64,000 nt of DNA. It comes from Polyangia bacterium. GTDB taxonomy: Bacteria > Myxococcota_A > Polyangia > Polyangiales > JAUICN01. The notes under the pieces are model-generated. The model was not told where the DNA came from, did no database searches, and worked only from the letters and a program-made list of their open reading frames with translations. Location of the stretch: assembly GCA_030427835.1 (NCBI GenBank), contig JAUICN010000001.1, positions 207,929 through 271,928 on the forward strand, written 5' to 3'. This document shows positions 1 through 64,000 of the stretch, in pieces; positions within the stretch are counted from its first letter, which is position 1, and the number at the start of each line of letters is the position of its first letter. A program made the translations under genes and the position numbers.

Positions 1-30
1 TGGAAGCGTCACCTGGAAGCACTCGGCTAG
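1..30 (+). CDS. 3' end of a gene, possibly a glycosyltransferase (partial)
   Basis: The first 30 bases read in one frame as WKRHLEALG followed by TAG. The C-terminus of the GT4 glycosyltransferase at 4066-5184 reads W..VTGQYLEALV, so this may be the last few codons of a similar glycosyltransferase lying to the left of the window. The nucleotide run CTGGAAGCACTCG is shared between the two ends. Nine residues are too few to be sure, and no start is visible. Confidence 0.25.
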   Translation, partial: WKRHLEALG

Positions 31-111
31 ACCTCGATGGTCATGTCATGGGCGTGACCCTCGAACCGAGATCGTAGCAATCCGTACATGGATCGTGGCT
101 CTGATTCGCAA

Positions 112-1446
112 TCATTGCGATGAGCGAAAGTAAACCACAACTTCACCCAGCTCCACATGAGAAGAGGTGGAAACCGCCGTGCTGATACTCCCAAATGCGT
201 TCTCGATTTCGTCCTTCGTAGCCCAGTCTGATGAATCGTTACCCACAAAGGGATGAACGCGGACTTTTAAGTTTTTATGAAGGCGTTCTCCCGAAGCCTC
301 AATGACACGCTCGAGTTCTGACACGAAAAACGACATGGATAGGATCCAATCGTAGCGTACAGGCACCATCACGATCATGTCGACGGCGGCGTAGGTTTCG
401 ATCGCCGGTATTTCAAATACACAATGATCACAGCGGACCCTACCGTCGTCGTTGGGGGCAGGTGGTTCTTTCTTAAATTCAATACTCGACATGCTGCGGA
501 TGGCGGAGCCGCCTTCCGGGGGTGGGCCGAAGAACAATTCCGGAACATCGAACTGAGCCTGCATGGGCTGCGTGTTGGTACCAAACGAGACAAACGCGTC
601 GCTCGGGAGACTGGCTCTACCGTCCTTCGGTTCAACATAGCAAAGCTTACTCCTTGTGTTTCCGATCTTCACGAACAGCGTCGACGGGACCGTCTGATTC
701 GAATACACCCCTTGGATCACCGACTGCGTAAAATTTGACGCGCCCCTAGTGCCACCAAGGTAAGTCAGAGTTGGGGTTTTGGGGTCGACAATGTCTGCCC
801 ATTCCTTGGCCATAAACTCGATTCGCTTGGGGTAACCCAGCTCCCCTGCCATCTCGTATTCGGACAGATCGAGGTAGGTGATAGCCCCGTTCACATGCCG
901 GCGACCCGTTTTGGCGAGTTTCTTTTTTGTGCATTCGTACACTGTCCCCTGATGCACGACCCGATGCTGTACGTCTTGATTCTGCATCGCGACAAACTCA
1001 AGGGTCATATCCCTTTCAGCCTGTCCCACAAGCATGGCGGTTATATCCATGGAAACGGTTCCGCTTGCTTCGTCCACGTTGGCGAAGCCATCGGCCCCTT
1101 GCCCGTAGTTTCGAGGAAAGCGAAGGTATGATTCAAGCCTGTTCTCTGTAAGGTATTGACGGGTAGCCGTGACAACCCCAAGTGCTCGAGCAGAACCAGC
1201 CGTCTGGTGGTCGATCATGCTATTCAGCGCGCTACGGAGCTGTTCAGAAGACAGAAAGTCCTTGGCGCAAAGAGGATAGTCCTTGATCCAGTCTGGTGTC
1301 GAAAGGATACCCTTGGCCCCGGAAGCCACCGCTCCCGGTGCGTCGCAGGCGCCCAACCCGGAGGCAGCCCCCATGGCAAACATCGTACACAGCCCAACCC
1401 GTGTCCATCGTACGAGAGCAGCTTGTCCATAGAGATATTGTTTCAT
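112..1446 (-). CDS. Hypothetical lipoprotein (444 aa)
   Basis: An exported protein of unknown function. I chose the ATG at 1446 because it begins MKQYLYGQ, followed by a hydrophobic stretch ending in a lipobox LGAC (cysteine near residue 34); an ATG ten codons upstream would only add a charged lead. The mature part has scattered cysteines, including a CDHC pair near residue 340, and no domain I recognise. Its C-terminus is rich in Ser/Thr and Val and predicts as mixed alpha/beta. It stands alone on the minus strand, back to back with another lipoprotein at 1867, with 420 bp between them that may hold both promoters. Confidence 0.7.
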   Translation of the reverse strand: MKQYLYGQAALVRWTRVGLCTMFAMGAASGLGACDAPGAVASGAKGILSTPDWIKDYPLCAKDFLSSEQLRSALNSMIDHQTAGSARALGVVTATRQYLTENRLESYLRFPRNYGQGADGFANVDEASGTVSMDITAMLVGQAERDMTLEFVAMQNQDVQHRVVHQGTVYECTKKKLAKTGRRHVNGAITYLDLSEYEMAGELGYPKRIEFMAKEWADIVDPKTPTLTYLGGTRGASNFTQSVIQGVYSNQTVPSTLFVKIGNTRSKLCYVEPKDGRASLPSDAFVSFGTNTQPMQAQFDVPELFFGPPPEGGSAIRSMSSIEFKKEPPAPNDDGRVRCDHCVFEIPAIETYAAVDMIVMVPVRYDWILSMSFFVSELERVIEASGERLHKNLKVRVHPFVGNDSSDWATKDEIENAFGSISTAVSTSSHVELGEVVVYFRSSQ

Positions 1447-1866
1447 GGTGAACCAACGAAGCAATCTGCGTGCCAACCATACATTAAAAAAACACCTATG
1501 ATTTCAACTCACGTTCATCAGTGGAACACCAGATGCTCCAAGGAACGGAACCCAGAGCGCTCCGGGCTCTAGGCGTCGCACGCCATGGGCGCCTTCGATT
1601 TCCTCACCCGCACCCTGCCCACCTTCGCCTCCGGACAACCCACGCCCCTACTCCCACTCGGGGAAATGCAAGCACTCCAGCCGCGCTGAACCACCCTGCT
1701 GACCGCGTACCCACCACGTACGGTCGATTCGGAGATGGGGTACTGCAACCCCACCCCTGGACATGGGCAGCCTTGATGCGCCTCAATCAGGTTCAAAAAC
1801 ACCTAAAAAATGACCCCGACTCACAAACTGTCCGGTGGCCCAGTTTGTGCATTGGACTCTGTTAGG
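1447..1866. other. Divergent intergenic region between two lipoprotein genes
   Basis: No convincing gene. The direct repeat AAAAACACCTA occurs at 1488-1498 and again at 1795-1805, one copy near each end of the gap. The middle (about 1575-1690) is visibly more GC-rich and contains a 34-codon open frame starting at 1585 (MGAFDFLTRTLP...), which has no ribosome-binding site and is probably chance or a gene remnant. The region presumably carries promoters for both flanking lipoprotein genes, but no clear -35/-10 pair stands out. Confidence 0.4.
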
Positions 1867-3891
1867 ATGTTTTCAATAGGTTTCTCACGGAAGTTCGTTG
1901 TCGGATGTGCGGTTTTGGTTACGGTTGCGGGTTGCGCGGCTCATGCCACGCCCCACCCTGTAGACAAGGCTTCCTCGGGTGATGTAGCCGCGCCAGCAGA
2001 GCTCCTGTTTGCTCCGGAGGAGATCTCCACGGTGCACGCATTGAGCAAGGATCTTCGCAACGAAGAACTGCAAAATATGTTGGCACAGGAAGTGGACCAA
2101 CTTGAAACAAGCCCGAGTGCGGTGCCTCAGGGCTTCGGAACCGCTGCGGCTCACTACGATGCGTTGTCTCGTGCCCAATTTGCAGCACAAGATGCAAGTC
2201 GGGCCACCTCTTCATTCGACCCGTATGGAGGGGAGTACCTAAGGCTATGTGGTGACGCCCTGTACCGTACGCCCCAGTGCAGCATGTACCGACTTCGCCA
2301 ATTTTTTGGCCTGACAGACATTGACGAGGTCGCGGTTGCGGGATTGCGAGACGCGTTTTCCAGGACTGTTCAAGAAGCCATGACTGCCGCCCAAGGGTAT
2401 GTGGATCGTACCGCACACCCAGACAATCAACTCAGCCGAACGAGCATGCTCGAGAGCCTCGACGCCATCAGGTACACTGCGCTGGATCGAAGCCACGGGT
2501 ACCACGGCGCGGACCACACCCTGCAACTTGCACGCCTGGATGCTTTCTCTGGCACCCAACATCAGAAGGACGCTCACTCGATTTTGATGGCCATCGAGGA
2601 TATTCAAGCTGTCCGTGCAAGAATGGACAACACCTGGAGGTGGCGAGGTGTACGCGAACTGGCTGAATTTGCTAGTCTTGCTGGGTGGGTCATCCCCTGG
2701 CACCTGATTGTTCTTAACCCTGTGCTTAAGGTAGCCGCCATTTGGCTGACCGCCGCCAAGCACGGTATGCGTGTTGTTTTTCTGGGTACCCGGAAGTTTG
2801 TGACTGCCGCAGGACGTACGGTCATGCGGCCCGTCTTTGCAACTGGCAAATGGCTCCAGCAACGCGGGGTGCTTATCAAGGAGGTCCTCCACGGTAGAAT
2901 TCGCGTGAAGATCATTGCCAACCCAAAGGTGTTTAACCGCTTGTACAGCACCCCTTTTGTAAACCCTTGGAAACTGAAGCTGGAGTCGACCCCTGCCCTG
3001 TTTCAGGAACCGGCCACCCTCTTGAAGCTTCTTGAGTCTGGGCACTTCAACTCCTTCAAGGACCTTGCGCGTTTCTTGAAGGTCGGGGTGGACGACGTGC
3101 AGCTCTATGCGGTGAACCAGGCGGAAGCAGTAGCTACTGTACAACTTAGCCCCCACAAATTTCTTGTGCTTGGCACACGGCAGTCCTTTACCCGTATGGG
3201 CGACGTTATCAATGCATCCCGGGGTGGAAGTTCTTTGCCCAATGTTGCTACGGGGTCTCTTTCCGTTCCTTTTGGAAATGGCACTTTCTTGCACGGATTT
3301 CTCCTCGAATTCCCTGCGTCTTCCAACATTGCGAGCCGGGTGCTCGGAAGCCATTGGACACGTACCATGTCGTACTTTGATCACGCCGTGTTTCGTGGAC
3401 TAACCTACCGCGGCACCTGGAAGCGTGCCCTGGATATCGAGCATGCAGTGAACACAAGCCTCACTGCCGACCGAGTGACATTGGCCGCTGTTCGTCCGAC
3501 TGATGTGTTGCTCCCGGGCAACTACAACATTCAACCGGCCATGGACCAGGTCAAGAGAGCATTTCAGCACGGCCAAACCAACCCGGGCTGGCAGATTGGA
3601 TTGCCTACCCAGGTGATCGATAAGCTGAAAACCATGACCGGAAGCTACTATGACGACGTCTACAGGGAACTGGAGTGGGACCTCATTCCAGGAGCTGTCG
3701 CGAGGATTCGTGGCGTGACACGTCCCAACCCCGGCAACCTGAGCAACGTGCAATGGGATCTTTGCAAGAAATTTTTCCGGGAAAATGCCTGGATTCGCCC
3801 CTCGGGTATTCAGAATGTCAATGGTCCCGCTGGTGACGCCATCGACGTGATTCGGCAATCTCCGATTGTTTCGGTTCACGTGGCTCCGTAG
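1867..3891 (+). CDS. Hypothetical large lipoprotein (674 aa)
   Basis: Start chosen at the ATG at 1867, which gives MFSIGFSRKFVVGCAVLVTVAGCAAHA, a textbook lipoprotein signal peptide with lipobox VAGC; an earlier in-frame ATG at 1810 would place 19 unlikely residues before it. The N-terminal third is helical and charged. Around residues 265-310 there is a hydrophobic stretch (GWVIPWHLIVLNPVLKVAAI) that could be a membrane-associated segment, and the rest is mixed with many aromatic residues. I recognise no domain. It is monocistronic, with 170 bp before the next gene. Confidence 0.75.
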   Translation: MFSIGFSRKFVVGCAVLVTVAGCAAHATPHPVDKASSGDVAAPAELLFAPEEISTVHALSKDLRNEELQNMLAQEVDQLETSPSAVPQGFGTAAAHYDALSRAQFAAQDASRATSSFDPYGGEYLRLCGDALYRTPQCSMYRLRQFFGLTDIDEVAVAGLRDAFSRTVQEAMTAAQGYVDRTAHPDNQLSRTSMLESLDAIRYTALDRSHGYHGADHTLQLARLDAFSGTQHQKDAHSILMAIEDIQAVRARMDNTWRWRGVRELAEFASLAGWVIPWHLIVLNPVLKVAAIWLTAAKHGMRVVFLGTRKFVTAAGRTVMRPVFATGKWLQQRGVLIKEVLHGRIRVKIIANPKVFNRLYSTPFVNPWKLKLESTPALFQEPATLLKLLESGHFNSFKDLARFLKVGVDDVQLYAVNQAEAVATVQLSPHKFLVLGTRQSFTRMGDVINASRGGSSLPNVATGSLSVPFGNGTFLHGFLLEFPASSNIASRVLGSHWTRTMSYFDHAVFRGLTYRGTWKRALDIEHAVNTSLTADRVTLAAVRPTDVLLPGNYNIQPAMDQVKRAFQHGQTNPGWQIGLPTQVIDKLKTMTGSYYDDVYRELEWDLIPGAVARIRGVTRPNPGNLSNVQWDLCKKFFRENAWIRPSGIQNVNGPAGDAIDVIRQSPIVSVHVAP

Positions 3892-3963
3892 CTGCGGAGT
3901 GCATGTTTCTGTACGTGCGTATGTGCTGTCTGTTGTTGCGACACTCGCCTGTTATTTGTGCTG

Positions 3964-4018
3964 ATTATCTGCGCGGCAGAATCTCTCATTACTCACAAAA
4001 TTATCTGCGCGGCAGAAT
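3964..4018 (+). promoter_or_regulatory. Two tandem 19-bp dyad repeats (putative operator pair)
   Basis: The 19-mer ATTATCTGCGCGGCAGAAT occurs exactly twice, at 3964-3982 and 4000-4018, a 36-bp period. Each copy is itself a dyad (TCTGC-GCG-GCAGA). The pair lies 48 bp upstream of the glycosyltransferase ATG at 4066 and downstream of the lipoprotein stop, a position that fits an operator for that gene. The regulator is not identifiable here. Confidence 0.45.
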
Positions 4019-4065
4019 AGATTTTTCCGCATGTGCTTGTTGGGGTTCTGTGACAGGCCTGGGGG

Positions 4066-5184
4066 ATGCGGTTGGTGTTTGTGTCGCACTCGTTTCCACC
4101 GGTGGGGCGAGAGCAGGAAAATGTGGGGGGCATGCAGCGGGTGGCGATGGAGTTGTTGGCCGAGTTGCAGTCGACGGCGGACCCGCGCCTTGAGAGTTTG
4201 AGCACGATCCTGCTGCGTTCGCCCTGGGAGGGGATCATGCGGCGGGCGGTTCCGTTTCTTGGGACGCTCGCCCCACGTTTGGTTCATCACGTGAGGAAAC
4301 ACCGGGCAGACACGGTGCTGTTCTCCTCCATCACCACGGCGCTACCGCTGCTGGCCTGCGCCCCGGTGTTGAAACGCATGGGCGTACGTGTGGCGTCCAT
4401 TGCCCATGGTTTGGATGTGACCGAGCCCGCCCTGCCCTACCAGCTTGGAGTCAAGGGTGTGTTGCGCCGTTTGGACGCGGTGTTCCCAGTCAGTTCAGCC
4501 ACAGGGGAGCAGTGTGCCCTACGGGGAGCACGACACGTTCAGGTGGTGCCCAACGGCGTGGATCTTTCTCGGTTTGGCGAGAGGCGTGTTGAGGGAGGCA
4601 ATTTGCCGGTGGACGAAGTTACTGACGATGTGGTGCTGCTCACGTCTGTGGGTAGGCAGGTGAAGCGTAAGGGGTTTGAGTTCTTTGTGGATCAGGTGAT
4701 GCCCAAGCTCCCGAACCATGTTTGGTACTGGTTGGCCGGGGATGGGCCTGAGCGTGCGAATATTGAAGCGGCCGTTGTGCGCAACCGGCTTGAAGATCGG
4801 GTGCGGTGCCTTGGCCTGATCGGAGACCCAGAGCTTCAACAGTTGATGGATCGGGCCGATCTTTTTGTGATGCCCAACATCGTGGTGCCTGGGGACATGG
4901 AGGGTTTTGGCATTGTCATGCTTGAGGCGGCCGCCAGCGGCGTGCCTGTGATCGCAGCCTCCCTCGAAGGTATTCGCGACGTGGTTCGGGAGGGTGTGAG
5001 TGGTTTCCTGGTACCCACGGAAGATGCAGACGCATTTGCGGAACGTATTCGCCCCATGGAACGTGCCGCACTTGCAACCTTGGGCGCGTCCGCGAGATCC
5101 GACGTGCAATCCCGCTTCAGCTGGCCTGCGGTGACCGGGCAGTACCTGGAAGCACTCGTCGCAATGCACCCGTTGAACAGCTAG
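4066..5184 (+). CDS. Glycosyltransferase family 4 (GT4) protein
   Basis: A cytoplasmic or membrane-peripheral sugar transferase of the GT-B fold, retaining type, that would move a sugar from an NDP-sugar to a lipid- or polysaccharide-linked acceptor. The N-terminus MRLVFVSHSFPPVGREQENVGG is the usual GT4 opening with the G-rich loop. The C-terminal nucleotide-sugar domain has the ladder GRQVKRKGFEFFVD and the EX7E-type motif GFGIVMLEAAASGVPVIAA near residues 278-300. Length 372 aa is normal. A weak G-run precedes the ATG. It ends four bases into the oppositely oriented transporter gene at 5181. Substrate and acceptor cannot be told from sequence. Confidence 0.88.
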   Translation: MRLVFVSHSFPPVGREQENVGGMQRVAMELLAELQSTADPRLESLSTILLRSPWEGIMRRAVPFLGTLAPRLVHHVRKHRADTVLFSSITTALPLLACAPVLKRMGVRVASIAHGLDVTEPALPYQLGVKGVLRRLDAVFPVSSATGEQCALRGARHVQVVPNGVDLSRFGERRVEGGNLPVDEVTDDVVLLTSVGRQVKRKGFEFFVDQVMPKLPNHVWYWLAGDGPERANIEAAVVRNRLEDRVRCLGLIGDPELQQLMDRADLFVMPNIVVPGDMEGFGIVMLEAAASGVPVIAASLEGIRDVVREGVSGFLVPTEDADAFAERIRPMERAALATLGASARSDVQSRFSWPAVTGQYLEALVAMHPLNS

Positions 5185-5648
5185 AGTTTCTTGGTTTCAA
5201 TACCTGCTCTTGTGCCCACCCACTGGAACAGGACAAAGCCGGCAACCATGCCGCCTCCAAAGAGCAGCGCCTCGGGTAACAGAGCACCCAAGGAAACAAT
5301 GGCGGGGCCGGGGCAAAAGCCACTGAGGCCCCATCCGATACCAAAAAGCGAAGAACCGATGAGGAGGGGCTTGGTGATGTGGGCCTTGGGAGGCATTGAA
5401 AAAGTAGAGGCGAGCGCGGGTTTTTCACGGCGGCGAATCCACCATTGGGCAGGGGCGAATACCAGAATGGCACCGCCCATGACGAAGGCGAGGCTCGGGT
5501 CCCAATCGCCACCAAAGTCGAGGAAGCCCACCACCTTGGAGGGTTGGGTCATGCCGGCGAGCACAAGGCCGATGCCGAAGAGCAACCCACTGACGCCCGC
5601 CACGAACACGGGTGTTTTGCTGAGGGATGGTTTCGCATCCGCGATCAC
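5181..5648 (-). CDS. YeeE/YedE family transporter, second half (155 aa)
   Basis: Inner-membrane protein of the YeeE/YedE (sulfur transport) family, thought to import thiosulfate or other reduced sulfur species. The motif [13 protein letters not shown] near residues 105-118 carries the conserved cysteine of the second repeat. The start is a GTG at 5648 inside GTGA, overlapping the stop of the upstream half-gene at 5645, with GGAGG nine bases upstream, so translation is coupled. Longer reading frames upstream of this GTG are not membrane-like. The family often occurs as one fused gene; here, as in the PmpA/PmpB-type arrangement, two half-size subunits are made. Third gene of the persulfide dioxygenase operon. 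Confidence 0.85.
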
Positions 5649-6079
5649 AACACACCTCCAAACAGTACTCGGATGATCCACACGGTGGCGGCGCCGGTGG
5701 CCATGAACATGAGCGTGGCAACCACGGACCGGGTAGACAGGCGCCCAATTCCACACACACCGTGACCGCTGGTACAACCACCGCCCATGCGCGTACCGAA
5801 CCCCACGAGCAGGCCAGCCGCTACGAGTGCTGCGGGGGATCGGGAAATCCCCATGTGGATTGTTTCAGGTACCAGCCATGCAGCCCCGATGCCAGCCACA
5901 ACCAGTCCACCAAGAAATGCAAAACGCCAGGCAATGTCTCCCTTGGGCACCTTCTCCACCAGACGGCCTGCAATGCCGCTGATCCCGGCAATGCGGCCAT
6001 TGAGTCCGAACAATAACGCAGCGCTTAGACCAATGAGCACGCCGCCCAGGGAAGAGGTGATAGGGGTAAAGTGCTCCAC
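5645..6079 (-). CDS. YeeE/YedE family transporter, first half (144 aa)
   Basis: Polytopic inner-membrane protein with the YeeE/YedE motif [12 protein letters not shown] near residues 98-109, whose cysteines are implicated in handling sulfur substrates in this family. It probably assembles with the product of the overlapping gene at 5181-5648 to form one transporter. GTG start at 6079, nine bases after the stop of the persulfide dioxygenase gene, so the three form one operon for sulfide/persulfide/thiosulfate metabolism. Confidence 0.85.
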
Positions 6080-6088
6080 ACCAGGAGT

Positions 6089-6790
6089 CTAGGGCGCGGT
6101 CGCAAGATTGCCACAGGTCAGGTTGGCGGGGACCGCCACATCCATGTACTTGGGGCTGGGCAAGTTGAGATGTTCCATGATGTCCACGTATTCATCCACG
6201 CTATGGACCTGCAGGCGGGGGTTGTGGCGCTTTTCTTCCCCGATGGTGCTCATGGTGAAGCCCTTGTAGTCGTGACCGGGATAGACAAGGGTGTCCTCGG
6301 GCAAGGTCAACAACTTTTCAAAGAGACTGTTGTACTGCTGGTGAGCATCTCCGTTTTGGAAATCGGTTCGGCCGGTACCGCGAATGAGCAATGTGTCGCC
6401 TGTGAATACCCGGTCGTCCATGAGGTAACAGTAGGAATCGTCCGTGTGGCCCGGGGTGTACAGGGCGCGCAGGTCAATCCCAGGGATGCCCACATCGTCG
6501 CCGTCCTCGGCATGGCGGGTGGCACATTCCGCCTTGGTGCTGGGTCCAAGCCCCATGATGGTCTCGCAGCCCGTACGCTCCCGAAGTGTGCCAAGCGCAG
6601 TCACATGGTCTGCGTGCACATGGGTATCCAGGGCCCGCACAAGTTTAAGGTTGAGTTGCTCGAGCAGACCGAGGTACTTGTTCACGTCCTCCACAACAGG
6701 GTCAATGAGCAGTGCCTCGCCCGTTGCAAGGCTTCCAAGCAAATAGGTGTAGGTACTTGTTTCAGCGTGAAAAAGCTGTCGAAAAATCAT
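6089..6790 (-). CDS. Persulfide dioxygenase (ETHE1/PDO family)
   Basis: Metallo-beta-lactamase-fold, mononuclear iron enzyme that oxidises glutathione persulfide to sulfite and glutathione during sulfide detoxification. The iron/MBL ligands are visible: THVHADH near residues 57-63, YTPGHTDDS near 110, GDTLLIRGTGRTDF with the ligand Asp near 130-143, and YPGHDYKG near 176. The ETHE1-typical ending NLTCGN is present. Start set at ATG 6790 (MIFRQLFHAETSTYTYLLG) because GGAGG sits eight bases upstream and this is the family's usual N-terminus; a Met five codons earlier lacks one. 233 aa is normal. First gene of an operon with two YeeE/YedE half transporters. Confidence 0.93.
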   Translation of the reverse strand: MIFRQLFHAETSTYTYLLGSLATGEALLIDPVVEDVNKYLGLLEQLNLKLVRALDTHVHADHVTALGTLRERTGCETIMGLGPSTKAECATRHAEDGDDVGIPGIDLRALYTPGHTDDSYCYLMDDRVFTGDTLLIRGTGRTDFQNGDAHQQYNSLFEKLLTLPEDTLVYPGHDYKGFTMSTIGEEKRHNPRLQVHSVDEYVDIMEHLNLPSPKYMDVAVPANLTCGNLATAP

Positions 6791-6890
6791 GGGAAGCGCC
6801 TCCATCTAAAACGTAACCATTGAAATAGGAGCGTCTACCACTTCAGAACCGCGGGTTTGCGCGCACCACGATGAACCATGGCATCGGCAC

Positions 6891-6944
6891 ACCAAAATCC
6901 GGCCACTTTGATCTAGAATCCTGGCCGGATCTGGCCGGATTGGT
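6891..6944. promoter_or_regulatory. Inverted repeat upstream of the sulfide operon
   Basis: The arm ACCAAAATCCGGCCA at 6891-6905 is nearly inverted-complementary to TGGCCGGATTGGT at 6932-6944 (two-base gap in one arm), and CTGGCCGGAT is repeated in tandem at 6921-6940. It lies about 100 bp upstream of the persulfide dioxygenase start, so it is a candidate operator. No T-run follows it on either strand, so an intrinsic terminator is less likely. Confidence 0.35.
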
Positions 6945-6967
6945 AAAACACACTCCTCTGCAGCTAT

Positions 6968-7882
6968 CTATCGAAAAGGAGCCCACCACTGCTGCCAGAC
7001 AGATTTTCCAAGGCTAGAAGAGCGGGGGAAGGTTTCGTCCCCGGGAAACCCAAGCTGGGCGTCGCGGCCGCTTGCGGTGCCCAGTGCTTCGGTTTGCGGC
7101 CAGTGTACGGTTCCAAAGATCCAATCCCAGCAGCTGAGGCTGAGGCCGAAGTTGGCACCGTGCCGAGTTGAAGAGGGCTCGGCTGGGAGTTCCTTGGCGT
7201 GGTGCCAAATGTGCATTTCGGCGGAGTTGAACAGAAAACGTAGGGGGCCCAACGGGATGCGAAGATTGGCGTGGTTGAGGTGGCCGATGGTGATGGCGAC
7301 CAGGTGCATCACAAAGAAGTTCTGCACGGAGAACCCGAGTAGCCCGAGCGGGAGGTACTCGAGCGTACGGTAGAGCACCGACTCCACGAAATGAAAACGG
7401 AAGTGGGCGGCAAAACCCATTTGCTCCACCGAGTGATGCAGCTGATGAAATCGCCACAGTGTCGGCACACGGTGCAACAGGCGATGGATCCAATAGTGCA
7501 CAAAGTCGCGCGCCACAAATAGGGCCAGAATTTGGGCCCAGGCGGGCCATCGCACCACCGACAGAATCCCACGTTCATCCAGCCCCATCCATTGGCGAAC
7601 GTCCGACGCCACCAGGTCCACCACGACGGCCAGGGCCTGAAACCCCAACAGCGGAAACAACAGGAAGTTGAACACCAAGTAGAAGGCGTCTAGCCAAAAG
7701 TCCCTACGAATGCGTGGCTGATCTTTTCGCCAGGGGAAGGTCAGCTCCAGCGCAAACACCAGGGCCGATACGACAAGCATGGCGTAGACGTAGTTGCCCC
7801 ACACCGGCTGGGTGAACTCTCGCGCCACGTGCCGGGCAAAGCCGGCAAGGCTGGTCAGGAACCGGTCGACGTAGTGCCCCAC
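6968..7882 (-). CDS. Sterol desaturase / fatty acid hydroxylase family protein
   Basis: Integral membrane di-iron oxygenase of the FA_hydroxylase family. The histidine clusters are complete: HYWIHRLLH near residues 128-136, HQLHH near 145-149, a middle HLNH near 201-204, and HIWHH near 223-227. Hydrophobic segments flank them (residues 30-50, 65-95, 110-125, 180-200). 304 aa is normal. GTG start at 7882, after which GHYVDRF leads into the first membrane segment. The probable substrate is a lipid (fatty acid, sterol or carotenoid); sequence does not settle which. Runs in the same direction as the DUF3224 gene 14 bp upstream and probably the TetR gene. Confidence 0.9.
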   Translation of the reverse strand: MGHYVDRFLTSLAGFARHVAREFTQPVWGNYVYAMLVVSALVFALELTFPWRKDQPRIRRDFWLDAFYLVFNFLLFPLLGFQALAVVVDLVASDVRQWMGLDERGILSVVRWPAWAQILALFVARDFVHYWIHRLLHRVPTLWRFHQLHHSVEQMGFAAHFRFHFVESVLYRTLEYLPLGLLGFSVQNFFVMHLVAITIGHLNHANLRIPLGPLRFLFNSAEMHIWHHAKELPAEPSSTRHGANFGLSLSCWDWIFGTVHWPQTEALGTASGRDAQLGFPGDETFPRSSSLGKSVWQQWWAPFR

Positions 7883-7896
7883 CTGACGAGCCTACG

Positions 7897-8283
7897 TTAC
7901 GAGAGTTGGGAATCGAGAGTGTAGAAGTGTTTGCCGTCCTGGATGTCGATGTGGAGGGTGCCGGTGAGGCCTTGGAGGTCACCGGTGGCGGAGTCGGGGA
8001 CGACGGTTATCTGTAGTTCTTCACCCGAGGCCGACATCACACCACGGTGGACGAGCATGAAGGTGCCGGTTTTACCCAACAGCGAACCGGTGACAGTTTC
8101 CACGGCTACGTAGGCGGCGGAGCCCTTGACCTGGCCCATGGCGGTGAGCATTTCACCGGTGGCGGTGGCCACCAGGTCACCGGTGTATTGCTTTTCCAGG
8201 AGCATGCGACCGTGGGTGGCGCCTTCGATGGGATCGACGGGAGTCATTGTGACGGTGAACTCGCCTTTGGCTTCTTTGCTCAT
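7897..8283 (-). CDS. DUF3224 family protein
   Basis: Small soluble protein of the DUF3224 family, a calycin-like beta-barrel of unknown activity. The signature MLLEKQYTGDLVATATGEMLTA and the later GSLLGKTGTFMLVHRG and SGTGDLQGLTGT-like strands are all present, and 128 aa is the usual length. It sits between a TetR regulator and a membrane hydroxylase, all on the minus strand, so it may be part of that regulated unit. No clear ribosome-binding site is visible before the ATG at 8283. Confidence 0.8.
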   Translation of the reverse strand: MSKEAKGEFTVTMTPVDPIEGATHGRMLLEKQYTGDLVATATGEMLTAMGQVKGSAAYVAVETVTGSLLGKTGTFMLVHRGVMSASGEELQITVVPDSATGDLQGLTGTLHIDIQDGKHFYTLDSQLS

Positions 8284-8333
8284 GGGGTGCGGTTTAACAC
8301 CTGTGGCCAGAACAGGGCACCCAAAACTGGCGG

Positions 8334-8882
8334 CTAGCCGAGTTCGGGCTCCAGGTAGCGGCGCAGCAGGGTTTTGGTTTCTTGGATGGTTTGCGCAGGG
8401 TAGTCTGCGCCGCGGTAGGCATGCACGACGAGACCGCCGGAGATGACCTGGTTGATCATGCGGGCAATCTCGGTGCGGCGTTGCGAGGTCAGGTGGGGGC
8501 CGTAGTGGGCGATCACGTGTTCACTGCGTTGAATGAAGACCCGATACTGCCCGGATCTGGTTTGCTGGTAGAGGTCGTGGATGCGGGGACTCCGGTAAAG
8601 CGCGGAGAATCCGGGGTCGTTCTTTTGGAGATCGAAGAAGCCGTCGACCACGTCGTCTACGAACTGGGTCCAGGATTTCTGCAGGGCCTCTTCGGCATGG
8701 AGGCGGTCAAACAATTCCGTGACTCGCTCAAAGCACCGCCCTGCCACGGCAAGCAATAGCTCCTGTTTGTTGGAGAAGAACTGGTAAATGGAGCCCACGG
8801 AGGTACAGGCGCGCTTGGCGATGCCTTCACTGGTGGCGGCTTCAAAGCCCACCTCCGCAAACACCCCTGCTGCGGCATCCAC
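8334..8882 (-). CDS. TetR family transcriptional regulator
   Basis: Dimeric repressor with an N-terminal helix-turn-helix (VDAAAGVFAEVGFEAATSEGIAKRACTSVGSIYQFFSNKQELL) and a ligand-binding C-terminal domain. The GTG at 8882 is the last standard start in frame. However, the same frame stays open upstream to a stop and encodes a perfectly typical TetR lead-in (RRVPSQKRARQRHTAI), so the real protein probably starts earlier, perhaps at a CTG at 8966. The good ATG with GAGGG nearby lies in another frame. Divergent from the P450 gene, whose start codon overlaps a 6-bp palindrome this protein may bind. Confidence 0.85.
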   Translation of the reverse strand: MDAAAGVFAEVGFEAATSEGIAKRACTSVGSIYQFFSNKQELLLAVAGRCFERVTELFDRLHAEEALQKSWTQFVDDVVDGFFDLQKNDPGFSALYRSPRIHDLYQQTRSGQYRVFIQRSEHVIAHYGPHLTSQRRTEIARMINQVISGGLVVHAYRGADYPAQTIQETKTLLRRYLEPELG

Positions 8883-8959
8883 AATGGCAGTGTGCCTTTG
8901 TCTTGCCCGTTTTTGGGATGGAACGCGGCGCTTTGGGGAAGATTTTGGAGGTGTTTCGA

Positions 8960-9000
8960 TTGACAGAACATGATGATTCCCTCACATATTGTCAAATATG
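8960..9000 (+). promoter_or_regulatory. Divergent TetR-P450 promoter/operator
   Basis: TTGACA at 8960-8965 is a good -35 for the P450 gene, with CATATT (8985-8990) as a poorly spaced -10. CATATT-GTCA-AATATG at 8985-9000 is a perfect 6-bp inverted repeat that overlaps the P450 ATG (8998). TTTGACA also reads from the other strand at 8991-8997 toward the TetR gene. The arrangement fits autoregulation and control of the P450 by the neighbouring TetR protein. Confidence 0.4.
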
Positions 9001-10368
9001 ACGAAATCCTCACGTTTAGATCGGCGGACGCCGGGGCCCAGGGGGTTGCCTGTGTTGGGGAGCCTTTTCGACGCCCAGCGGGACCCGATTGGCATGTTGA
9101 TGCGCGGTGCGGATCACTACGGTGATGTGGTGGCCTACCGGTTTGTCAACCACGACTTCTTTCTGCTCAACGACCCCGATGGAATCCAGCACGTGCTGCA
9201 GCAGGCCAACTGGAACTACATCAAGGGTTTTGGGTACCGTGGCCTTCGCGAGGTGTTGGGCAATGGGCTGGTGACAAGCGAAGGTGACTTCTGGCGGCGC
9301 CAGCGCAAACTTGCCCAACCGGGGTTCCACCGCGAACGCCTGAAGTCCTTTGCTGCAACCATGTGTGATAGCACCGCCGAATACCTTGCACGTTGGGAGC
9401 GTGAATCGGACGTTCTGGACATTCACGGGGCACTTTCGGAGCTGACCCTGCGCATCGTCGTACGCACGCTCTTCAGCTCGGAAGTGAAGCAGCCCGACGC
9501 ATTTTGCGACGCGATCAGCGTCATGCTCAAACAGGCGGAATACCATTCGCGAACACTGGTACGTGCCCCCTACTGGATGCCCACCTCGCGCAATCGCCGG
9601 TTCAAGCAGGCCATGGAACACCTCGATGGGACCGTGTACGGAGTGATTGAAAGCCGTCGAAGTGGCGGCGACACACACCAGGACCTGTTGGCCATGCTGA
9701 TGACCGCCAGGGACGAAAACACGGCGGAGCAAATGAGTGACCGGCAACTGCGTGACGAGGTGCTCACCATGTTTGGGGCCGGGCATGAAACCACGGCAAA
9801 TGCCCTGACTTGGCTATGGTATTTGGTGGGGCAACACCCTGGGGTGGAGGCACGTATGCGAACCGAGGTTCAGGAGGCTCTGCAAGGCCGAACACCCACG
9901 GTCGAGGATCTTGCAAAACTTCAGTACGTCGAACGAGTGATTCAGGAATCCATGCGCCTGTACCCACCCGCCTGGGCCATCGAACGTCAAGCCGTGAGCG
10001 ACGACGTGGTCGGAGGCTACCGGATCCCGGCAGGGGCCGTGGTTATGATCAGCCCCTACGTACTGCACCGTCACCCCAAGCATTGGGCAGACTTGGAAGG
10101 TTCCGGCCCAGAAATCTTTGACCCCGACCGGTTCCTTCCAGAGCGCTCCAAGGACCGTCACCGATTTGCCTACCTACCGTTTGGGGGCGGCCCACGCATG
10201 TGCATTGGCAATGCCTTCGCCATGATGGAGGCGAAGATTATCGTGGCCATGATGCTACAGAAGTACCGGGTTCGACCGTTACAAGACCAAACCGTGGAAC
10301 AGGTCCCTGGCATTACCCTGCGCCCGAGACATGGGCTCAAGGTGCGCCTGGAGCCAGTGCGGGCCTAG
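8998..10368 (+). CDS. Cytochrome P450
   Basis: Heme-thiolate monooxygenase, 456 aa, probably soluble and reliant on separate redox partners (no reductase domain is fused). Landmarks: N-terminal RRTPGPRGLPVLGSLFD proline-rich start, I-helix oxygen-activation motif FGAGHETTANAL near 258-269, K-helix ExxR in QESMRLYPPAW, and the heme loop FGGGPRMCIGNAF with the ligand cysteine at residue 402. Start chosen at ATG 8998; a TTG three codons earlier is possible. The style resembles the fatty-acid/alkane-like bacterial P450s (CYP102-like I-helix), but the substrate cannot be assigned. Divergent from a TetR regulator. Confidence 0.95.
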   Translation: MTKSSRLDRRTPGPRGLPVLGSLFDAQRDPIGMLMRGADHYGDVVAYRFVNHDFFLLNDPDGIQHVLQQANWNYIKGFGYRGLREVLGNGLVTSEGDFWRRQRKLAQPGFHRERLKSFAATMCDSTAEYLARWERESDVLDIHGALSELTLRIVVRTLFSSEVKQPDAFCDAISVMLKQAEYHSRTLVRAPYWMPTSRNRRFKQAMEHLDGTVYGVIESRRSGGDTHQDLLAMLMTARDENTAEQMSDRQLRDEVLTMFGAGHETTANALTWLWYLVGQHPGVEARMRTEVQEALQGRTPTVEDLAKLQYVERVIQESMRLYPPAWAIERQAVSDDVVGGYRIPAGAVVMISPYVLHRHPKHWADLEGSGPEIFDPDRFLPERSKDRHRFAYLPFGGGPRMCIGNAFAMMEAKIIVAMMLQKYRVRPLQDQTVEQVPGITLRPRHGLKVRLEPVRA

Positions 10369-10432
10369 GGGCGATTTCAGAACACCTTCCAGCGGCGCCG
10401 GAAAGTAAGCATGAATATTTCGATTTCAAGGT

Positions 10433-10461
10433 CTTGATCTTGGTTTTGTGATTCCCAGATT
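10433..10461 (+). promoter_or_regulatory. Possible heat-shock (sigma-32-type) promoter of hsp20
   Basis: CTTGAT at 10433-10438 and CCCAGATT at 10454-10461, separated by 15 bp, resemble the heat-shock consensus (CTTGAA and CCCCATNT, spacer 13-15). They lie about 50 bp before the Hsp20 ATG at 10514. The match in the -10 element is imperfect. Confidence 0.35.
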
Positions 10462-10513
10462 GATCCGTGAAAGGGGCCATTGGAGTGCTCCTAGGCAATC
10501 AGGAGGAAGAGAC

Positions 10514-11044
10514 ATGCTGACGAGACATTGGAATCCATGGGCAGATTTCGAACAACTTCATCGGGAGATGGATGAACTTTTTCATAGCGTTGGAGCAAGC
10601 CCGGCCACACGGGAACTGACCTCGGGAGAGGGTCGCCAAACCCCAACTGGAAGCCTTGCCACCCGGTCGCCCCTGGGGGTTGCACGGAAGGGATGGGACA
10701 TCGAAATGCCAAAGGTGGAGGTGCAGGAAACCAAAAAAACCGTGGAGGTTTCGGTGGAGCTCCCTGGCGTTTCCGAGGAGGACATTGAACTGAACCTATC
10801 GCCCAAGGGCAACGTGCTGCACCTCAAGGGTGAACGCAGGGAAGAGAGTACCGAAAAGGATGAGGAAAAGGGCTGGTACCGATCTGAACGGCACTATGGG
10901 GTCATTCAACGGGCGGTTCCGCTGCCGGCTGTGGTGTCCATGGATGGTGCGAAAGCGAAACTAAAAAAAGGAGTGCTTCAAGTGAAACTCTCGAAGCAAA
11001 AGGACGCGCCCGAGGCCAAGCGCATCCCTGTTCAGGCAGACTAG
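10514..11044 (+). CDS. Hsp20 family small heat-shock protein
   Basis: ATP-independent holdase chaperone with an alpha-crystallin domain. The N-terminus MLTRHWNPWADFEQLHREMDELF is typical. The domain runs from about residue 60 (MPKVEVQETKKTVEVSVELPGVSEEDIELNLS) through the family's LxLKGERREE and GxxKAKLKKGVLQVKLSK segments near 140-160. Start set at 10514 because AGGAGGAAGAG lies just upstream; an upstream in-frame GTG at 10448 lacks support. 176 aa is on the long side because of a 60-residue N-terminal arm. Likely heat-inducible (see the element at 10433). Confidence 0.93.
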   Translation: MLTRHWNPWADFEQLHREMDELFHSVGASPATRELTSGEGRQTPTGSLATRSPLGVARKGWDIEMPKVEVQETKKTVEVSVELPGVSEEDIELNLSPKGNVLHLKGERREESTEKDEEKGWYRSERHYGVIQRAVPLPAVVSMDGAKAKLKKGVLQVKLSKQKDAPEAKRIPVQAD

Positions 11045-11074
11045 AGATCAGCCCCTAGGGGTCAACTCTAGAAA

Positions 11075-11680
11075 TCAGCTCTGGGGCGCCACGTTTTCCT
11101 GATCCCCAACCTGTTTCACCAGGTGCTCCATGAACCGAATCACGGTTTTGAAGGGGCGGGGGCTTTGTTCGGTGCGTTGGAGCAGCAGTGCACCTTCGTA
11201 GGCTGCAATACAAAGGGTGGCCAGTTCGGAGGCTTTTCCCCTTGAAACACCACAATCCATCAAGCCTTTGCTGGCTGTGTCCATCCACTGGGAAAAGGCT
11301 TGGTGGCAGGCCTGGGTGAGCGGCCCTGAGCCCGGAGTGGTTTCAAGGGCCACCGTGGCGACGGGGCACCCCTCCCGGTGCTCGGTTTGCTCCAATGAAC
11401 GGGACAGGGCTTTGCCGATTCCCTGCACAAGGGATGCTGGATTTCCTTTTGCTCGGGCCACCGCCTGTTCAATTGCCTGGTTGACGGCGGTGGCTCCCAT
11501 TTCCACTGCAGCTACCGCAAGCTGTTCCTTGCCCTTGGGAAAGTGGAAGTAGAAGGAACCCTTGGGCGTGCCGCTTTCGTCAATGATCTGTTGTACGCCC
11601 GTGGCGTGGTACCCCTGGCGCTGGAACAGTTTGGCGGCAGTTACGATGGCTCGAATCTTGGCATCGCTCCGTCTAGGCAT
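11075..11680 (-). CDS. TetR family regulator (LmrA/YxaF-like)
   Basis: 201-aa repressor. The N-terminal helix-turn-helix is complete (MPRRSDAKIRAIVTAAKLFQRQGYHATGVQQIIDESGTPKGSFYFHFPKGKEQL), and the C-terminal domain contains EGCPVATVALET, a feature of the LmrA/YxaF-like TetR subgroup that senses small organic molecules. It is divergent from the zinc alcohol dehydrogenase at 11759, with a palindrome in the 78-bp gap, so it probably represses that gene and itself. Confidence 0.92.
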   Translation of the reverse strand: MPRRSDAKIRAIVTAAKLFQRQGYHATGVQQIIDESGTPKGSFYFHFPKGKEQLAVAAVEMGATAVNQAIEQAVARAKGNPASLVQGIGKALSRSLEQTEHREGCPVATVALETTPGSGPLTQACHQAFSQWMDTASKGLMDCGVSRGKASELATLCIAAYEGALLLQRTEQSPRPFKTVIRFMEHLVKQVGDQENVAPQS

Positions 11681-11723
11681 TCCCTAGTATGACCCAGAGC
11701 TGGCCCATTGTCTCGAACTGTAC

Positions 11724-11739
11724 TATGGCAACCACCATA
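11724..11739 (+). promoter_or_regulatory. Putative TetR operator between divergent genes
   Basis: TATGG at 11724-11728 and CCATA at 11735-11739 form a perfect 5-bp inverted repeat with a 6-bp spacer. It lies in the gap between the TetR gene (start 11680) and the alcohol dehydrogenase (start 11759), where a TetR operator would be expected. Short arms keep confidence modest. Confidence 0.35.
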
Positions 11740-11758
11740 CTTCGGAAAAGAGGCTATT

Positions 11759-12805
11759 TTGCAGCAGCTCTACATACTGGAACCTGGAAAAGTTGAATGG
11801 CAGGAAGACGATGCCCTCGTCCTGCACGGGCCACAGGAAGCGTTGGTACGCCCGCTAGCTGTGTCTATCTGCGACGCGGATGTGAATATCCTGCGCGGCC
11901 ACGTCGTTGCGCCGTTTCCTTTCGCGCTTGGTCACGAAACCATGGGCGAGGTCATCGACGTGGGAGAAGGGGTGACCCATTTCTCGGTTGGGGATCGGGT
12001 TATCGTGCCTTCTCTCATCTCCTGCGGATGCTGCGTACCTTGCCGCAGGGGCCACACCTCAGCCTGTTCCACCGGTGAGCGAAGTGAGTTTTACGGTCAG
12101 ATTCTCGGGCACCCAGGATATGGACTGGGAGAGGTGATGGGTAGCTACGGAGGCGCCATCGGTGACGCGGTGCGGGTGCCCTATGCTGACGCCATGCTTG
12201 TCCCCGTACCCTCCGGGGTGGTGGGCGCTCAGGTAGCAGCGGCCGCGGAGAACATGTCGAGCGCCTATGGAATGGTTGCGCCTGCCCTGGAGCGGGAACC
12301 AGGGGCGAACGTGCTAGTTGTTGTGGGTAGCCATGGCGGAAGAAGCATCGGGCTCTACAGCGCAGCCATTGCTCTGGCGCTCGGTGCATCCGAGGTGGAT
12401 TTCCTCAGCAGCGACGAGGACCTTTTGGAAAAGGCTTCGAGGTTGGGTGCCCGACCCATTCACCGAGAAAAACCCGCAGACAAGGTAGGTCGATACCGCA
12501 TCACCGTGGACGCTTCAGCCAACCCAAAATGGCTGGCCACCGCGATTCGATCGACGGACTCCTATGGAACGTGTGCGTCGGCGGGTATCTACCTCGGTGA
12601 TGTGAAGTTTCCCCTGGGCAACGCCTTTCACCAGGGCCTTCACCTTCAGATCGGCTGGGCCAACGCACGAACCGATATTCCAGGGATTCTTAAACTTGTT
12701 CAGAACGGCTTGGATCTCTCCGCAATACATACCGTGGTTCCCTGGGATTCCGCGGTGGATGCCTTACAGGGGCCCCTTCCCCACAAACTTGTACTTGAGA
12801 GGTAG
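11759..12805 (+). CDS. Zinc-binding alcohol dehydrogenase (MDR superfamily)
   Basis: Medium-chain dehydrogenase/reductase oxidising an alcohol or reducing an aldehyde with NAD(P). The GroES-like domain has the catalytic-zinc set ICDAD and GHETMGEVIDVG, and the structural-zinc cysteines CGCCVPCRRGHTSAC near residues 83-97. The Rossmann part has VVVGSHGGRSIGLYSAAIALALGA, in which the GxGxxG loop is atypical (GSHGGR). Start set at the TTG at 11759 (LQQLYILEPGKVEW, the normal MDR N-terminus) with AGAGG eight bases upstream; a TTG at 11708 is an alternative. 348 aa is normal. Probably repressed by the divergent TetR protein. Confidence 0.85.
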   Translation: MQQLYILEPGKVEWQEDDALVLHGPQEALVRPLAVSICDADVNILRGHVVAPFPFALGHETMGEVIDVGEGVTHFSVGDRVIVPSLISCGCCVPCRRGHTSACSTGERSEFYGQILGHPGYGLGEVMGSYGGAIGDAVRVPYADAMLVPVPSGVVGAQVAAAAENMSSAYGMVAPALEREPGANVLVVVGSHGGRSIGLYSAAIALALGASEVDFLSSDEDLLEKASRLGARPIHREKPADKVGRYRITVDASANPKWLATAIRSTDSYGTCASAGIYLGDVKFPLGNAFHQGLHLQIGWANARTDIPGILKLVQNGLDLSAIHTVVPWDSAVDALQGPLPHKLVLER

Positions 12806-12868
12806 GTCAACTCTTGGCCTGAGCCCGGCTGCTTGACTCGTTCTTGTTGGGTGAGATGCCTTACTTCC

Positions 12869-13378
12869 ATGGAAGGCCCTACTCAAAATGGAGAGATTCT
12901 ATTCACGACTCCCGGTTTGACGGATCTCCAGTGCACGCTTCGGCTGAGCGCCACTTCTCCAGTGGTGTTCAATGCATGGACAGATCCGGACGTGATCCCC
13001 ACATGGCTCCACACGTCGCAGTGGCCCATGGTGGAATGCGTCAGCGATGCACGGCCGGGCGGGGAGCTCCGCTACCGCTGGCGAACGGCGGATGGAAAGG
13101 AGACTGCACTTCGGGGAACCTTTCTTTCCGTGGAGCCTCCGACAAAGTCGCCCATGGGGCGCATTGTGCATCAGGAGGTGTTTGAACCAGACTGGACCGA
13201 CGGTCCGGCCACGGTTACCACGCTCATGGTTCCAGACCGTGATTCATCCACTCGGCTTTCTGTTACCATTCGCTACGTGTCCCAGGAGATGCGGGATCGG
13301 GTGGCGCACTCACCCATGATCGGCGCCATGGAGGAAAATTTTTCCAATCTGCACCATCTATTCAGGAGGGACCAATGA
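12869..13378 (+). CDS. SRPBCC / AHSA1-like domain protein
   Basis: Small protein with a START-like hydrophobic-ligand fold, related to the AHSA1 (activator of Hsp90 ATPase-like) subgroup. Evidence is the opening LSATSPVVFNAWTDPDVIPTWL, a GGELRYRW strand and the closing long helix MIGAMEENFSNLHHLF. Start at ATG 12869; GTG 12851 and TTG 12833 are also in frame and no ribosome-binding site decides between them. It overlaps the next gene by ATGA at 13375-13378, so the two are coupled. The role is unknown. Confidence 0.78.
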   Translation: MEGPTQNGEILFTTPGLTDLQCTLRLSATSPVVFNAWTDPDVIPTWLHTSQWPMVECVSDARPGGELRYRWRTADGKETALRGTFLSVEPPTKSPMGRIVHQEVFEPDWTDGPATVTTLMVPDRDSSTRLSVTIRYVSQEMRDRVAHSPMIGAMEENFSNLHHLFRRDQ

Positions 13379-14073
13379 CGGTTCGAACCCCATTCATCCG
13401 TGCGATTCGCCAGGCGCTGAAGAGGGCGGCTGTACCGGGAGATGCGGCACCGATGCAGGCCTACATGAAGTCTGAAATGCCCTTCTACGGTATCAAGAAG
13501 CCCTTGTTGAAAGCTGCCCTGAAACCCGTTTTGGCGGCATACCCCTTCGAGGGTTGGAACGACCTCCACGATACTTCCCTAGCCCTGTGGCGGGAAGCCA
13601 CGTATCGAGAAGAACGGTACGCGGTTCTCGAACTACTTCGCTTGAGGTGCCACAAGTCTCATCTCACACCGAAAGCCCTGCCCATGTATGAGGAGATGAT
13701 CACCATCGGAGCCTGGTGGGATTTGGTGGATGAAATCGCAGCCCATCAAGTGGGTGCGATCTTGATGTCGGATCCTAAAGCCGTAGGCAAGATCATGCGT
13801 ACATGGTCCACATGTCACGACCTGTGGAAACGGAGGGCTTCGATCCTTTGTCAGTTGCGGCTCAAGGGCGAAACCAATACCACCCTGTTGGCCGCATGCA
13901 TGCGGCCTTCCCTTTCCAGCAAGGAGTTCTTTCTGCGCAAAGCCATCGGTTGGGCACTTCGGGACTACGCACGCACGGATCCCGATTGGGTGCGGGACTA
14001 TGTGGCTACCCACGACACCCAACTCAGCCCCCTGAGCAAACGGGAAGCACTCAAGCACCTATCTGTTGCATGA
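13375..14073 (+). CDS. DNA alkylation repair enzyme (AlkD-like)
   Basis: HEAT-repeat DNA glycosylase family that removes 3- and 7-alkylated purines without base flipping. The family features are all here: KSEMPFYGIKKPLLKAALKPV near residues 31-52, the acidic site WWDLVDEIAAHQVG near 119-132 with the conserved Asp, and SSKEFFLRKAIGWALRDYA near 181-199. Length 232 aa is usual. ATG overlaps the upstream SRPBCC stop (ATGA) and has a strong AGGAGG six bases before it. Its last 15 bases overlap the 3' end of the convergent sigma-factor gene. Confidence 0.92.
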   Translation: MTVRTPFIRAIRQALKRAAVPGDAAPMQAYMKSEMPFYGIKKPLLKAALKPVLAAYPFEGWNDLHDTSLALWREATYREERYAVLELLRLRCHKSHLTPKALPMYEEMITIGAWWDLVDEIAAHQVGAILMSDPKAVGKIMRTWSTCHDLWKRRASILCQLRLKGETNTTLLAACMRPSLSSKEFFLRKAIGWALRDYARTDPDWVRDYVATHDTQLSPLSKREALKHLSVA

Positions 14074-14619
14074 GGTGCAGTTCTTTGGCCTGTAATCCGA
14101 GGGCACATTGCGCCTGTCGAACTCTAGGTGGCAGCAGTCGAGTAGCTTTTCCAGCAACTTCTGTCGACCCCGCTGCACCCGGGACTTCATGCCCGAAAGT
14201 GTGATCCCTGCCCGTTCGGCCGCCTGCTTCTGGGTAAGGCCATCGAGCTCAGTCCATATCACGGCGTGCTGGTATTCCTGTGGGAGTGTGGCCAACAAGG
14301 GTTTCACACATTGACTAAGTTCCTCTGCCGCCGTGGCGTCCATTTGGGGAGCTAGCTCCTGGGGTTCCACCAGAACCTTATCCTTTCTTTCCCGAAGCCG
14401 CCCCATGACTCGGTAGTGATCGACGATGGCGTTGCGAGCGATTTGATACACCCACGATTGGAGGCGGTCGGTACCCTTCAGTTGATCGATGCGCGCGTGG
14501 ATCCTCATGAACACATCCTGAACAATGTCCTCGACCGCGGCGTCGTCATTCACTCGCCGACGTACAAACGCCTGTAGTGGATCGTGGAACCGCCTCCAAA
14601 TATCGTGAGGCGCTTGCAT
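14059..14619 (-). CDS. sigZ: ECF-type RNA polymerase sigma factor, SigZ-like
   Basis: Group IV sigma factor, 186 aa. Region 2 is visible as DDAAVEDIVQDVFMRIHARIDQLKGTDRLQSWVYQIARNAIVDHYR (residues about 28-73), and region 4 as LPQEYQHAVIWTELDGLTQKQAAERAGITLSGMKSRVQRGRQKL. It has the SigZ-type tail CCHLEFDRRNVPSDYRPKNC, a Cys-containing extension that may act as a metal or redox sensor (inference). Start set at 14619, whose ATG overlaps the stop of the Cys-rich peptide gene (TGATG). A longer reading frame to 14709 would only translate that gene out of frame. No anti-sigma gene is adjacent. Confidence 0.88.
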   Translation of the reverse strand: MQAPHDIWRRFHDPLQAFVRRRVNDDAAVEDIVQDVFMRIHARIDQLKGTDRLQSWVYQIARNAIVDHYRVMGRLRERKDKVLVEPQELAPQMDATAAEELSQCVKPLLATLPQEYQHAVIWTELDGLTQKQAAERAGITLSGMKSRVQRGRQKLLEKLLDCCHLEFDRRNVPSDYRPKNCTSCNR

Positions 14620-14816
14620 CAGCAGCAGCGCCTGGCTTCGCAACAGCCGAATGTGCCAGAGGCCTGTTGTGGACTGCAGCAACACACGCAGCAAGCACTG
14701 GCAGCGCACGACGTGTTTGTGTCACCACCGCAGCACACTTCCTGTTCCTTCGCTTCAGCTGGGCCACAACAAATCGCGCCCGGTTCACATTGGTTCGTTT
14801 CGTTCTTTGTCTCCAT
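14619..14816 (-). CDS. Small cysteine-rich protein (65 aa) coupled to sigZ
   Basis: Reads METKNETNQCEPGAICC and ends in RRCC, with 15 cysteines in 65 residues, mostly as CC or CCC clusters (ICC, VCC, ACCVCCC, GCC, RCC). No signal peptide. AAAGG lies nine bases before the ATG at 14816, and its TGA overlaps the sigZ ATG by one base, so the two are translationally coupled. I do not recognise a family. The cysteine density suggests metal or sulfane-sulfur binding, or a thiol sensor for the sigma factor; a modified peptide precursor is another possibility, but no modifying enzyme is next to it. Confidence 0.65.
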   Translation of the reverse strand: METKNETNQCEPGAICCGPAEAKEQEVCCGGDTNTSCAASACCVCCCSPQQASGTFGCCEARRCC

Positions 14817-15123
14817 CTCAATTCGCCTTTCTGAAAACACCTTGGCTTCCACACCCATAGACGAGTGTTGCGCTTCAAAGGACGCAAACCTCCCCCAATC
14901 TATGTTGAAACTTCAAAGTGCCAGATGTCCTTTGTGATGGGTTCCATATGGATATTGACGTTCAAGAAGCTTTCAATGACTTCATTTTGGCTTTTGTCGC
15001 TTGCGGAAATACTTGGCGAGATTTGGCCTTGCTTGGAACACGCTCGACAGAATGTGAAACGCGTTCTATTAACCAATCGGTTTAGGGAGTACGGTCACGG
15101 AATAGGGAAATGGGAGAAGATCG
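14817..15123 (+). other. Divergent intergenic region
   Basis: 307 bp between the Cys-rich/sigZ operon (leftward) and the SRPBCC gene (rightward). A 45-codon frame at 14948-15085 (MDIDVQEAFNDFILAFVACG...) looks protein-like but has no ribosome-binding site and no recognisable family. The sequence is more AT-rich than its surroundings and probably carries promoters in both directions. Confidence 0.35.
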
Positions 15124-15516
15124 ATGGACAGTCCAATTCACCAGGAGCTTTCTTTCAACGCAACGCCCGCACGGGTCTATGAGGTGCTGACCACGGCAGA
15201 GATTTTTGAGAAAATGTCGGGTGGAGCACCCACCGAGATCGATCCTGCGGAGGGTGGTGCATTTTCCTGCTTTGGGGGAATGATTGTGGGCCGCAATATT
15301 GAATGCGTTCCTGGGGCGCTGTTGGTGCAGGCCTGGCGAGTAAAAAACTGGGAACCCGGGGTGTACTCCATTGCTCGGTTCGAAGTTTCGGACGACAATG
15401 GTTCAACGAAGTTGGTGTTTGACCACACAGGCTTTCCTGCAGGGCAAGGTGAGCACCTCGCCCAGGGCTGGCACGACAACTACTGGAACCCGCTCAAACA
15501 GTTACTTGAGAGCTAG
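15124..15516 (+). CDS. SRPBCC domain protein (AHSA1-like)
   Basis: 130-aa START-fold protein. Recognised by HQELSFNATPARVYEVLTTAEIFEKMSGG at the N-terminus, the strand EGGAFSCFGGMIVGRNIECVPGALLVQAWR, and the C-terminal FDHTGFPAGQGEHLAQGWHDNYWNPLKQLL helix, a pattern shared by AHSA1-like proteins. GGGAGAAG lies upstream of the ATG. It is followed 61 bp later by egtB on the same strand and may be co-transcribed. Function unknown; the fold usually binds a hydrophobic ligand or partner protein. Confidence 0.85.
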   Translation: MDSPIHQELSFNATPARVYEVLTTAEIFEKMSGGAPTEIDPAEGGAFSCFGGMIVGRNIECVPGALLVQAWRVKNWEPGVYSIARFEVSDDNGSTKLVFDHTGFPAGQGEHLAQGWHDNYWNPLKQLLES

Positions 15517-15577
15517 GCCACCAGGTTTTTTGTAGATACTGCCTCAAAGTTCTGCCTTGCTGAGCTGTGGCCGACCC

Positions 15578-16840
15578 ATGAATGCAAACATCCTTTCCAA
15601 GGCGTATCTCGATGTACGTCGATTGACGGAAACCCTGTCGGCGCCCCTTGGTGCGGAGGATCAGACGGTGCAGTCCATGCCGGACGTGAGCCCAACAAAG
15701 TGGCACCGGGCGCACACCTCCTGGTTTTTTGAAACGTTTATTCTTGGGACTTTCACTGACTGGAAATCCCCGTACCCCCGCTACCGAGAGTTGTTCAACT
15801 CCTACTACGAGCAGGTCGGATGCCAGTTCCCCCGTGAGCAACGGGGTGTCCTGTCTCGGCCCACCGTTTCTGAGGTAAGTGAATACCGGGGCATTGTTGA
15901 CAACGCGATGCTTGAACTCCTGTCGTCTTCAAGGGCCACGGAGGACGTACTGGCACTTGTGGAGCTTGGGCTGCACCACGAGCAACAACACCAGGAACTT
16001 CTTTTGATGGATGCAAAGCATGTGCTGTCGTGTAACCCTCTCGATCCCTGCTATTCGAATACAACACTTCCTTCGATCCATCGGAGCACGCCAGAACACA
16101 GCTGGCTTTCTTTTGATGGAGGTCTGGCGAACATTGGCCATCAGGGGGAAGGTTTTCACTTCGACAATGAAGGCCCTCAGCATCGGGTCTGGCTTGACCC
16201 CTATCAGGTATCCAGAAGCCTTGTGACAGCATCACAGTGGCTTACGTTTATGGAGGACGACGGCTACCAACGCCCCGAACTGTGGCTAGCTGATGGATGG
16301 AGAACGGTTCAGCGTGAAGGGTGGACCGCTCCCCTCTACTGGACAAAAAAACAAGGTGAATGGAACGTGTTTACACTTGGGGGCACACGCCAGCTCATTG
16401 CCCACGAGCCCGTATGCCACGTGAGCTTCTACGAGGCGGATGCCTATTGCAGATGGCTCGGGGCACGGCTGCCGACGGAAGCCGAGTGGGAACGTGCGTC
16501 TGTGATATCCCATGACCCCAAACGCACTCGGTTGTTCGATGTTGGCGCCCTTCACCCATGGCCCCCAACGGAGCATTCGCCCGCAAACCCTTCTTCCTTG
16601 GACCAGATGTTTGGCGAGGTTTGGCAGTGGACCGGTAGCGCCTATCGCCCCTACCCCGGGTACGTGCCGCCGACCAACGCCGTTGGCGAATACAATGGGA
16701 AATTCATGAACAATCAATATGTGCTTCGGGGCGGAAGTGCGTTTACACCCTCGGGTCACGTTCGATCCACCTACCGAAACTTCTACCCTCCCCACAGTCG
16801 ATGGATGTTGTCAGGCGTCCGACTTGCGAAAGACCTGTGA
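15578..16840 (+). CDS. egtB: Ergothioneine biosynthesis sulfoxide synthase EgtB
   Basis: Non-heme iron enzyme joining a thiol donor (gamma-glutamylcysteine or cysteine) to hercynine with O2. The DinB-like N-terminal domain provides the iron histidines H46 (WHRAHTSWFFE) and H134/H138 (HHEQQHQE). The C-terminal formylglycine-generating-enzyme-like domain contains the closing FGEVWQWTGSAYRPYPGY and LRGGSAFTPSGHVRSTYRNF. 420 aa is normal. Start at ATG 15578 (MNANILSKAYLDVRRLTETL); an ATG seven codons upstream is possible. The stop overlaps the egtD ATG by one base (TGATG), forming a tight operon. Confidence 0.93.
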   Translation: MNANILSKAYLDVRRLTETLSAPLGAEDQTVQSMPDVSPTKWHRAHTSWFFETFILGTFTDWKSPYPRYRELFNSYYEQVGCQFPREQRGVLSRPTVSEVSEYRGIVDNAMLELLSSSRATEDVLALVELGLHHEQQHQELLLMDAKHVLSCNPLDPCYSNTTLPSIHRSTPEHSWLSFDGGLANIGHQGEGFHFDNEGPQHRVWLDPYQVSRSLVTASQWLTFMEDDGYQRPELWLADGWRTVQREGWTAPLYWTKKQGEWNVFTLGGTRQLIAHEPVCHVSFYEADAYCRWLGARLPTEAEWERASVISHDPKRTRLFDVGALHPWPPTEHSPANPSSLDQMFGEVWQWTGSAYRPYPGYVPPTNAVGEYNGKFMNNQYVLRGGSAFTPSGHVRSTYRNFYPPHSRWMLSGVRLAKDL

Positions 16841-17826
16841 TGCCAAAACCCTATTCTCAAGTTGCTCCTAGTATCGACGTGCACCTCCAGCCCGATTGGG
16901 CACGTATTGCGCTTGAAAGAGATGTGCGCCGTGCGCTCACGGTGAAACCAAGAGTTCTACCCCCAAAGTGGTTCTACGATGCCCGCGGAAGCGCGCTGTT
17001 TCACCAAATCACACAACTCAAGGAGTATTATCCCACTGAAACCGAGCGCCGTATTCTGGCACAACAGGCGGCAACCATCGTGGATCTGAGTGGTGCGGAA
17101 ACTTTGATTGAATTGGGTTCAGGCACCTCAGACAAAACTCGAGTCCTGCTCGATGCGTTTACACAGCGGAACCAGTTGCAACGGTTTGTCCCGTTTGACG
17201 TGAGCGAAGCACCGCTGCGGCAAGCCATGGATACCCTCGGCCTGCAATACCCCCATCTGTCGTTGCGCGGTATTGTCGGCGATTTTACCCAGCATCTTGG
17301 GTTGCTTCCCACGGGCGGGCGCAGATTGATTGCGTTCCTTGGGGGTACCATTGGCAACTTCTATCCCGAGGAGCGGCAGATTTTTCTCGAAAATGTGGCC
17401 CGTACGTTGCAACCCGGGGATGGATTGCTTCTTGGGACCGATCTCATCAAGGATCCGGTGCGACTCGTCGCTGCCTACGATGATCCGGGTGGAGTCACCG
17501 CGGAGTTCAACCTCAATGCCCTGCACGTGATCAACCGTACATTGGGTGCAAATTTTGACGTCACGGCCTGGGAACATGTCGCCCTATGGGACGCAGAGCA
17601 TGAGTGGATGGACCTTCGTGTACAAAGCAAGCGCCTGCAAAGCGTTCACGTGCATGCCTTGGACCTGACCGTTTCCTTTGAAACGGGTGATTGGATTCAA
17701 ACAGAAATCAGCACCAAGTTTAGACAGGAGCGTGTACAGCAGGAGCTCACTTCCGCGGGCTTTGATTCCGTCACGTCCTGGACGGACCCTGCGGGAGACT
17801 TCAACCTAAGCCTTGCTCTGCGGTAG
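16840..17826 (+). CDS. egtD: L-histidine N(alpha)-methyltransferase EgtD
   Basis: SAM-dependent enzyme trimethylating histidine to hercynine, the first step of ergothioneine synthesis. Signatures are PPKWFYDARGSALFHQITQLKEYYPTETERRIL near residues 40-72, the SAM loop LIELGSGTSDKTRVLLDAF, LGGTIGNFYPEE, and YDDPGGVTAEFNLNALHVINR. 328 aa. The start at 16840 overlaps the egtB stop; a longer frame reaching 16801 only reads into egtB. Together egtB and egtD are the minimal ergothioneine set, and the remaining C-S lyase step must be encoded elsewhere. Confidence 0.93.
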   Translation: MPKPYSQVAPSIDVHLQPDWARIALERDVRRALTVKPRVLPPKWFYDARGSALFHQITQLKEYYPTETERRILAQQAATIVDLSGAETLIELGSGTSDKTRVLLDAFTQRNQLQRFVPFDVSEAPLRQAMDTLGLQYPHLSLRGIVGDFTQHLGLLPTGGRRLIAFLGGTIGNFYPEERQIFLENVARTLQPGDGLLLGTDLIKDPVRLVAAYDDPGGVTAEFNLNALHVINRTLGANFDVTAWEHVALWDAEHEWMDLRVQSKRLQSVHVHALDLTVSFETGDWIQTEISTKFRQERVQQELTSAGFDSVTSWTDPAGDFNLSLALR

Positions 17827-17848
17827 GCGGCTGCTCCCTACCCATGCC

Positions 17849-18997
17849 CTACCCACGCAACGCAAGTTTGCTTCGGTACAGCTCTTCGTATCCCTGCCAG
17901 ATGTCCCTGGGTTGAAAGTGCTCTAGCACTCGCTGGCGGGCCTGACGGCCGTGTCTGGTGCGTCGGTTGGGATCTTTGATGTAGCGTTCGATCCCCTGGA
18001 AAAGTCCGGGGGCGTCTTCAAATAGGAGGCCTGTAGTGTTGTGTACCACCGCATCGCGCACGCCGGTGACGTTCTTTCCCAACGCGGGAACTTCCATGGC
18101 GGCGGCTTCCAGTACCGTGTTGGGGAATCCCTCCCGATGGGAGGGAAACCCCAGCACATCCATCAGTGCATAGTAGGGAGCCGGGTCCGTGACCTGGCCG
18201 GTCAGGTGGACCCTGGGATCTGACTCCAGTTCCTTGCGCAGCTCTTCAGGCACCGGATCCACAAAATCAAAGGGGCCCACGAGCAGCAGGCGAGCCATGG
18301 GATGTGTGTCTCGCAACGTACGCCAAACGGCAGCCAATTCCCCGATACCCTTGGTGCGCACCAATCGCCCCACAAAACCGATCACAAAAGCGTCCGTCGG
18401 AATCCCGAGCTCTGAACGCAAACGACGAATCTCTTCGGAAGACCTGGTGTTTGGGGTGAACCGGCCGGTGGCATCCACACCGTTGCTGCTGCCGTGCCCC
18501 ACCACCACCATTTTGCGGGCACTACATATGTTGTCCTCCTGGGCCTGTTGGGAAACGGACGCGCTCACGGAAAGCACCACATCGGCAGCGGCACATACCC
18601 CACGTTCGATGTTCATGAGCAGGCGGCGCATATTTCCTTCGGCCGTTTCGTACCGAAGCCCCCGCAAATGGTACACCTTGAGCGGGACCCGGGTGGCGGC
18701 CGCTGCAGCGATGCCAAGCAATCCGCTTTTAGGGAAGTTGGCGTGCACAACGTCCGGGCGAATCCGTCTGAAAAGCGCCGTGAGCTCGGTGAGGGAACGG
18801 AAGTCCTTTTTCCATGCGATGGGCCGCTCGATTTCAACGGGGTGAACGTGGATTCCTTCGTCCACTCCAAAACGGTCTAGCTTGGGATCCGGTGAACACA
18901 CCAGATGCACGTCAAACCCCTTGGACCGCATGTGGGCGAGCTGCCCTTTCAACAGGCCAAGGCTTGCGGGCGAAGACACCACATGGACGAGACGCAT
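17849..18997 (-). CDS. Glycosyltransferase family 4 protein
   Basis: 382-aa GT-B retaining glycosyltransferase, likely in surface polysaccharide assembly. The N-terminus MRLVHVVSSPASLGLLKGQLAHMRSKGFDVHLVCSP is the standard GT4 opening, so I start at ATG 18997 and not at 19108. The C-terminal domain has IGFVGRLVRTKGIGELAAVW near 205-224 and the EX7E-type motif SHREGFPNTVLEAAAMEVPALG near 295-316. It is divergent from the polysaccharide deacetylase gene at 19065, 67 bp away, which supports a shared role in an exported glycan. Confidence 0.9.
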   Translation of the reverse strand: MRLVHVVSSPASLGLLKGQLAHMRSKGFDVHLVCSPDPKLDRFGVDEGIHVHPVEIERPIAWKKDFRSLTELTALFRRIRPDVVHANFPKSGLLGIAAAAATRVPLKVYHLRGLRYETAEGNMRRLLMNIERGVCAAADVVLSVSASVSQQAQEDNICSARKMVVVGHGSSNGVDATGRFTPNTRSSEEIRRLRSELGIPTDAFVIGFVGRLVRTKGIGELAAVWRTLRDTHPMARLLLVGPFDFVDPVPEELRKELESDPRVHLTGQVTDPAPYYALMDVLGFPSHREGFPNTVLEAAAMEVPALGKNVTGVRDAVVHNTTGLLFEDAPGLFQGIERYIKDPNRRTRHGRQARQRVLEHFQPRDIWQGYEELYRSKLALRG

Positions 18998-19064
18998 GAT
19001 GGGCTGTTCATAGGGGCAGCTCACAGGGATTGCAAAGGACCTTGCCAATGGGTACGTTCTGCCC

Positions 19065-19982
19065 ATGTCTGCTTCCCAGGTATCCCCCAAGACTGTGCTT
19101 TTCAGCATCGACTTTGAGGACTGGAACCAACTACTGGCAAGGGCCGTGGGGAACCCTGACTGGGATCGGAACTACCCAGCATTTGAAGAAACGACCGACC
19201 AGTTGCTTGCACTTCTGGACGAACTCGAATGCAAAGCGACCTTTTTCGTGTTGGGGGTGACCGCGCAACGGTACCCAGAGTTGGTACAGAAGGTGGCTGA
19301 ACATGGCCACACCCTTGGGTGCCACGGCTATTCCCATTTGCCGGTGCGTTCCATGACCCAGGAAGATTTTCGGGAGGACGTGAGCCGCTGTCTAGACATC
19401 GTGGACAAACTTGGCCTTGCCCGGCCGTTGGGGTATCGGGCGCCGGCGTTTTCGTTTTCAAGGGCCACACCTTGGGTATTTGAGACTCTCCTTGAGCTGG
19501 GCTTTGAGTACGACTCCAGCCTCTACGCGACTCCCCGTATTCCCAACCGCATTCGGCCCACTCCCGAGGCGCCGGTACGGCTTCAATTGTCAGGTGGCCA
19601 AGAAATCCTGGAGATACCTGTGGCCGCCTCACCCCTGCTGGATTGGAGGATCCCCACCGGTGGGGGCACCTACTGGCGACTTCTTCCTACCGCTGCCATT
19701 CGCAGGCTTTTGAATGCCGTGCATACCCCCGCAACCTACCTTCATCCTTACGAGTTTTCCCGGGGCCCCCTGAACGTGGCACTGGGAGAGCAACCCACCC
19801 CCCAGGATCGACTCCGTGCCGCGAAGTTCATGGCGGTTTACGGCCCTGGGAGACATCTGCTACAACGGCGCTTCAAGAACCTGGCGCGCCAGGTCCATTT
19901 TTCAACCTACGAGGAACATCTTGCAAACATCCGTAGCTCAGCTCGTTCGCGAACACTTTCGGCAACAGGCGAAATCCTTTGA
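19065..19982 (+). CDS. Polysaccharide deacetylase family protein (NodB-like, DUF3473-type)
   Basis: Metal-dependent carbohydrate esterase removing N- or O-acetyl groups from a glycan. NodB motifs are in order: FSIDFEDW near residues 13-20 (motif 1, catalytic Asp), HGYSHLPVRSM near 87-97 (motif 2), RAPAFSFS near 125-132 (motif 3), and a C-terminal YLHPYEF near 224-230. That ending and spacing match the group whose C-terminal domain is DUF3473, common in exopolysaccharide clusters. No signal peptide, so it probably works in the cytoplasm. The 3' end overlaps the next methyltransferase gene by 62 bases. Confidence 0.9.
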   Translation: MSASQVSPKTVLFSIDFEDWNQLLARAVGNPDWDRNYPAFEETTDQLLALLDELECKATFFVLGVTAQRYPELVQKVAEHGHTLGCHGYSHLPVRSMTQEDFREDVSRCLDIVDKLGLARPLGYRAPAFSFSRATPWVFETLLELGFEYDSSLYATPRIPNRIRPTPEAPVRLQLSGGQEILEIPVAASPLLDWRIPTGGGTYWRLLPTAAIRRLLNAVHTPATYLHPYEFSRGPLNVALGEQPTPQDRLRAAKFMAVYGPGRHLLQRRFKNLARQVHFSTYEEHLANIRSSARSRTLSATGEIL

Positions 19983-20568
19983 CTCCCTGTACGACGCCGG
20001 CGTCGACTCCGACAATGCCGTCCAACGTTTCCTTCGGGCGGACATGTTTCGAAGGGCCGAACTGGCGGTGCAAGAGGTGCGCAACCGACCTTCTCCACGT
20101 GTGCTCGATGTGGGCTGTGGATCCGGGCGCGTCGCAGAAGAACTGCTTAAGGCCGGGGCAGGGAGCTACGTGGGCGTGGATTTTTCAGAGCCCATGGTGG
20201 AACTCTCCAAGTCGCGTTTGGCCCAGTTTGGCGATGCGGTTACGTTGCAGGTAGGCGACTTCCTGGAAGCCGAGTTGGAAGGCCCCTTCGACGTTTCTGT
20301 GGCCATTGGGTTCTTCGACTACATTGGCGATCCTGTTCCCTTTGTGCAGAAACTCTACGGGCTAACTACGGGTGTCGTCGTGGCCTCCTTTCCGCGGTGG
20401 GACTGGGTGAAGGGCCCGGTTCGTAAGCTGCGCTACGAAATGGTTAACGACTGCCCCATCTACAATTTCACAGAGCGGGAACTGGACTTCCTGTTCCGCG
20501 GAGCTGGATTTTCGTCGACGAGTTTCGTGAAGAGCCGAAGCGGCCTGATCCTTAGGGCGTACCGCTAG
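19921..20568 (+). CDS. Class I SAM-dependent methyltransferase
   Basis: 215-aa Rossmann methyltransferase. SAM motif I is RVLDVGCGSGRVAEELLKAGA near residues 58-78, the acidic strand follows as YVGVDFSEPMVELSK, and motif IV is DVSVAIGFFDYIGD. Start taken as TTG 19921 with AGGA six bases upstream; an ATG at 19816 would put 35 residues of out-of-frame deacetylase sequence in front. It overlaps the 3' end of the deacetylase, so both probably act in one glycan pathway, possibly methylating a sugar. The substrate is not determinable. Confidence 0.85.
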   Translation: MQTSVAQLVREHFRQQAKSFDSLYDAGVDSDNAVQRFLRADMFRRAELAVQEVRNRPSPRVLDVGCGSGRVAEELLKAGAGSYVGVDFSEPMVELSKSRLAQFGDAVTLQVGDFLEAELEGPFDVSVAIGFFDYIGDPVPFVQKLYGLTTGVVVASFPRWDWVKGPVRKLRYEMVNDCPIYNFTERELDFLFRGAGFSSTSFVKSRSGLILRAYR

Positions 20569-20580
20569 ACCAGTTCTTCG

Positions 20581-22026
20581 CTAGCCTCGATGGCCTCGAT
20601 TGGCGGCACCACGCCCGCCGGCGCCGCCGCCTCGGGGTCCGCCGCCTCGGGGTCCGCCGCCTCGGGGACCTCCACTTCGCGGGCCTCCGCCTCTGGGGCC
20701 ACCACCGGGTCCTCCACGACCACCGCGTCCTCCGCGGCCTGGGCCACCACGACGTCGGGGTTGTTCTGAATCCTCAAAGCTCTTTCGGCTGATGGGGAAG
20801 GCGGAAGCGGGTTCCAGGCCATCCGGGGTTTCAAGACGTTCCAGTCTGTGCTTGGTAAGGCGTTCAATGTCCCGAAGGTCAGGGCGCTCCGCGAAGGAAC
20901 AAAAGGTGATGGCCGTGCCGGTGGCCTCGGCGCGACCCGTACGCCCCACCCGGTGTACATAACTCTCAGGCTCATTCGGTACGTCGAAGTTCACCACATG
21001 GGTGAGCCCCTTGATATCAATGCCCCGGGCCGCCACATCGGTGGCCACGATGGCTCGGATTTTCCCTTCTTTTAGCAAATCCAGGGCACGGGTTCGGGCC
21101 GCCTGGGATTTGTTGCCATGGATGGCCGCCGATCCGACTCCTGCGAACTCTAGCTTTCCAGCCACCCTGTCCGCTCCAAACTTCATTCCGGTGAATACCA
21201 GCACACGCTTCATGCTCTCGTCTGCAAGGAGCTGCAAAAGCAACGCGACTTTGTAGGTCTGCTCTACGAAATACACGGACTGGGCAATGGGCTCCACCAC
21301 GGAGGAGACCTTGTCCACCGCGATGCGCACGGGGTCCTTGAGAATGCGGTCCGCAAGGCGCTGGATTTCTGGGGGCATGGTCGCCGAGAACATGAGCGTT
21401 TGGCGGTTTTCCGGGAGGATCTTGGCCACATGTCGCACGTCGTGGATGAAACCCATGTCGAGCATGCGGTCTGCCTCGTCGAGGATCAGGGTATGAACGT
21501 GATCCAAGTGGACCACGCCGTCTTCCATCAAATCAATAAGCCTGCCGGGTGTGGCCACCAGAACTTCGATTCCCCGTTGTAACGCATCGTACTGGGGCCG
21601 TTTGCTGACGCCACCGTACACCACGTGCTGACGGGGCCCGCCTGGGCCCGCGTACTTCTCAAAGCTGGCACCGATTTGCGCCGCAAGTTCCCGGGTGGGT
21701 GCCAGAACTAGGGTCTGGATTTTTGGTTTTCCCTTCTTGCCCCCCCCTGCTGAGCGTTCCCCCATGATCTTCTGGAGCACCGGAAGGGCAAACGCGGCAG
21801 TTTTTCCAGTACCGGTCTGTGCCGACCCCAACAGGTCCTTGCCCTCGAGTACGTGGGGGATGGCCTGCTGTTGGATGGCCGTGGGCTTTTCGTATCCCGC
21901 CGCCTTGAGGGAAGCCAAAAGTGCCTTGGAGAGGCCCAGGTCGGCAAATGTTGCGGGTTTCGTGGCAGCAGTGGGTGACTCCGAAGAAGAGGAATCTGGA
22001 GCTAGAGAGTTCGAGGCTGGGGTCAT
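20581..22026 (-). CDS. DEAD-box RNA helicase with C-terminal RGG tail (RhlE-like)
   Basis: ATP-dependent RNA helicase, 481 aa. Motifs run in order: Q motif (GYEKPTAIQQQAIPHVLEGKD), I AQTGTGKTAAF, Ia PTRELAAQ, Ib TPGRL, II LDEADRML, III SATMP, V ATDVAARGID, VI HRVGRTGRA. The last 60 residues are an Arg/Gly/Pro-rich tail of GGPRGG repeats, a typical RNA-binding, condensate-prone extension; its codons form a 15-bp tandem repeat. Such proteins assist ribosome assembly or RNA decay and cold adaptation. A 7-bp palindrome lies 22 bases before the ATG. Confidence 0.95.
   Translation of the reverse strand: MTPASNSLAPDSSSSESPTAATKPATFADLGLSKALLASLKAAGYEKPTAIQQQAIPHVLEGKDLLGSAQTGTGKTAAFALPVLQKIMGERSAGGGKKGKPKIQTLVLAPTRELAAQIGASFEKYAGPGGPRQHVVYGGVSKRPQYDALQRGIEVLVATPGRLIDLMEDGVVHLDHVHTLILDEADRMLDMGFIHDVRHVAKILPENRQTLMFSATMPPEIQRLADRILKDPVRIAVDKVSSVVEPIAQSVYFVEQTYKVALLLQLLADESMKRVLVFTGMKFGADRVAGKLEFAGVGSAAIHGNKSQAARTRALDLLKEGKIRAIVATDVAARGIDIKGLTHVVNFDVPNEPESYVHRVGRTGRAEATGTAITFCSFAERPDLRDIERLTKHRLERLETPDGLEPASAFPISRKSFEDSEQPRRRGGPGRGGRGGRGGPGGGPRGGGPRSGGPRGGGPRGGGPRGGGAGGRGAANRGHRG
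20626..20670. repeat. 15-bp tandem repeat x3 in the helicase RGG tail
   Basis: GCCGCCTCGGGGTCC occurs at 20626-20640 and 20641-20655, with a one-base variant at 20656-20670. On the coding strand each unit encodes GPRGG. Near-identical codons suggest recent slippage expansion of the tail. Confidence 0.85.
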
Positions 22027-22047
22027 GGATCTATCGTTTTCAGGGGA

Positions 22048-22065
22048 GCGTATGGGGTCATACGC
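22048..22065. promoter_or_regulatory. Perfect 7-bp inverted repeat in the helicase leader
   Basis: GCGTATG at 22048-22054 and CATACGC at 22059-22065 form a perfect hairpin or operator with a GGGT loop, 22 bases upstream of the DEAD-box helicase ATG. It could be an RNA hairpin for cold- or self-regulation, or a DNA operator. No T-run follows, so termination is unlikely. Confidence 0.4.
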
Positions 22066-22255
22066 CCTTCATTTAGTGGGGATTAGGGGTAAAAAGGGTG
22101 GCCCGGGGGCCGCGAATCGTGAGAAATGTAGGCCGCTGACTATCCACCCGGAGGGCACTGCCCAGCCGCCACGGCACAGTACTTGCCACGTTCCGCCCCG
22201 AAGATCGACCAGACAGCACACGCGGCCCCCGAAATACGCTTCCGTGGATGGCGTC

Positions 22256-22708
22256 TTACTCCGCGGGGTTGGGCCGCATGTGGTCCTCAAGCGCCCTCGC
22301 AACCTCTCTCAGTACGGCAGGATCTGGTGAGAAAACTCGGATTCGGTACCCTATCCCATGGGGCACCACCTTGAATCGCAGCTCTAGGGGGCGCCCGTTT
22401 AACCTTCCCCCCAAACCCATCAGGCCGCCGTTGAGATGATTGCACAGCAGAATCCGATGGATCCACGGGGCAGAATCCCCCTGCTCTGCCAGGATCCATA
22501 CATCGACCTCGCGGGGTTTACGCATACGCGGCTTGCCCTCGTATCGGGCGACCACTTCGACCCGAGAAACGGTTCGATTTTGAAAGAAGTCTTCCGCCAC
22601 TGAGGAAGGCAAACCGGCACAGTTCTGTGCCCGCGCGGTATCTGGATATGCCGTTGCAGCGCAGGTGATGACACCTAAACATAGAGCGATCTTGTGGCCA
22701 TGTTTCAT
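22256..22708 (-). CDS. Hypothetical secreted protein (150 aa)
   Basis: Start at ATG 22708 gives MKHGHKIALCLGVITCAATAYPDTARA, a Sec signal peptide ending in an ARA cleavage site; an upstream frame to 22750 would bury it. The mature part (about 120 aa, periplasmic) has a strand/helix pattern with RVEVVARYEGKPRMRKPREVDVWILAE, a single CNHLNGG cysteine and a C-terminal helix LREVARALEDHM. No family recognised. Read in the same direction as the next two exported-protein genes to its right, but separated from them. Confidence 0.7.
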   Translation of the reverse strand: MKHGHKIALCLGVITCAATAYPDTARAQNCAGLPSSVAEDFFQNRTVSRVEVVARYEGKPRMRKPREVDVWILAEQGDSAPWIHRILLCNHLNGGLMGLGGRLNGRPLELRFKVVPHGIGYRIRVFSPDPAVLREVARALEDHMRPNPAE

Positions 22709-22839
22709 ATGCCTAGATACGATAAGTCGGAAGCTCCGTTCGTCAACCACCTGGCATGCCTACGGCGGGTGAAACCGCCCGGGGGGATTGGAGTGGTCTC
22801 GAACAGGACGATACCGGCAGTAGCTTCGTTGGCTCAGGT

Positions 22840-23994
22840 TTACAGTTGTGCCCCCACGGTGGCCATGGCGGACACCTGCGCCGCCTTTTCAAGCCACCCC
22901 GATGGCCAGGCAACCCCACCTCGGAGGTGAACCTGCCAGCGCCCAACGCGAAGATCAAAGAGCGGCCCGGCACCGCCCGCAAATCCGAAGGTATGCAAAT
23001 CTCCCTCCCTTTGGATGTCGTTGAACATGCCGGCTGCAACGAGCAGCCCAATTTCATGGCGGCCCAGCGCCATATGAAACGACGTTTCACCGGCCAGAAG
23101 TCGTTCGCTCAGTAGTGCCGCCCAGGGCAGGCCGGGTATGGCAACGACGTAGGGGTTCATCCCTCCAATACGCACGCGGGTCAGGTCATCCTGACCCCAA
23201 CCCCAAACACCCTGTTGCGTGAACTGCACTCGAGTACCTGAGGTCCATGCAGTCCCCGCCCGCATCCATTGATCGACGCTACCGCCTACCTGAGCTGGCT
23301 GATTTCGTATATCCCCTGGAGCACCCCAGGAGGTCGCATGGGTACGGATATCTGTGCGGGCGGACATCCCAAACGCGAACCCATTCCATCGTGGAAACAA
23401 TCGGTGGGCTTGCCATTCCTTGGATCCCGCTTTTACATTCCAATAGGTGTAACCCAGCATCGGTTGCACAACGATTGGATCTTCTGGAAGGGCCAGTGTG
23501 TTTGAGGTGCTTTCTGCTCGAAACAACCACCACTTTCTGAGTTGCAGCTGGGCCATGATGCTGTGCCGATTCTTGGGACGCCAATACAACTGTGTACGGG
23601 ACTCGACGTAGCTCGCGTTGAACCCAAACTCGGGCAATCGCACTCCCCGCTGAAAGTAGTCCTGAAGGAGCCCTGCCAAAAAGGCCTCACCCCTAAGAGC
23701 GGTGGACAACGATAGGCGTTCCGCCACGCGTATGCGCTGCACACCCACCTCGAGGGTGTCTGTATTGAATTGAAGTTGCAGATCTGCGCCTCCCATTGCG
23801 CGCTTGCCGACAGCATCTACCAGGAAAAACCCGTGACCTGTGGCATGGTGTGAGACTCGAGTATCCACACCGCCAGCGGTGGCGACCCTCCAGGCATGGT
23901 TCGCCTCCTGCTGTGCGTCCACACTTTGAATCGGAGTTAACGCAAGAACATACACTACAACCGCGCCAAAACGCTTGGTGACATGGGGAACCAT
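22840..23994 (-). CDS. Hypothetical outer-membrane beta-barrel-like protein (384 aa)
   Basis: The N-terminus MVPHVTKRFGAVVVYVLALTPIQSVDAQ is a signal peptide cleaved after VDA. The mature chain is an alternating polar/aromatic sequence with many short amphipathic strands (for example RTQLYWRPKNRHSIMAQLQLRKWWLF), glycine- and tryptophan-rich, and ends MATVGAQL without a terminal aromatic. This pattern suggests an outer-membrane barrel, but no porin family is recognised. No gene overlaps it, and 140 bp separate it from the lipoprotein gene to its right. Confidence 0.65.
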   Translation of the reverse strand: MVPHVTKRFGAVVVYVLALTPIQSVDAQQEANHAWRVATAGGVDTRVSHHATGHGFFLVDAVGKRAMGGADLQLQFNTDTLEVGVQRIRVAERLSLSTALRGEAFLAGLLQDYFQRGVRLPEFGFNASYVESRTQLYWRPKNRHSIMAQLQLRKWWLFRAESTSNTLALPEDPIVVQPMLGYTYWNVKAGSKEWQAHRLFPRWNGFAFGMSARTDIRTHATSWGAPGDIRNQPAQVGGSVDQWMRAGTAWTSGTRVQFTQQGVWGWGQDDLTRVRIGGMNPYVVAIPGLPWAALLSERLLAGETSFHMALGRHEIGLLVAAGMFNDIQREGDLHTFGFAGGAGPLFDLRVGRWQVHLRGGVAWPSGWLEKAAQVSAMATVGAQL

Positions 23995-24134
23995 TGCGCG
24001 AACCTACGATCACAGGAGGTACTGTCGAGTGGCTCCTGTGAAGCGGCTTCGGGTCCTGGAGCTCCTGCCGACTAATTTCTTTTCGGCAGATCCCATTGAC
24101 GCTCCTGCAAGCGCGGGTATCGAAGCCAACACGA

Positions 24135-25607
24135 CTACTCCGGGCAGATGTTGTACTCCATCTGCACACTTCGTGTGCTGCCCTCGGGGTGATCCTTACG
24201 CCACTGCAACGCGTACTTCACAGCACACTGGAAGAAATCTCGGTTTCCGGGGATGCTTTGAAGCCCTGCGGTTTCAAGTTGCCCAATCGTCGACGTGTAC
24301 ACCGCCATGGCATAGCCGCGGCTGTCGCGAACCGTGGCGCCGCTGTCGTTCGGCCTTGCGGTGCGCAAATGGGCAATCGCCGATAACATGTTTCCTTGGA
24401 AACTCCCTACCCTAGTGATTTCCCATATGGATGGAGTTCCGTTCCGTGGATTTCCACCGCTTATTGCAGTGTATGTGCTTTTGCGGTCCATCTTCTTTTC
24501 AAACTCCAGTGGTGCCCCCTGTTGGTCCAGGCCTAACCCTTCCACGACGAACAAGGTGAGCTCGTTTTTATGATAGGGCCCAAAGTTCTTGGGGTCGTAC
24601 TCGTTGTGCAGCACGATAAGGGGGGTGGGGTGGTACGTGGTGTCCGGGTCGCCAAACGGCCCAAACCCAACCTCCAGGGACTGATCCACTCCGTAGTGCT
24701 TTGGACCGTTCACCACGTGCGCGGCAGTCAGCCCAAACACTGGAAGTTCCTTCAACGCGCGGTCGTTCCAAGCAACCCCGTTCGCGTCAACGTCTTCTTC
24801 GTCAAAGATCCCCTTGGAAGACACAAGCCCAAGGGCACCTCCAAAGCGCTTGATGGGGCGCTTCACGTGCACGGCATCGAATCGAAAGTGCCCGGCCGTA
24901 TTGAAGGGTGCGCCGGATTCTGCAAAGCGCTGCTTCAGTTCGTCGGCGGTTACGGGAACGAAAGTACCGTCAACAGGCAGCTCTCCTTTCAACAGGGGGC
25001 CAAAGGCCTTTTCTATCTTTTCCTCCAGCAAACGCTTGTGTAGATCGCTCAAGCAAAATGCAGAACCGCCGTGCTCACCCAACCAGGCATCGCACCGGTT
25101 GCCAATGAACTTCAGCGATTCGTCGATCAGGATCTGCAAAGCCGCAATGCTGCTTAACGAAAACTCATCACAGCGAGGAAGATGATCTTCTCCGTTTCCA
25201 GTCGTCACCGCAAAACGGGTGGGGTCGCTGGCAAGTTGGTGCAAAAGCACACGGTACTTTCCCAGGGCGCCGTGCTGACGTGAGTCATAGTTTTCGGGCT
25301 GTTGCGCCGAACCGTACCCCGACCAGTAGCTGCGCGCGGTGTAGTACTTTCCGGCTCCCAGGCATTGCTGGTCGTCGTACACCCGGTTGTCGCCATCCAA
25401 CCGCCACTGGGCGTTGGGAGCCTGCCGGATGTGGTGCCCCTTTTCTGTGGTGAACATCCACAGACTTTCCTTGCGGAAGGAAAGCTCTTCTTTCGGACTT
25501 TTTGCGCCACTACCCGGCAGCCCCGCACAGGCCATGGGGCCGTAGAAGACCAACAACGTGGCCACAACGTGCAATGATTTTCCGACGGCTCGTAAATATG
25601 ATGTCAT
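24135..25607 (-). CDS. Lipoprotein with trypsin-like (S1) peptidase features
   Basis: Start at ATG 25607 (MTSYLRAVGKSLHVVATLLVFYGPMACAG) gives a lipoprotein signal with lipobox MACA. 490 aa. Near residue 297 there is FGLTAAHVVNG, the typical surroundings of the catalytic His in chymotrypsin-fold proteases. Near 422 there is NDSGATVRDSRGYAMAVYTS, resembling the GDSGGP nucleophile loop followed by a G-x-x-V strand, about 125 residues later as expected. A clear catalytic Asp is not evident; the NELTLF segment near 348 would be its place. It may therefore be a degenerate or unusual S1 domain. The N-terminal half is unrecognised. Confidence 0.6.
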   Translation of the reverse strand: MTSYLRAVGKSLHVVATLLVFYGPMACAGLPGSGAKSPKEELSFRKESLWMFTTEKGHHIRQAPNAQWRLDGDNRVYDDQQCLGAGKYYTARSYWSGYGSAQQPENYDSRQHGALGKYRVLLHQLASDPTRFAVTTGNGEDHLPRCDEFSLSSIAALQILIDESLKFIGNRCDAWLGEHGGSAFCLSDLHKRLLEEKIEKAFGPLLKGELPVDGTFVPVTADELKQRFAESGAPFNTAGHFRFDAVHVKRPIKRFGGALGLVSSKGIFDEEDVDANGVAWNDRALKELPVFGLTAAHVVNGPKHYGVDQSLEVGFGPFGDPDTTYHPTPLIVLHNEYDPKNFGPYHKNELTLFVVEGLGLDQQGAPLEFEKKMDRKSTYTAISGGNPRNGTPSIWEITRVGSFQGNMLSAIAHLRTARPNDSGATVRDSRGYAMAVYTSTIGQLETAGLQSIPGNRDFFQCAVKYALQWRKDHPEGSTRSVQMEYNICPE

Positions 25608-25820
25608 TTCACATTTAGTGTGGACCACTTCATGGTGCATACATATTCGCGTTGTTTTTCACTCCACAACGACACAAAAACGTGGATTTTTCATCGGCCA
25701 AAATGTGAAATCAACTCACTATTGAAGTGATGTGCCCAGCGGCCCAGTCGTGTTTCTGCTCAGCATTCTAGAGAACCCCACCATTGCTCCCCTTCCAACG
25801 CGGGGGTATGCCACAGGAGT

Positions 25821-25842
25821 CAATTAACAAGTTTGTTAATTG
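25821..25842. promoter_or_regulatory. Perfect 22-bp palindrome (operator)
   Basis: CAATTAACAA at 25821-25830 and its exact reverse complement TTGTTAATTG at 25833-25842 flank a GT spacer: 10-bp arms without mismatch, 36 bases upstream of the YCII-family ATG. The AT-rich, short-spacer form is that of a MarR-, TetR- or HxlR-type operator. No regulator gene is adjacent. It is the cleanest operator in the first half of the window. Confidence 0.6.
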
Positions 25843-25877
25843 CCCTCCATTTACACCCAATCAACGAAGGACAATCC

Positions 25878-26213
25878 ATGAAGAAGTTTATTGTGATCTA
25901 CCACTCGAGCGTGGACGCCGAGGACAAGATGAAGAACTCCAAGCCAGAAGACATGAAGAAGGGCATGGAGGCGTGGATGGTCTGGGCCAAGAAGTGTGGA
26001 GATGGCCTTGTGGATATGGGAGCGCCCTTGCGGGGCGGTCAAAGGCTTACCCCAGCAGGCAGCAACCCCAGTGACAAGGGCGTAAGTGGATACTCTATTC
26101 TGCAGGCCCCTGACATGGATGCCGCGAAGGCTCTTCTTGAGGGCCACCCACACCTGGCATGGGCTGCAGGTTGCGAGATCGAGGTCCACGAAACCATGCC
26201 GATGCCAGGCTAG
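25878..26213 (+). CDS. YCII-related domain protein
   Basis: 111-aa soluble protein of the YCII family, a dimeric ferredoxin-like fold whose members include enzymes and regulators. Typical opening MKKFIVIYHSSVDAEDKMKN, then MEAWMVWAKKCGDGLVDMGAPL, and the family's closing pattern YSILQAPDMDAAKALLEGHPHLAWAAGCEIEVHETMPM. GAAGG lies seven bases before ATG 25878. It follows a perfect palindrome and is nine bases before the DUF924 gene, so the two probably form a regulated operon. Confidence 0.85.
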   Translation: MKKFIVIYHSSVDAEDKMKNSKPEDMKKGMEAWMVWAKKCGDGLVDMGAPLRGGQRLTPAGSNPSDKGVSGYSILQAPDMDAAKALLEGHPHLAWAAGCEIEVHETMPMPG

Positions 26214-26222
26214 GAACGATCC

Positions 26223-26822
26223 TTGTCGACCTGGAAACACGTGCTTGAATTTTGGTTTGGTGAACTCGATTCGGAAGGATTGGCAACCAAGGCTGCATCT
26301 GCTGCATGGTGGAAAAAGGATGCGGATTTTGACGCAGAGATTCGAGAAAAGTTTCTGGAGGATTGGACCGCGTGCTGTGAGGGTCGTCACGGGGATTGGC
26401 TGGAAACACCCGGCGGCACCCTAGCGGCCGTAGTCGTGCTGGATCAGTTCTCTCGCAACATGTTTCGAGGGTCAGGGCACATGTATGATGGAGACGAGGT
26501 TGCCCGTTCTCTGGTGAAAGCTGGACTCGAGCAAAGACTGGACGCTCAGTTCCAAACCGACGAACGCGCGTTCTTCTACATGCCACTGATGCACAGCGAG
26601 GCCTTGGAAGATCAGGAACTCTGTGTGGAGCTCTTCAAGCGTTCAGAACAGGCAAGCACCGGACGCGCAAAGGCACGGTTTTCCGCGAACGTGGGCTACG
26701 CAAAACAGCACCGGGACATCGTGGCTCGTTTTGGGCGATTCCCCCACCGCAACGGGTTGTTGGGCCGCCCCTCCACCCCTGAGGAAGAAGCCTTTCTTCG
26801 TGAGCCGGGATCAAGTTTTTAG
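26223..26822 (+). CDS. DUF924 family protein
   Basis: 199-aa all-helical protein, TPR-like in fold, of the DUF924 family. Evidence: opening VLEFWFGELD, WWKKDADFDAEIREKFLEDW, the signature VVVLDQFSRNMFRGSGHMYDGD near 73-94, FFYMPLMHSEALEDQELCVELF, and the closing RFGRFPHRNGLLGRPSTPEEEAFL. TTG start at 26223 with GGA upstream. Function unknown. Same strand and spacing as the YCII gene upstream. Confidence 0.9.
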   Translation: MSTWKHVLEFWFGELDSEGLATKAASAAWWKKDADFDAEIREKFLEDWTACCEGRHGDWLETPGGTLAAVVVLDQFSRNMFRGSGHMYDGDEVARSLVKAGLEQRLDAQFQTDERAFFYMPLMHSEALEDQELCVELFKRSEQASTGRAKARFSANVGYAKQHRDIVARFGRFPHRNGLLGRPSTPEEEAFLREPGSSF

Positions 26823-26871
26823 CTTCTTCTTCCAGCCCCTGAGGTACGCCGCAGCCTTCCTAAGGAGTTTC

Positions 26872-27468
26872 CTATTCAAACTTCCAGATGAAGATCCAGG
26901 CGGGCTTTTCTTTGTCCTCGCCGTACTCGATCCATAGGTAGTCCGACTCCGGGGTGACCGTAGAGGAGTCAAAGCAGGCGTTCCAGGTCAACGTGTGACC
27001 GTAGACCGTGTGCTCGACCCAGTTGCCGTTGATGTCTTCCTCGGACTCGGTTCCAACGGCTGTGGAGTCGATTCCAAGAATGGTTGACGTTGTGGCTGCT
27101 ACCGGATCTGTTTCAAGGCGCTCCTGTTCAAACGCAGAAGAATAGAGCCGATAGTCCTGTGTCCGAACAAAGCTTGATTCATTGACCAGCGGCTTGGCGT
27201 CCCTGTTTTGCCAATCGCTTGCAAATGAAAAACAGATCCTGTCGCCCGCAAAACTCTCGATGAATGCTTGGTTGCCTTTGAAGAAGTTTAGCGGACGGGC
27301 AGGCGGCTCTCCAACTGCAAGCCTAGCTATTGCGGGAGCGTTTTCTATTCGGTCCTTGTCCGTAACCTTGCCCGATATTCGGTCTCCCATCACCGACAGC
27401 GTCGCGCACCCCGACAGGCTAGCCATGCACAAGAAAAGGACGAGAGAGTTTGTTATCAACGTTGCCAT
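26872..27468 (-). CDS. Hypothetical lipoprotein (198 aa)
   Basis: Begins MATLITNSLVLFLCMASLSGCATLSV, a lipoprotein signal with lipobox LSGC. Mature part: a basic/acidic segment GDRISGKVTDKDRIENAP, then IARLAVGEPPARPLNFFKGNQAFIESF, a predominantly beta middle and a C-terminal strand EKPAWIFIWKFE. No family recognised. It is alone on the minus strand, convergent with the DUF924 gene 49 bp away. Confidence 0.75.
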   Translation of the reverse strand: MATLITNSLVLFLCMASLSGCATLSVMGDRISGKVTDKDRIENAPAIARLAVGEPPARPLNFFKGNQAFIESFAGDRICFSFASDWQNRDAKPLVNESSFVRTQDYRLYSSAFEQERLETDPVAATTSTILGIDSTAVGTESEEDINGNWVEHTVYGHTLTWNACFDSSTVTPESDYLWIEYGEDKEKPAWIFIWKFE

Positions 27469-27920
27469 AGGGTGTCCTAGCTACTTCCTACCGCGACCGT
27501 CAATGACAATTCACCCGATCCAAGGAACAACTATTCTGAGCGGATCCAAAAACACCTGTACGACCAACCAACAATCAGCTGGAATCCTTGTAAGAACTAA
27601 GAGCTGAACCACGACACCAAACGTGCCGACCAGGCTTTTTTGCTCGTGAAAAAACCGCAACGGGAGCGACCCCAACGATGTGAGCTGCCCCTACTGTTCG
27701 ACGGACTTCCAATTCTTCATGCGGAGCTTGTTGAAACAGCCACAAACCTGCAGAACATCTTGGACAACGTGAAGGTCAGCCAGTGGAGCGCTGCGTTTTT
27801 TCATGCCCACGAACCCCACCAACGAAACACGTAGCCCTAAACGGGACTTTCGCTGTCCCTATTCGCGGAATGGGAGCAAAGGATTCTGACTGTTGGGTTC
27901 AACACGGTTACGATGTTTGA
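27469..27920. other. Intergenic stretch with a possible degraded gene
   Basis: 452 bp with no confident gene. On the minus strand 27691-27804 reads MKKRSAPLADLHVVQDVLQVCGCF..., resembling the N-terminus of the DUF721 (DciA-like) family, and after a frame change VGAAHIVGVAPVAVF could continue it; this would be a frameshifted remnant. A 64-codon frame on the plus strand (27640-27834) covers the same bases and is probably its shadow. A promoter for the downstream TPP-enzyme gene is expected near 27850-27900 but not obvious. Confidence 0.3.
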
Positions 27921-29573
27921 ATGAACGCAGCACAGCTTTTTGTTCGTTGTCTTGAGGCCGAGGGAGTTGAGTACATCTTTGGTGTGCCAGGCGAGGAAAA
28001 TGCCGACTTCATGATGGCGCTGGAGGAGTCGGACTCGATCCAATTCGTGCTGACGCGGCACGAGCAGGGGGCGGCCTTCATGGCGGATGTGTATGGCCGG
28101 CTTACGGGAAAGCCCGGAGTCTGTCTGGGAACCCTGGGCCCGGGAGCCGCCAACTTGATTACCGGCGTGGCGGACGCAAATATGGACCGGGCGCCGCTGA
28201 TTGTACTCACGGGACAGGCCGACAGCCGAAGGCAGCACAAGGAATCGCACCAGAACATGGACGTGGTGGCCATGTTTGAACCTGTGACCAAGTGGGCCAC
28301 GCCGATTATCAACGCCCAGAATATCCCCGAGGTCGTACGCAAGGCATTCAAGCTGGCGCAGACAGAAAAGCCTGGTGCGTGTCTGATTGAACTGGCGGAG
28401 GACATTGCGCACGCGCCAGTTCAGGACTTGAAGCCACTTCCAGTGACCAAGCCTAGACGAGCTGTTCCTGATGACAAGGTAGTGGACCGGGCGTGGGCGC
28501 TCATTCGTGCTGCGAAGTCACCCGTCATCCTTGCAGGCAACGGGTGCATTCGAAAACGGGCTAGCAAACAGTTGCGCGCTTTTGTGGAAAGTACTGGTAT
28601 GGGGGTCATCAATACCTTTATGGCCAAGGGTGCCGTTTCGAGAAAATCGCCCGAGTGTATGTTCACCATGGGCCTGCAAGCCCATGACCTTGTGACCTTC
28701 GCAGTGGACCAGGCGGACCTGGTGATTACCCTGGGGTACGATTTGGTGGAATACCACCCACGTCTGTGGAATCCCAAGGGCGACAAGCGCGTCATCCATG
28801 CCGATTTTCTGCCTGCGGAGGTGGATGAAAACTACCGCCCTGAGGTGGAGATGGTGGGGGATCTGGCCCACACGCTCTGGATGTTCAACGAGCGCCAAGC
28901 CATGGATCCCTTGAATGCAAAAGTCGCGAATCACACCTCGATTCGCCAGGGCATGTTGGATGATTTTGCCATCCACAAGGACGACGATACTGAAGGAACC
29001 ATTCGACCGCAGAAGGCCCTGTGGGATGCCCGTCAGGTGATGGGACCGGATGACATCCTACTATCGGACGTGGGAGCCCACAAGATGTGGATTGCCCGCT
29101 ACTACCAATGTGACTCCCCGAATACCTGCCTGATTTCCAACGGATTCTGTTCCATGGGCTTTGCCCTTCCGGGCGCCATCGGAGCCACCATTGCCCACCC
29201 GGACAGACGGGTTCTTGCCGTTTGTGGAGACGGTGGCTTTCTCATGAACGTTCAAGAGATGGAGACCGCGGCGCGACTTGGAAAAAACTTCGTGGCCATG
29301 GTGTGGGAGGACCAGGCCTACGGCCTCATTGCGTGGAAGCAACATACGACGTTCGGTCGACACACCGAACTTTCGTTTACGAATCCCGACTGGATTAAGC
29401 TTGGGGAAAGTTTTGGTTGGTATGCCCAGCGGGTGGAGCGAAGTCGGGATCTAGCCGGAGCTTTGGAATCGGCCTTCACGGACCCACGGCCTGGCCTTGT
29501 TGTGGTGCCCATCGACTACCGTGAGAACCCGCTGCTCACCGAACGCCTCGGCAACATCGAAGCACCCATTTGA
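27921..29573 (+). CDS. Acetolactate synthase-like TPP enzyme
   Basis: Thiamine-diphosphate enzyme of the acetolactate synthase large-subunit type, 550 aa. The catalytic Glu sits in TRHEQGAAFMADVYGRLTGKPGVCLGTLGPGAANL near residues 45-80, and the TPP-metal motif is GDGGFLMNVQEMETAARLGKNFVAMVWEDQAYG near 440-472. FAD/central-domain motifs include PVTKWATPI. No small regulatory subunit follows, so it resembles catabolic (AlsS-like) or related decarboxylase enzymes. It is followed 34 bp later by an aldehyde dehydrogenase, suggesting decarboxylation of a 2-keto acid to an aldehyde that is then oxidised. The actual substrate is uncertain. Confidence 0.88.
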   Translation: MNAAQLFVRCLEAEGVEYIFGVPGEENADFMMALEESDSIQFVLTRHEQGAAFMADVYGRLTGKPGVCLGTLGPGAANLITGVADANMDRAPLIVLTGQADSRRQHKESHQNMDVVAMFEPVTKWATPIINAQNIPEVVRKAFKLAQTEKPGACLIELAEDIAHAPVQDLKPLPVTKPRRAVPDDKVVDRAWALIRAAKSPVILAGNGCIRKRASKQLRAFVESTGMGVINTFMAKGAVSRKSPECMFTMGLQAHDLVTFAVDQADLVITLGYDLVEYHPRLWNPKGDKRVIHADFLPAEVDENYRPEVEMVGDLAHTLWMFNERQAMDPLNAKVANHTSIRQGMLDDFAIHKDDDTEGTIRPQKALWDARQVMGPDDILLSDVGAHKMWIARYYQCDSPNTCLISNGFCSMGFALPGAIGATIAHPDRRVLAVCGDGGFLMNVQEMETAARLGKNFVAMVWEDQAYGLIAWKQHTTFGRHTELSFTNPDWIKLGESFGWYAQRVERSRDLAGALESAFTDPRPGLVVVPIDYRENPLLTERLGNIEAPI

Positions 29574-29580
29574 AGCTCTA

Positions 29581-29608
29581 CGGAGAACGACCCACGGAGA
29601 ACGACCCA
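29581..29608 (+). repeat. 14-bp tandem duplication carrying the ribosome-binding site
   Basis: CGGAGAACGACCCA occurs at 29581-29594 and again at 29595-29608. The second copy places GGAG eight bases before the aldehyde dehydrogenase ATG (29608); its last base is the A of that ATG. The first copy leaves an extra GGAG 22 bases away. A small local duplication. Confidence 0.8.
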
Positions 29609-31035
29609 TGTTGAAGGACCGCTACCCCTACTATCTCGCCAACACCCCGCAACAACCCAACGCAGACCTTGTGGTGACCGACAAGTATTCTGGTGAGGTA
29701 GCGACCCATGTGGCGATGGCAGACGTGGACGCCATCGACCAGGCGATCCACGCAGCGGTGGAGGCCACGGAGCCCATGCGAAAGATGCCGGCCTACGCAC
29801 GCAAGGCGGTGCTTGAGCACTGCGTGAAGCGTTTTACGGAACGGTTTGATGAGCTTGCCATGAGCCTGTGCATTGAGGCGGGCAAACCCATCAAGGACGC
29901 ACGGGGTGAGGTGACTCGCCTCATCGATACGTTTCAGGTAGCTGCAGAAGAATCGGTGCGAATGCACGGCGAGGTCCTGGAGATGGCCACTAGCCCCCGC
30001 GCGGCGGGCCGTCGTGGCATGACCAAAAGGGTGCCGATTGGCCCCTGCTCGTTCATTGCGCCATTCAACTTTCCATTGAACCTGGCCGCCCACAAGGTGG
30101 CCCCCGCGTTGGCCGTGGGTTGCCCCTTTGTGCTCAAGCCGGCCAGCCTTACCCCACTTGGGGCACTTATTATCGCGGAAGTGCTTGCGGAAACAGACCT
30201 GCCCAGGGGCGCGTTCTCCGTGCTTCCCTGTAGGCGTGAGGGGGCCGGGCTTTTTACCACCGACGAACGGCTGAAACTTCTTTCGTTCACGGGCTCGCCG
30301 GGGGTGGGCTGGGACCTCAAGGCACAGGCCGGGAAAAAGAAGGTGGTTCTGGAGCTTGGCGGCAATGCCGCTTGCATCGTGGACGAGGATACGGATCTGG
30401 ATGACGCCATCGAGCGCATCATCGTCGGCGCGTTCTACCAATCCGGCCAAAGCTGCATCGGGGTGCAGCGGATTATCGTACAGGAAAAGATCTACGATGA
30501 TTTCAAATCACGCATGGTCGCGGCGACCAGGGTGTTGAAATCCGGCGACCCGAAGGATCCTGAGACCTTCATCGGCCCGGTGATTTCCGAAAAGGAGGCC
30601 ATCCGCATGTCCACCTGGATTGAGGAGGCGGTGGCCGCAGGCGCAACGGTACTGTGCGGCGGGAAGCGCGAGGGCAATATGCTGGAGGCCACGTTGCTGG
30701 AGAACGTGCCCCGGAATTGCAATGCGTACACCGAGGAGTTCTTTGGTCCCGTAGCCATCTTGTCGTCCTTTTCCGATTTTGACGAGGCCCTGGCGGAGGT
30801 GAATGACAGCAAGTTCGGATTGCAAGCGGGTGTGTTCACCAGGGATTTCTACCGGGTTCAAAAAGCTTGGGATACCTTAGACGTGGGTGGTGTGGTCATC
30901 GGCGATGTGCCCAGCTGGCGCGTGGATCACATGCCCTACGGCGGCGTGAAGGATTCTGGCTTGGGACGCGAAGGTATCACCTACGCCATGGAAGACATGA
31001 CCGAACTGCGCTTGTTGGTCATTCGAGATCTTTAG
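29608..31035 (+). CDS. NAD(P)-dependent aldehyde dehydrogenase
   Basis: 475-aa aldehyde dehydrogenase superfamily enzyme. Nucleotide-binding and catalytic landmarks: FIAPFNFPLNLAAHKVAPALAVGCPFVLKPASLTPLG, the general base in VVLELGGNAACIVDEDTDLD, the nucleophile cysteine in QSGQSCIGVQRIIV, and the late EEFFGPVAILSSFSDFDEAL. Start at ATG 29608, supported by GGAG eight bases upstream; reading on to 29497 would only run into the previous gene. The family member type (methylmalonate-semialdehyde-like or general) is not resolved. Operon partner of the TPP enzyme. Confidence 0.92.
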   Translation: MLKDRYPYYLANTPQQPNADLVVTDKYSGEVATHVAMADVDAIDQAIHAAVEATEPMRKMPAYARKAVLEHCVKRFTERFDELAMSLCIEAGKPIKDARGEVTRLIDTFQVAAEESVRMHGEVLEMATSPRAAGRRGMTKRVPIGPCSFIAPFNFPLNLAAHKVAPALAVGCPFVLKPASLTPLGALIIAEVLAETDLPRGAFSVLPCRREGAGLFTTDERLKLLSFTGSPGVGWDLKAQAGKKKVVLELGGNAACIVDEDTDLDDAIERIIVGAFYQSGQSCIGVQRIIVQEKIYDDFKSRMVAATRVLKSGDPKDPETFIGPVISEKEAIRMSTWIEEAVAAGATVLCGGKREGNMLEATLLENVPRNCNAYTEEFFGPVAILSSFSDFDEALAEVNDSKFGLQAGVFTRDFYRVQKAWDTLDVGGVVIGDVPSWRVDHMPYGGVKDSGLGREGITYAMEDMTELRLLVIRDL

Positions 31036-31045
31036 ATCGGCCGAA

Positions 31046-31618
31046 CTACCCCTCAACGCGCTTGAGTGTGTTTTGGTCGCTGTGGTCGAAGAGCTCTTTG
31101 CGCCCTTTCATTTGCAGCCAGGTGTGTTCTTCATAGTGAAGGGTGTTTTCGTCTGGGAAGTCCACGTTCAGCGTGTACCGCACGGTTTTGAATTCGCCGA
31201 TGAGAAACGGGCTGGAGCAGATGCCAAAGGTTTCAGAACCGGCCTTGGCTTCAAGTGCGAAGCTACGGGCATCGGGTTCGGCTGCGCCTCCTGCAAGGAC
31301 GGTGAGCCCCCGTGGTGGCATGAAGCAACGAATGACCAACTTGGAGGCTGCGTCCCACATCCAGTAACCAAGCTCTTCGTGAAACGGGTCATCTGCACCC
31401 AATCGCCAGGCCTTCGTAGAATAGCGCAGTCCGTAAAGTTGCTGTTCGTGGTTATCCACACGGCCCGTGGGTTCAAAAACCATTCGCTCGCGATACTTGC
31501 TTGTCGCCAGTTCACGATCGTCTTCTACTTCGTCGGAGGGTGCTAGGTCCGTTCCTTTGGAGCCTTCCCATGTACCCAGCAGGGGGGCCAGGGGTCCGAG
31601 ATTTGCATCAAGCTTCAT
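31046..31618 (-). CDS. FABP-like / nitrobindin-type heme-binding beta-barrel protein
   Basis: 190-aa protein of the THAP4/nitrobindin-like beta-barrel family. The diagnostic opening LGPLAPLLGTWEGSKG is at residues 7-22, followed by the strands RERMVFEPTGRVDNHEQQLYGLRY and EELGYWMWDAASKLVIRCFMPPRGLTVLAGG. Nitrobindins bind heme and handle NO or peroxynitrite; the proximal-His position cannot be verified by eye. Convergent with the aldehyde dehydrogenase (10 bp apart). Confidence 0.85.
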   Translation of the reverse strand: MKLDANLGPLAPLLGTWEGSKGTDLAPSDEVEDDRELATSKYRERMVFEPTGRVDNHEQQLYGLRYSTKAWRLGADDPFHEELGYWMWDAASKLVIRCFMPPRGLTVLAGGAAEPDARSFALEAKAGSETFGICSSPFLIGEFKTVRYTLNVDFPDENTLHYEEHTWLQMKGRKELFDHSDQNTLKRVEG

Positions 31619-31671
31619 GGTGACTACCTAGTGTAAAACGAACCATGCTTCTACCTGTTCACTCCGCACAA

Positions 31672-32061
31672 CTAAACGTGCTGATCGATGAGTACCGGAT
31701 TTCCATCTGGGTCGATGAGTACGAGGCTTGCGGGGCCTGTGGTTGTTTCGTCAGCCTTGGTTTCGGGTTTGATGCCCCGCTCCTGGAGCCTCTTTTGGAT
31801 TTCTCTCACATCCATGAACTCTGAAAGGGGTTTGGCCTGGGGCCCCCATCCAGGGTTGAAGGTGAGCATGTTCTTTTCAAACATCCCGTGGAACAGGCCA
31901 ATCGTGGTCGTTCCGTTGCGCAGGACAAGCCAGTTGTTACTCTCGTCACCGCCGGCGACTTCAAACCCAAGTTTTGTGTAAAATGTCTTCGATGTCTGAA
32001 GATCTTTCACCGCAAGACTCACCGAAAACGCCCCAAGGGACATGGCCTCTGTTTTGGTCAT
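31672..32061 (-). CDS. VOC family protein (glyoxalase/bleomycin-resistance fold)
   Basis: 129-aa two-module VOC protein. Opening SLGAFSVSLAVKDLQTSKTFYTKLGFEVAGG is the classic betaalphabetabetabeta start with FYTKLGF; the end LVLIDPDGNPVLIDQHV carries the last metal-ligand position. Metal residues cannot be confirmed. Start at ATG 32061 with GGGGGAAG nine bases upstream. Divergent from the pirin gene at 32179. Confidence 0.85.
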   Translation of the reverse strand: MTKTEAMSLGAFSVSLAVKDLQTSKTFYTKLGFEVAGGDESNNWLVLRNGTTTIGLFHGMFEKNMLTFNPGWGPQAKPLSEFMDVREIQKRLQERGIKPETKADETTTGPASLVLIDPDGNPVLIDQHV

Positions 32062-32178
32062 GGGTGCTAGCTTCCCCCACGTTCGCGGCCCGATCAAGGC
32101 TATCACGCGCCCTAGCGAGACTTTGGTGTGTGCCTGTTGACGATGTGTGCACTGGGCCCAATAGGCGATGCAAGGGTT

Positions 32179-33063
32179 ATGCAAAAAACCATTAAAAAGG
32201 TCCTTCCTTCCACGAAGGTGGATATGGGAGGGCTGCTGATTGATCAACCACTCCCGTCACAGGGAGTAGACTACATTGATCCGTTTCTGCTGGTTCACCA
32301 CTGGCAGGACACCTTGCCAGGCAACCGACGACCCCAGGAGGTGGGTGTGGGCCCCCATCCTCACCGGGGGTTTTCACCCGTCACGTTCGTGTTCAAGGGC
32401 TCGGTTCGCCATCAAGATTCATTGGGGCACGACGCCGTAGTTGGGCCCGGTGGCACGCAATGGATGTTTGCCGGACGGGGGATTACCCACAGCGAACGGC
32501 CCGACTCCCAGCTTGCGAAAGAGGGTGGGGAGTTCGAGATCATCCAGTTTTGGGTCAACGCGCCCGCGGTGCACAAGATGGATCCGCCCTTCTACAGACC
32601 TATCGCGATGGAGGACACCCCTGCGGTCATCGGCAAAGGCTCAACGGTGCACGTCGTTAGTGGGGAGTACGAAGGTACCCAGGGTGTTGTGACTCCCGTG
32701 AGTCCGCTCACGCTTCTGCGTGTTGGAATGGAACCTGGTGCCACAGTCAACGTTTCTGTTCCTGAACCCCACAATACGATCGTGTACCTTCTTGAGGGAA
32801 AAATCTCAGTGAATGGTCAGACCCTATCGGACAAAGATTTGGCGTGGCTCGACCGAGATGGTGACGAGGTTCAAATCGAGGCTTCTTCCGACAGTCGTTT
32901 CATCCTGTTGTCGGGAGAACCCATCGAGGAACCCGTGGCCTCCTACGGACCGTTCGTGATGAACACCGAGACCGAGATTCTCGAAGCGTTGCGCGACTCC
33001 CAACAGGGAAAGATGGGCGTCCTAGTTGAAACGTTTGAAGACGCACCGCCCTTTTGGCCCTAG
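32179..33063 (+). CDS. Pirin family protein
   Basis: 294-aa bicupin of the pirin family. Motifs: QPLPSQGVDYIDPFLLVHHW, the metal-site stretch GVGPHPHRGFSPVTFVFKGSVRHQDSLGH near residues 55-83 with the conserved HPHR and later His, the GTQWMFAGRGITHSERP segment (ITHSE), and the C-terminal cupin ILLSGEPIEEPVASYGPFVMNTETEI. Bacterial pirins bind Fe or Ni and act in stress responses or as quercetinase-like enzymes. Start at ATG 32179, three bases after an AAGGG. Confidence 0.92.
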   Translation: MQKTIKKVLPSTKVDMGGLLIDQPLPSQGVDYIDPFLLVHHWQDTLPGNRRPQEVGVGPHPHRGFSPVTFVFKGSVRHQDSLGHDAVVGPGGTQWMFAGRGITHSERPDSQLAKEGGEFEIIQFWVNAPAVHKMDPPFYRPIAMEDTPAVIGKGSTVHVVSGEYEGTQGVVTPVSPLTLLRVGMEPGATVNVSVPEPHNTIVYLLEGKISVNGQTLSDKDLAWLDRDGDEVQIEASSDSRFILLSGEPIEEPVASYGPFVMNTETEILEALRDSQQGKMGVLVETFEDAPPFWP

Positions 33064-33151
33064 CTGGGGCTGCCGAACTGCTTCTAGACAGGTCACCAGA
33101 GTGCCAACGCGCAAAACCACCACCACGAGACCAGTGACCCAGCAGGTGGGC

Positions 33152-36100
33152 TCAAGGAGTCGTTTCGACGCGGGCCTTGTGGTTGCTTTTCACTTGCCCT
33201 CCGAACCAACCGTAAACGACTGGTAAGACAAACAGCGTAAGAAGTGTGCAGCTCACCAAACCACCGATAACCACGGTCGCGAGCGGTCGTTGCACTTCAG
33301 CGCCAGCGCTGGACGAGATGGCCATCGGGAGAAAACCAAGCGCATCGGTGACAGCCGTCATCAGCACAGGCCGCAATCGTGCTTTGGTACCGCGCAATGA
33401 TGCGATACTCAAACACATACCCGAGCTCTGAAAGTCTCGAATGGTTGAAACCAGGACAACCCCGTTGAGTACCGCGATGCCAAACAACGCAATGAAGCCC
33501 ACGGCGGCACTGATTGAAAATGGCATATCACGCAGAAACAACGCAACGATGCCCCCTGTCGCAGCAAAAGGGACGTTAAGGTACACAATCCATGCGGGGC
33601 GAGCCGAACCGAAATTCATAAAGAGAAGCAAAAATATGAGTAGCAGCGTTGCGGGTACTACGATGGCGAGTCTCCTGGTCGCCATCTGCAGGTTTTCAAA
33701 CTGCCCACCCCAATGAATGAAGTGCCCTGGCGGTATCTCTACTTCATCCTGTATTCGCTGTTGTGCTTCTGCCACGTAGCCCGCAATATCGCGCCCCCGC
33801 ACGTTGATCTGCACCGTTGCCCTTCGCTGGACATTCTCACGGCTAATCTGTGCGGGTCCTTCGGTTTGAACAATGTGCGCGAGTTGTCCAAGCGGTACCG
33901 TGCCGCCCGCCCGGGCTCGAACAGGCAGGTCGCGTACCACATCGATGTTGTTTCGCATCCCTTCCGGAATCCGTACCTGCAAAGGAAACCTTCGCTGGCC
34001 TTCGAACACTGTTCCCACTTGTCGGCCGGCCACAACGGACACCGCGTCCGCGACCTGTCGGGCACTGACGCCGTACCTTGCCATCGCGTCACGATCGACG
34101 TCCACATCAAGAAATGGCAATCCCCCAATCAGCTCCATGCTGACGTCTGCCGTGCCATCGATCCGTTTTGCTGTACGCACAATGTCATCCCCAACTCGAC
34201 CTAGCATGCCGAGATCCTCCCCGTAAATCTGCACCGCAATGTCTGAACGAACCCCGCTAATCAACTCGTTGGTGCGCAACTCGATAGGTTGCGAGAACAG
34301 GTAATTCTGGCCTGGTTGTTGGTGTTCAAGCGTCGCCTTCATGCGCGCTACAAGTTGCTCTTTACTTTCCGGTTCGTTCCACTGGTTGGGGGGATGAAGC
34401 ATGATGAAGACGTCTGACATCTCTACACCCATGGGGTCGGTGGCGATTTCCGCGCGTCCGGTCCTAGAAACTACTGTTTCCACTTGCGTCGGAAACTCAC
34501 GTAACAGGGTACTTTCCACTCGAGTGGTGGCATCGATGGACTGCTCCAGAGATACGGATGGAAGGCGCACCGCCTGCATCGCGATGGCGCCCTCGTCGAG
34601 ACGTGGAAGAAATACGGCCCCCAGGGATGGCACCAACAGGATCGCTCCCACTAGAAACAGAAGTGCAAAACCTACCGTCATAGAGCCACGCTGGAAGGCG
34701 CGATCCAACAAGGGTTCGTAGATCCTCCGCAGGGTTCGCATGAGCCAAGTTTCGTTTTCGGAAACCTCCTTGCGAAACAGGAATGTGGACATGGCGGGCA
34801 TGAGCGTCAGCGCGAGGATCACGGATGCACCCAGGGCCAACAAGACCGTTAGCGCCATGGGTTGGAACATTTTTCCTTCGATTCCCTGAAGCGTCAGGAT
34901 CGGTAGGTAGACGAGCATGATGATACCGACGGCAAACACGACGGGCCGCGCCATGGGTCGGGATGCGGTACGAACCATTTCTGGAGTGCTGCCCGTTCTT
35001 GCGCGCGACAGCAGAAGCAGGATGTGCTCGACGATGACCACCGGACCGTCGACGATGATCCCGAAATCCAAGGCTCCCAGACTCATAAGGTTTCCAGAAA
35101 CACCGAGTGCTCTCATACCAATGAAAGCAGCGAGCATACTTAAGGGGATGACACTCGCCACCAACAACCCCCCACGGAGATTCCCAAGTAGGAGCAAAAG
35201 GACAATGATCACCAGGACCCCACCCTCTATGAGATTCGTGGCTGCTGTTTTTACGGTGCGGTCCACAAGGTGGGTTCTGTTGTAGAATGTGTCGATGCTT
35301 ACGCCCGGGGGCAGCGTGGGGCGGATCTCCTCGATTCGACGCTCGACCGCTTCGGACACGGCCCGTGAGTTGGCGCCCATGAGCATCATTACGATTCCTG
35401 TAACAACCTCGCCGCGTCCGTCTCGGGTCACGGCACCCTGTCGAATCATGGGCGCGTGCTCTACAGTCGCAATATCTGCGATTCGGACGGGTGTACCGTC
35501 ATCCCGGGTGGCGACAACGACCCGCCGAATATCATCAAGATTGGTGATGAGACCGCGCGCGCGAATAAGCCGTTGCTCGCCGGCGTGGGCAATGTATCCA
35601 CCGCCTGCGCTTACGTTGTTCTGTTCCAACGCCTCGAAAACGTGCTCCAAACCCAGATCGAATGCCCGCAGAAAGATCGGGTCGACCTGAACCTCGTAGG
35701 TTTTGAGCTCTCCTCCGAAACTGTTGATTTCCACTACGCCGTCTACGGATCGAAGTTGATAGGCAATATACCAGTCCAGAATGGTCCGAAGTTCCATGAC
35801 GGTGTAACAGTCGTCGGTGTCCTCTCCACTGCAGGTGGGGTCACCCCGGACTTCAAACTGATACACTTCGCCAAGGCCGCTCGAGATAGGACCCATTTCC
35901 GGACGGCCGTATTCCTTTGGCACCCTATTTCGGGCCTCAGACAGGCGCTCCTGGACAAGTTGGCGCGCGAAATAGATGCTGGTGCCCTCTTCAAATACAA
36001 GGGTAACCGCAGACACACCGAAGCGAGACACGCTGCGGACTTCACTTAGATGGGGAAGCCCACCCATGGCTGACTCAATAGGAAAAGTAATGAACTGTTC

Positions 36101-36283
36101 GACCTCCGTGGGCCCCAATGAAGGCGCGTTGGTGAGGATCTGCACCTGGACATTCGTGACGTCCGGAACTGCGTCCATGGGCAGCAGCTGCATGGCACGG
36201 ACCCCCATAGCACCCACGAAAAGCACAAATAGAATGACAAGAAACCGGTTCTTCACCGAGAAGTCGACGATACGTTCAATCAT
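33152..36283 (-). CDS. czcA: HME-RND efflux pump CzcA-like (copy 1)
   Basis: 1043-aa proton-driven inner-membrane transporter exporting divalent metal ions through a tripartite complex. Starts MIERIVDFSVKNRFLVILFVLFVGAMGVRAM; the TM4 proton-relay/selectivity motif is LGALDFGIIVDGPVVIVEHI near residue 400, of the CzcA-like DFG-x3-DG...E type rather than the Cu/Ag type. Second-half TM segments and the large periplasmic loops are complete. A Pro replaces the more common Ala/Ser in DGPV. Last gene of czcCBA on the minus strand, 9 bp after czcB. Likely Zn/Co/Cd/Ni by motif, not proved. Confidence 0.93.
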   Translation of the reverse strand: MIERIVDFSVKNRFLVILFVLFVGAMGVRAMQLLPMDAVPDVTNVQVQILTNAPSLGPTEVEQFITFPIESAMGGLPHLSEVRSVSRFGVSAVTLVFEEGTSIYFARQLVQERLSEARNRVPKEYGRPEMGPISSGLGEVYQFEVRGDPTCSGEDTDDCYTVMELRTILDWYIAYQLRSVDGVVEINSFGGELKTYEVQVDPIFLRAFDLGLEHVFEALEQNNVSAGGGYIAHAGEQRLIRARGLITNLDDIRRVVVATRDDGTPVRIADIATVEHAPMIRQGAVTRDGRGEVVTGIVMMLMGANSRAVSEAVERRIEEIRPTLPPGVSIDTFYNRTHLVDRTVKTAATNLIEGGVLVIIVLLLLLGNLRGGLLVASVIPLSMLAAFIGMRALGVSGNLMSLGALDFGIIVDGPVVIVEHILLLLSRARTGSTPEMVRTASRPMARPVVFAVGIIMLVYLPILTLQGIEGKMFQPMALTVLLALGASVILALTLMPAMSTFLFRKEVSENETWLMRTLRRIYEPLLDRAFQRGSMTVGFALLFLVGAILLVPSLGAVFLPRLDEGAIAMQAVRLPSVSLEQSIDATTRVESTLLREFPTQVETVVSRTGRAEIATDPMGVEMSDVFIMLHPPNQWNEPESKEQLVARMKATLEHQQPGQNYLFSQPIELRTNELISGVRSDIAVQIYGEDLGMLGRVGDDIVRTAKRIDGTADVSMELIGGLPFLDVDVDRDAMARYGVSARQVADAVSVVAGRQVGTVFEGQRRFPLQVRIPEGMRNNIDVVRDLPVRARAGGTVPLGQLAHIVQTEGPAQISRENVQRRATVQINVRGRDIAGYVAEAQQRIQDEVEIPPGHFIHWGGQFENLQMATRRLAIVVPATLLLIFLLLFMNFGSARPAWIVYLNVPFAATGGIVALFLRDMPFSISAAVGFIALFGIAVLNGVVLVSTIRDFQSSGMCLSIASLRGTKARLRPVLMTAVTDALGFLPMAISSSAGAEVQRPLATVVIGGLVSCTLLTLFVLPVVYGWFGGQVKSNHKARVETTP

Positions 36284-36292
36284 GATCGTTTC

Positions 36293-37483
36293 TCAGTGGG
36301 CATGGCCGTGCCCAAGCTCTGAACGAAGCAGTTGTGATTTCAGAACAAACGATCCGGTGGCGACGTAGCGATCTCCGGCGGAAAGGCCGTTTGCGATAGC
36401 GGCTCTGTTGTAACTACGGTGCGCAACTGCCACAGGGACCACATGAAACTCGCCCTCTTTACCGAAGGGGATGAAGACCACCGTTTGTCCACGAAACTCT
36501 TGGATCGCGGTGTCTACAACTGTTGGGATAGGCTCAACGTGGGCACCGGCAAGATGCAACGTTCCAAAGAGCCCCGGCCGGAGCTGAGAATCCTCGTTGT
36601 CGAGTATGACTCGCACCGTCAGTGTTCGGCTTTGCTCCTCCAATGCGGGCGCCACGTAGTCCAGCGTTCCAGACCATGTCTTTCCTGGGACGGACCGTAA
36701 GGAAAGTCTTACCGGTGTGTTGACCTGGGCTGCTGCAACGTCCTGCGCGTAGACCTGACCCATGATCCAAACACGGTCAAAGTTTGCGATTTGCAGGAGA
36801 ACTGTTCCCGGCGAGACAACTTCGCCCACAGCGGCGTGCCTTTGCAACACCTGACCTGCGATTGGACTACGAATGGTGACGGTTGCACCGGTTCCACTGG
36901 CTCCATACGCACGAACCTGACTACGAAGACCAGAGAACCGGGCCCGGGCCTGTGCGAGACTTCCTTGGGCCTCTACGAGGTTTCGTTTGGCTCCTATTCC
37001 GGATTCCGCAAGTTCCTGTTGACGTTGGAATGCGGCCTTCGCAACATCGAGCTGCGCACGGGATTCTTCCAGATCCGCCTGTGTCTCACCTAGAGCCACG
37101 CTTCGCATGACGATCAATGGATCACCCACCTCCACCCGCTGCCCTAGCGAAACACGAACCTGCGCTACCTGGCCCTCGACTATTGGAGAAATGTGCGCTG
37201 TGTGATCAGGGTCTAGCTGGACCTCGGCTGGAACAGCGACCTCCCCAGAAAACACTTCCGCACGTACCGTATCGATCGTTATTCCAACGCGCTTGACCGC
37301 CGTTGGCGAAATCCGAACCGTATCCTCCGTGTGAGAATCCAAGGGTTCACTACGTTCCTCGTGGCGCCCTGCAGGATCACTGGCGGTTATCTGGGTTCCA
37401 CAACTACCGCACCCTCCAAGCGGAAAGACGATTAACTGGAGGACGAAGCTGAACTGCGAGAGACGTCTGCTTTGACCGCTCAT
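36293..37483 (-). CDS. czcB: RND efflux periplasmic adaptor, CzcB-like (copy 1)
   Basis: 396-aa membrane-fusion protein. Start at 37483 in an ATGA overlap with czcC. A signal region LIVFPLGGCGSCG fits a lipoprotein (lipobox LGGC). The barrel-sandwich and hairpin follow: GQVAQVRVSLGQRVEVGDPLIVM near 130-150, a coiled hairpin with QADLEESRAQLDVAKAAFQRQQELAESGIGAKRNLVEAQ, and [39 protein letters not shown]. The C-terminus is short and ends HGHAH. Links CzcA to the outer-membrane channel. Confidence 0.92.
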   Translation of the reverse strand: MSGQSRRLSQFSFVLQLIVFPLGGCGSCGTQITASDPAGRHEERSEPLDSHTEDTVRISPTAVKRVGITIDTVRAEVFSGEVAVPAEVQLDPDHTAHISPIVEGQVAQVRVSLGQRVEVGDPLIVMRSVALGETQADLEESRAQLDVAKAAFQRQQELAESGIGAKRNLVEAQGSLAQARARFSGLRSQVRAYGASGTGATVTIRSPIAGQVLQRHAAVGEVVSPGTVLLQIANFDRVWIMGQVYAQDVAAAQVNTPVRLSLRSVPGKTWSGTLDYVAPALEEQSRTLTVRVILDNEDSQLRPGLFGTLHLAGAHVEPIPTVVDTAIQEFRGQTVVFIPFGKEGEFHVVPVAVAHRSYNRAAIANGLSAGDRYVATGSFVLKSQLLRSELGHGHAH

Positions 37484-38817
37484 CGTCCGTTCTCCTTTTC
37501 TTGCTCGGTGCTGGACCAAGGGTCGGTGCCAAGTTCCGCTTCCAGGGCGGCAACGGCGGTGAAGTAGTCTTCCTTGGCCGCAAGCGCATCGAGTTGGATT
37601 CGGAGGAAACGGTCCCTGCCAACCGACAACTGAAGCAGATCGATTTCTCCGAGTTCGAAAGATCTCCTCAATAACAAGAGATGTTCTTCGAACCGCGGAA
37701 GCACCTCAGCTCCGTAGCTTTCAGTGCGGGCCGCTGCGGCCTCCACCGCGGAGGCCAAGTTACGCAACCGATACCGGAGTACACGGCGAACTGCGGACTT
37801 AGTCGCTTCCGCCATTTCGAGCTGGGCGTTTGCCGTCGCGCGTGCGGCTTGGTTGCGTTGCCAAAACGGGAATGGCGCCACGAGTATGCCGGTAAGCGTC
37901 CATTCGTGCGGCCCACCCCCAGGGGCCCCTTCTCGGGCGGTCGCCACCCCAACACTTGGGTGAGGCCAACCGTCTCGGTTCTCCGTGCGGGAGCGAGCTC
38001 GGGCAGCTTCGACCGCCGCGCCGCGAACCGCAAGAGCCGGATGGTACTGCGATGCCAAGGTCAAAAGGCGCTCGATGCTTGGAGGATGCCAGGGATTTTG
38101 CAACGTGCCCGCCGGCTCTGGAAGAGGGCGGTGGTCAGGCCACCCAGCGAGTTCAGCGAGACTCAAACACAAAGCTAGGTAGCGTTGGTCGGCTGCGATT
38201 TTGCCTTGCTGCGCCTGTGCTACCTCCGCCTCTGCGAGGCGCTCTGTCAGGGGTGAAACATCCCCCGCGTTTACTCTTCCACGCGCAATACGGAGCAACT
38301 GGTTCTGAAAATCTAAAAGTTCCTGCGCAAGCGTCGCCCGCTCTCGTGCCACCAGCGATGCATGGAAGGTGGCGTGGATTGCTTGGTGGACTGTCCATTG
38401 CGCAGCATCAAGCTCTGCATTCGCGAGATCCTGTGTGGCTTTGGCGAGTTTGATACGCAACCTGCGCTCACCTGCGACTTCCAATGGTTGCAACATAGTC
38501 GCCTGAAGCTCCAGATCCGAAGCCCTTCCCAAACTACGTGAGCCTGCGTTCAGTCTTAGAGTCGGGTTTGCCGGAAATCGAGGGGATGCGGCTTCCTCTG
38601 CGGCTGTACCGATGGCCAACCGGGAACGGGCGACGGTCGCCTGGGGGGCGTTGTCTGTCGCGTACTCGAGGAGTTGGGCGAGAGATACTCGTTGGACACC
38701 ACTTGAATCCCGCGGTTCCGTTCCGTCCTGTTGGCCGCGGGCAATACTCGTCGTGGGTCCGCACAGCAACGACACGACCATCGCTGTGACCCACAGTTGT
38801 TGATGAGGTTCACACAT
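37480..38817 (-). CDS. czcC: RND outer-membrane factor, CzcC/TolC-like (copy 1)
   Basis: 445-aa outer-membrane channel. Signal peptide region from residue 1 to about 28 (ending SIARGQ), then two helical OEP repeats: LAQLLEYATDNAPQATVARSRL ... and AAEVARARSRTENRDGWPHPSVGVATAREGAPG, with the paired hairpins EIDLLQLSVGRDRFLRIQLDALAAKEDYF near the end. AGGAG lies seven bases before the ATG. First gene of the czcCBA operon; overlaps czcB by four bases. Confidence 0.92.
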   Translation of the reverse strand: MCEPHQQLWVTAMVVSLLCGPTTSIARGQQDGTEPRDSSGVQRVSLAQLLEYATDNAPQATVARSRLAIGTAAEEAASPRFPANPTLRLNAGSRSLGRASDLELQATMLQPLEVAGERRLRIKLAKATQDLANAELDAAQWTVHQAIHATFHASLVARERATLAQELLDFQNQLLRIARGRVNAGDVSPLTERLAEAEVAQAQQGKIAADQRYLALCLSLAELAGWPDHRPLPEPAGTLQNPWHPPSIERLLTLASQYHPALAVRGAAVEAARARSRTENRDGWPHPSVGVATAREGAPGGGPHEWTLTGILVAPFPFWQRNQAARATANAQLEMAEATKSAVRRVLRYRLRNLASAVEAAAARTESYGAEVLPRFEEHLLLLRRSFELGEIDLLQLSVGRDRFLRIQLDALAAKEDYFTAVAALEAELGTDPWSSTEQEKENGR

Positions 38818-38946
38818 GAAGTTTCTCCTGAGTTTCGTTCAAAGACGGCTAGTCCAACCAAGCCCATGCAAGGCCTGTCGAACAATCACGCGAATGCGAC
38901 TCGTTGCCCGTCAGTTCAGGACGGACCACTCCTGTCGAGTCGTTAC

Positions 38947-39315
38947 TCAGGCCCGAGGGGGACGCTCAAGGTCCCGCATGTGGCCTTCGGCTCGGATACC
39001 TTGGATGTTCATTCTGTACGTAAGAACTGTGGTTGGAAGGTATTCAACGGTGGAGATTGTGGTTGGTAGGTTGAACAACACTGAGGTGTGGCACTGGCAC
39101 GTATGAAAGATTCCAGTGCAGCCGTGCTCGTCATTGGTTGACTGATGCTCGGCTTCGTCCACGGCATGAGCCGTGTGGCCTTCCGTCACCAAGTAAATTG
39201 CATTCTCTGTGAGTTCCCCCGATCCGGGGGCCATCAAATAGGCAACCAAAAGTGCCACAGCGGGAATGAGTCGACGCACGAGCGGCCATTGTAGCAGTTC
39301 TTTTGGAGCGATCAC
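38947..39315 (-). CDS. Small Cys/His-rich membrane-anchored protein next to czcCBA
   Basis: 122 aa. One hydrophobic segment near residues 13-30 (LIPAVALLVAYLMAPG), then an export-facing part with EGHTAHAVDEAEHQSTNDEHGCTGIFHTCQCHTSV, which has four His/Cys-rich clusters and suggests metal binding. GTG start at 39315. It lies 129 bp upstream of czcC on the same strand and is likely co-expressed as a periplasmic metal-binding accessory. I do not recognise a named family. Confidence 0.6.
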   Translation of the reverse strand: MIAPKELLQWPLVRRLIPAVALLVAYLMAPGSGELTENAIYLVTEGHTAHAVDEAEHQSTNDEHGCTGIFHTCQCHTSVLFNLPTTISTVEYLPTTVLTYRMNIQGIRAEGHMRDLERPPRA

Positions 39316-39389
39316 AACCGGGGAAGCTTGTGGGCCGCTTTTGCTGGGCCTCCAGGGCTTAACGACGCGTGGCGGCCGTGAACGCCCAA

Positions 39390-39908
39390 CTAGTCCAGAG
39401 CCTTCACGCGTTCCTGAAGTACTTTGATTCGCGCGGCGTATCGGTCGTCGGGGGCCATCGATCGTGCCAGGCCGATCAAATGGTGCACTTCTCCTGGTTC
39501 CCTACCCAGAGCGCACAATGTCTCGGCGAGGGTCAGCTGGGCGCTTGCCACGTCGTTGTTTGTTCGCAGGCGCCCAGCAAGGGCTGACCTAAGGTGCACT
39601 TCTGCTTCCGCATTTTTGGCTTCATCTTTGAGGATCGCTCCGAACAGAAAATTGTAATACGTGCGCGATTCTATGCTCAGGTACTGGGGACGTTTCACCT
39701 GAAGTAGGAGCTTCTTTGCGGATTCCAGGCGACCCAATTGTGCCAGTTTGAATGCCAGCCATACGGTTCCGTAACGAAAATGGCCCACAACTAACAACAC
39801 CGCTGCGATGATGCTCAGCCATCCGAAGGTATCTCCTTCGAGCAATCTCCAGACACCAAAGACCAGAGAAAACAACACGAGGATCCATCGAAGCCATCCT
39901 GGAAACAT
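39390..39908 (-). CDS. Membrane protein with TPR-like C-terminal region
   Basis: 172 aa. Two N-terminal membrane spans (residues 5-21 and 28-45: LRWILVLFSLVFGVW, WLSIIAAVLLVVGHF), then helical repeats with TPR character (LAQLGRLESAKKLLLQVKRPQYLS..., AEAEVHLRSALAGRLRTNNDVASAQLTLAETLCALGR). It faces the cytoplasm or periplasm as an anchored interaction module. Divergent from the MBL-fold gene. Function unknown. Confidence 0.75.
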   Translation of the reverse strand: MFPGWLRWILVLFSLVFGVWRLLEGDTFGWLSIIAAVLLVVGHFRYGTVWLAFKLAQLGRLESAKKLLLQVKRPQYLSIESRTYYNFLFGAILKDEAKNAEAEVHLRSALAGRLRTNNDVASAQLTLAETLCALGREPGEVHHLIGLARSMAPDDRYAARIKVLQERVKALD

Positions 39909-39975
39909 CGTTGCGAATCTAGCAGAGCTAACTCATCTTACAACGTTCGATTCGGTTGCGCGTTTCTCCGCCTCG

Positions 39976-41286
39976 ATGAAGAGTGGACCGATGGGTGGAA
40001 GTTCCAAGTCGCGGTCGAAACGAAGGCGGCTGCTCCATTGGTTTGGAGTTTGGGGGCTCGTATTCGGTATCGCTGCAGGCGCTATTCTTGTGGACGCATG
40101 GGCTGCTTTTGGTCACGCGCCTGACGAACACCGAAAGGCACGAGTGGAGGCCTCACCCCAATGGAAGGGTGGCAAGTTTACCAACCCCCAACAGCTCTGG
40201 AACGATATCTGGGGAAGCATTACCGCATCCTCCGTTGAGGAAGCGAAGACCACACCTGACGGACCGCTCCCCGTGGTGCGCTCGGACGGATCCCAGTTTC
40301 GCGAACCTCCCGACAGCGGACTTCGAATCACGTGGATGGGTCACTCCTGCACGCTCGTGGAGATAGACGGCCAACGTGTGCTCTTTGATCCCATCTTCAT
40401 GGGTCGAGCGTCTCCACTGGATTGGGTTGGGCCGGACCGTTGGTATGCGCCACCCATCGCCCTGGAACGTATGCCCACGGTGGATGCAGTGGTAATTTCG
40501 CACGATCACTACGACCACTTGAGCTACCCGACCATTCAGGCGATCAAGGGCTGGAACACGCGGTTCATTGCACCGCTCGGTGTCGGGGCGCACTTGGTGT
40601 ACTGGGGAGTGCCTGAGGCCCGCGTCACTGAGGTTGATTGGTGGGATGAAGTTCAGCTTGGTGACCTAAGGGTGGTTGCCACACCCTCACGCCACGCTTC
40701 GGGCCGGCACCTGTTTGACCAGAACCGGACCCTGTGGTCGAGCTACGCGCTGGTCGGGCCGCAACATCGTGTTTTCTATTCGGGTGACACCGGCCTATTC
40801 CCAGGGTTCACGGATATCGGTTCAAGGCTCGGCCCATTTGACGTCACTATGATCGAGATTGGTGCCTACAACCAGGGTTGGCCAGATTGGCATATGGGCC
40901 CGGAGCAAGCAGTCCGTGCGCACCGAATGCTACGGGGCAGTGTGCTGCTCCCTGTTCATTGGGGCCTGTGGGATCTTGCATTCCACGGTTGGACAGAACC
41001 TGCGGAACGGGTGGTTGTTGCCGCCCAAAAGGCAGGCGTCACGCTGGCCATGCCACGACCGGGCGAGAGCATAGACCCTGCTCAGCTTCCCGAGTTCACA
41101 AAGTGGTGGCCTGAGCTCCCCTGGCAAACTGCAGAACAGTACCCTATTGTGGCAACGAAGAACGGTGACCCCAACGACCGCATGGATGCCGCGGATCTCT
41201 CGCACGCGGCTGCCGATCGTCAAGAATCTTTGGTTGAGGGCAACCAAGGAGTTGATCCCGCACCTTCACTGGTGGGACGCCTATGA
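39976..41286 (+). CDS. MBL-fold hydrolase, membrane-anchored (NAPE-PLD/UlaG-like)
   Basis: 436 aa. An N-terminal membrane anchor LLHWFGVWGLVFGIAAGAILVDAW precedes a metallo-beta-lactamase fold: THMGHSCTLVEI-type strand (WMGHSCTLVEIDGQRVLFDPIF), catalytic HDHYDHL near residues 175-181, SRHASGR, SGDTGLFPGF, EIGAYNQGWPDWHMGPEQAV and LPVHWGLWDLAFHGW. This set is that of the NAPE-PLD-like family that hydrolyses phospholipids or related esters. Start at ATG 39976. The last 20 residues lie over a remnant of a VOC gene in another frame and are probably not functional. Confidence 0.88.
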   Translation: MKSGPMGGSSKSRSKRRRLLHWFGVWGLVFGIAAGAILVDAWAAFGHAPDEHRKARVEASPQWKGGKFTNPQQLWNDIWGSITASSVEEAKTTPDGPLPVVRSDGSQFREPPDSGLRITWMGHSCTLVEIDGQRVLFDPIFMGRASPLDWVGPDRWYAPPIALERMPTVDAVVISHDHYDHLSYPTIQAIKGWNTRFIAPLGVGAHLVYWGVPEARVTEVDWWDEVQLGDLRVVATPSRHASGRHLFDQNRTLWSSYALVGPQHRVFYSGDTGLFPGFTDIGSRLGPFDVTMIEIGAYNQGWPDWHMGPEQAVRAHRMLRGSVLLPVHWGLWDLAFHGWTEPAERVVVAAQKAGVTLAMPRPGESIDPAQLPEFTKWWPELPWQTAEQYPIVATKNGDPNDRMDAADLSHAAADRQESLVEGNQGVDPAPSLVGRL

Positions 41287-41347
41287 TTCCCCTCAGCTGG
41301 GTGACGAATCGCTTCCGTCAGGGGCACAGAGAGGCGCCGTTTCTTGA
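41246..41347 (+). pseudogene. Remnant of a VOC-family gene
   Basis: In the frame ending at 41347, the sequence KELIPHLHWWDAYDSPQLGDESLP closely matches DELALQLHRWDAHNHPRLGDESNPS of the intact VOC gene at 43172-43591, and the DNA also aligns (for example CTTCAC..TGGGACGCC). Upstream and downstream parts of that gene are absent, so this is a short decayed copy fused onto the tail of the MBL-fold gene in a different frame. Confidence 0.6.
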
Positions 41348-41353
41348 GCGTTT

Positions 41354-41950
41354 TTACTCGCGGAAACCTTTGCCCGCGAGAATCTTGGGCGTCACCTTGT
41401 CCACCCGTGCTTCTCGTGTTTTGGCTTGCTTCGCGGCCGAAAAATAGAGGTTGTACTCACGCCGCCGTCCAGGTGTGAGCCCTTCGAACGCCTTCTTTAG
41501 GACCGGGTCCCGTGCTAGCCGCTCGACCAGCTCATCGACGTAGATAAGGGTCTTACGCTTCGGCACTGCCAGGCCCGCCTTCTCGACGTCGATCGCTTCG
41601 CGTACAAGTGCTTTGACGGTGCGCTCGAGTCTTGCGACTTGCTCCACGCTCGTGAACTGCACGCGCAGCGCCGATTGAGTGTTCTCCCCCTGTTTTTGCA
41701 GCACACCCTTACTGTCTTTCAGGAGCGCGCCCTTGAAGAACATCAGCGCAAGGAAATCCTTCATGGGTTGAATGATGGCAATGTTCTTGCCTTGCGCGGT
41801 GTAGCAGGGTTTGCCCCACTTGAGCTCCTCTGTCAGGTTGCACTCGAGCAGAACCCTTCGCAGCCGCTTGCCTTCCGGATGCCACCGCTTTGCTCTGTCG
41901 AAAAATGCACTGCTCTTTGGGTCCACCTTTGCAGGTTCTCCCATGGTCAT
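41354..41950 (-). CDS. YdeI/OmpD-associated family protein (DUF1801 domain)
   Basis: 198 aa. The N-terminal DUF1801-like domain LEECNLTEELKWGKPCYTAQGKNIAIIQPMKDFLALMFFKGALLKDSKG (about residues 35-82) is followed by the helical YdeI-type C-terminus with LARDPVLKKAFEGLTPGRRREYNLYFSAAKQAKTREARVDK, the characteristic ending. Function is unknown in the family. Convergent with the MBL-fold/VOC-remnant end (7 bp apart). Confidence 0.9.
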   Translation of the reverse strand: MTMGEPAKVDPKSSAFFDRAKRWHPEGKRLRRVLLECNLTEELKWGKPCYTAQGKNIAIIQPMKDFLALMFFKGALLKDSKGVLQKQGENTQSALRVQFTSVEQVARLERTVKALVREAIDVEKAGLAVPKRKTLIYVDELVERLARDPVLKKAFEGLTPGRRREYNLYFSAAKQAKTREARVDKVTPKILAGKGFRE

Positions 41951-42175
41951 CGCTTGGTCAACTCCCTTGCTAGCCTAGGCGCCTTTGCTCATTGACACCG
42001 CCCGGGACCGCGACATCATGTGGCTATCCACATCGGCTCGAGCCCCGCGTACCAGAGAGGAACAGGAGATGACAGTGATGTTGATTGTGACGGAAGACCT
42101 CAGCTACGAAACCACTTTTGGCCTCCGCTCCCGGAACGAACGACTTCGGTGCGAACTCCCGAGCGAGGGGTCGAG

Positions 42176-42628
42176 GTGAGCCGTAAACCGAACGTTCGGA
42201 CCTGCTTGTGGTTTGATGGGAACGGCCAAGAGGCAGCCGAGTTCTACGTGTCGCAGATTTCCGGAAGCACCGTTGAGGTTGTATCTGGCCCTGTCGTGGA
42301 ACTCTCGTTGGCCGGCACGCCATACATGTTTCTCAATGGTGGCCCTCGATACAAACTTTCGCCGGCGGCCTCTATCGCGGTCAGCACGGGCGATCAGGCT
42401 GAGACCGATCGCCTATGGGATGTGCTGCTGCAAGGCGGGGGTGAAGAGAGCATGTGCGGGTGGCTCGTCGATCGCTTTGGAGTGTCCTGGCAGATCGTCC
42501 CGGACGCTTTGCCGCGTCTACTTGGTTCGGACGATCGTGACGGTGCCAACCGCGCCATGCAAGCCATGCTGCAGATGAGCAAGATCGACATCGCGGCGCT
42601 CGAGTCGGCGTTCCGCGGAGAGTCATGA
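42176..42628 (+). CDS. VOC / PhnB-like family protein
   Basis: 150 aa, PhnB-like (3-demethylubiquinone methyltransferase-related VOC family; the name does not imply that reaction). Opening VRTCLWFDGNGQEAAEFYVSQISGSTVEVV, later TPYMFLNGGPRYKLSPAASIAVSTGDQAETDRLWDVLL and the near-C-terminal CGWLVDRFGVSWQIVPDALPRLL segment define the family. GTG start at 42176 with GAGGGG upstream; an upstream frame to 42020 has no support. Its stop overlaps the truncated NAD(P)-binding gene (ATGA at 42625). Confidence 0.9.
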   Translation: MSRKPNVRTCLWFDGNGQEAAEFYVSQISGSTVEVVSGPVVELSLAGTPYMFLNGGPRYKLSPAASIAVSTGDQAETDRLWDVLLQGGGEESMCGWLVDRFGVSWQIVPDALPRLLGSDDRDGANRAMQAMLQMSKIDIAALESAFRGES

Positions 42629-42771
42629 AGATCGCAGTAAGCGCAGTTTCGGGAAAACTAGGAGGGGAGACCGCGCAGGCACTCAAGACACTCGTCGGAG
42701 TCGAGTCTGTTGTGGGCCTCGCGCGAACTCCGGAAAAACCGGGGCGGTTCACAACTGTGGAGAATGACTAA
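42625..42771 (+). pseudogene. Truncated NmrA/SDR-type NAD(P)-binding gene
   Basis: 48 codons, MKIAVSAVSGKLGGETAQALKTLVGVESVVGLARTPEKPGRF..., the exact N-terminus of an NmrA-like atypical SDR (Rossmann GxxGxxG as SAVSGKLGG, and LARTPEK after the second strand). It then stops at TAA 42769-42771, where a normal protein has over 200 more residues. It is still translationally coupled at both ends: ATGA to the VOC gene and TAATG to the next gene. Confidence 0.7.
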
Positions 42772-43148
42772 TGACACTTAGCGTGTGGGCCTATCGACGT
42801 GATCCAAATACTCACGATATTGTCTATCTGGATGTGGAGCCGGATCCACCTTGCAATGATCTCGCTGGGTTTGAAATATGGCGCGGGCAAGTTTGGGGCT
42901 CTTCTGTCGCAAAGAACCTCGGCTTAACCATTCTCCCCTCGCTCACGCGTATGGATGTTTTTGCTGAAGCTTCAGAGCTAGACACGCTCGAGCAGGAACT
43001 GGGTTTGCTTGAAAAAAACCTATCTGTACTTGCCGCACATGCAAAAACCCTGGAAGAGACCATTCTTTTTCGAATCAAAAATATTCTCGAAGCCATCCGC
43101 CTCGCTCGCCAGGTACCCGACGGCGCGGGCGGGGTCAACATCGGATAG
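42771..43148 (+). CDS. Hypothetical protein (125 aa)
   Basis: Begins MTLSVWAYRRDPNTHDIVYLDVEPDPPC, with the sequence FEIWRGQVWGSSVAKNLGLTILPSLTR in the middle and a long coiled-coil-like helix (ASELDTLEQELGLLEKNLSVLAAHAKTLEETILFRIKNILEAIRLA) near the end. No family recognised. ATG overlaps the stop of the truncated NAD(P)-binding gene, so it is translated by coupling. Confidence 0.6.
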   Translation: MTLSVWAYRRDPNTHDIVYLDVEPDPPCNDLAGFEIWRGQVWGSSVAKNLGLTILPSLTRMDVFAEASELDTLEQELGLLEKNLSVLAAHAKTLEETILFRIKNILEAIRLARQVPDGAGGVNIG

Positions 43149-43171
43149 ACTTGTTCAGGGCAACTGGTGTG

Positions 43172-43591
43172 ATGAACTACTCGAACCGCCAAATGAAATC
43201 TCAACCCATGATTGCAGTGCACGATGTGGAGGTGACTTCCAGGTGGTTTCAGGAGGTTTTGGGCCTTCGTTCTGGCCACGGGGGCGACGACTACGAGATG
43301 CTTTTGGATGGTGATGAGCTTGCCCTTCAGCTTCACCGATGGGACGCCCACAATCACCCGCGTCTTGGTGACGAATCGAATCCTTCCCGTGGCAACGGAG
43401 TGTTGCTCTGGTTTGCCACTGACAGCTTTGATGCACTGGTCGAACGAGTCGCGACGGCTGGCGTGAACGTCCTGGATGGACCGTTGTACAATCCAAGCGC
43501 TCAGCAACGGGAAATCTGGCTCGAGGGGCCTGAGGGCTACCGTGTGGTGGTCGCAGGGCCACGGAATCCGAACGAGTCGGACAACCTGTGA
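43172..43591 (+). CDS. VOC family protein (glyoxalase-like)
   Basis: 139 aa. Pattern: AVHDVEVTSRWFQEVLGLRSGHGG (betaalpha start), DGDELALQLHRWDAHNHPRLGDE, then VLLWFATDSFDALVERVATAGVNVLDGP and EIWLEGPEGYRVVVAGP at the metal-site ends. A relative of this gene survives as the remnant at 41246-41347. ATG 43172 preferred over TTG 43151. Stands before a convergent methyltransferase gene. Confidence 0.88.
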   Translation: MNYSNRQMKSQPMIAVHDVEVTSRWFQEVLGLRSGHGGDDYEMLLDGDELALQLHRWDAHNHPRLGDESNPSRGNGVLLWFATDSFDALVERVATAGVNVLDGPLYNPSAQQREIWLEGPEGYRVVVAGPRNPNESDNL

Positions 43592-43594
43592 CGC

Positions 43595-44206
43595 TCAGGT
43601 CGGCTTTTGGCCGACGCCCAGCAGGGGACGCATGGTCACGCCACCCAAGGGGACTTCAAACGCGGTTTCGACCTGTGTGTTCTTCAGTCCAGAGGCCGTG
43701 AGTGCCTGTACGATTTGATTGCGCGTCAACCCGTGGGGCTCCTCGGCTTCTCTGTCGAGTTCCCAGTCCCATTGCACGAAGAGCCCGCCGGGTTTCATCA
43801 CGCAAACCAGGTTCGCCACGGCACCAAAGTAGTCGTCAAGAAACGCGCAAACTGAGGAGCAGACCACGAAGTCGAATCCGTCTGCAAGGAGCGTAGGCTC
43901 TTGATGCACGAGCTTTTCAAGGGCCGCAGTTGTTGGGACCACGTTGGTCAATCCAAACCGATCGATTTTTTGACGGAGCCGCTCCACCATCTTCGCCGAT
44001 GTGTCCATCGCAACGATGGCTCCGCACACCGGCGCCAGTTTCTCTGTCAGAAGTCCGGTTCCGCACCCGAAATCCAACGCTCGAGCGCCCGCGAGGGGAA
44101 CCCCACGGGAGTCCGCCAGCCGAGTCAGACATTCAAACGCCGCACGGGAGTATGCCCGCGCACCTTCGTCCTCGTCCCATCCATCTGCGTAGTCGTCCCA
44201 GGTCAT
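43595..44206 (-). CDS. Class I SAM-dependent methyltransferase
   Basis: 203 aa. Motif I is ARALDFGCGTGLLTEKLAPVCGAIVAMDTS near residues 42-71; later VCSSVCAFLDDYFGAVANLVCVMKPGGLFVQWDW shows motifs IV-VI. The N-terminus MTWDDYADGWDEDEGARAYSRAAF is the usual lead. No specific acceptor can be told. Convergent with the VOC gene (3 bp apart). Confidence 0.9.
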   Translation of the reverse strand: MTWDDYADGWDEDEGARAYSRAAFECLTRLADSRGVPLAGARALDFGCGTGLLTEKLAPVCGAIVAMDTSAKMVERLRQKIDRFGLTNVVPTTAALEKLVHQEPTLLADGFDFVVCSSVCAFLDDYFGAVANLVCVMKPGGLFVQWDWELDREAEEPHGLTRNQIVQALTASGLKNTQVETAFEVPLGGVTMRPLLGVGQKPT

Positions 44207-44470
44207 TTCGCGGTTCGTGTTCCTGCTGTTCCCTACTGTGAACCGCAGTGTGTTTCAACCCGTGCCCTGATTCGCTCTCGGGCTTCCACTTGTCAGCACC
44301 AAAGACCCCACAAAAACCACACCGTCGGGTGGTGGCTCACGTGGCTCCGGGCGCTGGCTTTGGCCAAGCAACGAGTGAGGTTCTGAGGGAATCTGTGTGA
44401 GCCTGCGATTTAAACCTGTCCGGGCTATGCTGAGTCTAGACCGCGTCGGAGTTTTGCGGAGATCCAAACC

Positions 44471-45571
44471 ATGACAGTCACAAATCTCGCCGCCGCGCAG
44501 AGCCGCTACAAGGAGATTGGACTCAAGCCCAATCAGTTCTCGGCTTGTTTGCGAGAAGAGGGTTTCATAGCACCGTGGCGTGTGGTGCGAATCGACAGGG
44601 GCTGGTGCTCGTTGGTCGGTTTCGACGAGAACGCGGAGGAGAATGAGCAGCGTGCTCGTACTGCGGATTGTGAGATTGCTGTTGGTGATTGGGTGTGGGT
44701 CTCGGGTATCGAGGAGGATCTTCAAATATCGGAATTTCTGGAACGCAACACTCATCTTCGTAGATCGAACCGAGACGCCCAGGGGCAAAAATGGATCGCG
44801 GCCAATCTCGATACAGTCTTCGTGGTGGCCGCCTTTGGACGCACAGCAAAGCTCGAAGGAAGAGGAATCAACACGCGTCGCATCGAGAGATATATCAGCG
44901 CGGTACGGGAGGGCGGCTCGGATCCTGTTGTCGTTCTCAACAAACTGGACATCACCACGCGTGACAGGGCAGACGCCGGAGACCTGTGCCGTGACCTTGC
45001 AAGCCGACTGGGCACGGTGGTCCTGGCTGTAAGCGCGCACGACAGCGATAGTATGAAAGCACTGCAACCCTATCTCGGCCCCGGTGAAACTCTCGCGTTT
45101 ATCGGCCCGTCTGGTGTCGGAAAGTCGTCGCTGATCAACGCCATCGCGGGCAAACTGGAGTCGGATACGGGGGCTGTCCGCGGCGTGGATATGAAAGGGC
45201 GACACACCACGACCCATAGGCAACTCCTACGAGTTCCGGGTGGTGCACTTCTTATTGACACTCCAGGTATGCGTGCGTTCTCGGTGTATGTCACCGATGA
45301 TTCGGTTCCCGGATTTGAAGACATCAGGGCGTTGGCGCTTGTGTGCCGATTCGGAAATTGCCAGCACACAACAGAGCCAGAGTGTGCTGTCGCGCAAGCG
45401 GTGAGCGATGGAACCCTCGACGAAGACCGACTCGACAACTATCGGGCCATTGCTGGCGATAGACAGCGCACCTCAAATAGGCGCGATCCTAAAACGCGCC
45501 ACGAAGAAAAGAAGGCAGGGAAAAAGCTTGGACGACTCATTAAGCAAGCCAAGGACCTCAAACGACGCTAG
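44471..45571 (+). CDS. rsgA: Ribosome small subunit-dependent GTPase A (RsgA)
   Basis: Circularly permuted GTPase in 30S maturation, 366 aa. G-motif order is permuted as expected: G4 NKLD at 157-160, G1 GPSGVGKS at 212-219, G3 DTPG at 263-266. The N-terminal OB-fold-like part is VVRIDRGWCSLV, and the zinc-finger is CRFGNCQH...C near 292-305. GGAG lies 10 bases before the ATG. No overlap with neighbours. It is the last gene with left-region base composition. Confidence 0.95.
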   Translation: MTVTNLAAAQSRYKEIGLKPNQFSACLREEGFIAPWRVVRIDRGWCSLVGFDENAEENEQRARTADCEIAVGDWVWVSGIEEDLQISEFLERNTHLRRSNRDAQGQKWIAANLDTVFVVAAFGRTAKLEGRGINTRRIERYISAVREGGSDPVVVLNKLDITTRDRADAGDLCRDLASRLGTVVLAVSAHDSDSMKALQPYLGPGETLAFIGPSGVGKSSLINAIAGKLESDTGAVRGVDMKGRHTTTHRQLLRVPGGALLIDTPGMRAFSVYVTDDSVPGFEDIRALALVCRFGNCQHTTEPECAVAQAVSDGTLDEDRLDNYRAIAGDRQRTSNRRDPKTRHEEKKAGKKLGRLIKQAKDLKRR

Positions 45572-45903
45572 GTCGTTTCTTGGCCAGCCTTCGACATTTT
45601 GGCGGAAGCTACTGCCAACAATGGCAGTGCTGACACGATAACAGCCGCGGGTCTGGCTGTTCGTTCTATCTGGCTCGGGTAGCGCCTTGCTTAGACGAAC
45701 CCTACCCGAGAGCCCGATTTCATGCACGAGTTGATGTCACGTCGGGACTTCAGTTTTCTCGGGCACTTGGGCTGAGAGCCGCCAGCGACGCGGGTTGGCG
45801 CGCGACCGTGGGCGCGGTGCGGCCCTTGGTGGCCGGGTTAGCCGGCCGAGGCAGGCCAGGGGCCGGGCTCGGGGTGACGCGGGCACACGGGCGAACCTGC
45901 GGG
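45572..45903. other. Junction region between the low- and high-GC halves
   Basis: 332 bp without a confident gene. CTCGGGTAG at 45675-45683 and CTACCCGAG at 45703-45711 form a 9-bp inverted repeat with a 19-base loop, and GGCCGG-GTTAG-CCGGCC at 45831-45847 is a second hairpin. GC rises steeply after about 45780. The first hairpin could end rsgA transcription or be a recombination site; the second may end the leftward metal operon. No integrase, tRNA or direct repeat was seen here. Confidence 0.4.
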
Positions 45904-46554
45904 TTACGCGCCCACCGGTCTCGGGTGCCCGTCTACGTAGCCGATCGGAAGCAGTCCTGGGATCGCTTCGCAGCGGTCTACCACCAATCCCGCGGTCGCC
46001 AGCGCCGCGCTCAGTGAGCCCACGGTGAAACGCCGGTGCCCGGGGAATCCAGTGACAGCCAGGAGGCGGGAGACGAGCCAGGAGAGCCGGGTCTCGTCGT
46101 GGCAGAAGGTCGGGGCCACGAGGATCCCGCCTGGCCGCAGCATCCCGATCAGGGCGGCCAGAGCCGCATTGAGGTCCGGGACGAGGTGGAGCACGTTCGC
46201 GGCGACCACGGCGTCGAAGCTCCCTGGCTCGAACGGGAGCTCGTAGATGTCGGCCTGCCGGCACTCGACGTTCGTAGACCCTGTCGCGACGACCTTCTCG
46301 CGCAGGCGATCGACCATCGCGGCGGCGTAGTCGGTGGCGATAACCGCTCCGGCTGCCTTGGCGAGCACGGGCGTGACCAAGCCTGTTCCCGCCGCGACCT
46401 CGAGCACGCGCGCTCGACCCGACACGGCCTCGGCGATCAGCTCGAGCATTCGTGGCAAGGGTCTGCCGAGCGGTCGCAGCGAGAGGTCATACTTCGCGGC
46501 GTGGCGCTCCCAGTACCGGCGCTCGGAGTCCTGCTTCCGGTCGTGCTCACTCAT
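45904..46554 (-). CDS. Class I SAM-dependent methyltransferase at the end of the metal operon
   Basis: 216 aa. RRYWERHAAKYDLSLRPLGRPLPRMLELI, then motif I SGRARVLEVAAGTGLVTPVLAKAAGAVIATDYAAAMVDRLR, and VVAANVLHLVPDLNAALAALIGMLRPGGILVAPTF (motif IV). Resembles UbiE/PmtA-like enzymes; the acceptor is unknown (lipid, or a metalloid such as arsenite or tellurite, are possible; inference). ATG 46554 overlaps the last eight bases of the transporter gene upstream, so it is the last gene of the coupled metal operon. Confidence 0.85.
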   Translation of the reverse strand: MSEHDRKQDSERRYWERHAAKYDLSLRPLGRPLPRMLELIAEAVSGRARVLEVAAGTGLVTPVLAKAAGAVIATDYAAAMVDRLREKVVATGSTNVECRQADIYELPFEPGSFDAVVAANVLHLVPDLNAALAALIGMLRPGGILVAPTFCHDETRLSWLVSRLLAVTGFPGHRRFTVGSLSAALATAGLVVDRCEAIPGLLPIGYVDGHPRPVGA

Positions 46555-47178
46555 GGCACTCACACTCTTCGCCGCTGAGTCCCTCGCGGCCTTCCTTGAC
46601 GAGCCACGGCACCATGAGCAACGCGGCGACGGGGTCGGCCCACCACCAGCCCGCGATTGCGTTGGCCCCGAGCCCGAGCAACAGCGCGAATGACAAGTAC
46701 GAGCAGGCGAGCGTTTCCTTCGCTTCGGCCCGCAAGGCCGCACTGCCGAGCTCCTTTGCGGCGCGGAGCTTCCCCCAGGACACGAGCGGCATGATCGCCA
46801 ACGAGAGCGCCGCCAGTGCAATGCCGATCACGCTCTCGTCCGGGGCGTCCTGATGCCACAGTGTCCAACCCGCTTGGCCCGTGACATAGGCGGCAAGGAG
46901 AAGAAACGTCGCTCCGATGAACTGGTGAACCCGGTGTTCGATCTGCGCGATGCGTTCACCGTCCGCGCCGCGGTACTCGACCCACAGTCGGTAGAGCATG
47001 ACCACGGCGGCGGCCGTCTCGATGCCGCTGTCCAGACCGAATCCGAGCAGCGCGATGCTGTCGGCGACCGCGCCCGACCACAGAGCCACCACTGCCTCGA
47101 ACACGTTGTAGACCAACGTCGTGCCCACGAGCGCGATGGCGATGCGGCTCCATCGGTTCGAGCTGTCGACCAATGCCG

Positions 47179-47182
<4 letters not shown>
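46547..47182 (-). CDS. CDF-like cation transporter lacking the C-terminal domain
   Basis: 211-aa inner-membrane protein of the cation diffusion facilitator type, with about six membrane spans. The TM2 motif AVADSIALLGFGLDSGIETAAA has the metal-site acidic residues; the second metal site in TM5 is not in its canonical form. The usual cytoplasmic C-terminal domain is missing and a short EECECHE tail with two Cys and one His replaces it. GTG start overlapping the czcA stop (GTGA). Such truncated CDFs often follow czcA and may feed cations to the pump. Confidence 0.85.
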
Positions 47183-50310
<3,128 letters not shown>

Positions 50311-50319
50311 GACGTTCTC

Positions 50320-51513
50320 CTAGTGCGCATGGCCTTCGCCGAGTTCGCCGCGGCTGAGCTCGGACTTGAGGACGAAGGCGCCGTCGGCGACGTAGCGGTC
50401 GCCGCCAGCCAGCCCATGACCTATGCGCGCGAGACCACCGCTGCGAGCCGAGACCGTCACGGAGACTGCGCGAAACTCGCCTTCTTCGTCACCGGGCACG
50501 AAGACGACGGTCTCGTCACCGAGCCGCTGCAGCGCCGAGGTGGCGACGGCTGGGATGGTGTCCTCTCCTGCACTGGCCGGACTGACCGATAGCGTTCCGA
50601 ATGAACCGGGTCGTAACGCGCCGTCCGCGTTGTCGAGAGACATACGGACGGGAAGGGTCCGTGTTCCCTCATCGAGTGCCGGCGCGACGTAGTCGAGCTG
50701 TCCTGCAAAGGTGCGGCCTGGATGCGACTGCAGGGTGAGCGTGGCCCGTGCCCCTTCGTGCACCTGGGCAGCATGCTGCTGGTAGACCCGCCCGACCACC
50801 CACACCTTGGTGATGTCCGTGACCTCAAAGAGCACATCACCTGGGCCCACGACCTCGCCCACGGTTGCGTGACGTGACACCACGCGCCCCGCGATCGGGC
50901 TCCGGATCGTCACCTCACTACCGCTTCCACCCCGCCCGTAGACTTCGAGAGCTCGCTCAGCGGCGGACTGCTCCGCTTGCGCGCGTCGTAGCTCGGCCTG
51001 TGCCTCCAGGTAATGCCGGTCCGCCCCAATGCCTTCGCGTTTGAGCTCCTCCTGACGACGGAAGTTCGCGTCGGCCACCTCGACGTTGGCGCGCGCACGG
51101 GCCGCCTGGGCTCGGGCTTCGCCCAGGGCGACGCTGCGGATCACCGCGAGGGCTTGTCCGGATTCCACCCGGTCGCCCACCGAGGCCGACACACGAGCGA
51201 TCTGACCGGAGACGACCGACGAGACGTGCGCCTTGCGATCGGGCTCGGCCTGTACCTCCGCGGGAACGTCAATTCCACCTGCGCGCGGTACGGCTTCCGC
51301 GGTTGCGATCCGGATGCCGCTTCGTGCGACCGCTTCCGGCCCAATGCGAACGATGCGCTCACCGCCGTGCTCGTCGTGGTGCCCCTCCTCGTGACGTTCA
51401 CCCTGCTCGGCGTGAGAGGACTCTTCGTGCCCGTGTCCGGATTTCTCCTTGCAGCCACTCAAGCCGAGAAGGAGAAGTACAGCGCCCATGGCGATAAGCT
51501 TGAGGTGATTCAT
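50320..51513 (-). CDS. czcB: RND efflux periplasmic adaptor, CzcB-like (copy 2)
   Basis: 397-aa lipoprotein adaptor: [21 protein letters not shown] has lipobox LSGC, followed by a histidine-rich linker ([20 protein letters not shown]...) of about 30 residues that should bind metal ions. The barrel-sandwich and coiled hairpin follow ([52 protein letters not shown]). The C-terminus ends LGEGHAH. ATGA overlap with czcC. Copy 1 lacks the His-rich linker. Confidence 0.93.
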
Positions 51514-52964
51514 GGCTCGGTCCCCTGGTGCACGGGCTCGGGGCCGTGCTCATGCCGTTCGTCAGGCCAGAGGTCGGCGCCGATCGCGCCTTCCAGGTCG
51601 GCGATGGCCTGAAAGTAGTTGCCGTAAGCGTCGAGGGCGTCGGCCTGGATGCGCAGGAACCGTTCGCGTGCGACCGAGACCTGCAGGATGTCGATTTCGC
51701 CCAGCTCGAAGGCGCGCTGAATGAGGCGCAAGTTCTCCTCGAAGCTCGGCAGGATCTCGCTGCCATACGTGCGTACTTGGGCTGCCGACGCGATGACCGC
51801 GGTGCGGTGCTGCTCGATGCGGTTGCGCAGCTGGGAGCCGAAGGCGGACTGCTCGGCCTCGGCGATGTCCGCTTCCGCGCGCGCCAGTGCGCGTGCGCCC
51901 TGGTTGCGCTGCACAAGCGGGATGGGCAATGACAGTGTTCCGAAGATCTGCGTTTCCGGGGGGCCGGCGGGGAACGACTCCCGGTTGAGCTGAACGCCGA
52001 TCGTCGGCTCCGGCCACGCGTCGCGGTCGGCCGCGCGCGTGTTCGCGGCAGCCTCCACCCGAGTCGCGTGCAGCGTTCGCAGACGCGGCTGGTGGCGGCG
52101 AGCTGCCTCGACGAGCGCTTCCGCTGCGGGTGGGTCGCGCGGCGTGTCGAGACGCCCCGCCGGCTCTGGAGGATGAGACGCGGGCCAGCCCGCCAGCGCG
52201 CCGAGCTCGAGGCGCGCGGTGAGGTAGCTCTGCTCGGCGGCGATCTTGGCCACGCGCGCCTGACTCAGCTCGCCCTCGGCTAGCCGCACAGCAAGGGGCG
52301 ACACCTCGCCCGCTCGCAGCTGCCCGCCAGTGATCTCCACAAGTCGCTCTTGGAACGACAGCAATCGCTCTGCGCCAGCAAGCCGCTCACGCGCCACGAG
52401 GGCTCGGTGAAAGGCGGCATGCACATCGCGATGAACCTCCCAGCGCGCTTCGTCCAGCTCGGCGCGAAGGCGATCGCGTGTTCGCTCTGCCGCTTCCAGT
52501 CGGACGGATCGCTCCCCGGCGATCTCGATTCGCTGTGACACCGACGCCGTAAAGTCGACGTGAGTTGAGTCGTTTACGCCAGGCCCCACCCCAACCGAGA
52601 CCTCGGGGTTGTCGGGCAAGAGCGGCGATGCGTCGGCAATGGCAGCATCGCCGAGCCCGATTCGTTGCCTCGCGACTTGCAGGGACGGAGCGTTCCGGTC
52701 GGCGTACGCCAGGATCTGCTCCAGCGACGTCGGCCCCCCGCGCGCAGGATCCGGTAGCGGGACGTCGGGGACGTGTACGGCGTCATAGCCTCCCTGCGGA
52801 GCTGCGAACTCCCCCGCGGTCCGAGGTGTCGGCGTTTGCGCCGATGCGCAGCCTTCGACGAGGAGCGAATGCCCAAACACGCAGAGCGGGATCAGTATCC
52901 TCCATGTACTATTATGGATAGTAGTTGAGCGCGAACGGGGAGGTCGTGAAGTTCGTGTTTGCAT
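51510..52964 (-). CDS. czcC: RND outer-membrane factor, CzcC/TolC-like (copy 2)
   Basis: 484-aa channel of the TolC family. Reading from ATG 52964 (three bases after the M56 stop) gives a signal/lipobox VEGC near residue 40, then the two OEP repeats. However, a BlaI-type operator covers codons 13-21, and a GGAGG at 52899-52903 with possible non-ATG starts follows it, so a downstream internal start, perhaps used when the gene is driven from its own promoter, cannot be excluded. Overlaps czcB by ATGA. Confidence 0.9.
52903..52927. promoter_or_regulatory. BlaI-type operator at the start of czcC
   Basis: On the minus strand: left half CAACTACTA, a 7-base spacer, right half TAGTACATG. This repeats the 9-7-9 architecture of the operator at 54437-54461, with an identical left half and a right half matching at seven of nine positions. 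It lies inside the first codons of czcC. A -10-like CATAAT sits inside it. No good -35 is visible. Confidence 0.65.
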
Positions 52965-52967
52965 CGT

Positions 52968-53999
52968 TCATCCGAGCCCGAGAAGCAGGGCGGCGCGCTC
53001 GATGCTGTGGTGGAAGACGTCGAGCGGGCCCGCTCCCATGAGGTGCGGCGCTACCGCCACGAGGGTGATTAGAGTCGTGACGACGCCGATCGGAGTTCGG
53101 CGCTGTGCGGGACCTGGCCAGCGAGCGGCGTAGCCGAGCAAGAGCTGCACCCGCAGGCGAATGCCGCCGATGCCGTGGCCCCCCAGTGCGGGAACCGAAG
53201 CGGGTGCTCCCGTTGGAGCGGCGACCGAGACGATGCTTCGAGCGAGGGCCAGCGGATCGGCGCCGCGCTGCACGGCGCGCTTGTCGCAGAGGGCCTCCCG
53301 CGCAAAGTGATAGCGCGCCAGTTCCGACGAGAGGATTTTGCCCAGCGGGTTGATGGTCAGCGCGACGTGAGCGACGAAGAAGCGCAACGGGTCGCGCGCA
53401 TGCGCGTGCTCGACCTCGTGGAGCAGCGTTGCCTCGAGCTCGTCGTCGTCGAGGCGCATGACCAGCGCCGCTTCGAGCTCGACCCGCGGCTGGAATAGCC
53501 CGCGGGTGCAGGCGGGCGCCAGCCCCTGCTCGACGACGCGGATGCGCGCCGCAAAACCGGCTAGCGTCAGGTTCTGCTGACAGATGTCCCGTACCCGAAC
53601 GGTCGCGACAGCCCAATCCGCAGCGACCATCACTGGATCGCGAGTCGCTCGTCGATCTCGTCGAGCACGCCGGATGATGCCGTAGCCGAGGATCGAGAAG
53701 AGGATCAGGCCGAAGAGCACCACGTCACGGCACAGCTCCCCGCCGAGGTGGTCGACAACGCACGCGGCCAAGGGTGCCCCTTCCTCGGACTGATGGATCG
53801 AGGCCGAGATGAGCCAGATCAGTGGTCCCAACGTCGGACCGACCACGAGGAGAAACCGCCAGGGGCTCTCCTGAGCTGACACCCGGCTGCCCGACACGGG
53901 GAGCAGAGCAACGGCACTTCGCGCCGCCAGCGTCAGGAGCGGCACCGCCACGAAGAAGACCAACATGGCCCCGACGACGGGAAAGAAGAGCTCGTTCAT
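52968..53999 (-). CDS. M56 family membrane peptidase (BlaR1-like, no sensor domain)
   Basis: 343 aa. Membrane spans near residues 8-30, 45-65 and 92-110, and a late span near 303-320. The zinc-peptidase site is [13 protein letters not shown] (HEXXH at 194-198), with EALCDKRA near 235 as the likely third ligand. The periplasmic penicillin-binding C-terminal domain of BlaR1 is absent. A loop between spans 2 and 3 contains H69, C80, H84 and C90 ([11 protein letters not shown]), so it could sense metal ions (inference). Overlaps blaI by ATGA and precedes czcC by 3 bp. Confidence 0.88.
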
Positions 54000-54421
54000 C
54001 CGCCGAGATCCTTCTTGCGCTTGCGGATGAGGGCCTCGAGCTTGCGAAGTTCGTCGGCGTCAGAGTCCGCCACCTGGTCGACGAGCAGGGAGAGGGCCTG
54101 CTCGTGGCCCAGGCCGGAAAGCGAGCCCAGCAGCTCACGCGCCATCGACTCGGTGAACTCGTCGCGGCTCATGTTCGGCCGGTAGACGTAGCGCTTCCCG
54201 TCTCGCTCGCGATCCAGAAGCCCCTTTTCGTGCAGCCTACTGACGGTGGTCATCACGGTCGTGTAGGCGATCTCCCGCTCGCGCTCGAGCTCGTGCTGGA
54301 CGTCCGCGACCGCGAACTCCTTCCAGCCCTTGCTCCAGACGACCTCCATGATGTCCGCTTCCAGATCGAACAGCGCGGCGCGCAGGCCTTCTTTGTCAGG
54401 GCGGAAGCGGATGCCTTTCAT
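53996..54421 (-). CDS. blaI: BlaI/MecI/CopY family repressor
   Basis: 141-aa winged-helix repressor. N-terminal w[31 protein letters not shown], then the recognition helix region [37 protein letters not shown]. The C-terminal part (residues 78 on) is the dimerisation helix with the [19 protein letters not shown] end. Start at ATG 54421 with GGAGG four bases upstream; a TTG at 54439 would start inside the operator. CopY-like relatives control metal pumps. Cleavage by the neighbouring M56 protease is expected by analogy with BlaI/BlaR1. Confidence 0.92.
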
Positions 54422-54436
54422 GAGTCCTCCATGAGC

Positions 54437-54470
54437 CAACTACTATACGGGGTAGTAGTTGATAGATCAA
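54437..54470 (-). promoter_or_regulatory. BlaI-type operator and promoter of the metal operon
   Basis: Perfect 9-bp arms: CAACTACTA (54437-54445) and TAGTAGTTG (54453-54461), with a 7-base spacer. On the minus strand TTGATC (54465-54470) and TATAGT (54442-54447), 17 bases apart, make a strong -35/-10 that the operator covers. The start at 54421 is about 14 bases after the predicted transcription start, with a GGAGG. The repressor would block its own operon. Confidence 0.75.
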
Positions 54471-54501
54471 TCCTTGGAGGAACCTCTGGGCCAAGCCCAG
54501 C

Positions 54502-54702
54502 CTAGCGCCTCCACGGCATCATGCGCGCCCGGTTCACGGCGGCCTGCTTGTCGTGTTCGAGGTCGCGGATGAGGCGGACGAGCTCGCGGAGGCTCTGGAC
54601 GTCGAGAGCGTCGAAGTCGATCTGGTAGCGGCGGCCGGTGGCCCGGGCCGTCTCGGCCCGGAGCCACTCGATGAGTCGCCGCTTGTCGTAGTCGCTGGTC
54701 AT
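54502..54702 (-). CDS. Small phage-module protein (66 aa)
   Basis: [66 protein letters not shown]: a strongly charged, helical protein with heptad-like leucines in the second half. Overlaps the next gene by ATGA (54699-54702). No family recognised. Confidence 0.6.
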
Positions 54703-55280
54703 GCCTGCTCGGTGAAGAGCTGGGCGACCTCGTGCTCGCCGGCGGCGGTGAGGTAGTCCGCCAGCGATTTGCGAAAGAGGTCCATGCGAGTCTTGAGGCC
54801 GAGGCGTTCGCGGGCTTCGTCGAGGCGGGCGACGATCTCGGCCTCCATGCGCAGGGGCAGCACCTTCATGTCGGGGGCCTCGCCGTCGGCGTAGCGCCGT
54901 CGCACCGGGCCGGCCTTGATGCGGCCCTTCCCCGCCTCGCGGATCTTCCAGATCAGGTAGCGGCGGTCGCTCGAGCCGGTGTCGCGCCCGACGACCTCGG
55001 TGTAGAGCTGCTGCAGCTCACGGGCCGTGAGCTTGGTGAGCTTGGGCTCTCCGTTCGCAGTCGCGGGTTCCGACGCGGTGGGCTCGGTCTCCTCGACCGC
55101 GCTGGCCGCCTCGGCGGCCTCCTGCTCCTGGGCCTCAAGGGCCTCGGCGATGCGGCGTAGCAGGAACTTCTTGTTCGGTGACCGCGTGGCCTCGCCGACG
55201 ATGTCGTGGAACCGAGCCTGCAGCTCGGGCAGGCGAAGCTCCTCCATGATGCGCATCCGCTTCTTGTTCTCTTTGTTCAT
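54699..55280 (-). CDS. Phage-module protein with duplicated DUF2924-like motif and RHH domain
   Basis: 193 aa, start ATG 55280 with GGAGG six bases upstream. The motif ([31 protein letters not shown]) at residues 17-47 recurs at about 85-115 ([31 protein letters not shown]), separated by an acidic Ala/Glu/Thr linker. It resembles the DUF2924 pattern seen in phages and mobile elements. The C-terminal 137-165 segment ([37 protein letters not shown]) looks like a ribbon-helix-helix, so it may bind DNA. Confidence 0.65.
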
Positions 55281-55355
55281 TCTTGTCCTCCGGTGTGGTT
55301 GGGCCCGGAGGCTTCCGCCGGACCACCCGGCAGGCACCACCGGGCGGTCTATGTG

Positions 55356-55658
55356 TCAGTCCTCGCGCTTGGCGAGGTGTTTGAAGCAGTCGAGGTCGAT
55401 GGCGCGCGGGTCGCTGGATACGAAGCTGAAGCGCTCCTCCTTCTCGATCCAGGGCTGTACCTCGACCCGGTCGTCTGCCGTCACCCCGCCGCGGCGGGCG
55501 ATGTCCTCGTCGTCGGTGAGGTAGCCGTCGTCAGCGTCCGGGTCGTAGTCGTCGCGGGCCGCGTTCTTGATCAGCGCGATGATGCGGACCTGGTGGCCAC
55601 GCAGATACCGGTGTTCGTTGCCGTGGTAGGTGGTGACCGTGCCGAGCGTCTTCTTCAT
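55356..55658 (-). CDS. Hypothetical phage-module protein (100 aa)
   Basis: [100 protein letters not shown]-like acidic middle and an RHR-type basic start; resembles no family I recognise. GGAGG five bases upstream of ATG 55658. 208 bp without a gene follow upstream (55659-55866), perhaps holding a promoter. Confidence 0.6.
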
Positions 55659-55866
55659 CGCGTCCTCCGTGTCGCCGGGCTTCGTCGCGTCCCGATCGTG
55701 AGGACATACAGGCGTCGCTTTGCGAACAGCTCAAGGCGATTCGGCGCGGAATTCGACCTCTTTTCGGGCGTCGGAAGCTCGCGAGAACTTTGGCGATGTG
55801 GCCGCCAGATGTGGAGCGGGACCTGCATGTTGGCGACGACATCGGCCACATCCGCGACCTCGCCGG

Positions 55867-56103
55867 TCACCGTTCGTGCATGTCCTCGATCGCATCGCGC
55901 AACGCGACGAGGGCGGCCTCGACCTTCACAATGGCTGCGGTCTGGGCCTCGGCGAGCTGGACAATCTTTTCGTGCAGCGCCTTGAGCTCGCGGTCCTTCT
56001 TCTCGTTGATGCGCCAGAAGGCCCAGCCGAGCACGGCCACCAGTCCGTAGGGACCGGTTGCCTGCAGAATCTCGGCGAATGTTGCGAGGCCAGAGGGGTT
56101 CAT
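55867..56103 (-). CDS. Holin-like small membrane protein (78 aa)
   Basis: One membrane segment near residues 14-32 ([18 protein letters not shown]) preceded by a short N-terminal arm, then an amphipathic coiled-coil tail ([38 protein letters not shown]). This is a class III-like holin or tail-associated membrane-protein shape. It overlaps the amidase stop by ATGA, so the pair is a lysis cassette by position. Confidence 0.6.
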
Positions 56104-56846
56104 GCCACGGCCTGCGGCATGAGGTCAGCGAGGTCGACGTGCCGGCGAACGCCTGTGGCTCGGTGAATGGCTTCCTCGTAGGCGATGCACTCGGGCATGC
56201 CGGCCTCGAGCCGCAGCCAGGCGTAGAGGGCCAGCCACGCCCCGTCTGCGTGGTGGAAGTATGTGTGCGCGTAGATGCCGGGCACCCGCTGCTCGCCATC
56301 CGGGATGCGGCTCATGGCGAGGCGCGTCCCGGTGATGCCGCGCCATGCTCTCGGGATCGACAGGCCGTCCAGGTTGCCGCTCGTCAGCAATTGAACGAGC
56401 TGCGTGGTGGCCTCGGCCTGCTCCGGCGTCGGCACGACGTAGCGCCGCTGGTGGGCCCAGGGGGCGTCGATGATGCGCTTCCAAGGGAGCTTCGCGCTCG
56501 CGTACTTCGGGTAGTACGGGTTGACGACCTCGATTCCAACAGACGGTCCGTTGTGCCCGCCCGCGTGGGCGAGCCTGTCGTGGGCGAGGTCGCCATGCTG
56601 GGTGACCTCACCGTCCGGGCCGACGATGAGCTGCACGCCGAGCTTGCGCTTGAGCAGCACCTTCACTGTCGAGGCGACGCTGCGCGTGACCGTCTCGTGG
56701 AGAATGACCTCGTTGACCACGCGCCCGCTCCTGTCTCGGCCGGCGAAGCGCGTCACCCCGAGGTCCCGAAAGTTGCGAACGCGCAGCCCTGCGGGTGCTG
56801 CGGCGTCCGCCCCGGCCACGATGAGCGTGTCGGTGGCCTCGGTCAC
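56100..56846 (-). CDS. N-acetylmuramoyl-L-alanine amidase (endolysin)
   Basis: 248 aa, Amidase_2 fold cleaving the lactyl-amide bond of peptidoglycan. Zinc/active-site residues: [10 protein letters not shown] (H50), [20 protein letters not shown] near 110-130, and [11 protein letters not shown] near 205-215. GTG start at 56846, inside GTGA overlapping the next gene upstream, with GGAGG eight bases before it. With the holin-like gene it forms the lysis pair of the phage module. Confidence 0.85.
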
Positions 56847-57280
56847 TGTCGTCCCTCCTCGGGCGCGGCCACGGGTTGCTCGACGGCACGCCGAGCGCGC
56901 AGACCCTTCGAGAACCAACGCTCGCGCTTCTCGGTCGACAGCGGCTTGGCGAGGTTTGCTGGGATGCCGCCTTCCGCGTCGCGCAACGCCGCGTTGACGC
57001 GTCCTCGCGTGACCAGGTCGGCGTGCAGCTCGTCCACCAGCATGCGATGCAGGTGCCCGAACGAGCCCTGCGAAGGATGCTCGGGCTCGTCATCGGGCGC
57101 ACGCACGAGAAACTCGACGGCACCGCAGGCCGGGCATGGCGGCATCGGAACCAGGCGACCATCGACCTGCTGGTCCCGAACGACACCGACTTCGAGGTCG
57201 TCGATGAGAATGCGGTGCTCGTCGTCGCAGGCTTCGCAGCGTTGGAGGACGTCGGTGGTAGTGACTTCGTGGATGGCCAT
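56843..57280 (-). CDS. Zinc-ribbon protein of the phage module (145 aa)
   Basis: Residues 15-18 (CEAC) and 49-52 (CPAC) make a likely zinc ribbon. The second half is charged helices ([26 protein letters not shown]...) and ends [12 protein letters not shown]. No family recognised. GAGGAACA is immediately before ATG 57280; overlaps the amidase by GTGA. Confidence 0.65.
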
Positions 57281-57289
57281 TGTTCCTCC

Positions 57290-59194
<1,905 letters not shown>

Positions 59195-59320
59195 GCGCTG
59201 CCCTCGGGAGATGGGTCTCCACAGGGGCAAAGCGCCGGGTGGCTGGGCTGGGGACAGCACGGAGGCCCATGCCGGAATGAGTTATGTTTCCGGCGGTTCG
59301 GGCGGTAGAACCGTCTGGTC

Positions 59321-59878
59321 ATGAGCGACTGGAATGCAGAGACCGCCGAGTGGTACGCCGCCAAGTACGGCGAGTACGCCACCAACCGCCTGGCGGCCGA
59401 CGCCACCGAGGTGAGTCCCGATGCCGTCGTCGTCGATGTGGGCTGCGGAACGGGCTCGGCCCTGCGGCGAGTCGCTCCCCGCGTGCCCGATGGGACGCTC
59501 ATCGGGCTCGACCCGATCCCGCGAATGCTGGAGATCGCAAGGGAGCGGGCTTCCGAGGACCCGAACGGTCACCGCATCGAGTTCCGCGAGGCGCCGGCAG
59601 AGCGGCTCCCGCTCGCAGATGACTCCGCAGACCTCGTCTTCGCTTTCGATTCGATCGACCACTGGCAGGACAAGGCCGCCGGCCTCCGCGAGATCCGTCG
59701 CGTGCTCCGACCAGAGGGACGCCTCGTTGTCGTCAAGGACGGTGGTCTTCCTGGTGGCGCCAAGGCCAAGCGGGAGTTCCTTGCGGAGCTCGACGGTTCG
59801 GGCCTCACCGTGATGCAGGAGACAAACCTGGCCGAAGACAACGTCACCTGCACGATGTGGGTCTGCGGCGTCGCGTGA
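59321..59878 (+). CDS. Class I SAM-dependent methyltransferase on the opposite strand
   Basis: 185 aa. Typical N-terminus DWNAETAEWYAAKYGEYATNRLAADATEVSPDAVVVDVGCGTGSALRRVAPRVPDG, with motif I VVVDVGCGTGSALRR, and VFAFDSIDHWQDKAAGLREIRRVLRPEGRLVVVKDGG. ATG 59321, 127 bp upstream of the divergent fibre start; CGGTTC/GAACCG at 59294-59313 makes a hairpin just before it. It stands inside the tail operon but reads the other way and stops 3 bp before the tail-I gene end, a moron-like cargo. Target unknown. Confidence 0.88.
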   Translation: MSDWNAETAEWYAAKYGEYATNRLAADATEVSPDAVVVDVGCGTGSALRRVAPRVPDGTLIGLDPIPRMLEIARERASEDPNGHRIEFREAPAERLPLADDSADLVFAFDSIDHWQDKAAGLREIRRVLRPEGRLVVVKDGGLPGGAKAKREFLAELDGSGLTVMQETNLAEDNVTCTMWVCGVA

Positions 59879-59881
59879 AGC

Positions 59882-61222
59882 CTATCCGTGCAGCTCGGTG
59901 GTCACGCCCAGCTCGCTGGAGCCGAGCTCCCAGTGGTCGATGAAGGCCGGCGGCGAGGGCTCGACGAGCTCCACGAAGTGGGTGTGGGCCGGCTTGAGGT
60001 AGTCGACGATGGCGCGGATCTGACTGCGCTCGGTGGCGCTGAGGGGAATGTCAACCTCGACGTCGAAGGCGTAGCGCGCGAACTGGTCCGAGGGGCCCAG
60101 CTCCCAGTCGACGCCCAGCTCGGACTCGCCGAGCACCAGGGTGGTTCCGTTGAACGGCGTGATGGCGGTGATGTCGATGCCGAGGAAGAAGCGGATGGCG
60201 TTCTCGATGCCGACCGCCGTGCCTTTCTGCCGGTACATCTCGACGAGTACCGAGGCCAGCCGGCGTTTGTCGAGCTCGCCGAGGTCGAAGGGAAACGGGT
60301 TGCCCAGCTCGTGGAGGATGAGATCGAGGAAGCCCTCCGGGGCCCGCTCGATGTCGAAGATGTCGCTGAAGCGGTCGCCTTCGGCGAGCAGCAGATCGAC
60401 CGTTTCCTGAAGACACGCGATGAAGCGACGCAGATCACCGGTGACGTCGTCGCGGCGGTTGTGCCGCGGCAGCATCGACCAGAGGTCGAAGCGGCGCAAT
60501 GCCGGACGCGGTGGTCGGTACCCGGTGAACACTGCAGCGTCGTCAGGGGCCACGACCGGGTTCTCTTTGGCGTCTTCCACCCCGCTCACGATCACCCGGT
60601 AGCGCACGTCGGGCGTCAGCTCAGTGTTGAGCATGACCCGCACCGCTGCGCCATCGCTCTCGGCGTCCACAGCCACGACCGGAACCGCGGGCAGGTCGAG
60701 CGTCTCGAAGACGAAGCCCAGAGGGTCGGTGACCATGACGGGCTCGTCGAAGCCGACGCGCACGACCTTGGGCGCGACAGCCTGCGCGCCGACGACCTTC
60801 GGCGGCGTTCGGTCTTCGGCAACGAACGAGTACGTCTCGTCGAGGGCATGGGTGCCACCGACTGTCGCCGTGACGGCCCGAACGCTGACGAGCGCCTGGC
60901 TCGCGAACGGCATGGTCGGATCGAGGACGACGCGTAGCGTGTCCGCGGTCTGCTGCACGTCCGAACGCGGTCCGTCGAAGCCGGGCTTGAGCTCCGGTGA
61001 ACCGCCGCCCTCGAAGGCCAGCTCGCCGTCGACGAGGATGCGCGTGACGGCCCGGTCGATGCCGTCGGGGCCCGGGTCGACGATGTCGAGAGCGATGAAC
61101 CACTCGAGCGGCACGCCCATCTCGCCGGGACCGGGGTCGCGGTTGATGAGGATCGGACGATCACCGGCGAGCTGGGCCGCGACCGTGTCTACGTAGAGTC
61201 CGGGTAGCTCGAGGTTCGCCAT
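59882..61222 (-). CDS. Phage tail protein I-like, with N-terminal Ig-like domains
   Basis: 446 aa. The C-terminal 200 residues (from about [66 protein letters not shown]...) match the P2 gpI/tail I family, with [11 protein letters not shown] and the closing [16 protein letters not shown] segment. The N-terminal 220 residues have two Ig-like (Big_5/SbsA-like) segments, including [15 protein letters not shown] and [19 protein letters not shown]. The fusion is unusual for gpI; it may extend host contact or tail-shaft assembly. Confidence 0.75.
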
Positions 61223-61231
61223 CGCTGCTCC

Positions 61232-61630
61232 CTACGGCACCGCCAGAAGCTCGAGGCGAACGGCGACGGTGTGAAGGCCTGCGAGCTTGGACACGTTGGC
61301 GGCCAGGTCGCTCACCACCCGGGTACAGCCGGGTTTGCAGGTCGCCGTCGCCACCTTGGTGCCATCGACCAGCATGGCGACCTCCCAGGCGAGACCGGCC
61401 GACAGCGTCTTGGGTACGCGCAGCCGCAGGGCCGCGCGCACGAGGTCCACGTCGGTGAGGTCCGTCTGCTGCGACACCTCGGCGCGGTCCCCGGGCTCCA
61501 GCTCGAAGTAGCGTCCGGGCTCGTCCTCGCCCAAGACGAAGACGTTGTCGCCCGACGGCACCGGAGCGTTCAGCGGTCGGATGCGCCCTTGTCCGAGGCC
61601 GAGCCTGCTCCTGAAGGCGTCGAGCTCCAT
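61232..61630 (-). CDS. Phage-module structural protein (132 aa)
   Basis: Reads [58 protein letters not shown]..., with strand-rich C-terminus ([37 protein letters not shown]). TGATG overlap with the next gene upstream. No family recognised; context says tail structure. Confidence 0.6.
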
Positions 61631-62325
61631 CAGACCTGCCGCAGAAGCTCGAGGTGATCGAAGTAGCCGCGACGGGTAACGTCCGCGACGGACATGCCGA
61701 AGCCGCCCCGCCCCGAGGTGAGCGGCTGGCTGCCGGAGTTGATGCCCAGGTGGTCGTCGATGAACTCGACCATGCCCGGCACAGCCTGCCAGTCCGGCGG
61801 CGAACCGAGCGAGTGCGCGCCGAGGTCGTTGCGCAGCACCTTGAGCACGACATCGCCGTTGTCGTTCACGATCGCGTCGAGGCGCAGGTGCAGCCAGGTG
61901 CCCTGGGAGAAGCTCTCGCCCGAGGCGAGCAGGACGTTCGGGCCCTCGGAGTCGGGGATGCCGACGGCGACCGCACCCTTGCGCAGCACGACGCGATGCG
62001 GGTCGTCGTCGGACAGCCCCAGCAGGTACGCGGTGTCGTTGACCGAGTTGCCCTGGCACGAGAGGAACATGAAGGGCGAGAAGCCGGTCGGGCCGCCACC
62101 GGGACCACGCTGAACGCAGCCGCGAATCGAGGCGCCCTTCGCCATCGGGGCGAAGTCGACGAGGTTGCAGAACAGGCCCACGGCTCCCTGGACTGCCGCG
62201 AGCGAGTTGAAGGCGAACAGGAAGCTCCCGCCGCCCGGTGGCCGCGCGATGCCGGCTGTCACGCCCCGGTCCACCGTGGCGATGTCGAGTCCGTCGTTGA
62301 GATAGGTCCAGTCTGCTTCGGCCAT
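61630..62325 (-). CDS. Phage-module structural protein, LamG-like (231 aa)
   Basis: Opening [40 protein letters not shown] and the strands [40 protein letters not shown] suggest a concanavalin A/LamG-like jelly roll. GAGGAGCAACC precedes ATG 62325. TGATG overlap with the 132-aa gene. Confidence 0.6.
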
Positions 62326-62334
62326 GGTTGCTCC

Positions 62335-62883
62335 TCAGATCGTCGTCGCCGGTGTCCAGGCGTTCTCGAAGTCCTCGTCCGCGTCGCCCCCACCGTCGAA
62401 GAGGGCCGCTTGCGAGGTGACCGAGGCCCACAGCCAGGCGAAGGCTTGGTTGTTGCGCCAGGCATCCTCGAAGTCCTCGCGAGGCTCGCCGTCGAAGATG
62501 CCGGTGGTGGCCGTGATCGCGCTCCAGTCGAGCGCATACGGGACGTTGCTCCAGCCGTCCTCCATGTCCTCGACGGCGCCGCCGCCAAAGGGCGCGGTGA
62601 TGACCTGACCCGACGGCAGCTCGGTGAGGTAGAGGTCGTTGCTCCACGCCTCCTCGAAGTCTTCACGCCCCTCGGCGAGCGGGTCGAAGAGCGCGAGCGC
62701 GAGGCTGCCGGGTGCAAACTCGGTGAGCAGCTCGAACCAGCGCTCGAAGCCCTCCCACGCCTCTTCCGGCACAGGCCCGAAGCCGGCGATGCGCTGGGCG
62801 GCGACCGAGGTCGTGAGCGTCCAGTGCTCGGCGAGGCCCGGCTGGGCGCCGGCATCTTCGAAGCTCGGGTTGAGGATGCCCAT
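62335..62883 (-). CDS. Repeat-containing tail protein (182 aa)
   Basis: About four units of 33-35 residues, each with ED(F/M)E(D/E)(A/G)W ([32 protein letters not shown]) preceded by ALFDG-like and followed by S/N-N and aromatic segments. Highly acidic. ATG overlaps the J-like stop (1 base). I know no family for it; context says baseplate/tail. Confidence 0.7.
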
Positions 62884-64000
62884 CAGAGCAGCCCTCCCGT
62901 GTCGCCGTCGATCAGCGTCACCGTGCCGAGCACCGGGAACTCCTTGATGCCGAGGCGGATGTCGGCCGGCAGCGAGTTGAGCTTCAGGTCGCCTTGCCGG
63001 TCGCCGATCTTGCGAACGCCGTCGGTGTCACGGATGACGTTGAAGACGTCCGACCAGGCGATCTCGCCGACCGGGTTGCCGTCGGCGTCCTTGATGTTGA
63101 AGCCGAAGTCGACGAGTGGGTTCGGCGTGCCGTCGAGCTCGCTCACGCGGAACATCGCCGCGAGGTTCTGCTTCACCCGCTCGCGGACCGTCGCTTTGGC
63201 CGCGCCCTGGCGCAGGTAGATGCGGGCCTCGACATTGACGGTGCGGTACACCGGGTTCTGCACCGAGGCCTGGAAGGTCAGCGTGCTCGGGTAGACCACG
63301 GTCACTTGCTCGAGCACCGCTTGCTTCAGCGCTGCGGTCGGCAGCCCGCCACCCTGCGGGATGACGTAGAGCACGCCGCTGTTCTCGGCGACGGTCGAGT
63401 CCTCGTTGGAGGTGAGCATCAGGGCACGTGCAACACCGGGCACCCGCCGTGCATTCACCTCGAAGTCCTCGCGCGTGACGGTGCGGGTCAGCGTGCGGAG
63501 GCTCTCCGGGGCGAGAAGCTTGGCCGAGGCAACGCTCTGCCGGTCCGAACCTCCCGAGGCAGGCTCGGGATTGGTGACCGCGACCTGCACCGGGCGACCA
63601 TGGGCGTCGTTGAACACGCCTTCGATGACCACGAGGCTGCCGGCCTCGACGTTGCCGCCGGCACCACCGCCGGTCTTGTAGGTCGCGCTGATCGTTCCCG
63701 AAGGCGGCGCGCCGCTGGTGCCGTTGCCGAAGCGCACCGTCGCGCGGTCGTTCTGGTCGACGAGCACGAGGAAGTGGCGGTCGTTGGGCCCCGACCCGAG
63801 CAGGCTCTCCTCCTCGACGTAGGTGCCGTTCGCTGCTGAGACGGCCGCCGAACCATCGAGGTACGGCGTGCGGTCCAGAATGATGTCGAGTCCCGCGAGC
63901 CCCCGGGCGTCGAAGAGCTGGGAGTGGGTCTGGGAGTTCTCGACCACGCCCACGGCCGACGGCGGATCGGCGCCCGCCGGGATCAGGACGTCAGCGAGCA
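62883..64000 (-). CDS. Phage baseplate assembly protein J-like (5' part beyond the window)
   Basis: Open to the window edge (no stop upstream, frame [22 protein letters not shown]...), so the true start lies to the right. 373 residues are visible. Recognised by the baseplate J pattern: [17 protein letters not shown] and [21 protein letters not shown], then [12 protein letters not shown]-like [12 protein letters not shown] and [30 protein letters not shown]. Baseplate wedge protein of a contractile tail. Confidence 0.85.

Follow-up and report, generated by a model that had tools for sequence, protein, structure and literature searches.

A cysteine-rich peptide gene coupled to sigZ in a Polyangia genome and its candidate role in a self-sensing metalloid response

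Why should a gene for a 65-residue peptide with 15 cysteines be tied to the gene of a sigma factor? The pair lies in a 64,000-nucleotide stretch of DNA (the window) from a Polyangia bacterium, the genome of which (3.3 Mb, 98% complete) is the sole member of its family among the genomes compared. SigZ was first named in Bacillus subtilis; it is widespread, and to our knowledge neither a signal nor a regulon has been assigned to it, nor an arsenic role to the B. subtilis protein. Our search of the open-access literature, with subscription journals outside its scope, returned no paper connecting SigZ with arsenic. The locus contains the following features.

14619-14816, minus strand: Cys-rich peptide gene, 65 amino acids with 15 Cys, read from the sequence.
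14059-14619, minus strand: sigZ, an ECF sigma factor gene of 186 codons, assigned by profile match.
14826-14830, minus strand: AAAGG, ribosome-binding-like by sequence, 9 nt ahead of the peptide ATG.
14068-14136, minus strand: SigZ Cys tail, residues 162-184 (CC, beta-hairpin, CxxC), the proposed metalloid sensor.
14859-14886, minus strand: predicted SigZ-type promoter, -35 TGCGTCCTTT, -10 CGTCTA (last A = 14858).
13375-14073, strand opposite to sigZ: convergent downstream gene (PF08713), overlapping the end of sigZ.

The 65-residue, 15-Cys gene with its AAAGG and its TGATG, in which the TGA stop of the peptide overlaps the ATG start of sigZ, had been described in a sequence-only reading of this DNA and was confirmed from the sequence. 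Its cysteines form six CC or CCC clusters plus two lone residues, and it ranks first in Cys richness among the 613 window ORFs of at least 40 amino acids. In 20 surrogate sequences drawn from a first-order Markov model of the window, no 65-codon stop-free stretch contained more than 11 Cys, against 15 in the peptide. The peptide gene coupled to sigZ is a real, non-chance unit. An alternative 79-residue version of the frame starts at 14858, which is the final base of the predicted -10 (CGTCTA), and the 65-residue start is therefore preferred. No anti-sigma gene accompanies the pair, as that reading had also stated, and by the ORF list the operon contains no gene beyond these two. Another Cys-rich ORF of the window, at 49134-49346, was rejected, being out of frame within an RND pump gene.

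Neither Pfam nor NCBIfam matched the peptide at E values up to 1, including as a metallothionein, and there was likewise no match among PDB sequences (E up to 1) or in PADLOC; the earlier statement that the peptide has no described family thus holds for these collections. The plasmid collection searched with the peptide also gave no match, a result weakened by the BLAST low-complexity filter. The window peptide shares its small size, Cys richness and CC pairs with metallothioneins of bacteria and with metallochaperones that hold As(III) by Cys pairs, such as ArsD, and differs in having no family match; 15 Cys in 65 residues suggest that it may bind metal in a metallothionein-like manner.

The genomic company of SigZ was examined at 103 distinct places from the order and class of the window genome, of which 94, including the window, were counted. 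Those not counted were G161:C196, G135, G139 and G179, together with G001, G223, G270, G290 and G160, where the SigZ match was under the 90-bit cut; two of the latter five have ArsI, two have no sought neighbour and one is unclassified. A gene was considered directly upstream if it ended no more than 100 bp before sigZ or overlapped it by up to 40, and neighbours were identified using a few BLAST queries for arsenic-type genes and FAD monooxygenase, so that 'none' means none of those. Directly upstream of sigZ we found ArsM at 58 of the 94 class places, ArsI at 11 and a CC-rich peptide at 3; another 17 have ArsM, ArsI or FAD monooxygenase elsewhere within the stretch, on either strand, and 5 have none of the sought neighbours. 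For 32 new places from the phylum, a direct partner was found in 26 (ArsM 16, ArsI 5, one of which overlaps sigZ by 42 bp, ArsC 3 and CC peptide 2), ArsM or ACR3 lies 130-200 bp away in two, and four have no sought neighbour. All class and phylum places were reached via SigZ only; the 144-place set used for the tree, tail, offset and CC-end counts includes a few reached via ArsM or promoter searches. Seven SigZ loci from other phyla have ArsM within the stretch in four cases and match none of the queries in three. Example ArsM and ArsI neighbour proteins score over the cut-offs of NF008823 and NF041414. None of the six other ECF loci in the window genome has an arsenic-type, CC-peptide or FAD monooxygenase neighbour. 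The presence of arsenic genes in most relatives examined suggests a job for the little-understood SigZ.

ACR3-ArsC-SigZ operons in L190, L195 and L196 belong to a separate SigZ clade, with a promoter match in L190 only. Many ArsM matches (G033, G038, G040, G042 and others) hold one in-frame TGA, perhaps encoding selenocysteine.

A promoter was found de novo in the DNA ahead of arsM-sigZ or arsI-sigZ pairs, for which 67 regions were used. The most frequent dyad, GCGTC-N16-CGTC, is present in 58 of the 67, and one further region (L129) has it with N17; the best dyad across five shuffles reached 8 of 67. The consensus, TGCGTCCwTy-N11-nCGTCTT, mostly lies 35-70 bp ahead of the start of the protein match. 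In the window, the CGTC of the predicted promoter ends 43 nt upstream of the peptide ATG, and its spacer is one base longer than usual, the same spacing as in L129. This site is the sole match to TGCGTCC-N14..18-CGTCT in 64 kb (expected 0.08), and its PWM score is 24.4, with the runner-up within the window at 15.5.

Using a matrix trained on the class loci and a score cut of 17 chosen after seeing the scores, 89 of 99 loci score at least 17 and 10 do not; the 99 comprise 92 from the class, among them the training loci, and L008-L014 from other phyla. Outside the training set, this score is attained by 26 of the 32 phylum loci, with 6 falling short, compared with 2 of 60 shuffled loci and none of the window genome's six other ECF loci (best 12.1). 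Six of the seven other-phylum SigZ loci score over 20. The plasmid collection supplied six SigZ loci, of which only two reach 17 (L074, 21.5; L075, 22.5), the remainder scoring 16.8 (L076), 14.7 (L077), 10.8 (L078) and 5.6 (L079). A scan of 289 genomes, those used for training among them, found the N16 pattern in 52 of the 85 with SigZ and in 19 of the 204 lacking SigZ (p = 2e-19); for N17, the spacing of the window, taken by itself the figures were 12 of 85 and 15 of 204, which is not significant (p = 0.06). Among 30 ArsM loci, the promoter is present at all 12 that have sigZ within the stretch and at 2 of the 18 that do not. These two exceptions are G165, where sigZ lies elsewhere in the genome, and G130, in which no SigZ match passed the cut and which is therefore one of the 19 genomes that carry the N16 pattern but no matching SigZ; there the pattern precedes arsM. 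From this co-occurrence we infer that SigZ reads the TGCGTCC...CGTCT promoter. The likely promoter and the recurring arsenic enzymes make SigZ function directly testable. The SigZ of a Priestia megaterium plasmid, which is without late Cys and has no annotated arsenic gene in its stretch, has a promoter score of 16.8. PMC6713349 places a C at -34 of the B. subtilis SigZ promoter, which would fit the TGC of our consensus as T-36 G-35 C-34.

A larger regulon in the window genome was sought and rejected: exact TGCGTCC-N14..16-CGTC gave 6 matches versus 10 in a reversed control, and TTT follows TGCGTCC in the peptide promoter only. The ergothioneine genes (15557-17826), which pass their cut-offs, and a persulfide-type gene (6089-6805), which related models matched only below cut-off, have no SigZ-type promoter. 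They were excluded as SigZ targets on this basis, leaving the previously proposed persulfide and ergothioneine link unsupported.

The sigma factor itself bears out its earlier assignment to the SigZ type, scoring 192.1 bits against TIGR02959 (cut-off 168.65) and 199.9 against NF007215, below the cut-off of 212. Sigma regions 2 and 4 (PF04542 and PF08281) both exceed the gathering score, as in an ECF sigma factor. Cysteines are found at 104, 162, 163, 181 and 184, the last four making up the Cys-bearing tail already remarked on, and this tail is conserved. All 55 SigZ proteins of an alignment have C163 and D168, and at least 90% have C162; the 55 rows derive from 60 of 63 eligible proteins, with L077, L177, a third L101 copy (bad coordinates), L215 and L124 omitted by choice. 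Among 127 SigZ with a recognisable region 4 end, CC occurs no more than 22 residues further on in 110, and 101 of these 110 have at least two later Cys. The predicted structure (mean pLDDT 89.6, pTM 0.51), built from a 50-row alignment, places a hairpin (E163-167/E173-178; block pLDDT 91 and 87) directly after C162-C163 and the CxxC (181, 184) in the last model block (pLDDT 79). Besides three other rows, this alignment omits L117 and L123, which are without late Cys and were left out by choice, so that C184 conservation in it is flattered and was not used. Five SigZ have the CC but no later Cys, and none has a direct arsenic partner; since three of the five form one clade, an association between late-Cys loss and an absent arsenic partner is suggestive only.

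The SigZ clade without late tail Cys (L117, L123, L138 and the third L101 copy) has no direct arsenic partners, and the best nearby promoter scores are mixed (20.2, 14.9 and 12.7 for L117, L123 and L138, respectively). The window SigZ had no firm placement in the tree. A viral origin of SigZ was considered and dropped, with no relative confirmed among viral contigs.

A Cys-rich tail has a precedent in Myxococcus xanthus. As described in PMC10141476, CorE and CorE2 are regulated by their own Cys-rich C-terminal extension without an anti-sigma and have metal-defence targets, and a CxC motif separates sigma regions 2 and 4 of CorE. The window SigZ resembles CorE in its conserved, confidently modelled Cys tail and in having no anti-sigma gene in its operon, and differs in having no CxC between regions 2 and 4 and in its partner genes. 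If the inference holds, SigZ would work like CorE, with metal bound by its tail switching its activity, and sigma factors that sense a metal or metalloid themselves would then comprise two classes, CorE and SigZ.

Taken together, the lack of an anti-sigma gene, the conserved Cys tail, the own-type promoter and the arsenic partners indicate that SigZ is probably its own sensor. We therefore favour, with moderate confidence, a self-activating operon of SigZ and peptide, in which the C-terminal Cys tail (CC, hairpin and CxxC) would sense a metalloid with an affinity for thiols, As(III) being the likeliest. Metalloid-loaded SigZ would bring RNA polymerase to TGCGTCC...CGTCT promoters and transcribe its own operon, yielding more SigZ and more of the Cys-rich peptide; the peptide would bind and buffer the metalloid, and stop-start coupling would hold the two products in proportion. 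Because its own promoter is the sole convincing one found in the genome, the response would amount to more SigZ and peptide. Searches of the window genome gave no match for ArsM, for ArsI (positive control detected) or for ACR3 (a search that lacked a positive control), and sequestration by the peptide is thus the only evident output. For the same reason, the arsenic link in this genome is made by analogy with relatives, from which As(III) is the presumed ligand. In those relatives, ArsM and ArsI, usually CC-tailed, occupy the same place behind the same promoter, which makes the peptide look like a stand-alone sequestering module.

A broader proposal, which we offer only tentatively, is that SigZ commands an arsenic-response regulon of its own built on vicinal Cys pairs, the same device serving in the sensor tail, the enzyme ends and the stand-alone peptide. 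The window would represent the minimal form, where the peptide, at a fixed ratio to SigZ, would compete for the ligand and in this way both protect and shut SigZ off.

In this lineage, the same circuit might instead respond to a thiophilic stress other than arsenic, whether from Cd, Zn, Cu, Hg, Sb, Bi or reactive sulfur, the peptide acting as a general metallothionein-like buffer and arsenic being only the use that relatives make of SigZ. The Cys-tailed CorE and CorE2 respond to Cu, Cd and Zn (PMC10141476), which would agree with this alternative. Also on its side are the missing ArsM, ArsI and ACR3 matches in the window genome, the membership of ArsI in the ArsI/CadI heavy-metal family and a heavy-metal-type RND pump seen by eye at 47-50 kb. 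We consider it rather unlikely, however, as the recurring SigZ neighbours are arsenic enzymes (only arsenic-type genes and FAD monooxygenase having been sought) and CC pairs suit As(III). The pump region itself (47179-51513, minus strand) comprises CzcA/CzcB-like pump and adaptor genes as judged by eye and is possibly another metal-defence system of this genome.

Partner and sigma factor are tightly joined: measured to the in-frame start closest to the partner's stop, the offset is -3 in 70 and 0 in 5 of the 101 sigZ that have a direct partner. CC is found within the final 15 residues of 58 of 75 sigZ-adjacent ArsM and of 17 of 17 ArsI. These CCxPxCC-like ends share the operon place and the promoter of the window peptide, although the Cys pairs of ArsM and ArsI terminate an enzyme, whereas the peptide stands alone with 15 Cys. 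Both the coupling and the CC ends would also be expected if the peptide, and the ArsM and ArsI tails likewise, regulated SigZ as sensor or anti-sigma, by binding it or by withholding or donating its ligand. This seems improbable to us, given that CC tails also occur, as judged by eye, on 9 of 18 ArsM without sigZ in the stretch (for which reason the tail was abandoned as a marker of sigZ-coupled ArsM), that 17 of the 75 adjacent ArsM have none, and that the partner varies while SigZ retains its own Cys tail. As the coupled place is mostly taken by an enzyme (ArsM at 58 and ArsI at 11 of the 94 class places, the peptide at 3), coupling points to co-expression rather than a dedicated sensor. The sequence-only reading had proposed the peptide as a sensor or a sulfur/metal ligand for SigZ; a role as a metal ligand fits the arsenic neighbourhood, and that as a sensor has become less likely.

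Free CC-rich peptides are encoded directly upstream, within ~60 bp, of five other sigZ (L120, L219, L194, L204 and L075), the last of these from Nonomuraea gerenzanensis, an actinomycete of another phylum. Looking for small Cys-rich genes upstream of other sigZ had been suggested earlier, with their non-conservation there to count against the unit; the genes are present, and all six units carry the same promoter. The peptides of L219 (67 amino acids, 16 Cys) and L204 (72 amino acids, 20 Cys) are comparable in Cys density to that of the window, and those of L120, L194 and L075 have 8 Cys each. The window peptide belongs with them by the definition of the set, as a short free-standing gene with at least three CC pairs, located before sigZ and behind a SigZ-type promoter. 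Of 11 CC-peptide genes, 9 are preceded by the promoter within 250 bp, those of all six peptide-sigZ units among them; the two without it directly upstream (L101 and L112) are located behind sigZ in an operon; none of 3,300 shuffled 250-bp windows reached a score of 20. A subgroup (L075, L120, L121, L131 and L110) has the pattern CC-x6-8-CC-x-P-x-x-K-x-x-CC in common, to which the window peptide aligns poorly, sharing only a CC-G-P-x-E/A-K...CC-like part. The six peptide-sigZ cases occupy six separate places in a quick SigZ tree; they may have a common origin. Scanned over the 289 genomes, a seven-peptide model recovered its five members present there and one weak new match (G279), in a genome with no SigZ match; the window genome has a single matching place, that of the peptide, which the model itself contains. 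These findings indicate a very Cys-rich peptide set that is described in none of Pfam, NCBIfam, PADLOC and the PDB sequences. That the peptide ORF is untranslated and serves as a leader RNA of sigZ is most improbable, for although no close relative among the compared genomes allows a codon-level comparison, its 15 Cys exceed all 20 surrogates, it has a ribosome-binding-like AAAGG and the TGATG overlap, and CC-peptide genes lie at the same place before five other sigZ.

What comes next to the CC peptide in L131, L112 and L101 is not sigZ but a CC-tailed FAD monooxygenase, which starts within a base of the peptide gene or overlaps it as TGATG. Weakly ArsO-like FAD monooxygenases with a CC-containing C-terminal end lie near SigZ or CC peptides in L101, L112, L120, L121, L131, L110 and L075; several have a SigZ-type promoter, and they possibly represent an undescribed arsenic enzyme. 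Also present at the Nonomuraea locus (L075) are two regulators of the ArsR/SmtB family, which exceed the NF033788 cut-off, and a flavoprotein that resembles ArsO but falls short of its cut-off. In the Vibrio records L078 and L079, sigZ is preceded by an ArsR-looking frame ending in Cys residues (by eye), and no SigZ-type promoter was seen at these loci. Upstream of sigZ in Marinobacterium jannaschii (L014:4101-4820) lies a glutathione-S-transferase-like protein (by eye) that ends in SGSCC and is preceded by a SigZ-type promoter at 4036. Finally, an actinobacterial MAG (L010) has a SigZ-type promoter at 4246 before a DF-family (seleno)protein (4397-5221), which is under the family cut-off and contains several CC stretches.

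Follow-up and report, generated by a model that had tools for sequence, protein, structure and literature searches.

A BlaI/M56 repressor-protease pair with two conserved operators as the candidate switch of a heavy-metal RND efflux operon in Myxococcota

Among the closest described relatives of the system analyzed here are BlaI/BlaR1 and MecI/MecR1 of staphylococci, which share with it the repressor family, an M56 protease with HEXXH and EXXXD motifs and an N-out four-helix fold, as well as an operon that appears to be autoregulated here as it is there (PMC9834060). However, the M56 protein of our locus lacks a beta-lactam sensor domain and ends shortly after its last membrane helix, and the unit contains a heavy-metal pump together with a second operator inside coding sequence. 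A metal-responsive pair of a BlaI-family regulator and an M56 BlaR1-like membrane protease is represented by PetR/PetP of Synechocystis (PMC7896320). PetP eliminates PetR in the presence of copper, and the pair forms the copper-dependent plastocyanin/cytochrome c6 switch, acting on petE, petJ, and two further genes (PMC7896320, PMC12292863). PetR/PetP differs in that its targets are petE/petJ and no efflux pump, whereas the genes linked here encode a pump, in that copper sufficiency is the signal, and in that PetR both represses and activates. The CopY/TcrY repressors share the fold family, the control of a metal export operon and, in some species, the use of two operators (PMC7253601). In contrast to the cysteine-free BlaI protein described below, CopY senses metal via C-terminal CxC motifs and is described as controlled by metal binding, not by a protease (PMC7253601); furthermore, the cop box (TACANNTGTA) differs from the operator consensus CTACKA-N7-TMGTAG of the clusters studied here. 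On the output side, the pump resembles CzcCBA and ZneCAB, being a tripartite HME pump with a divalent-type DFGxxxDG motif and ZneA as the closest solved structure. Where heavy-metal RND pumps are discussed, the regulators named are usually two-component systems or other classical ones, and most such metal efflux genes of Cupriavidus metallidurans are placed under two-component systems (PMC10127602), unlike the unit presented here.

The locus is located within a 64-kb stretch of DNA (64,000 nucleotides; hereafter the window) from a Polyangia genome of 3.32 Mb with 98% completeness, whose single BlaI gene and single M56 gene both belong to this operon. Seven minus-strand genes, running from blaI through M56, czcC, czcB, czcA, and a CDF-like gene to a methyltransferase gene, overlap or are separated by at most 9 bases (Table 1): overlaps of 4 bases were found for blaI/M56, czcC/czcB, and czcA/CDF-like, and of 8 bases for CDF-like/methyltransferase, with gaps of 3 bases for M56/czcC and 9 bases for czcB/czcA. 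Matches to OEP, HlyD, and Cation_efflux were obtained among the products in family scans. The initial annotation had treated all seven genes as one unit, which the tight spacing supports, but the last two genes fall outside the conserved cluster. The CDF-like gene was rejected as a conserved member, since it occurs near few relatives only and is often divergent. A methyltransferase gene is also found downstream in some relatives.

Table 1. Features of the operon and its operators, with positions counted in the 64-kb window.
Feature	Positions	Strand	Basis
-35 element TTGATC, 17 bases from -10	54465..54470	-	sequence
-10 element TATAGT inside operator 1	54442..54447	-	sequence
Operator 1, 25-base perfect palindrome upstream of blaI	54437..54461		kept in 53/55 related clusters
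blaI repressor, PF03965 domain, 141 aa	53996..54421	-	family scan
M56 membrane protease, BlaR1 fold without penicillin-binding domain, 343 aa	52968..53999	-	motifs and predicted fold
M56 predicted periplasmic loop, codons 69-90 (H69, E72, C80, C90)	53730..53795	-	profile and model
M56 catalytic motif HEVEH, codons 194-198	53406..53420	-	profile of cluster M56 proteins
M56 predicted periplasmic tail, codons 330-334 (H330, E334)	52998..53012	-	profile and model
czcC-like outer membrane channel lipoprotein, 484 aa	51510..52964	-	family scans
Operator 2, inside 5' codons of czcC	52903..52927		47/52 testable clusters
czcB-like adaptor, N-terminus and C-terminus His-rich, 397 aa	50320..51513	-	family scans
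czcA-like heavy-metal RND permease, 1043 aa, motif DFGLIVDGSVVMVEH	47179..50310	-	family scan
CDF-like cation transporter, membrane domain only, 211 aa	46547..47182	-	in operon by overlap
SAM-dependent methyltransferase, last overlapping gene	45904..46554	-	family scan

The repressor is a clear member of the Penicillinase_R winged-helix family (PF03965; 98.4 bits against a cut-off of 22.6), and its profile matches the solved structures of BlaI and MecI. With 67 bits against a cut-off of 122, it stays below the threshold of the CopY/TcrY family TIGR02698. The protein has no cysteine, and none is conserved among the BlaI proteins of related clusters. Direct metal binding by the repressor in the manner of CopY was therefore rejected, and metal sensing is expected to reside in the M56 protein. 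BlaI of Staphylococcus aureus is cleaved at N101-F102 (PMC9834060); as these residues align to Leu-Val here, cleavage at this position is not predicted by identity.

The permease exceeds the cut-off of the CusA/CzcA family TIGR00914 by far (1258.7 versus 701.45 bits), is encoded next to OEP and CzcB-type adaptor genes, and has ZneA as its nearest solved structure. At the positions aligned with the three Cu(I)/Ag(I)-binding methionines of CusA, residues 573, 623, and 672, it carries Gln, Leu, and Glu. The motif in its fourth helix recurs in most relatives as similar DFG-D motifs, and the adaptors of most relatives are His-rich. Taken together, the proximity to ZneA, the replaced methionines, the DFG-D motif, and the His-rich adaptors indicate a heavy-metal pump that belongs to the divalent and not to the copper/silver type, with a divalent cation as the likely substrate.

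A protein search across 379 genomes of the phylum recovered the BlaI subfamily at 41-64% identity, and conservation was counted over 55 non-redundant related clusters, nearly all from Myxococcota. The order blaI-M56-czcC-czcB-czcA (blaI-M56-OMF-MFP-RND) was found in nearly all loci with a long enough contig. A second, named collection added Myxococcales, Polyangia, Kofleriaceae, Bradymonadaceae, Lujinxingia vulgaris, and one Binatota MAG; the closest relative (76%) is from a MAG labelled Gemmatimonadetes. In further phyla, among them Chloroflexota and Zipacnadia, BlaI relatives below approximately 50% identity lack a neighboring RND gene, and an operator-like site is present in some of them only. 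Within the phylum, 20 divergent BlaI loci were fetched as negative controls. Since 13 of these have a downstream RND gene as well, the idea of RND pump linkage as a property of this BlaI subfamily alone was dropped.

Operator 1 is a perfect 9-7-9 palindrome, CAACTACTA-N7-TAGTAGTTG, from which operator 2 deviates by 2 mismatches. When up to 3 mismatches were allowed, these were the only two sites in the window, where 0.00 were expected from 100 shuffles, and a search of the whole 3.3-Mb genome for CTACTA-N7-TAGTAG with at most 1 mismatch likewise returned only this pair. The two matching sites proposed in the initial annotation are thus present far above chance, and their conservation, which had been named as a check, was confirmed: 53 of 55 clusters have operator 1, and 47 of 52 have operator 2, numbers that do not represent independent events because the clusters share descent. 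A weight matrix was built on operator 1 sites alone and applied in a leave-one-out manner. It places operator 1 at 13 to 100 bases before blaI in the related loci and, in nearly every complete cluster, finds a second site where M56 and czcC meet, at approximately +1455 to +1630, while chance matches amount to approximately 0.03 per locus. Operator 2 sites had no part in the matrix, so that their recovery is independent of it. Despite the shared descent of the clusters, operator 1 is not part of a coding sequence, and its distance varies.

The promoter suggested for blaI was recovered as annotated, with TTGATC, a 17-base spacer, and TATAGT on the minus strand overlapping operator 1. Among the 53 clusters with operator 1, a TTGACA-like element upstream of it was found in 32 (4.5 expected), and a scan for sigma-70-like pairs with a threshold of at least 9 of 12 gave 34 loci versus 2.2 expected. 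In several relatives, TTGACA directly abuts operator 1, so that the operator itself forms the promoter spacer. A strict promoter-plus-operator pattern matched 10 times in the 379 genomes, always upstream of blaI genes of the clusters, and its reversed control did not match in the same genomes. Operator 1 is therefore a strongly supported candidate BlaI operator on a sigma-70-like promoter, and the position and conservation of this inverted repeat on the repressor's own promoter argue for autoregulation of blaI. Together with the conserved gene order and the presence of both sites, this strongly supports the proposal that BlaI controls CzcCBA through two operators.

Operator 2 differs in its setting. 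With the czcC ATG at 52964, it covers approximately codons 13-21 and thus lies within the reading frame, as had been suggested for the early czcC codons; the same holds for 41 of 47 loci, usually approximately 30-37 bases past the start codon. In one frame, the site encodes T-T-I-x-x-S-S (TTIxxSS) of the czcC signal peptide. For the threonine and serine positions, ACT (35/38) and AGT (37/38) are used almost throughout, although they account for only 5% of Thr/Ser codons when the RND genes of these loci are counted. The use of rare codons where synonyms dominate indicates that the DNA word itself is kept, and the explanation of operator 2 as a by-product of a conserved signal peptide was rejected on this ground. 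No enrichment of sigma-70-like pairs was detected near operator 2 (4/47 versus 2.8 expected) or within 200 bases upstream of it (4/47 versus 3.2 expected). Because it is placed inside czcC codons and lacks a promoter signal, operator 2 probably does not act as the operator of a conventional promoter, and its in-frame, codon-held position therefore favors a role as a roadblock or in a DNA loop. Repressor-bound DNA can stop elongating RNA polymerase, as described for the Kpn2I C-protein and LacI (PMC6237814, PMC4132739). Neither of these belongs to the BlaI family, and a roadblock is what we infer for operator 2. We give this assignment about an even chance, making it the least certain step of our reading.

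The most serious alternative for operator 2 is that it governs a separate internal promoter of czcCBA, so that regulators and pump would be made from two BlaI-controlled transcripts. This would correspond to the classical layout of bla/mec systems, in which a second operator precedes the structural genes. It would also fit 6 clusters in which no open czcC start precedes operator 2, as well as one (L069) of the 5 among 52 testable clusters that have no operator 2 in the expected zone: here, two sites flank a displaced czcC and none was found at blaI. However, the scan that gave a clear signal at operator 1 showed no enrichment within the 200 bases upstream of operator 2, and most of the sites lie within the open czcC frame. 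While a cryptic or non-sigma-70 promoter may still precede czcC, we consider an internal promoter unlikely, albeit the strongest of the competing explanations.

The M56 protein scores 24.1 with the Pfam model, below the gathering score of 31, but its identity is confirmed by the agreement of motifs and predicted fold. It carries the gluzincin motifs HEXXH (H194/E195/H198) and EXXXD (E235/D239), both conserved in a profile of 30 M56 proteins from the clusters, and its AlphaFold2 model (mean pLDDT 88) has BlaR1 as the best fold match (Foldseek probability 1.00, E 0.007; Z 13.5, rmsd 6.8 over 239 residues). As the chain of 343 aa stops approximately 20 residues past the last membrane helix, it has no C-terminal penicillin-binding domain. 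BlaR1 has an N-out four-helix fold (PMC9834060), and by analogy the C-terminal tail and the loop after the second helix of the M56 protein are predicted to face the periplasm.

These two predicted periplasmic segments hold the candidate sensor residues. Among 30 pump-linked M56 proteins, H330 is present in 30, C80 and E334 in 27 each, and the exact set C80/C90/H330/E334 in 22; in 20 M56 proteins from BlaI loci without RND genes, the set was found in none, with the catalytic residues intact. In the divergent pump-linked proteins, the loops resemble DHCGVHDHHAHLC and include DHCxxHDHHxHLCxxH, and the tails resemble PLHHALETLLG. Most of these proteins keep C80, C90, H330, and E334. H69, E72, and H319, which had looked like sensor residues within the subfamily, are not kept in them and were rejected as such, which narrows the candidate set to the four former ones. 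The complete permeases of the divergent loci exceed the TIGR00914 cut-off, except that of locus L178 (543 versus 701 bits). Its M56 protein, the sole tested partner of a non-heavy-metal pump, lacks the set, as do those of L176 and L177, two loci without an RND gene. Kept with heavy-metal pumps and absent from these three loci, the two cysteines, the histidine, and the glutamate appear to accompany such pumps; the loci being few and related, we regard this as a strong lead, not proof.

The same residues bear on the nature of the signal, which might instead be envelope stress, a cell-wall product, or the redox state of the two cysteines, with the pump merely as output. Beta-lactams are sensed by known M56 partners, C80 and C90 of the loop could pair as a disulfide, and PetR/PetP responds to copper, not to Zn, Co, Cd, or Ni. 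Given that the M56 protein has no penicillin-binding domain, and that the Cys/His/Glu set occurs with heavy-metal pumps and is missing from L178 and the pumpless L176 and L177, we hold a non-metal signal to be improbable, with perhaps one chance in five left to it.

Our preferred reading, to which we assign a probability of roughly 0.7, is an autoregulated, proteolysis-triggered metal resistance operon run by BlaI and the M56 protein. From BlaI binding and the metal signal to BlaI cleavage and the roadblock, we infer the following course. Without signal, BlaI dimers on operator 1 would cover the promoter of the whole operon, and BlaI on operator 2 would block leaking RNA polymerase within czcC, allowing a trickle of BlaI and M56 and hardly any pump. 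The M56 protein would span the inner membrane. Divalent metal in excess (of the Zn, Co, Cd, or Ni class) would bind to C80, C90, H330, and E334 of its periplasmic loop and tail and thereby activate its cytoplasmic zinc-protease domain. Cleavage of BlaI would then free both operators, and CzcCBA would export the metal. More tentatively, and at somewhat less than even odds, these clusters may constitute an undescribed, widespread class of one-step transmembrane M56 metal sensors, in which a periplasmic Cys/Cys/His/Glu site replaces the antibiotic sensor, the BlaI repressor of a heavy-metal RND pump is destroyed directly, and an operator in signal-peptide codons silences the pump.

Instead of a roadblock, BlaI bound to both operators could form a DNA loop of approximately 1.5 kb, by which the first promoter would be repressed more tightly. 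Loops of the Lac type include cases in which one operator lies within a gene. Effective blocking of transcription by looped repressors has been described (PMC5477534), and the spacing of the two operators is fairly constant. However, this spacing is fixed by two genes of nearly constant length, and L069 has both of its sites at czcC and none at blaI, which makes a loop a doubtful explanation, behind those discussed above. A chance coincidence of two unconnected features, a palindrome and a conserved signal peptide, without any regulatory tie to the pump, is refuted by conservation and can be given next to no weight: similar residues may persist in signal peptides such as the one encoded by operator 2, but no such sites are expected by chance, rare codons persist at positions where synonyms are otherwise preferred, and operator 1 is non-coding yet conserved across families.

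In the initial annotation, a metal-responsive BlaI/M56 switch was considered little described. The principle is less novel than first thought, because PetR/PetP already is a copper-responsive BlaI/M56 pair (PMC7896320). The pump-linked form was not found in a literature search that combined BlaI or M56 with RND, czc, and heavy metals, with subscription papers largely outside its range, and this two-operator form of the BlaI/M56 pair appears to be new.

Thus, many members of the phylum seem to use the protease-repressor logic known from penicillin resistance for metal pumps. If this is true, it would be the second metal-responsive BlaI/M56 system after PetR/PetP, and it would provide concrete candidate ligand residues as well as a natural operator embedded in coding sequence. 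Furthermore, myxobacterial genes that carry the annotation "penicillinase repressor" or BlaR1 may have to do with metals rather than with antibiotics.

The pump operon of the window (blaI, M56, czcC, czcB, czcA, a CDF-like gene and a methyltransferase gene, on the minus strand) is located at the edge of an apparent phage-tail-like element, of which the genes upstream of blaI, including those for a tail protein and an amidase, look like a part. An rsgA-like GTPase gene lies between two separate genes for SAM-dependent methyltransferases, one of which is the last gene of the operon.

Genes at and around the pump operon in the window
Feature	Position	Strand
SAM-dependent methyltransferase gene	43595-44206	minus
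rsgA-like GTPase gene	44471-45571	opposite to both flanking methyltransferase genes
Second SAM-dependent methyltransferase gene	45904-46554	minus
Genes upstream of blaI	54699-64000	minus

In the window the CDF-like gene occupies the sixth place in the operon, while in several related loci (L061, L062, L065, L097 and L101) a CDF-like gene is placed divergently and directly upstream of the blaI cluster. In Lujinxingia and a close relative (L043 and L045), position +2823 relative to the start of blaI, close to where the adaptor gene begins, is occupied by a third operator-like sequence (CACCTACTACCCCTCATAGTATGTG), which scores 21 with the weight matrix built from operator 1 sites. A Bradymonadaceae cluster (L069 and L106) harbors an extra stretch between M56 and czcC, and the displaced czcC start is flanked by two operators, at +2505 and +2585 relative to the start of blaI; the operator scan at blaI identified no site there.

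Two further BlaI loci, L176 and L177, have no pump in their neighborhood. Their M56 proteins are very long, at about 800 and 850 aa, end in proline-rich C-termini and lack all of the periplasmic Cys/His residues. No RND gene neighbors the Zipacnadia/Armatimonadetes loci (L117, L142 and others), where M56 tails end in HCAAE or (F/Y)CAAE and, in several cases, operators are positioned 104-154 bases upstream of blaI. Likewise, BlaI/M56 pairs without an RND gene occur in Aquicultor/Actinomycetota (L111, L118, L120, L121 and L126), their M56 proteins carrying a cysteine-rich tail at or near the C-terminal end (e.g., GSCGMGPECAAENYECCK), with operator-like sites both near blaI and directly after M56 in several of them. 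These pairs possibly represent another metal-sensing variant.
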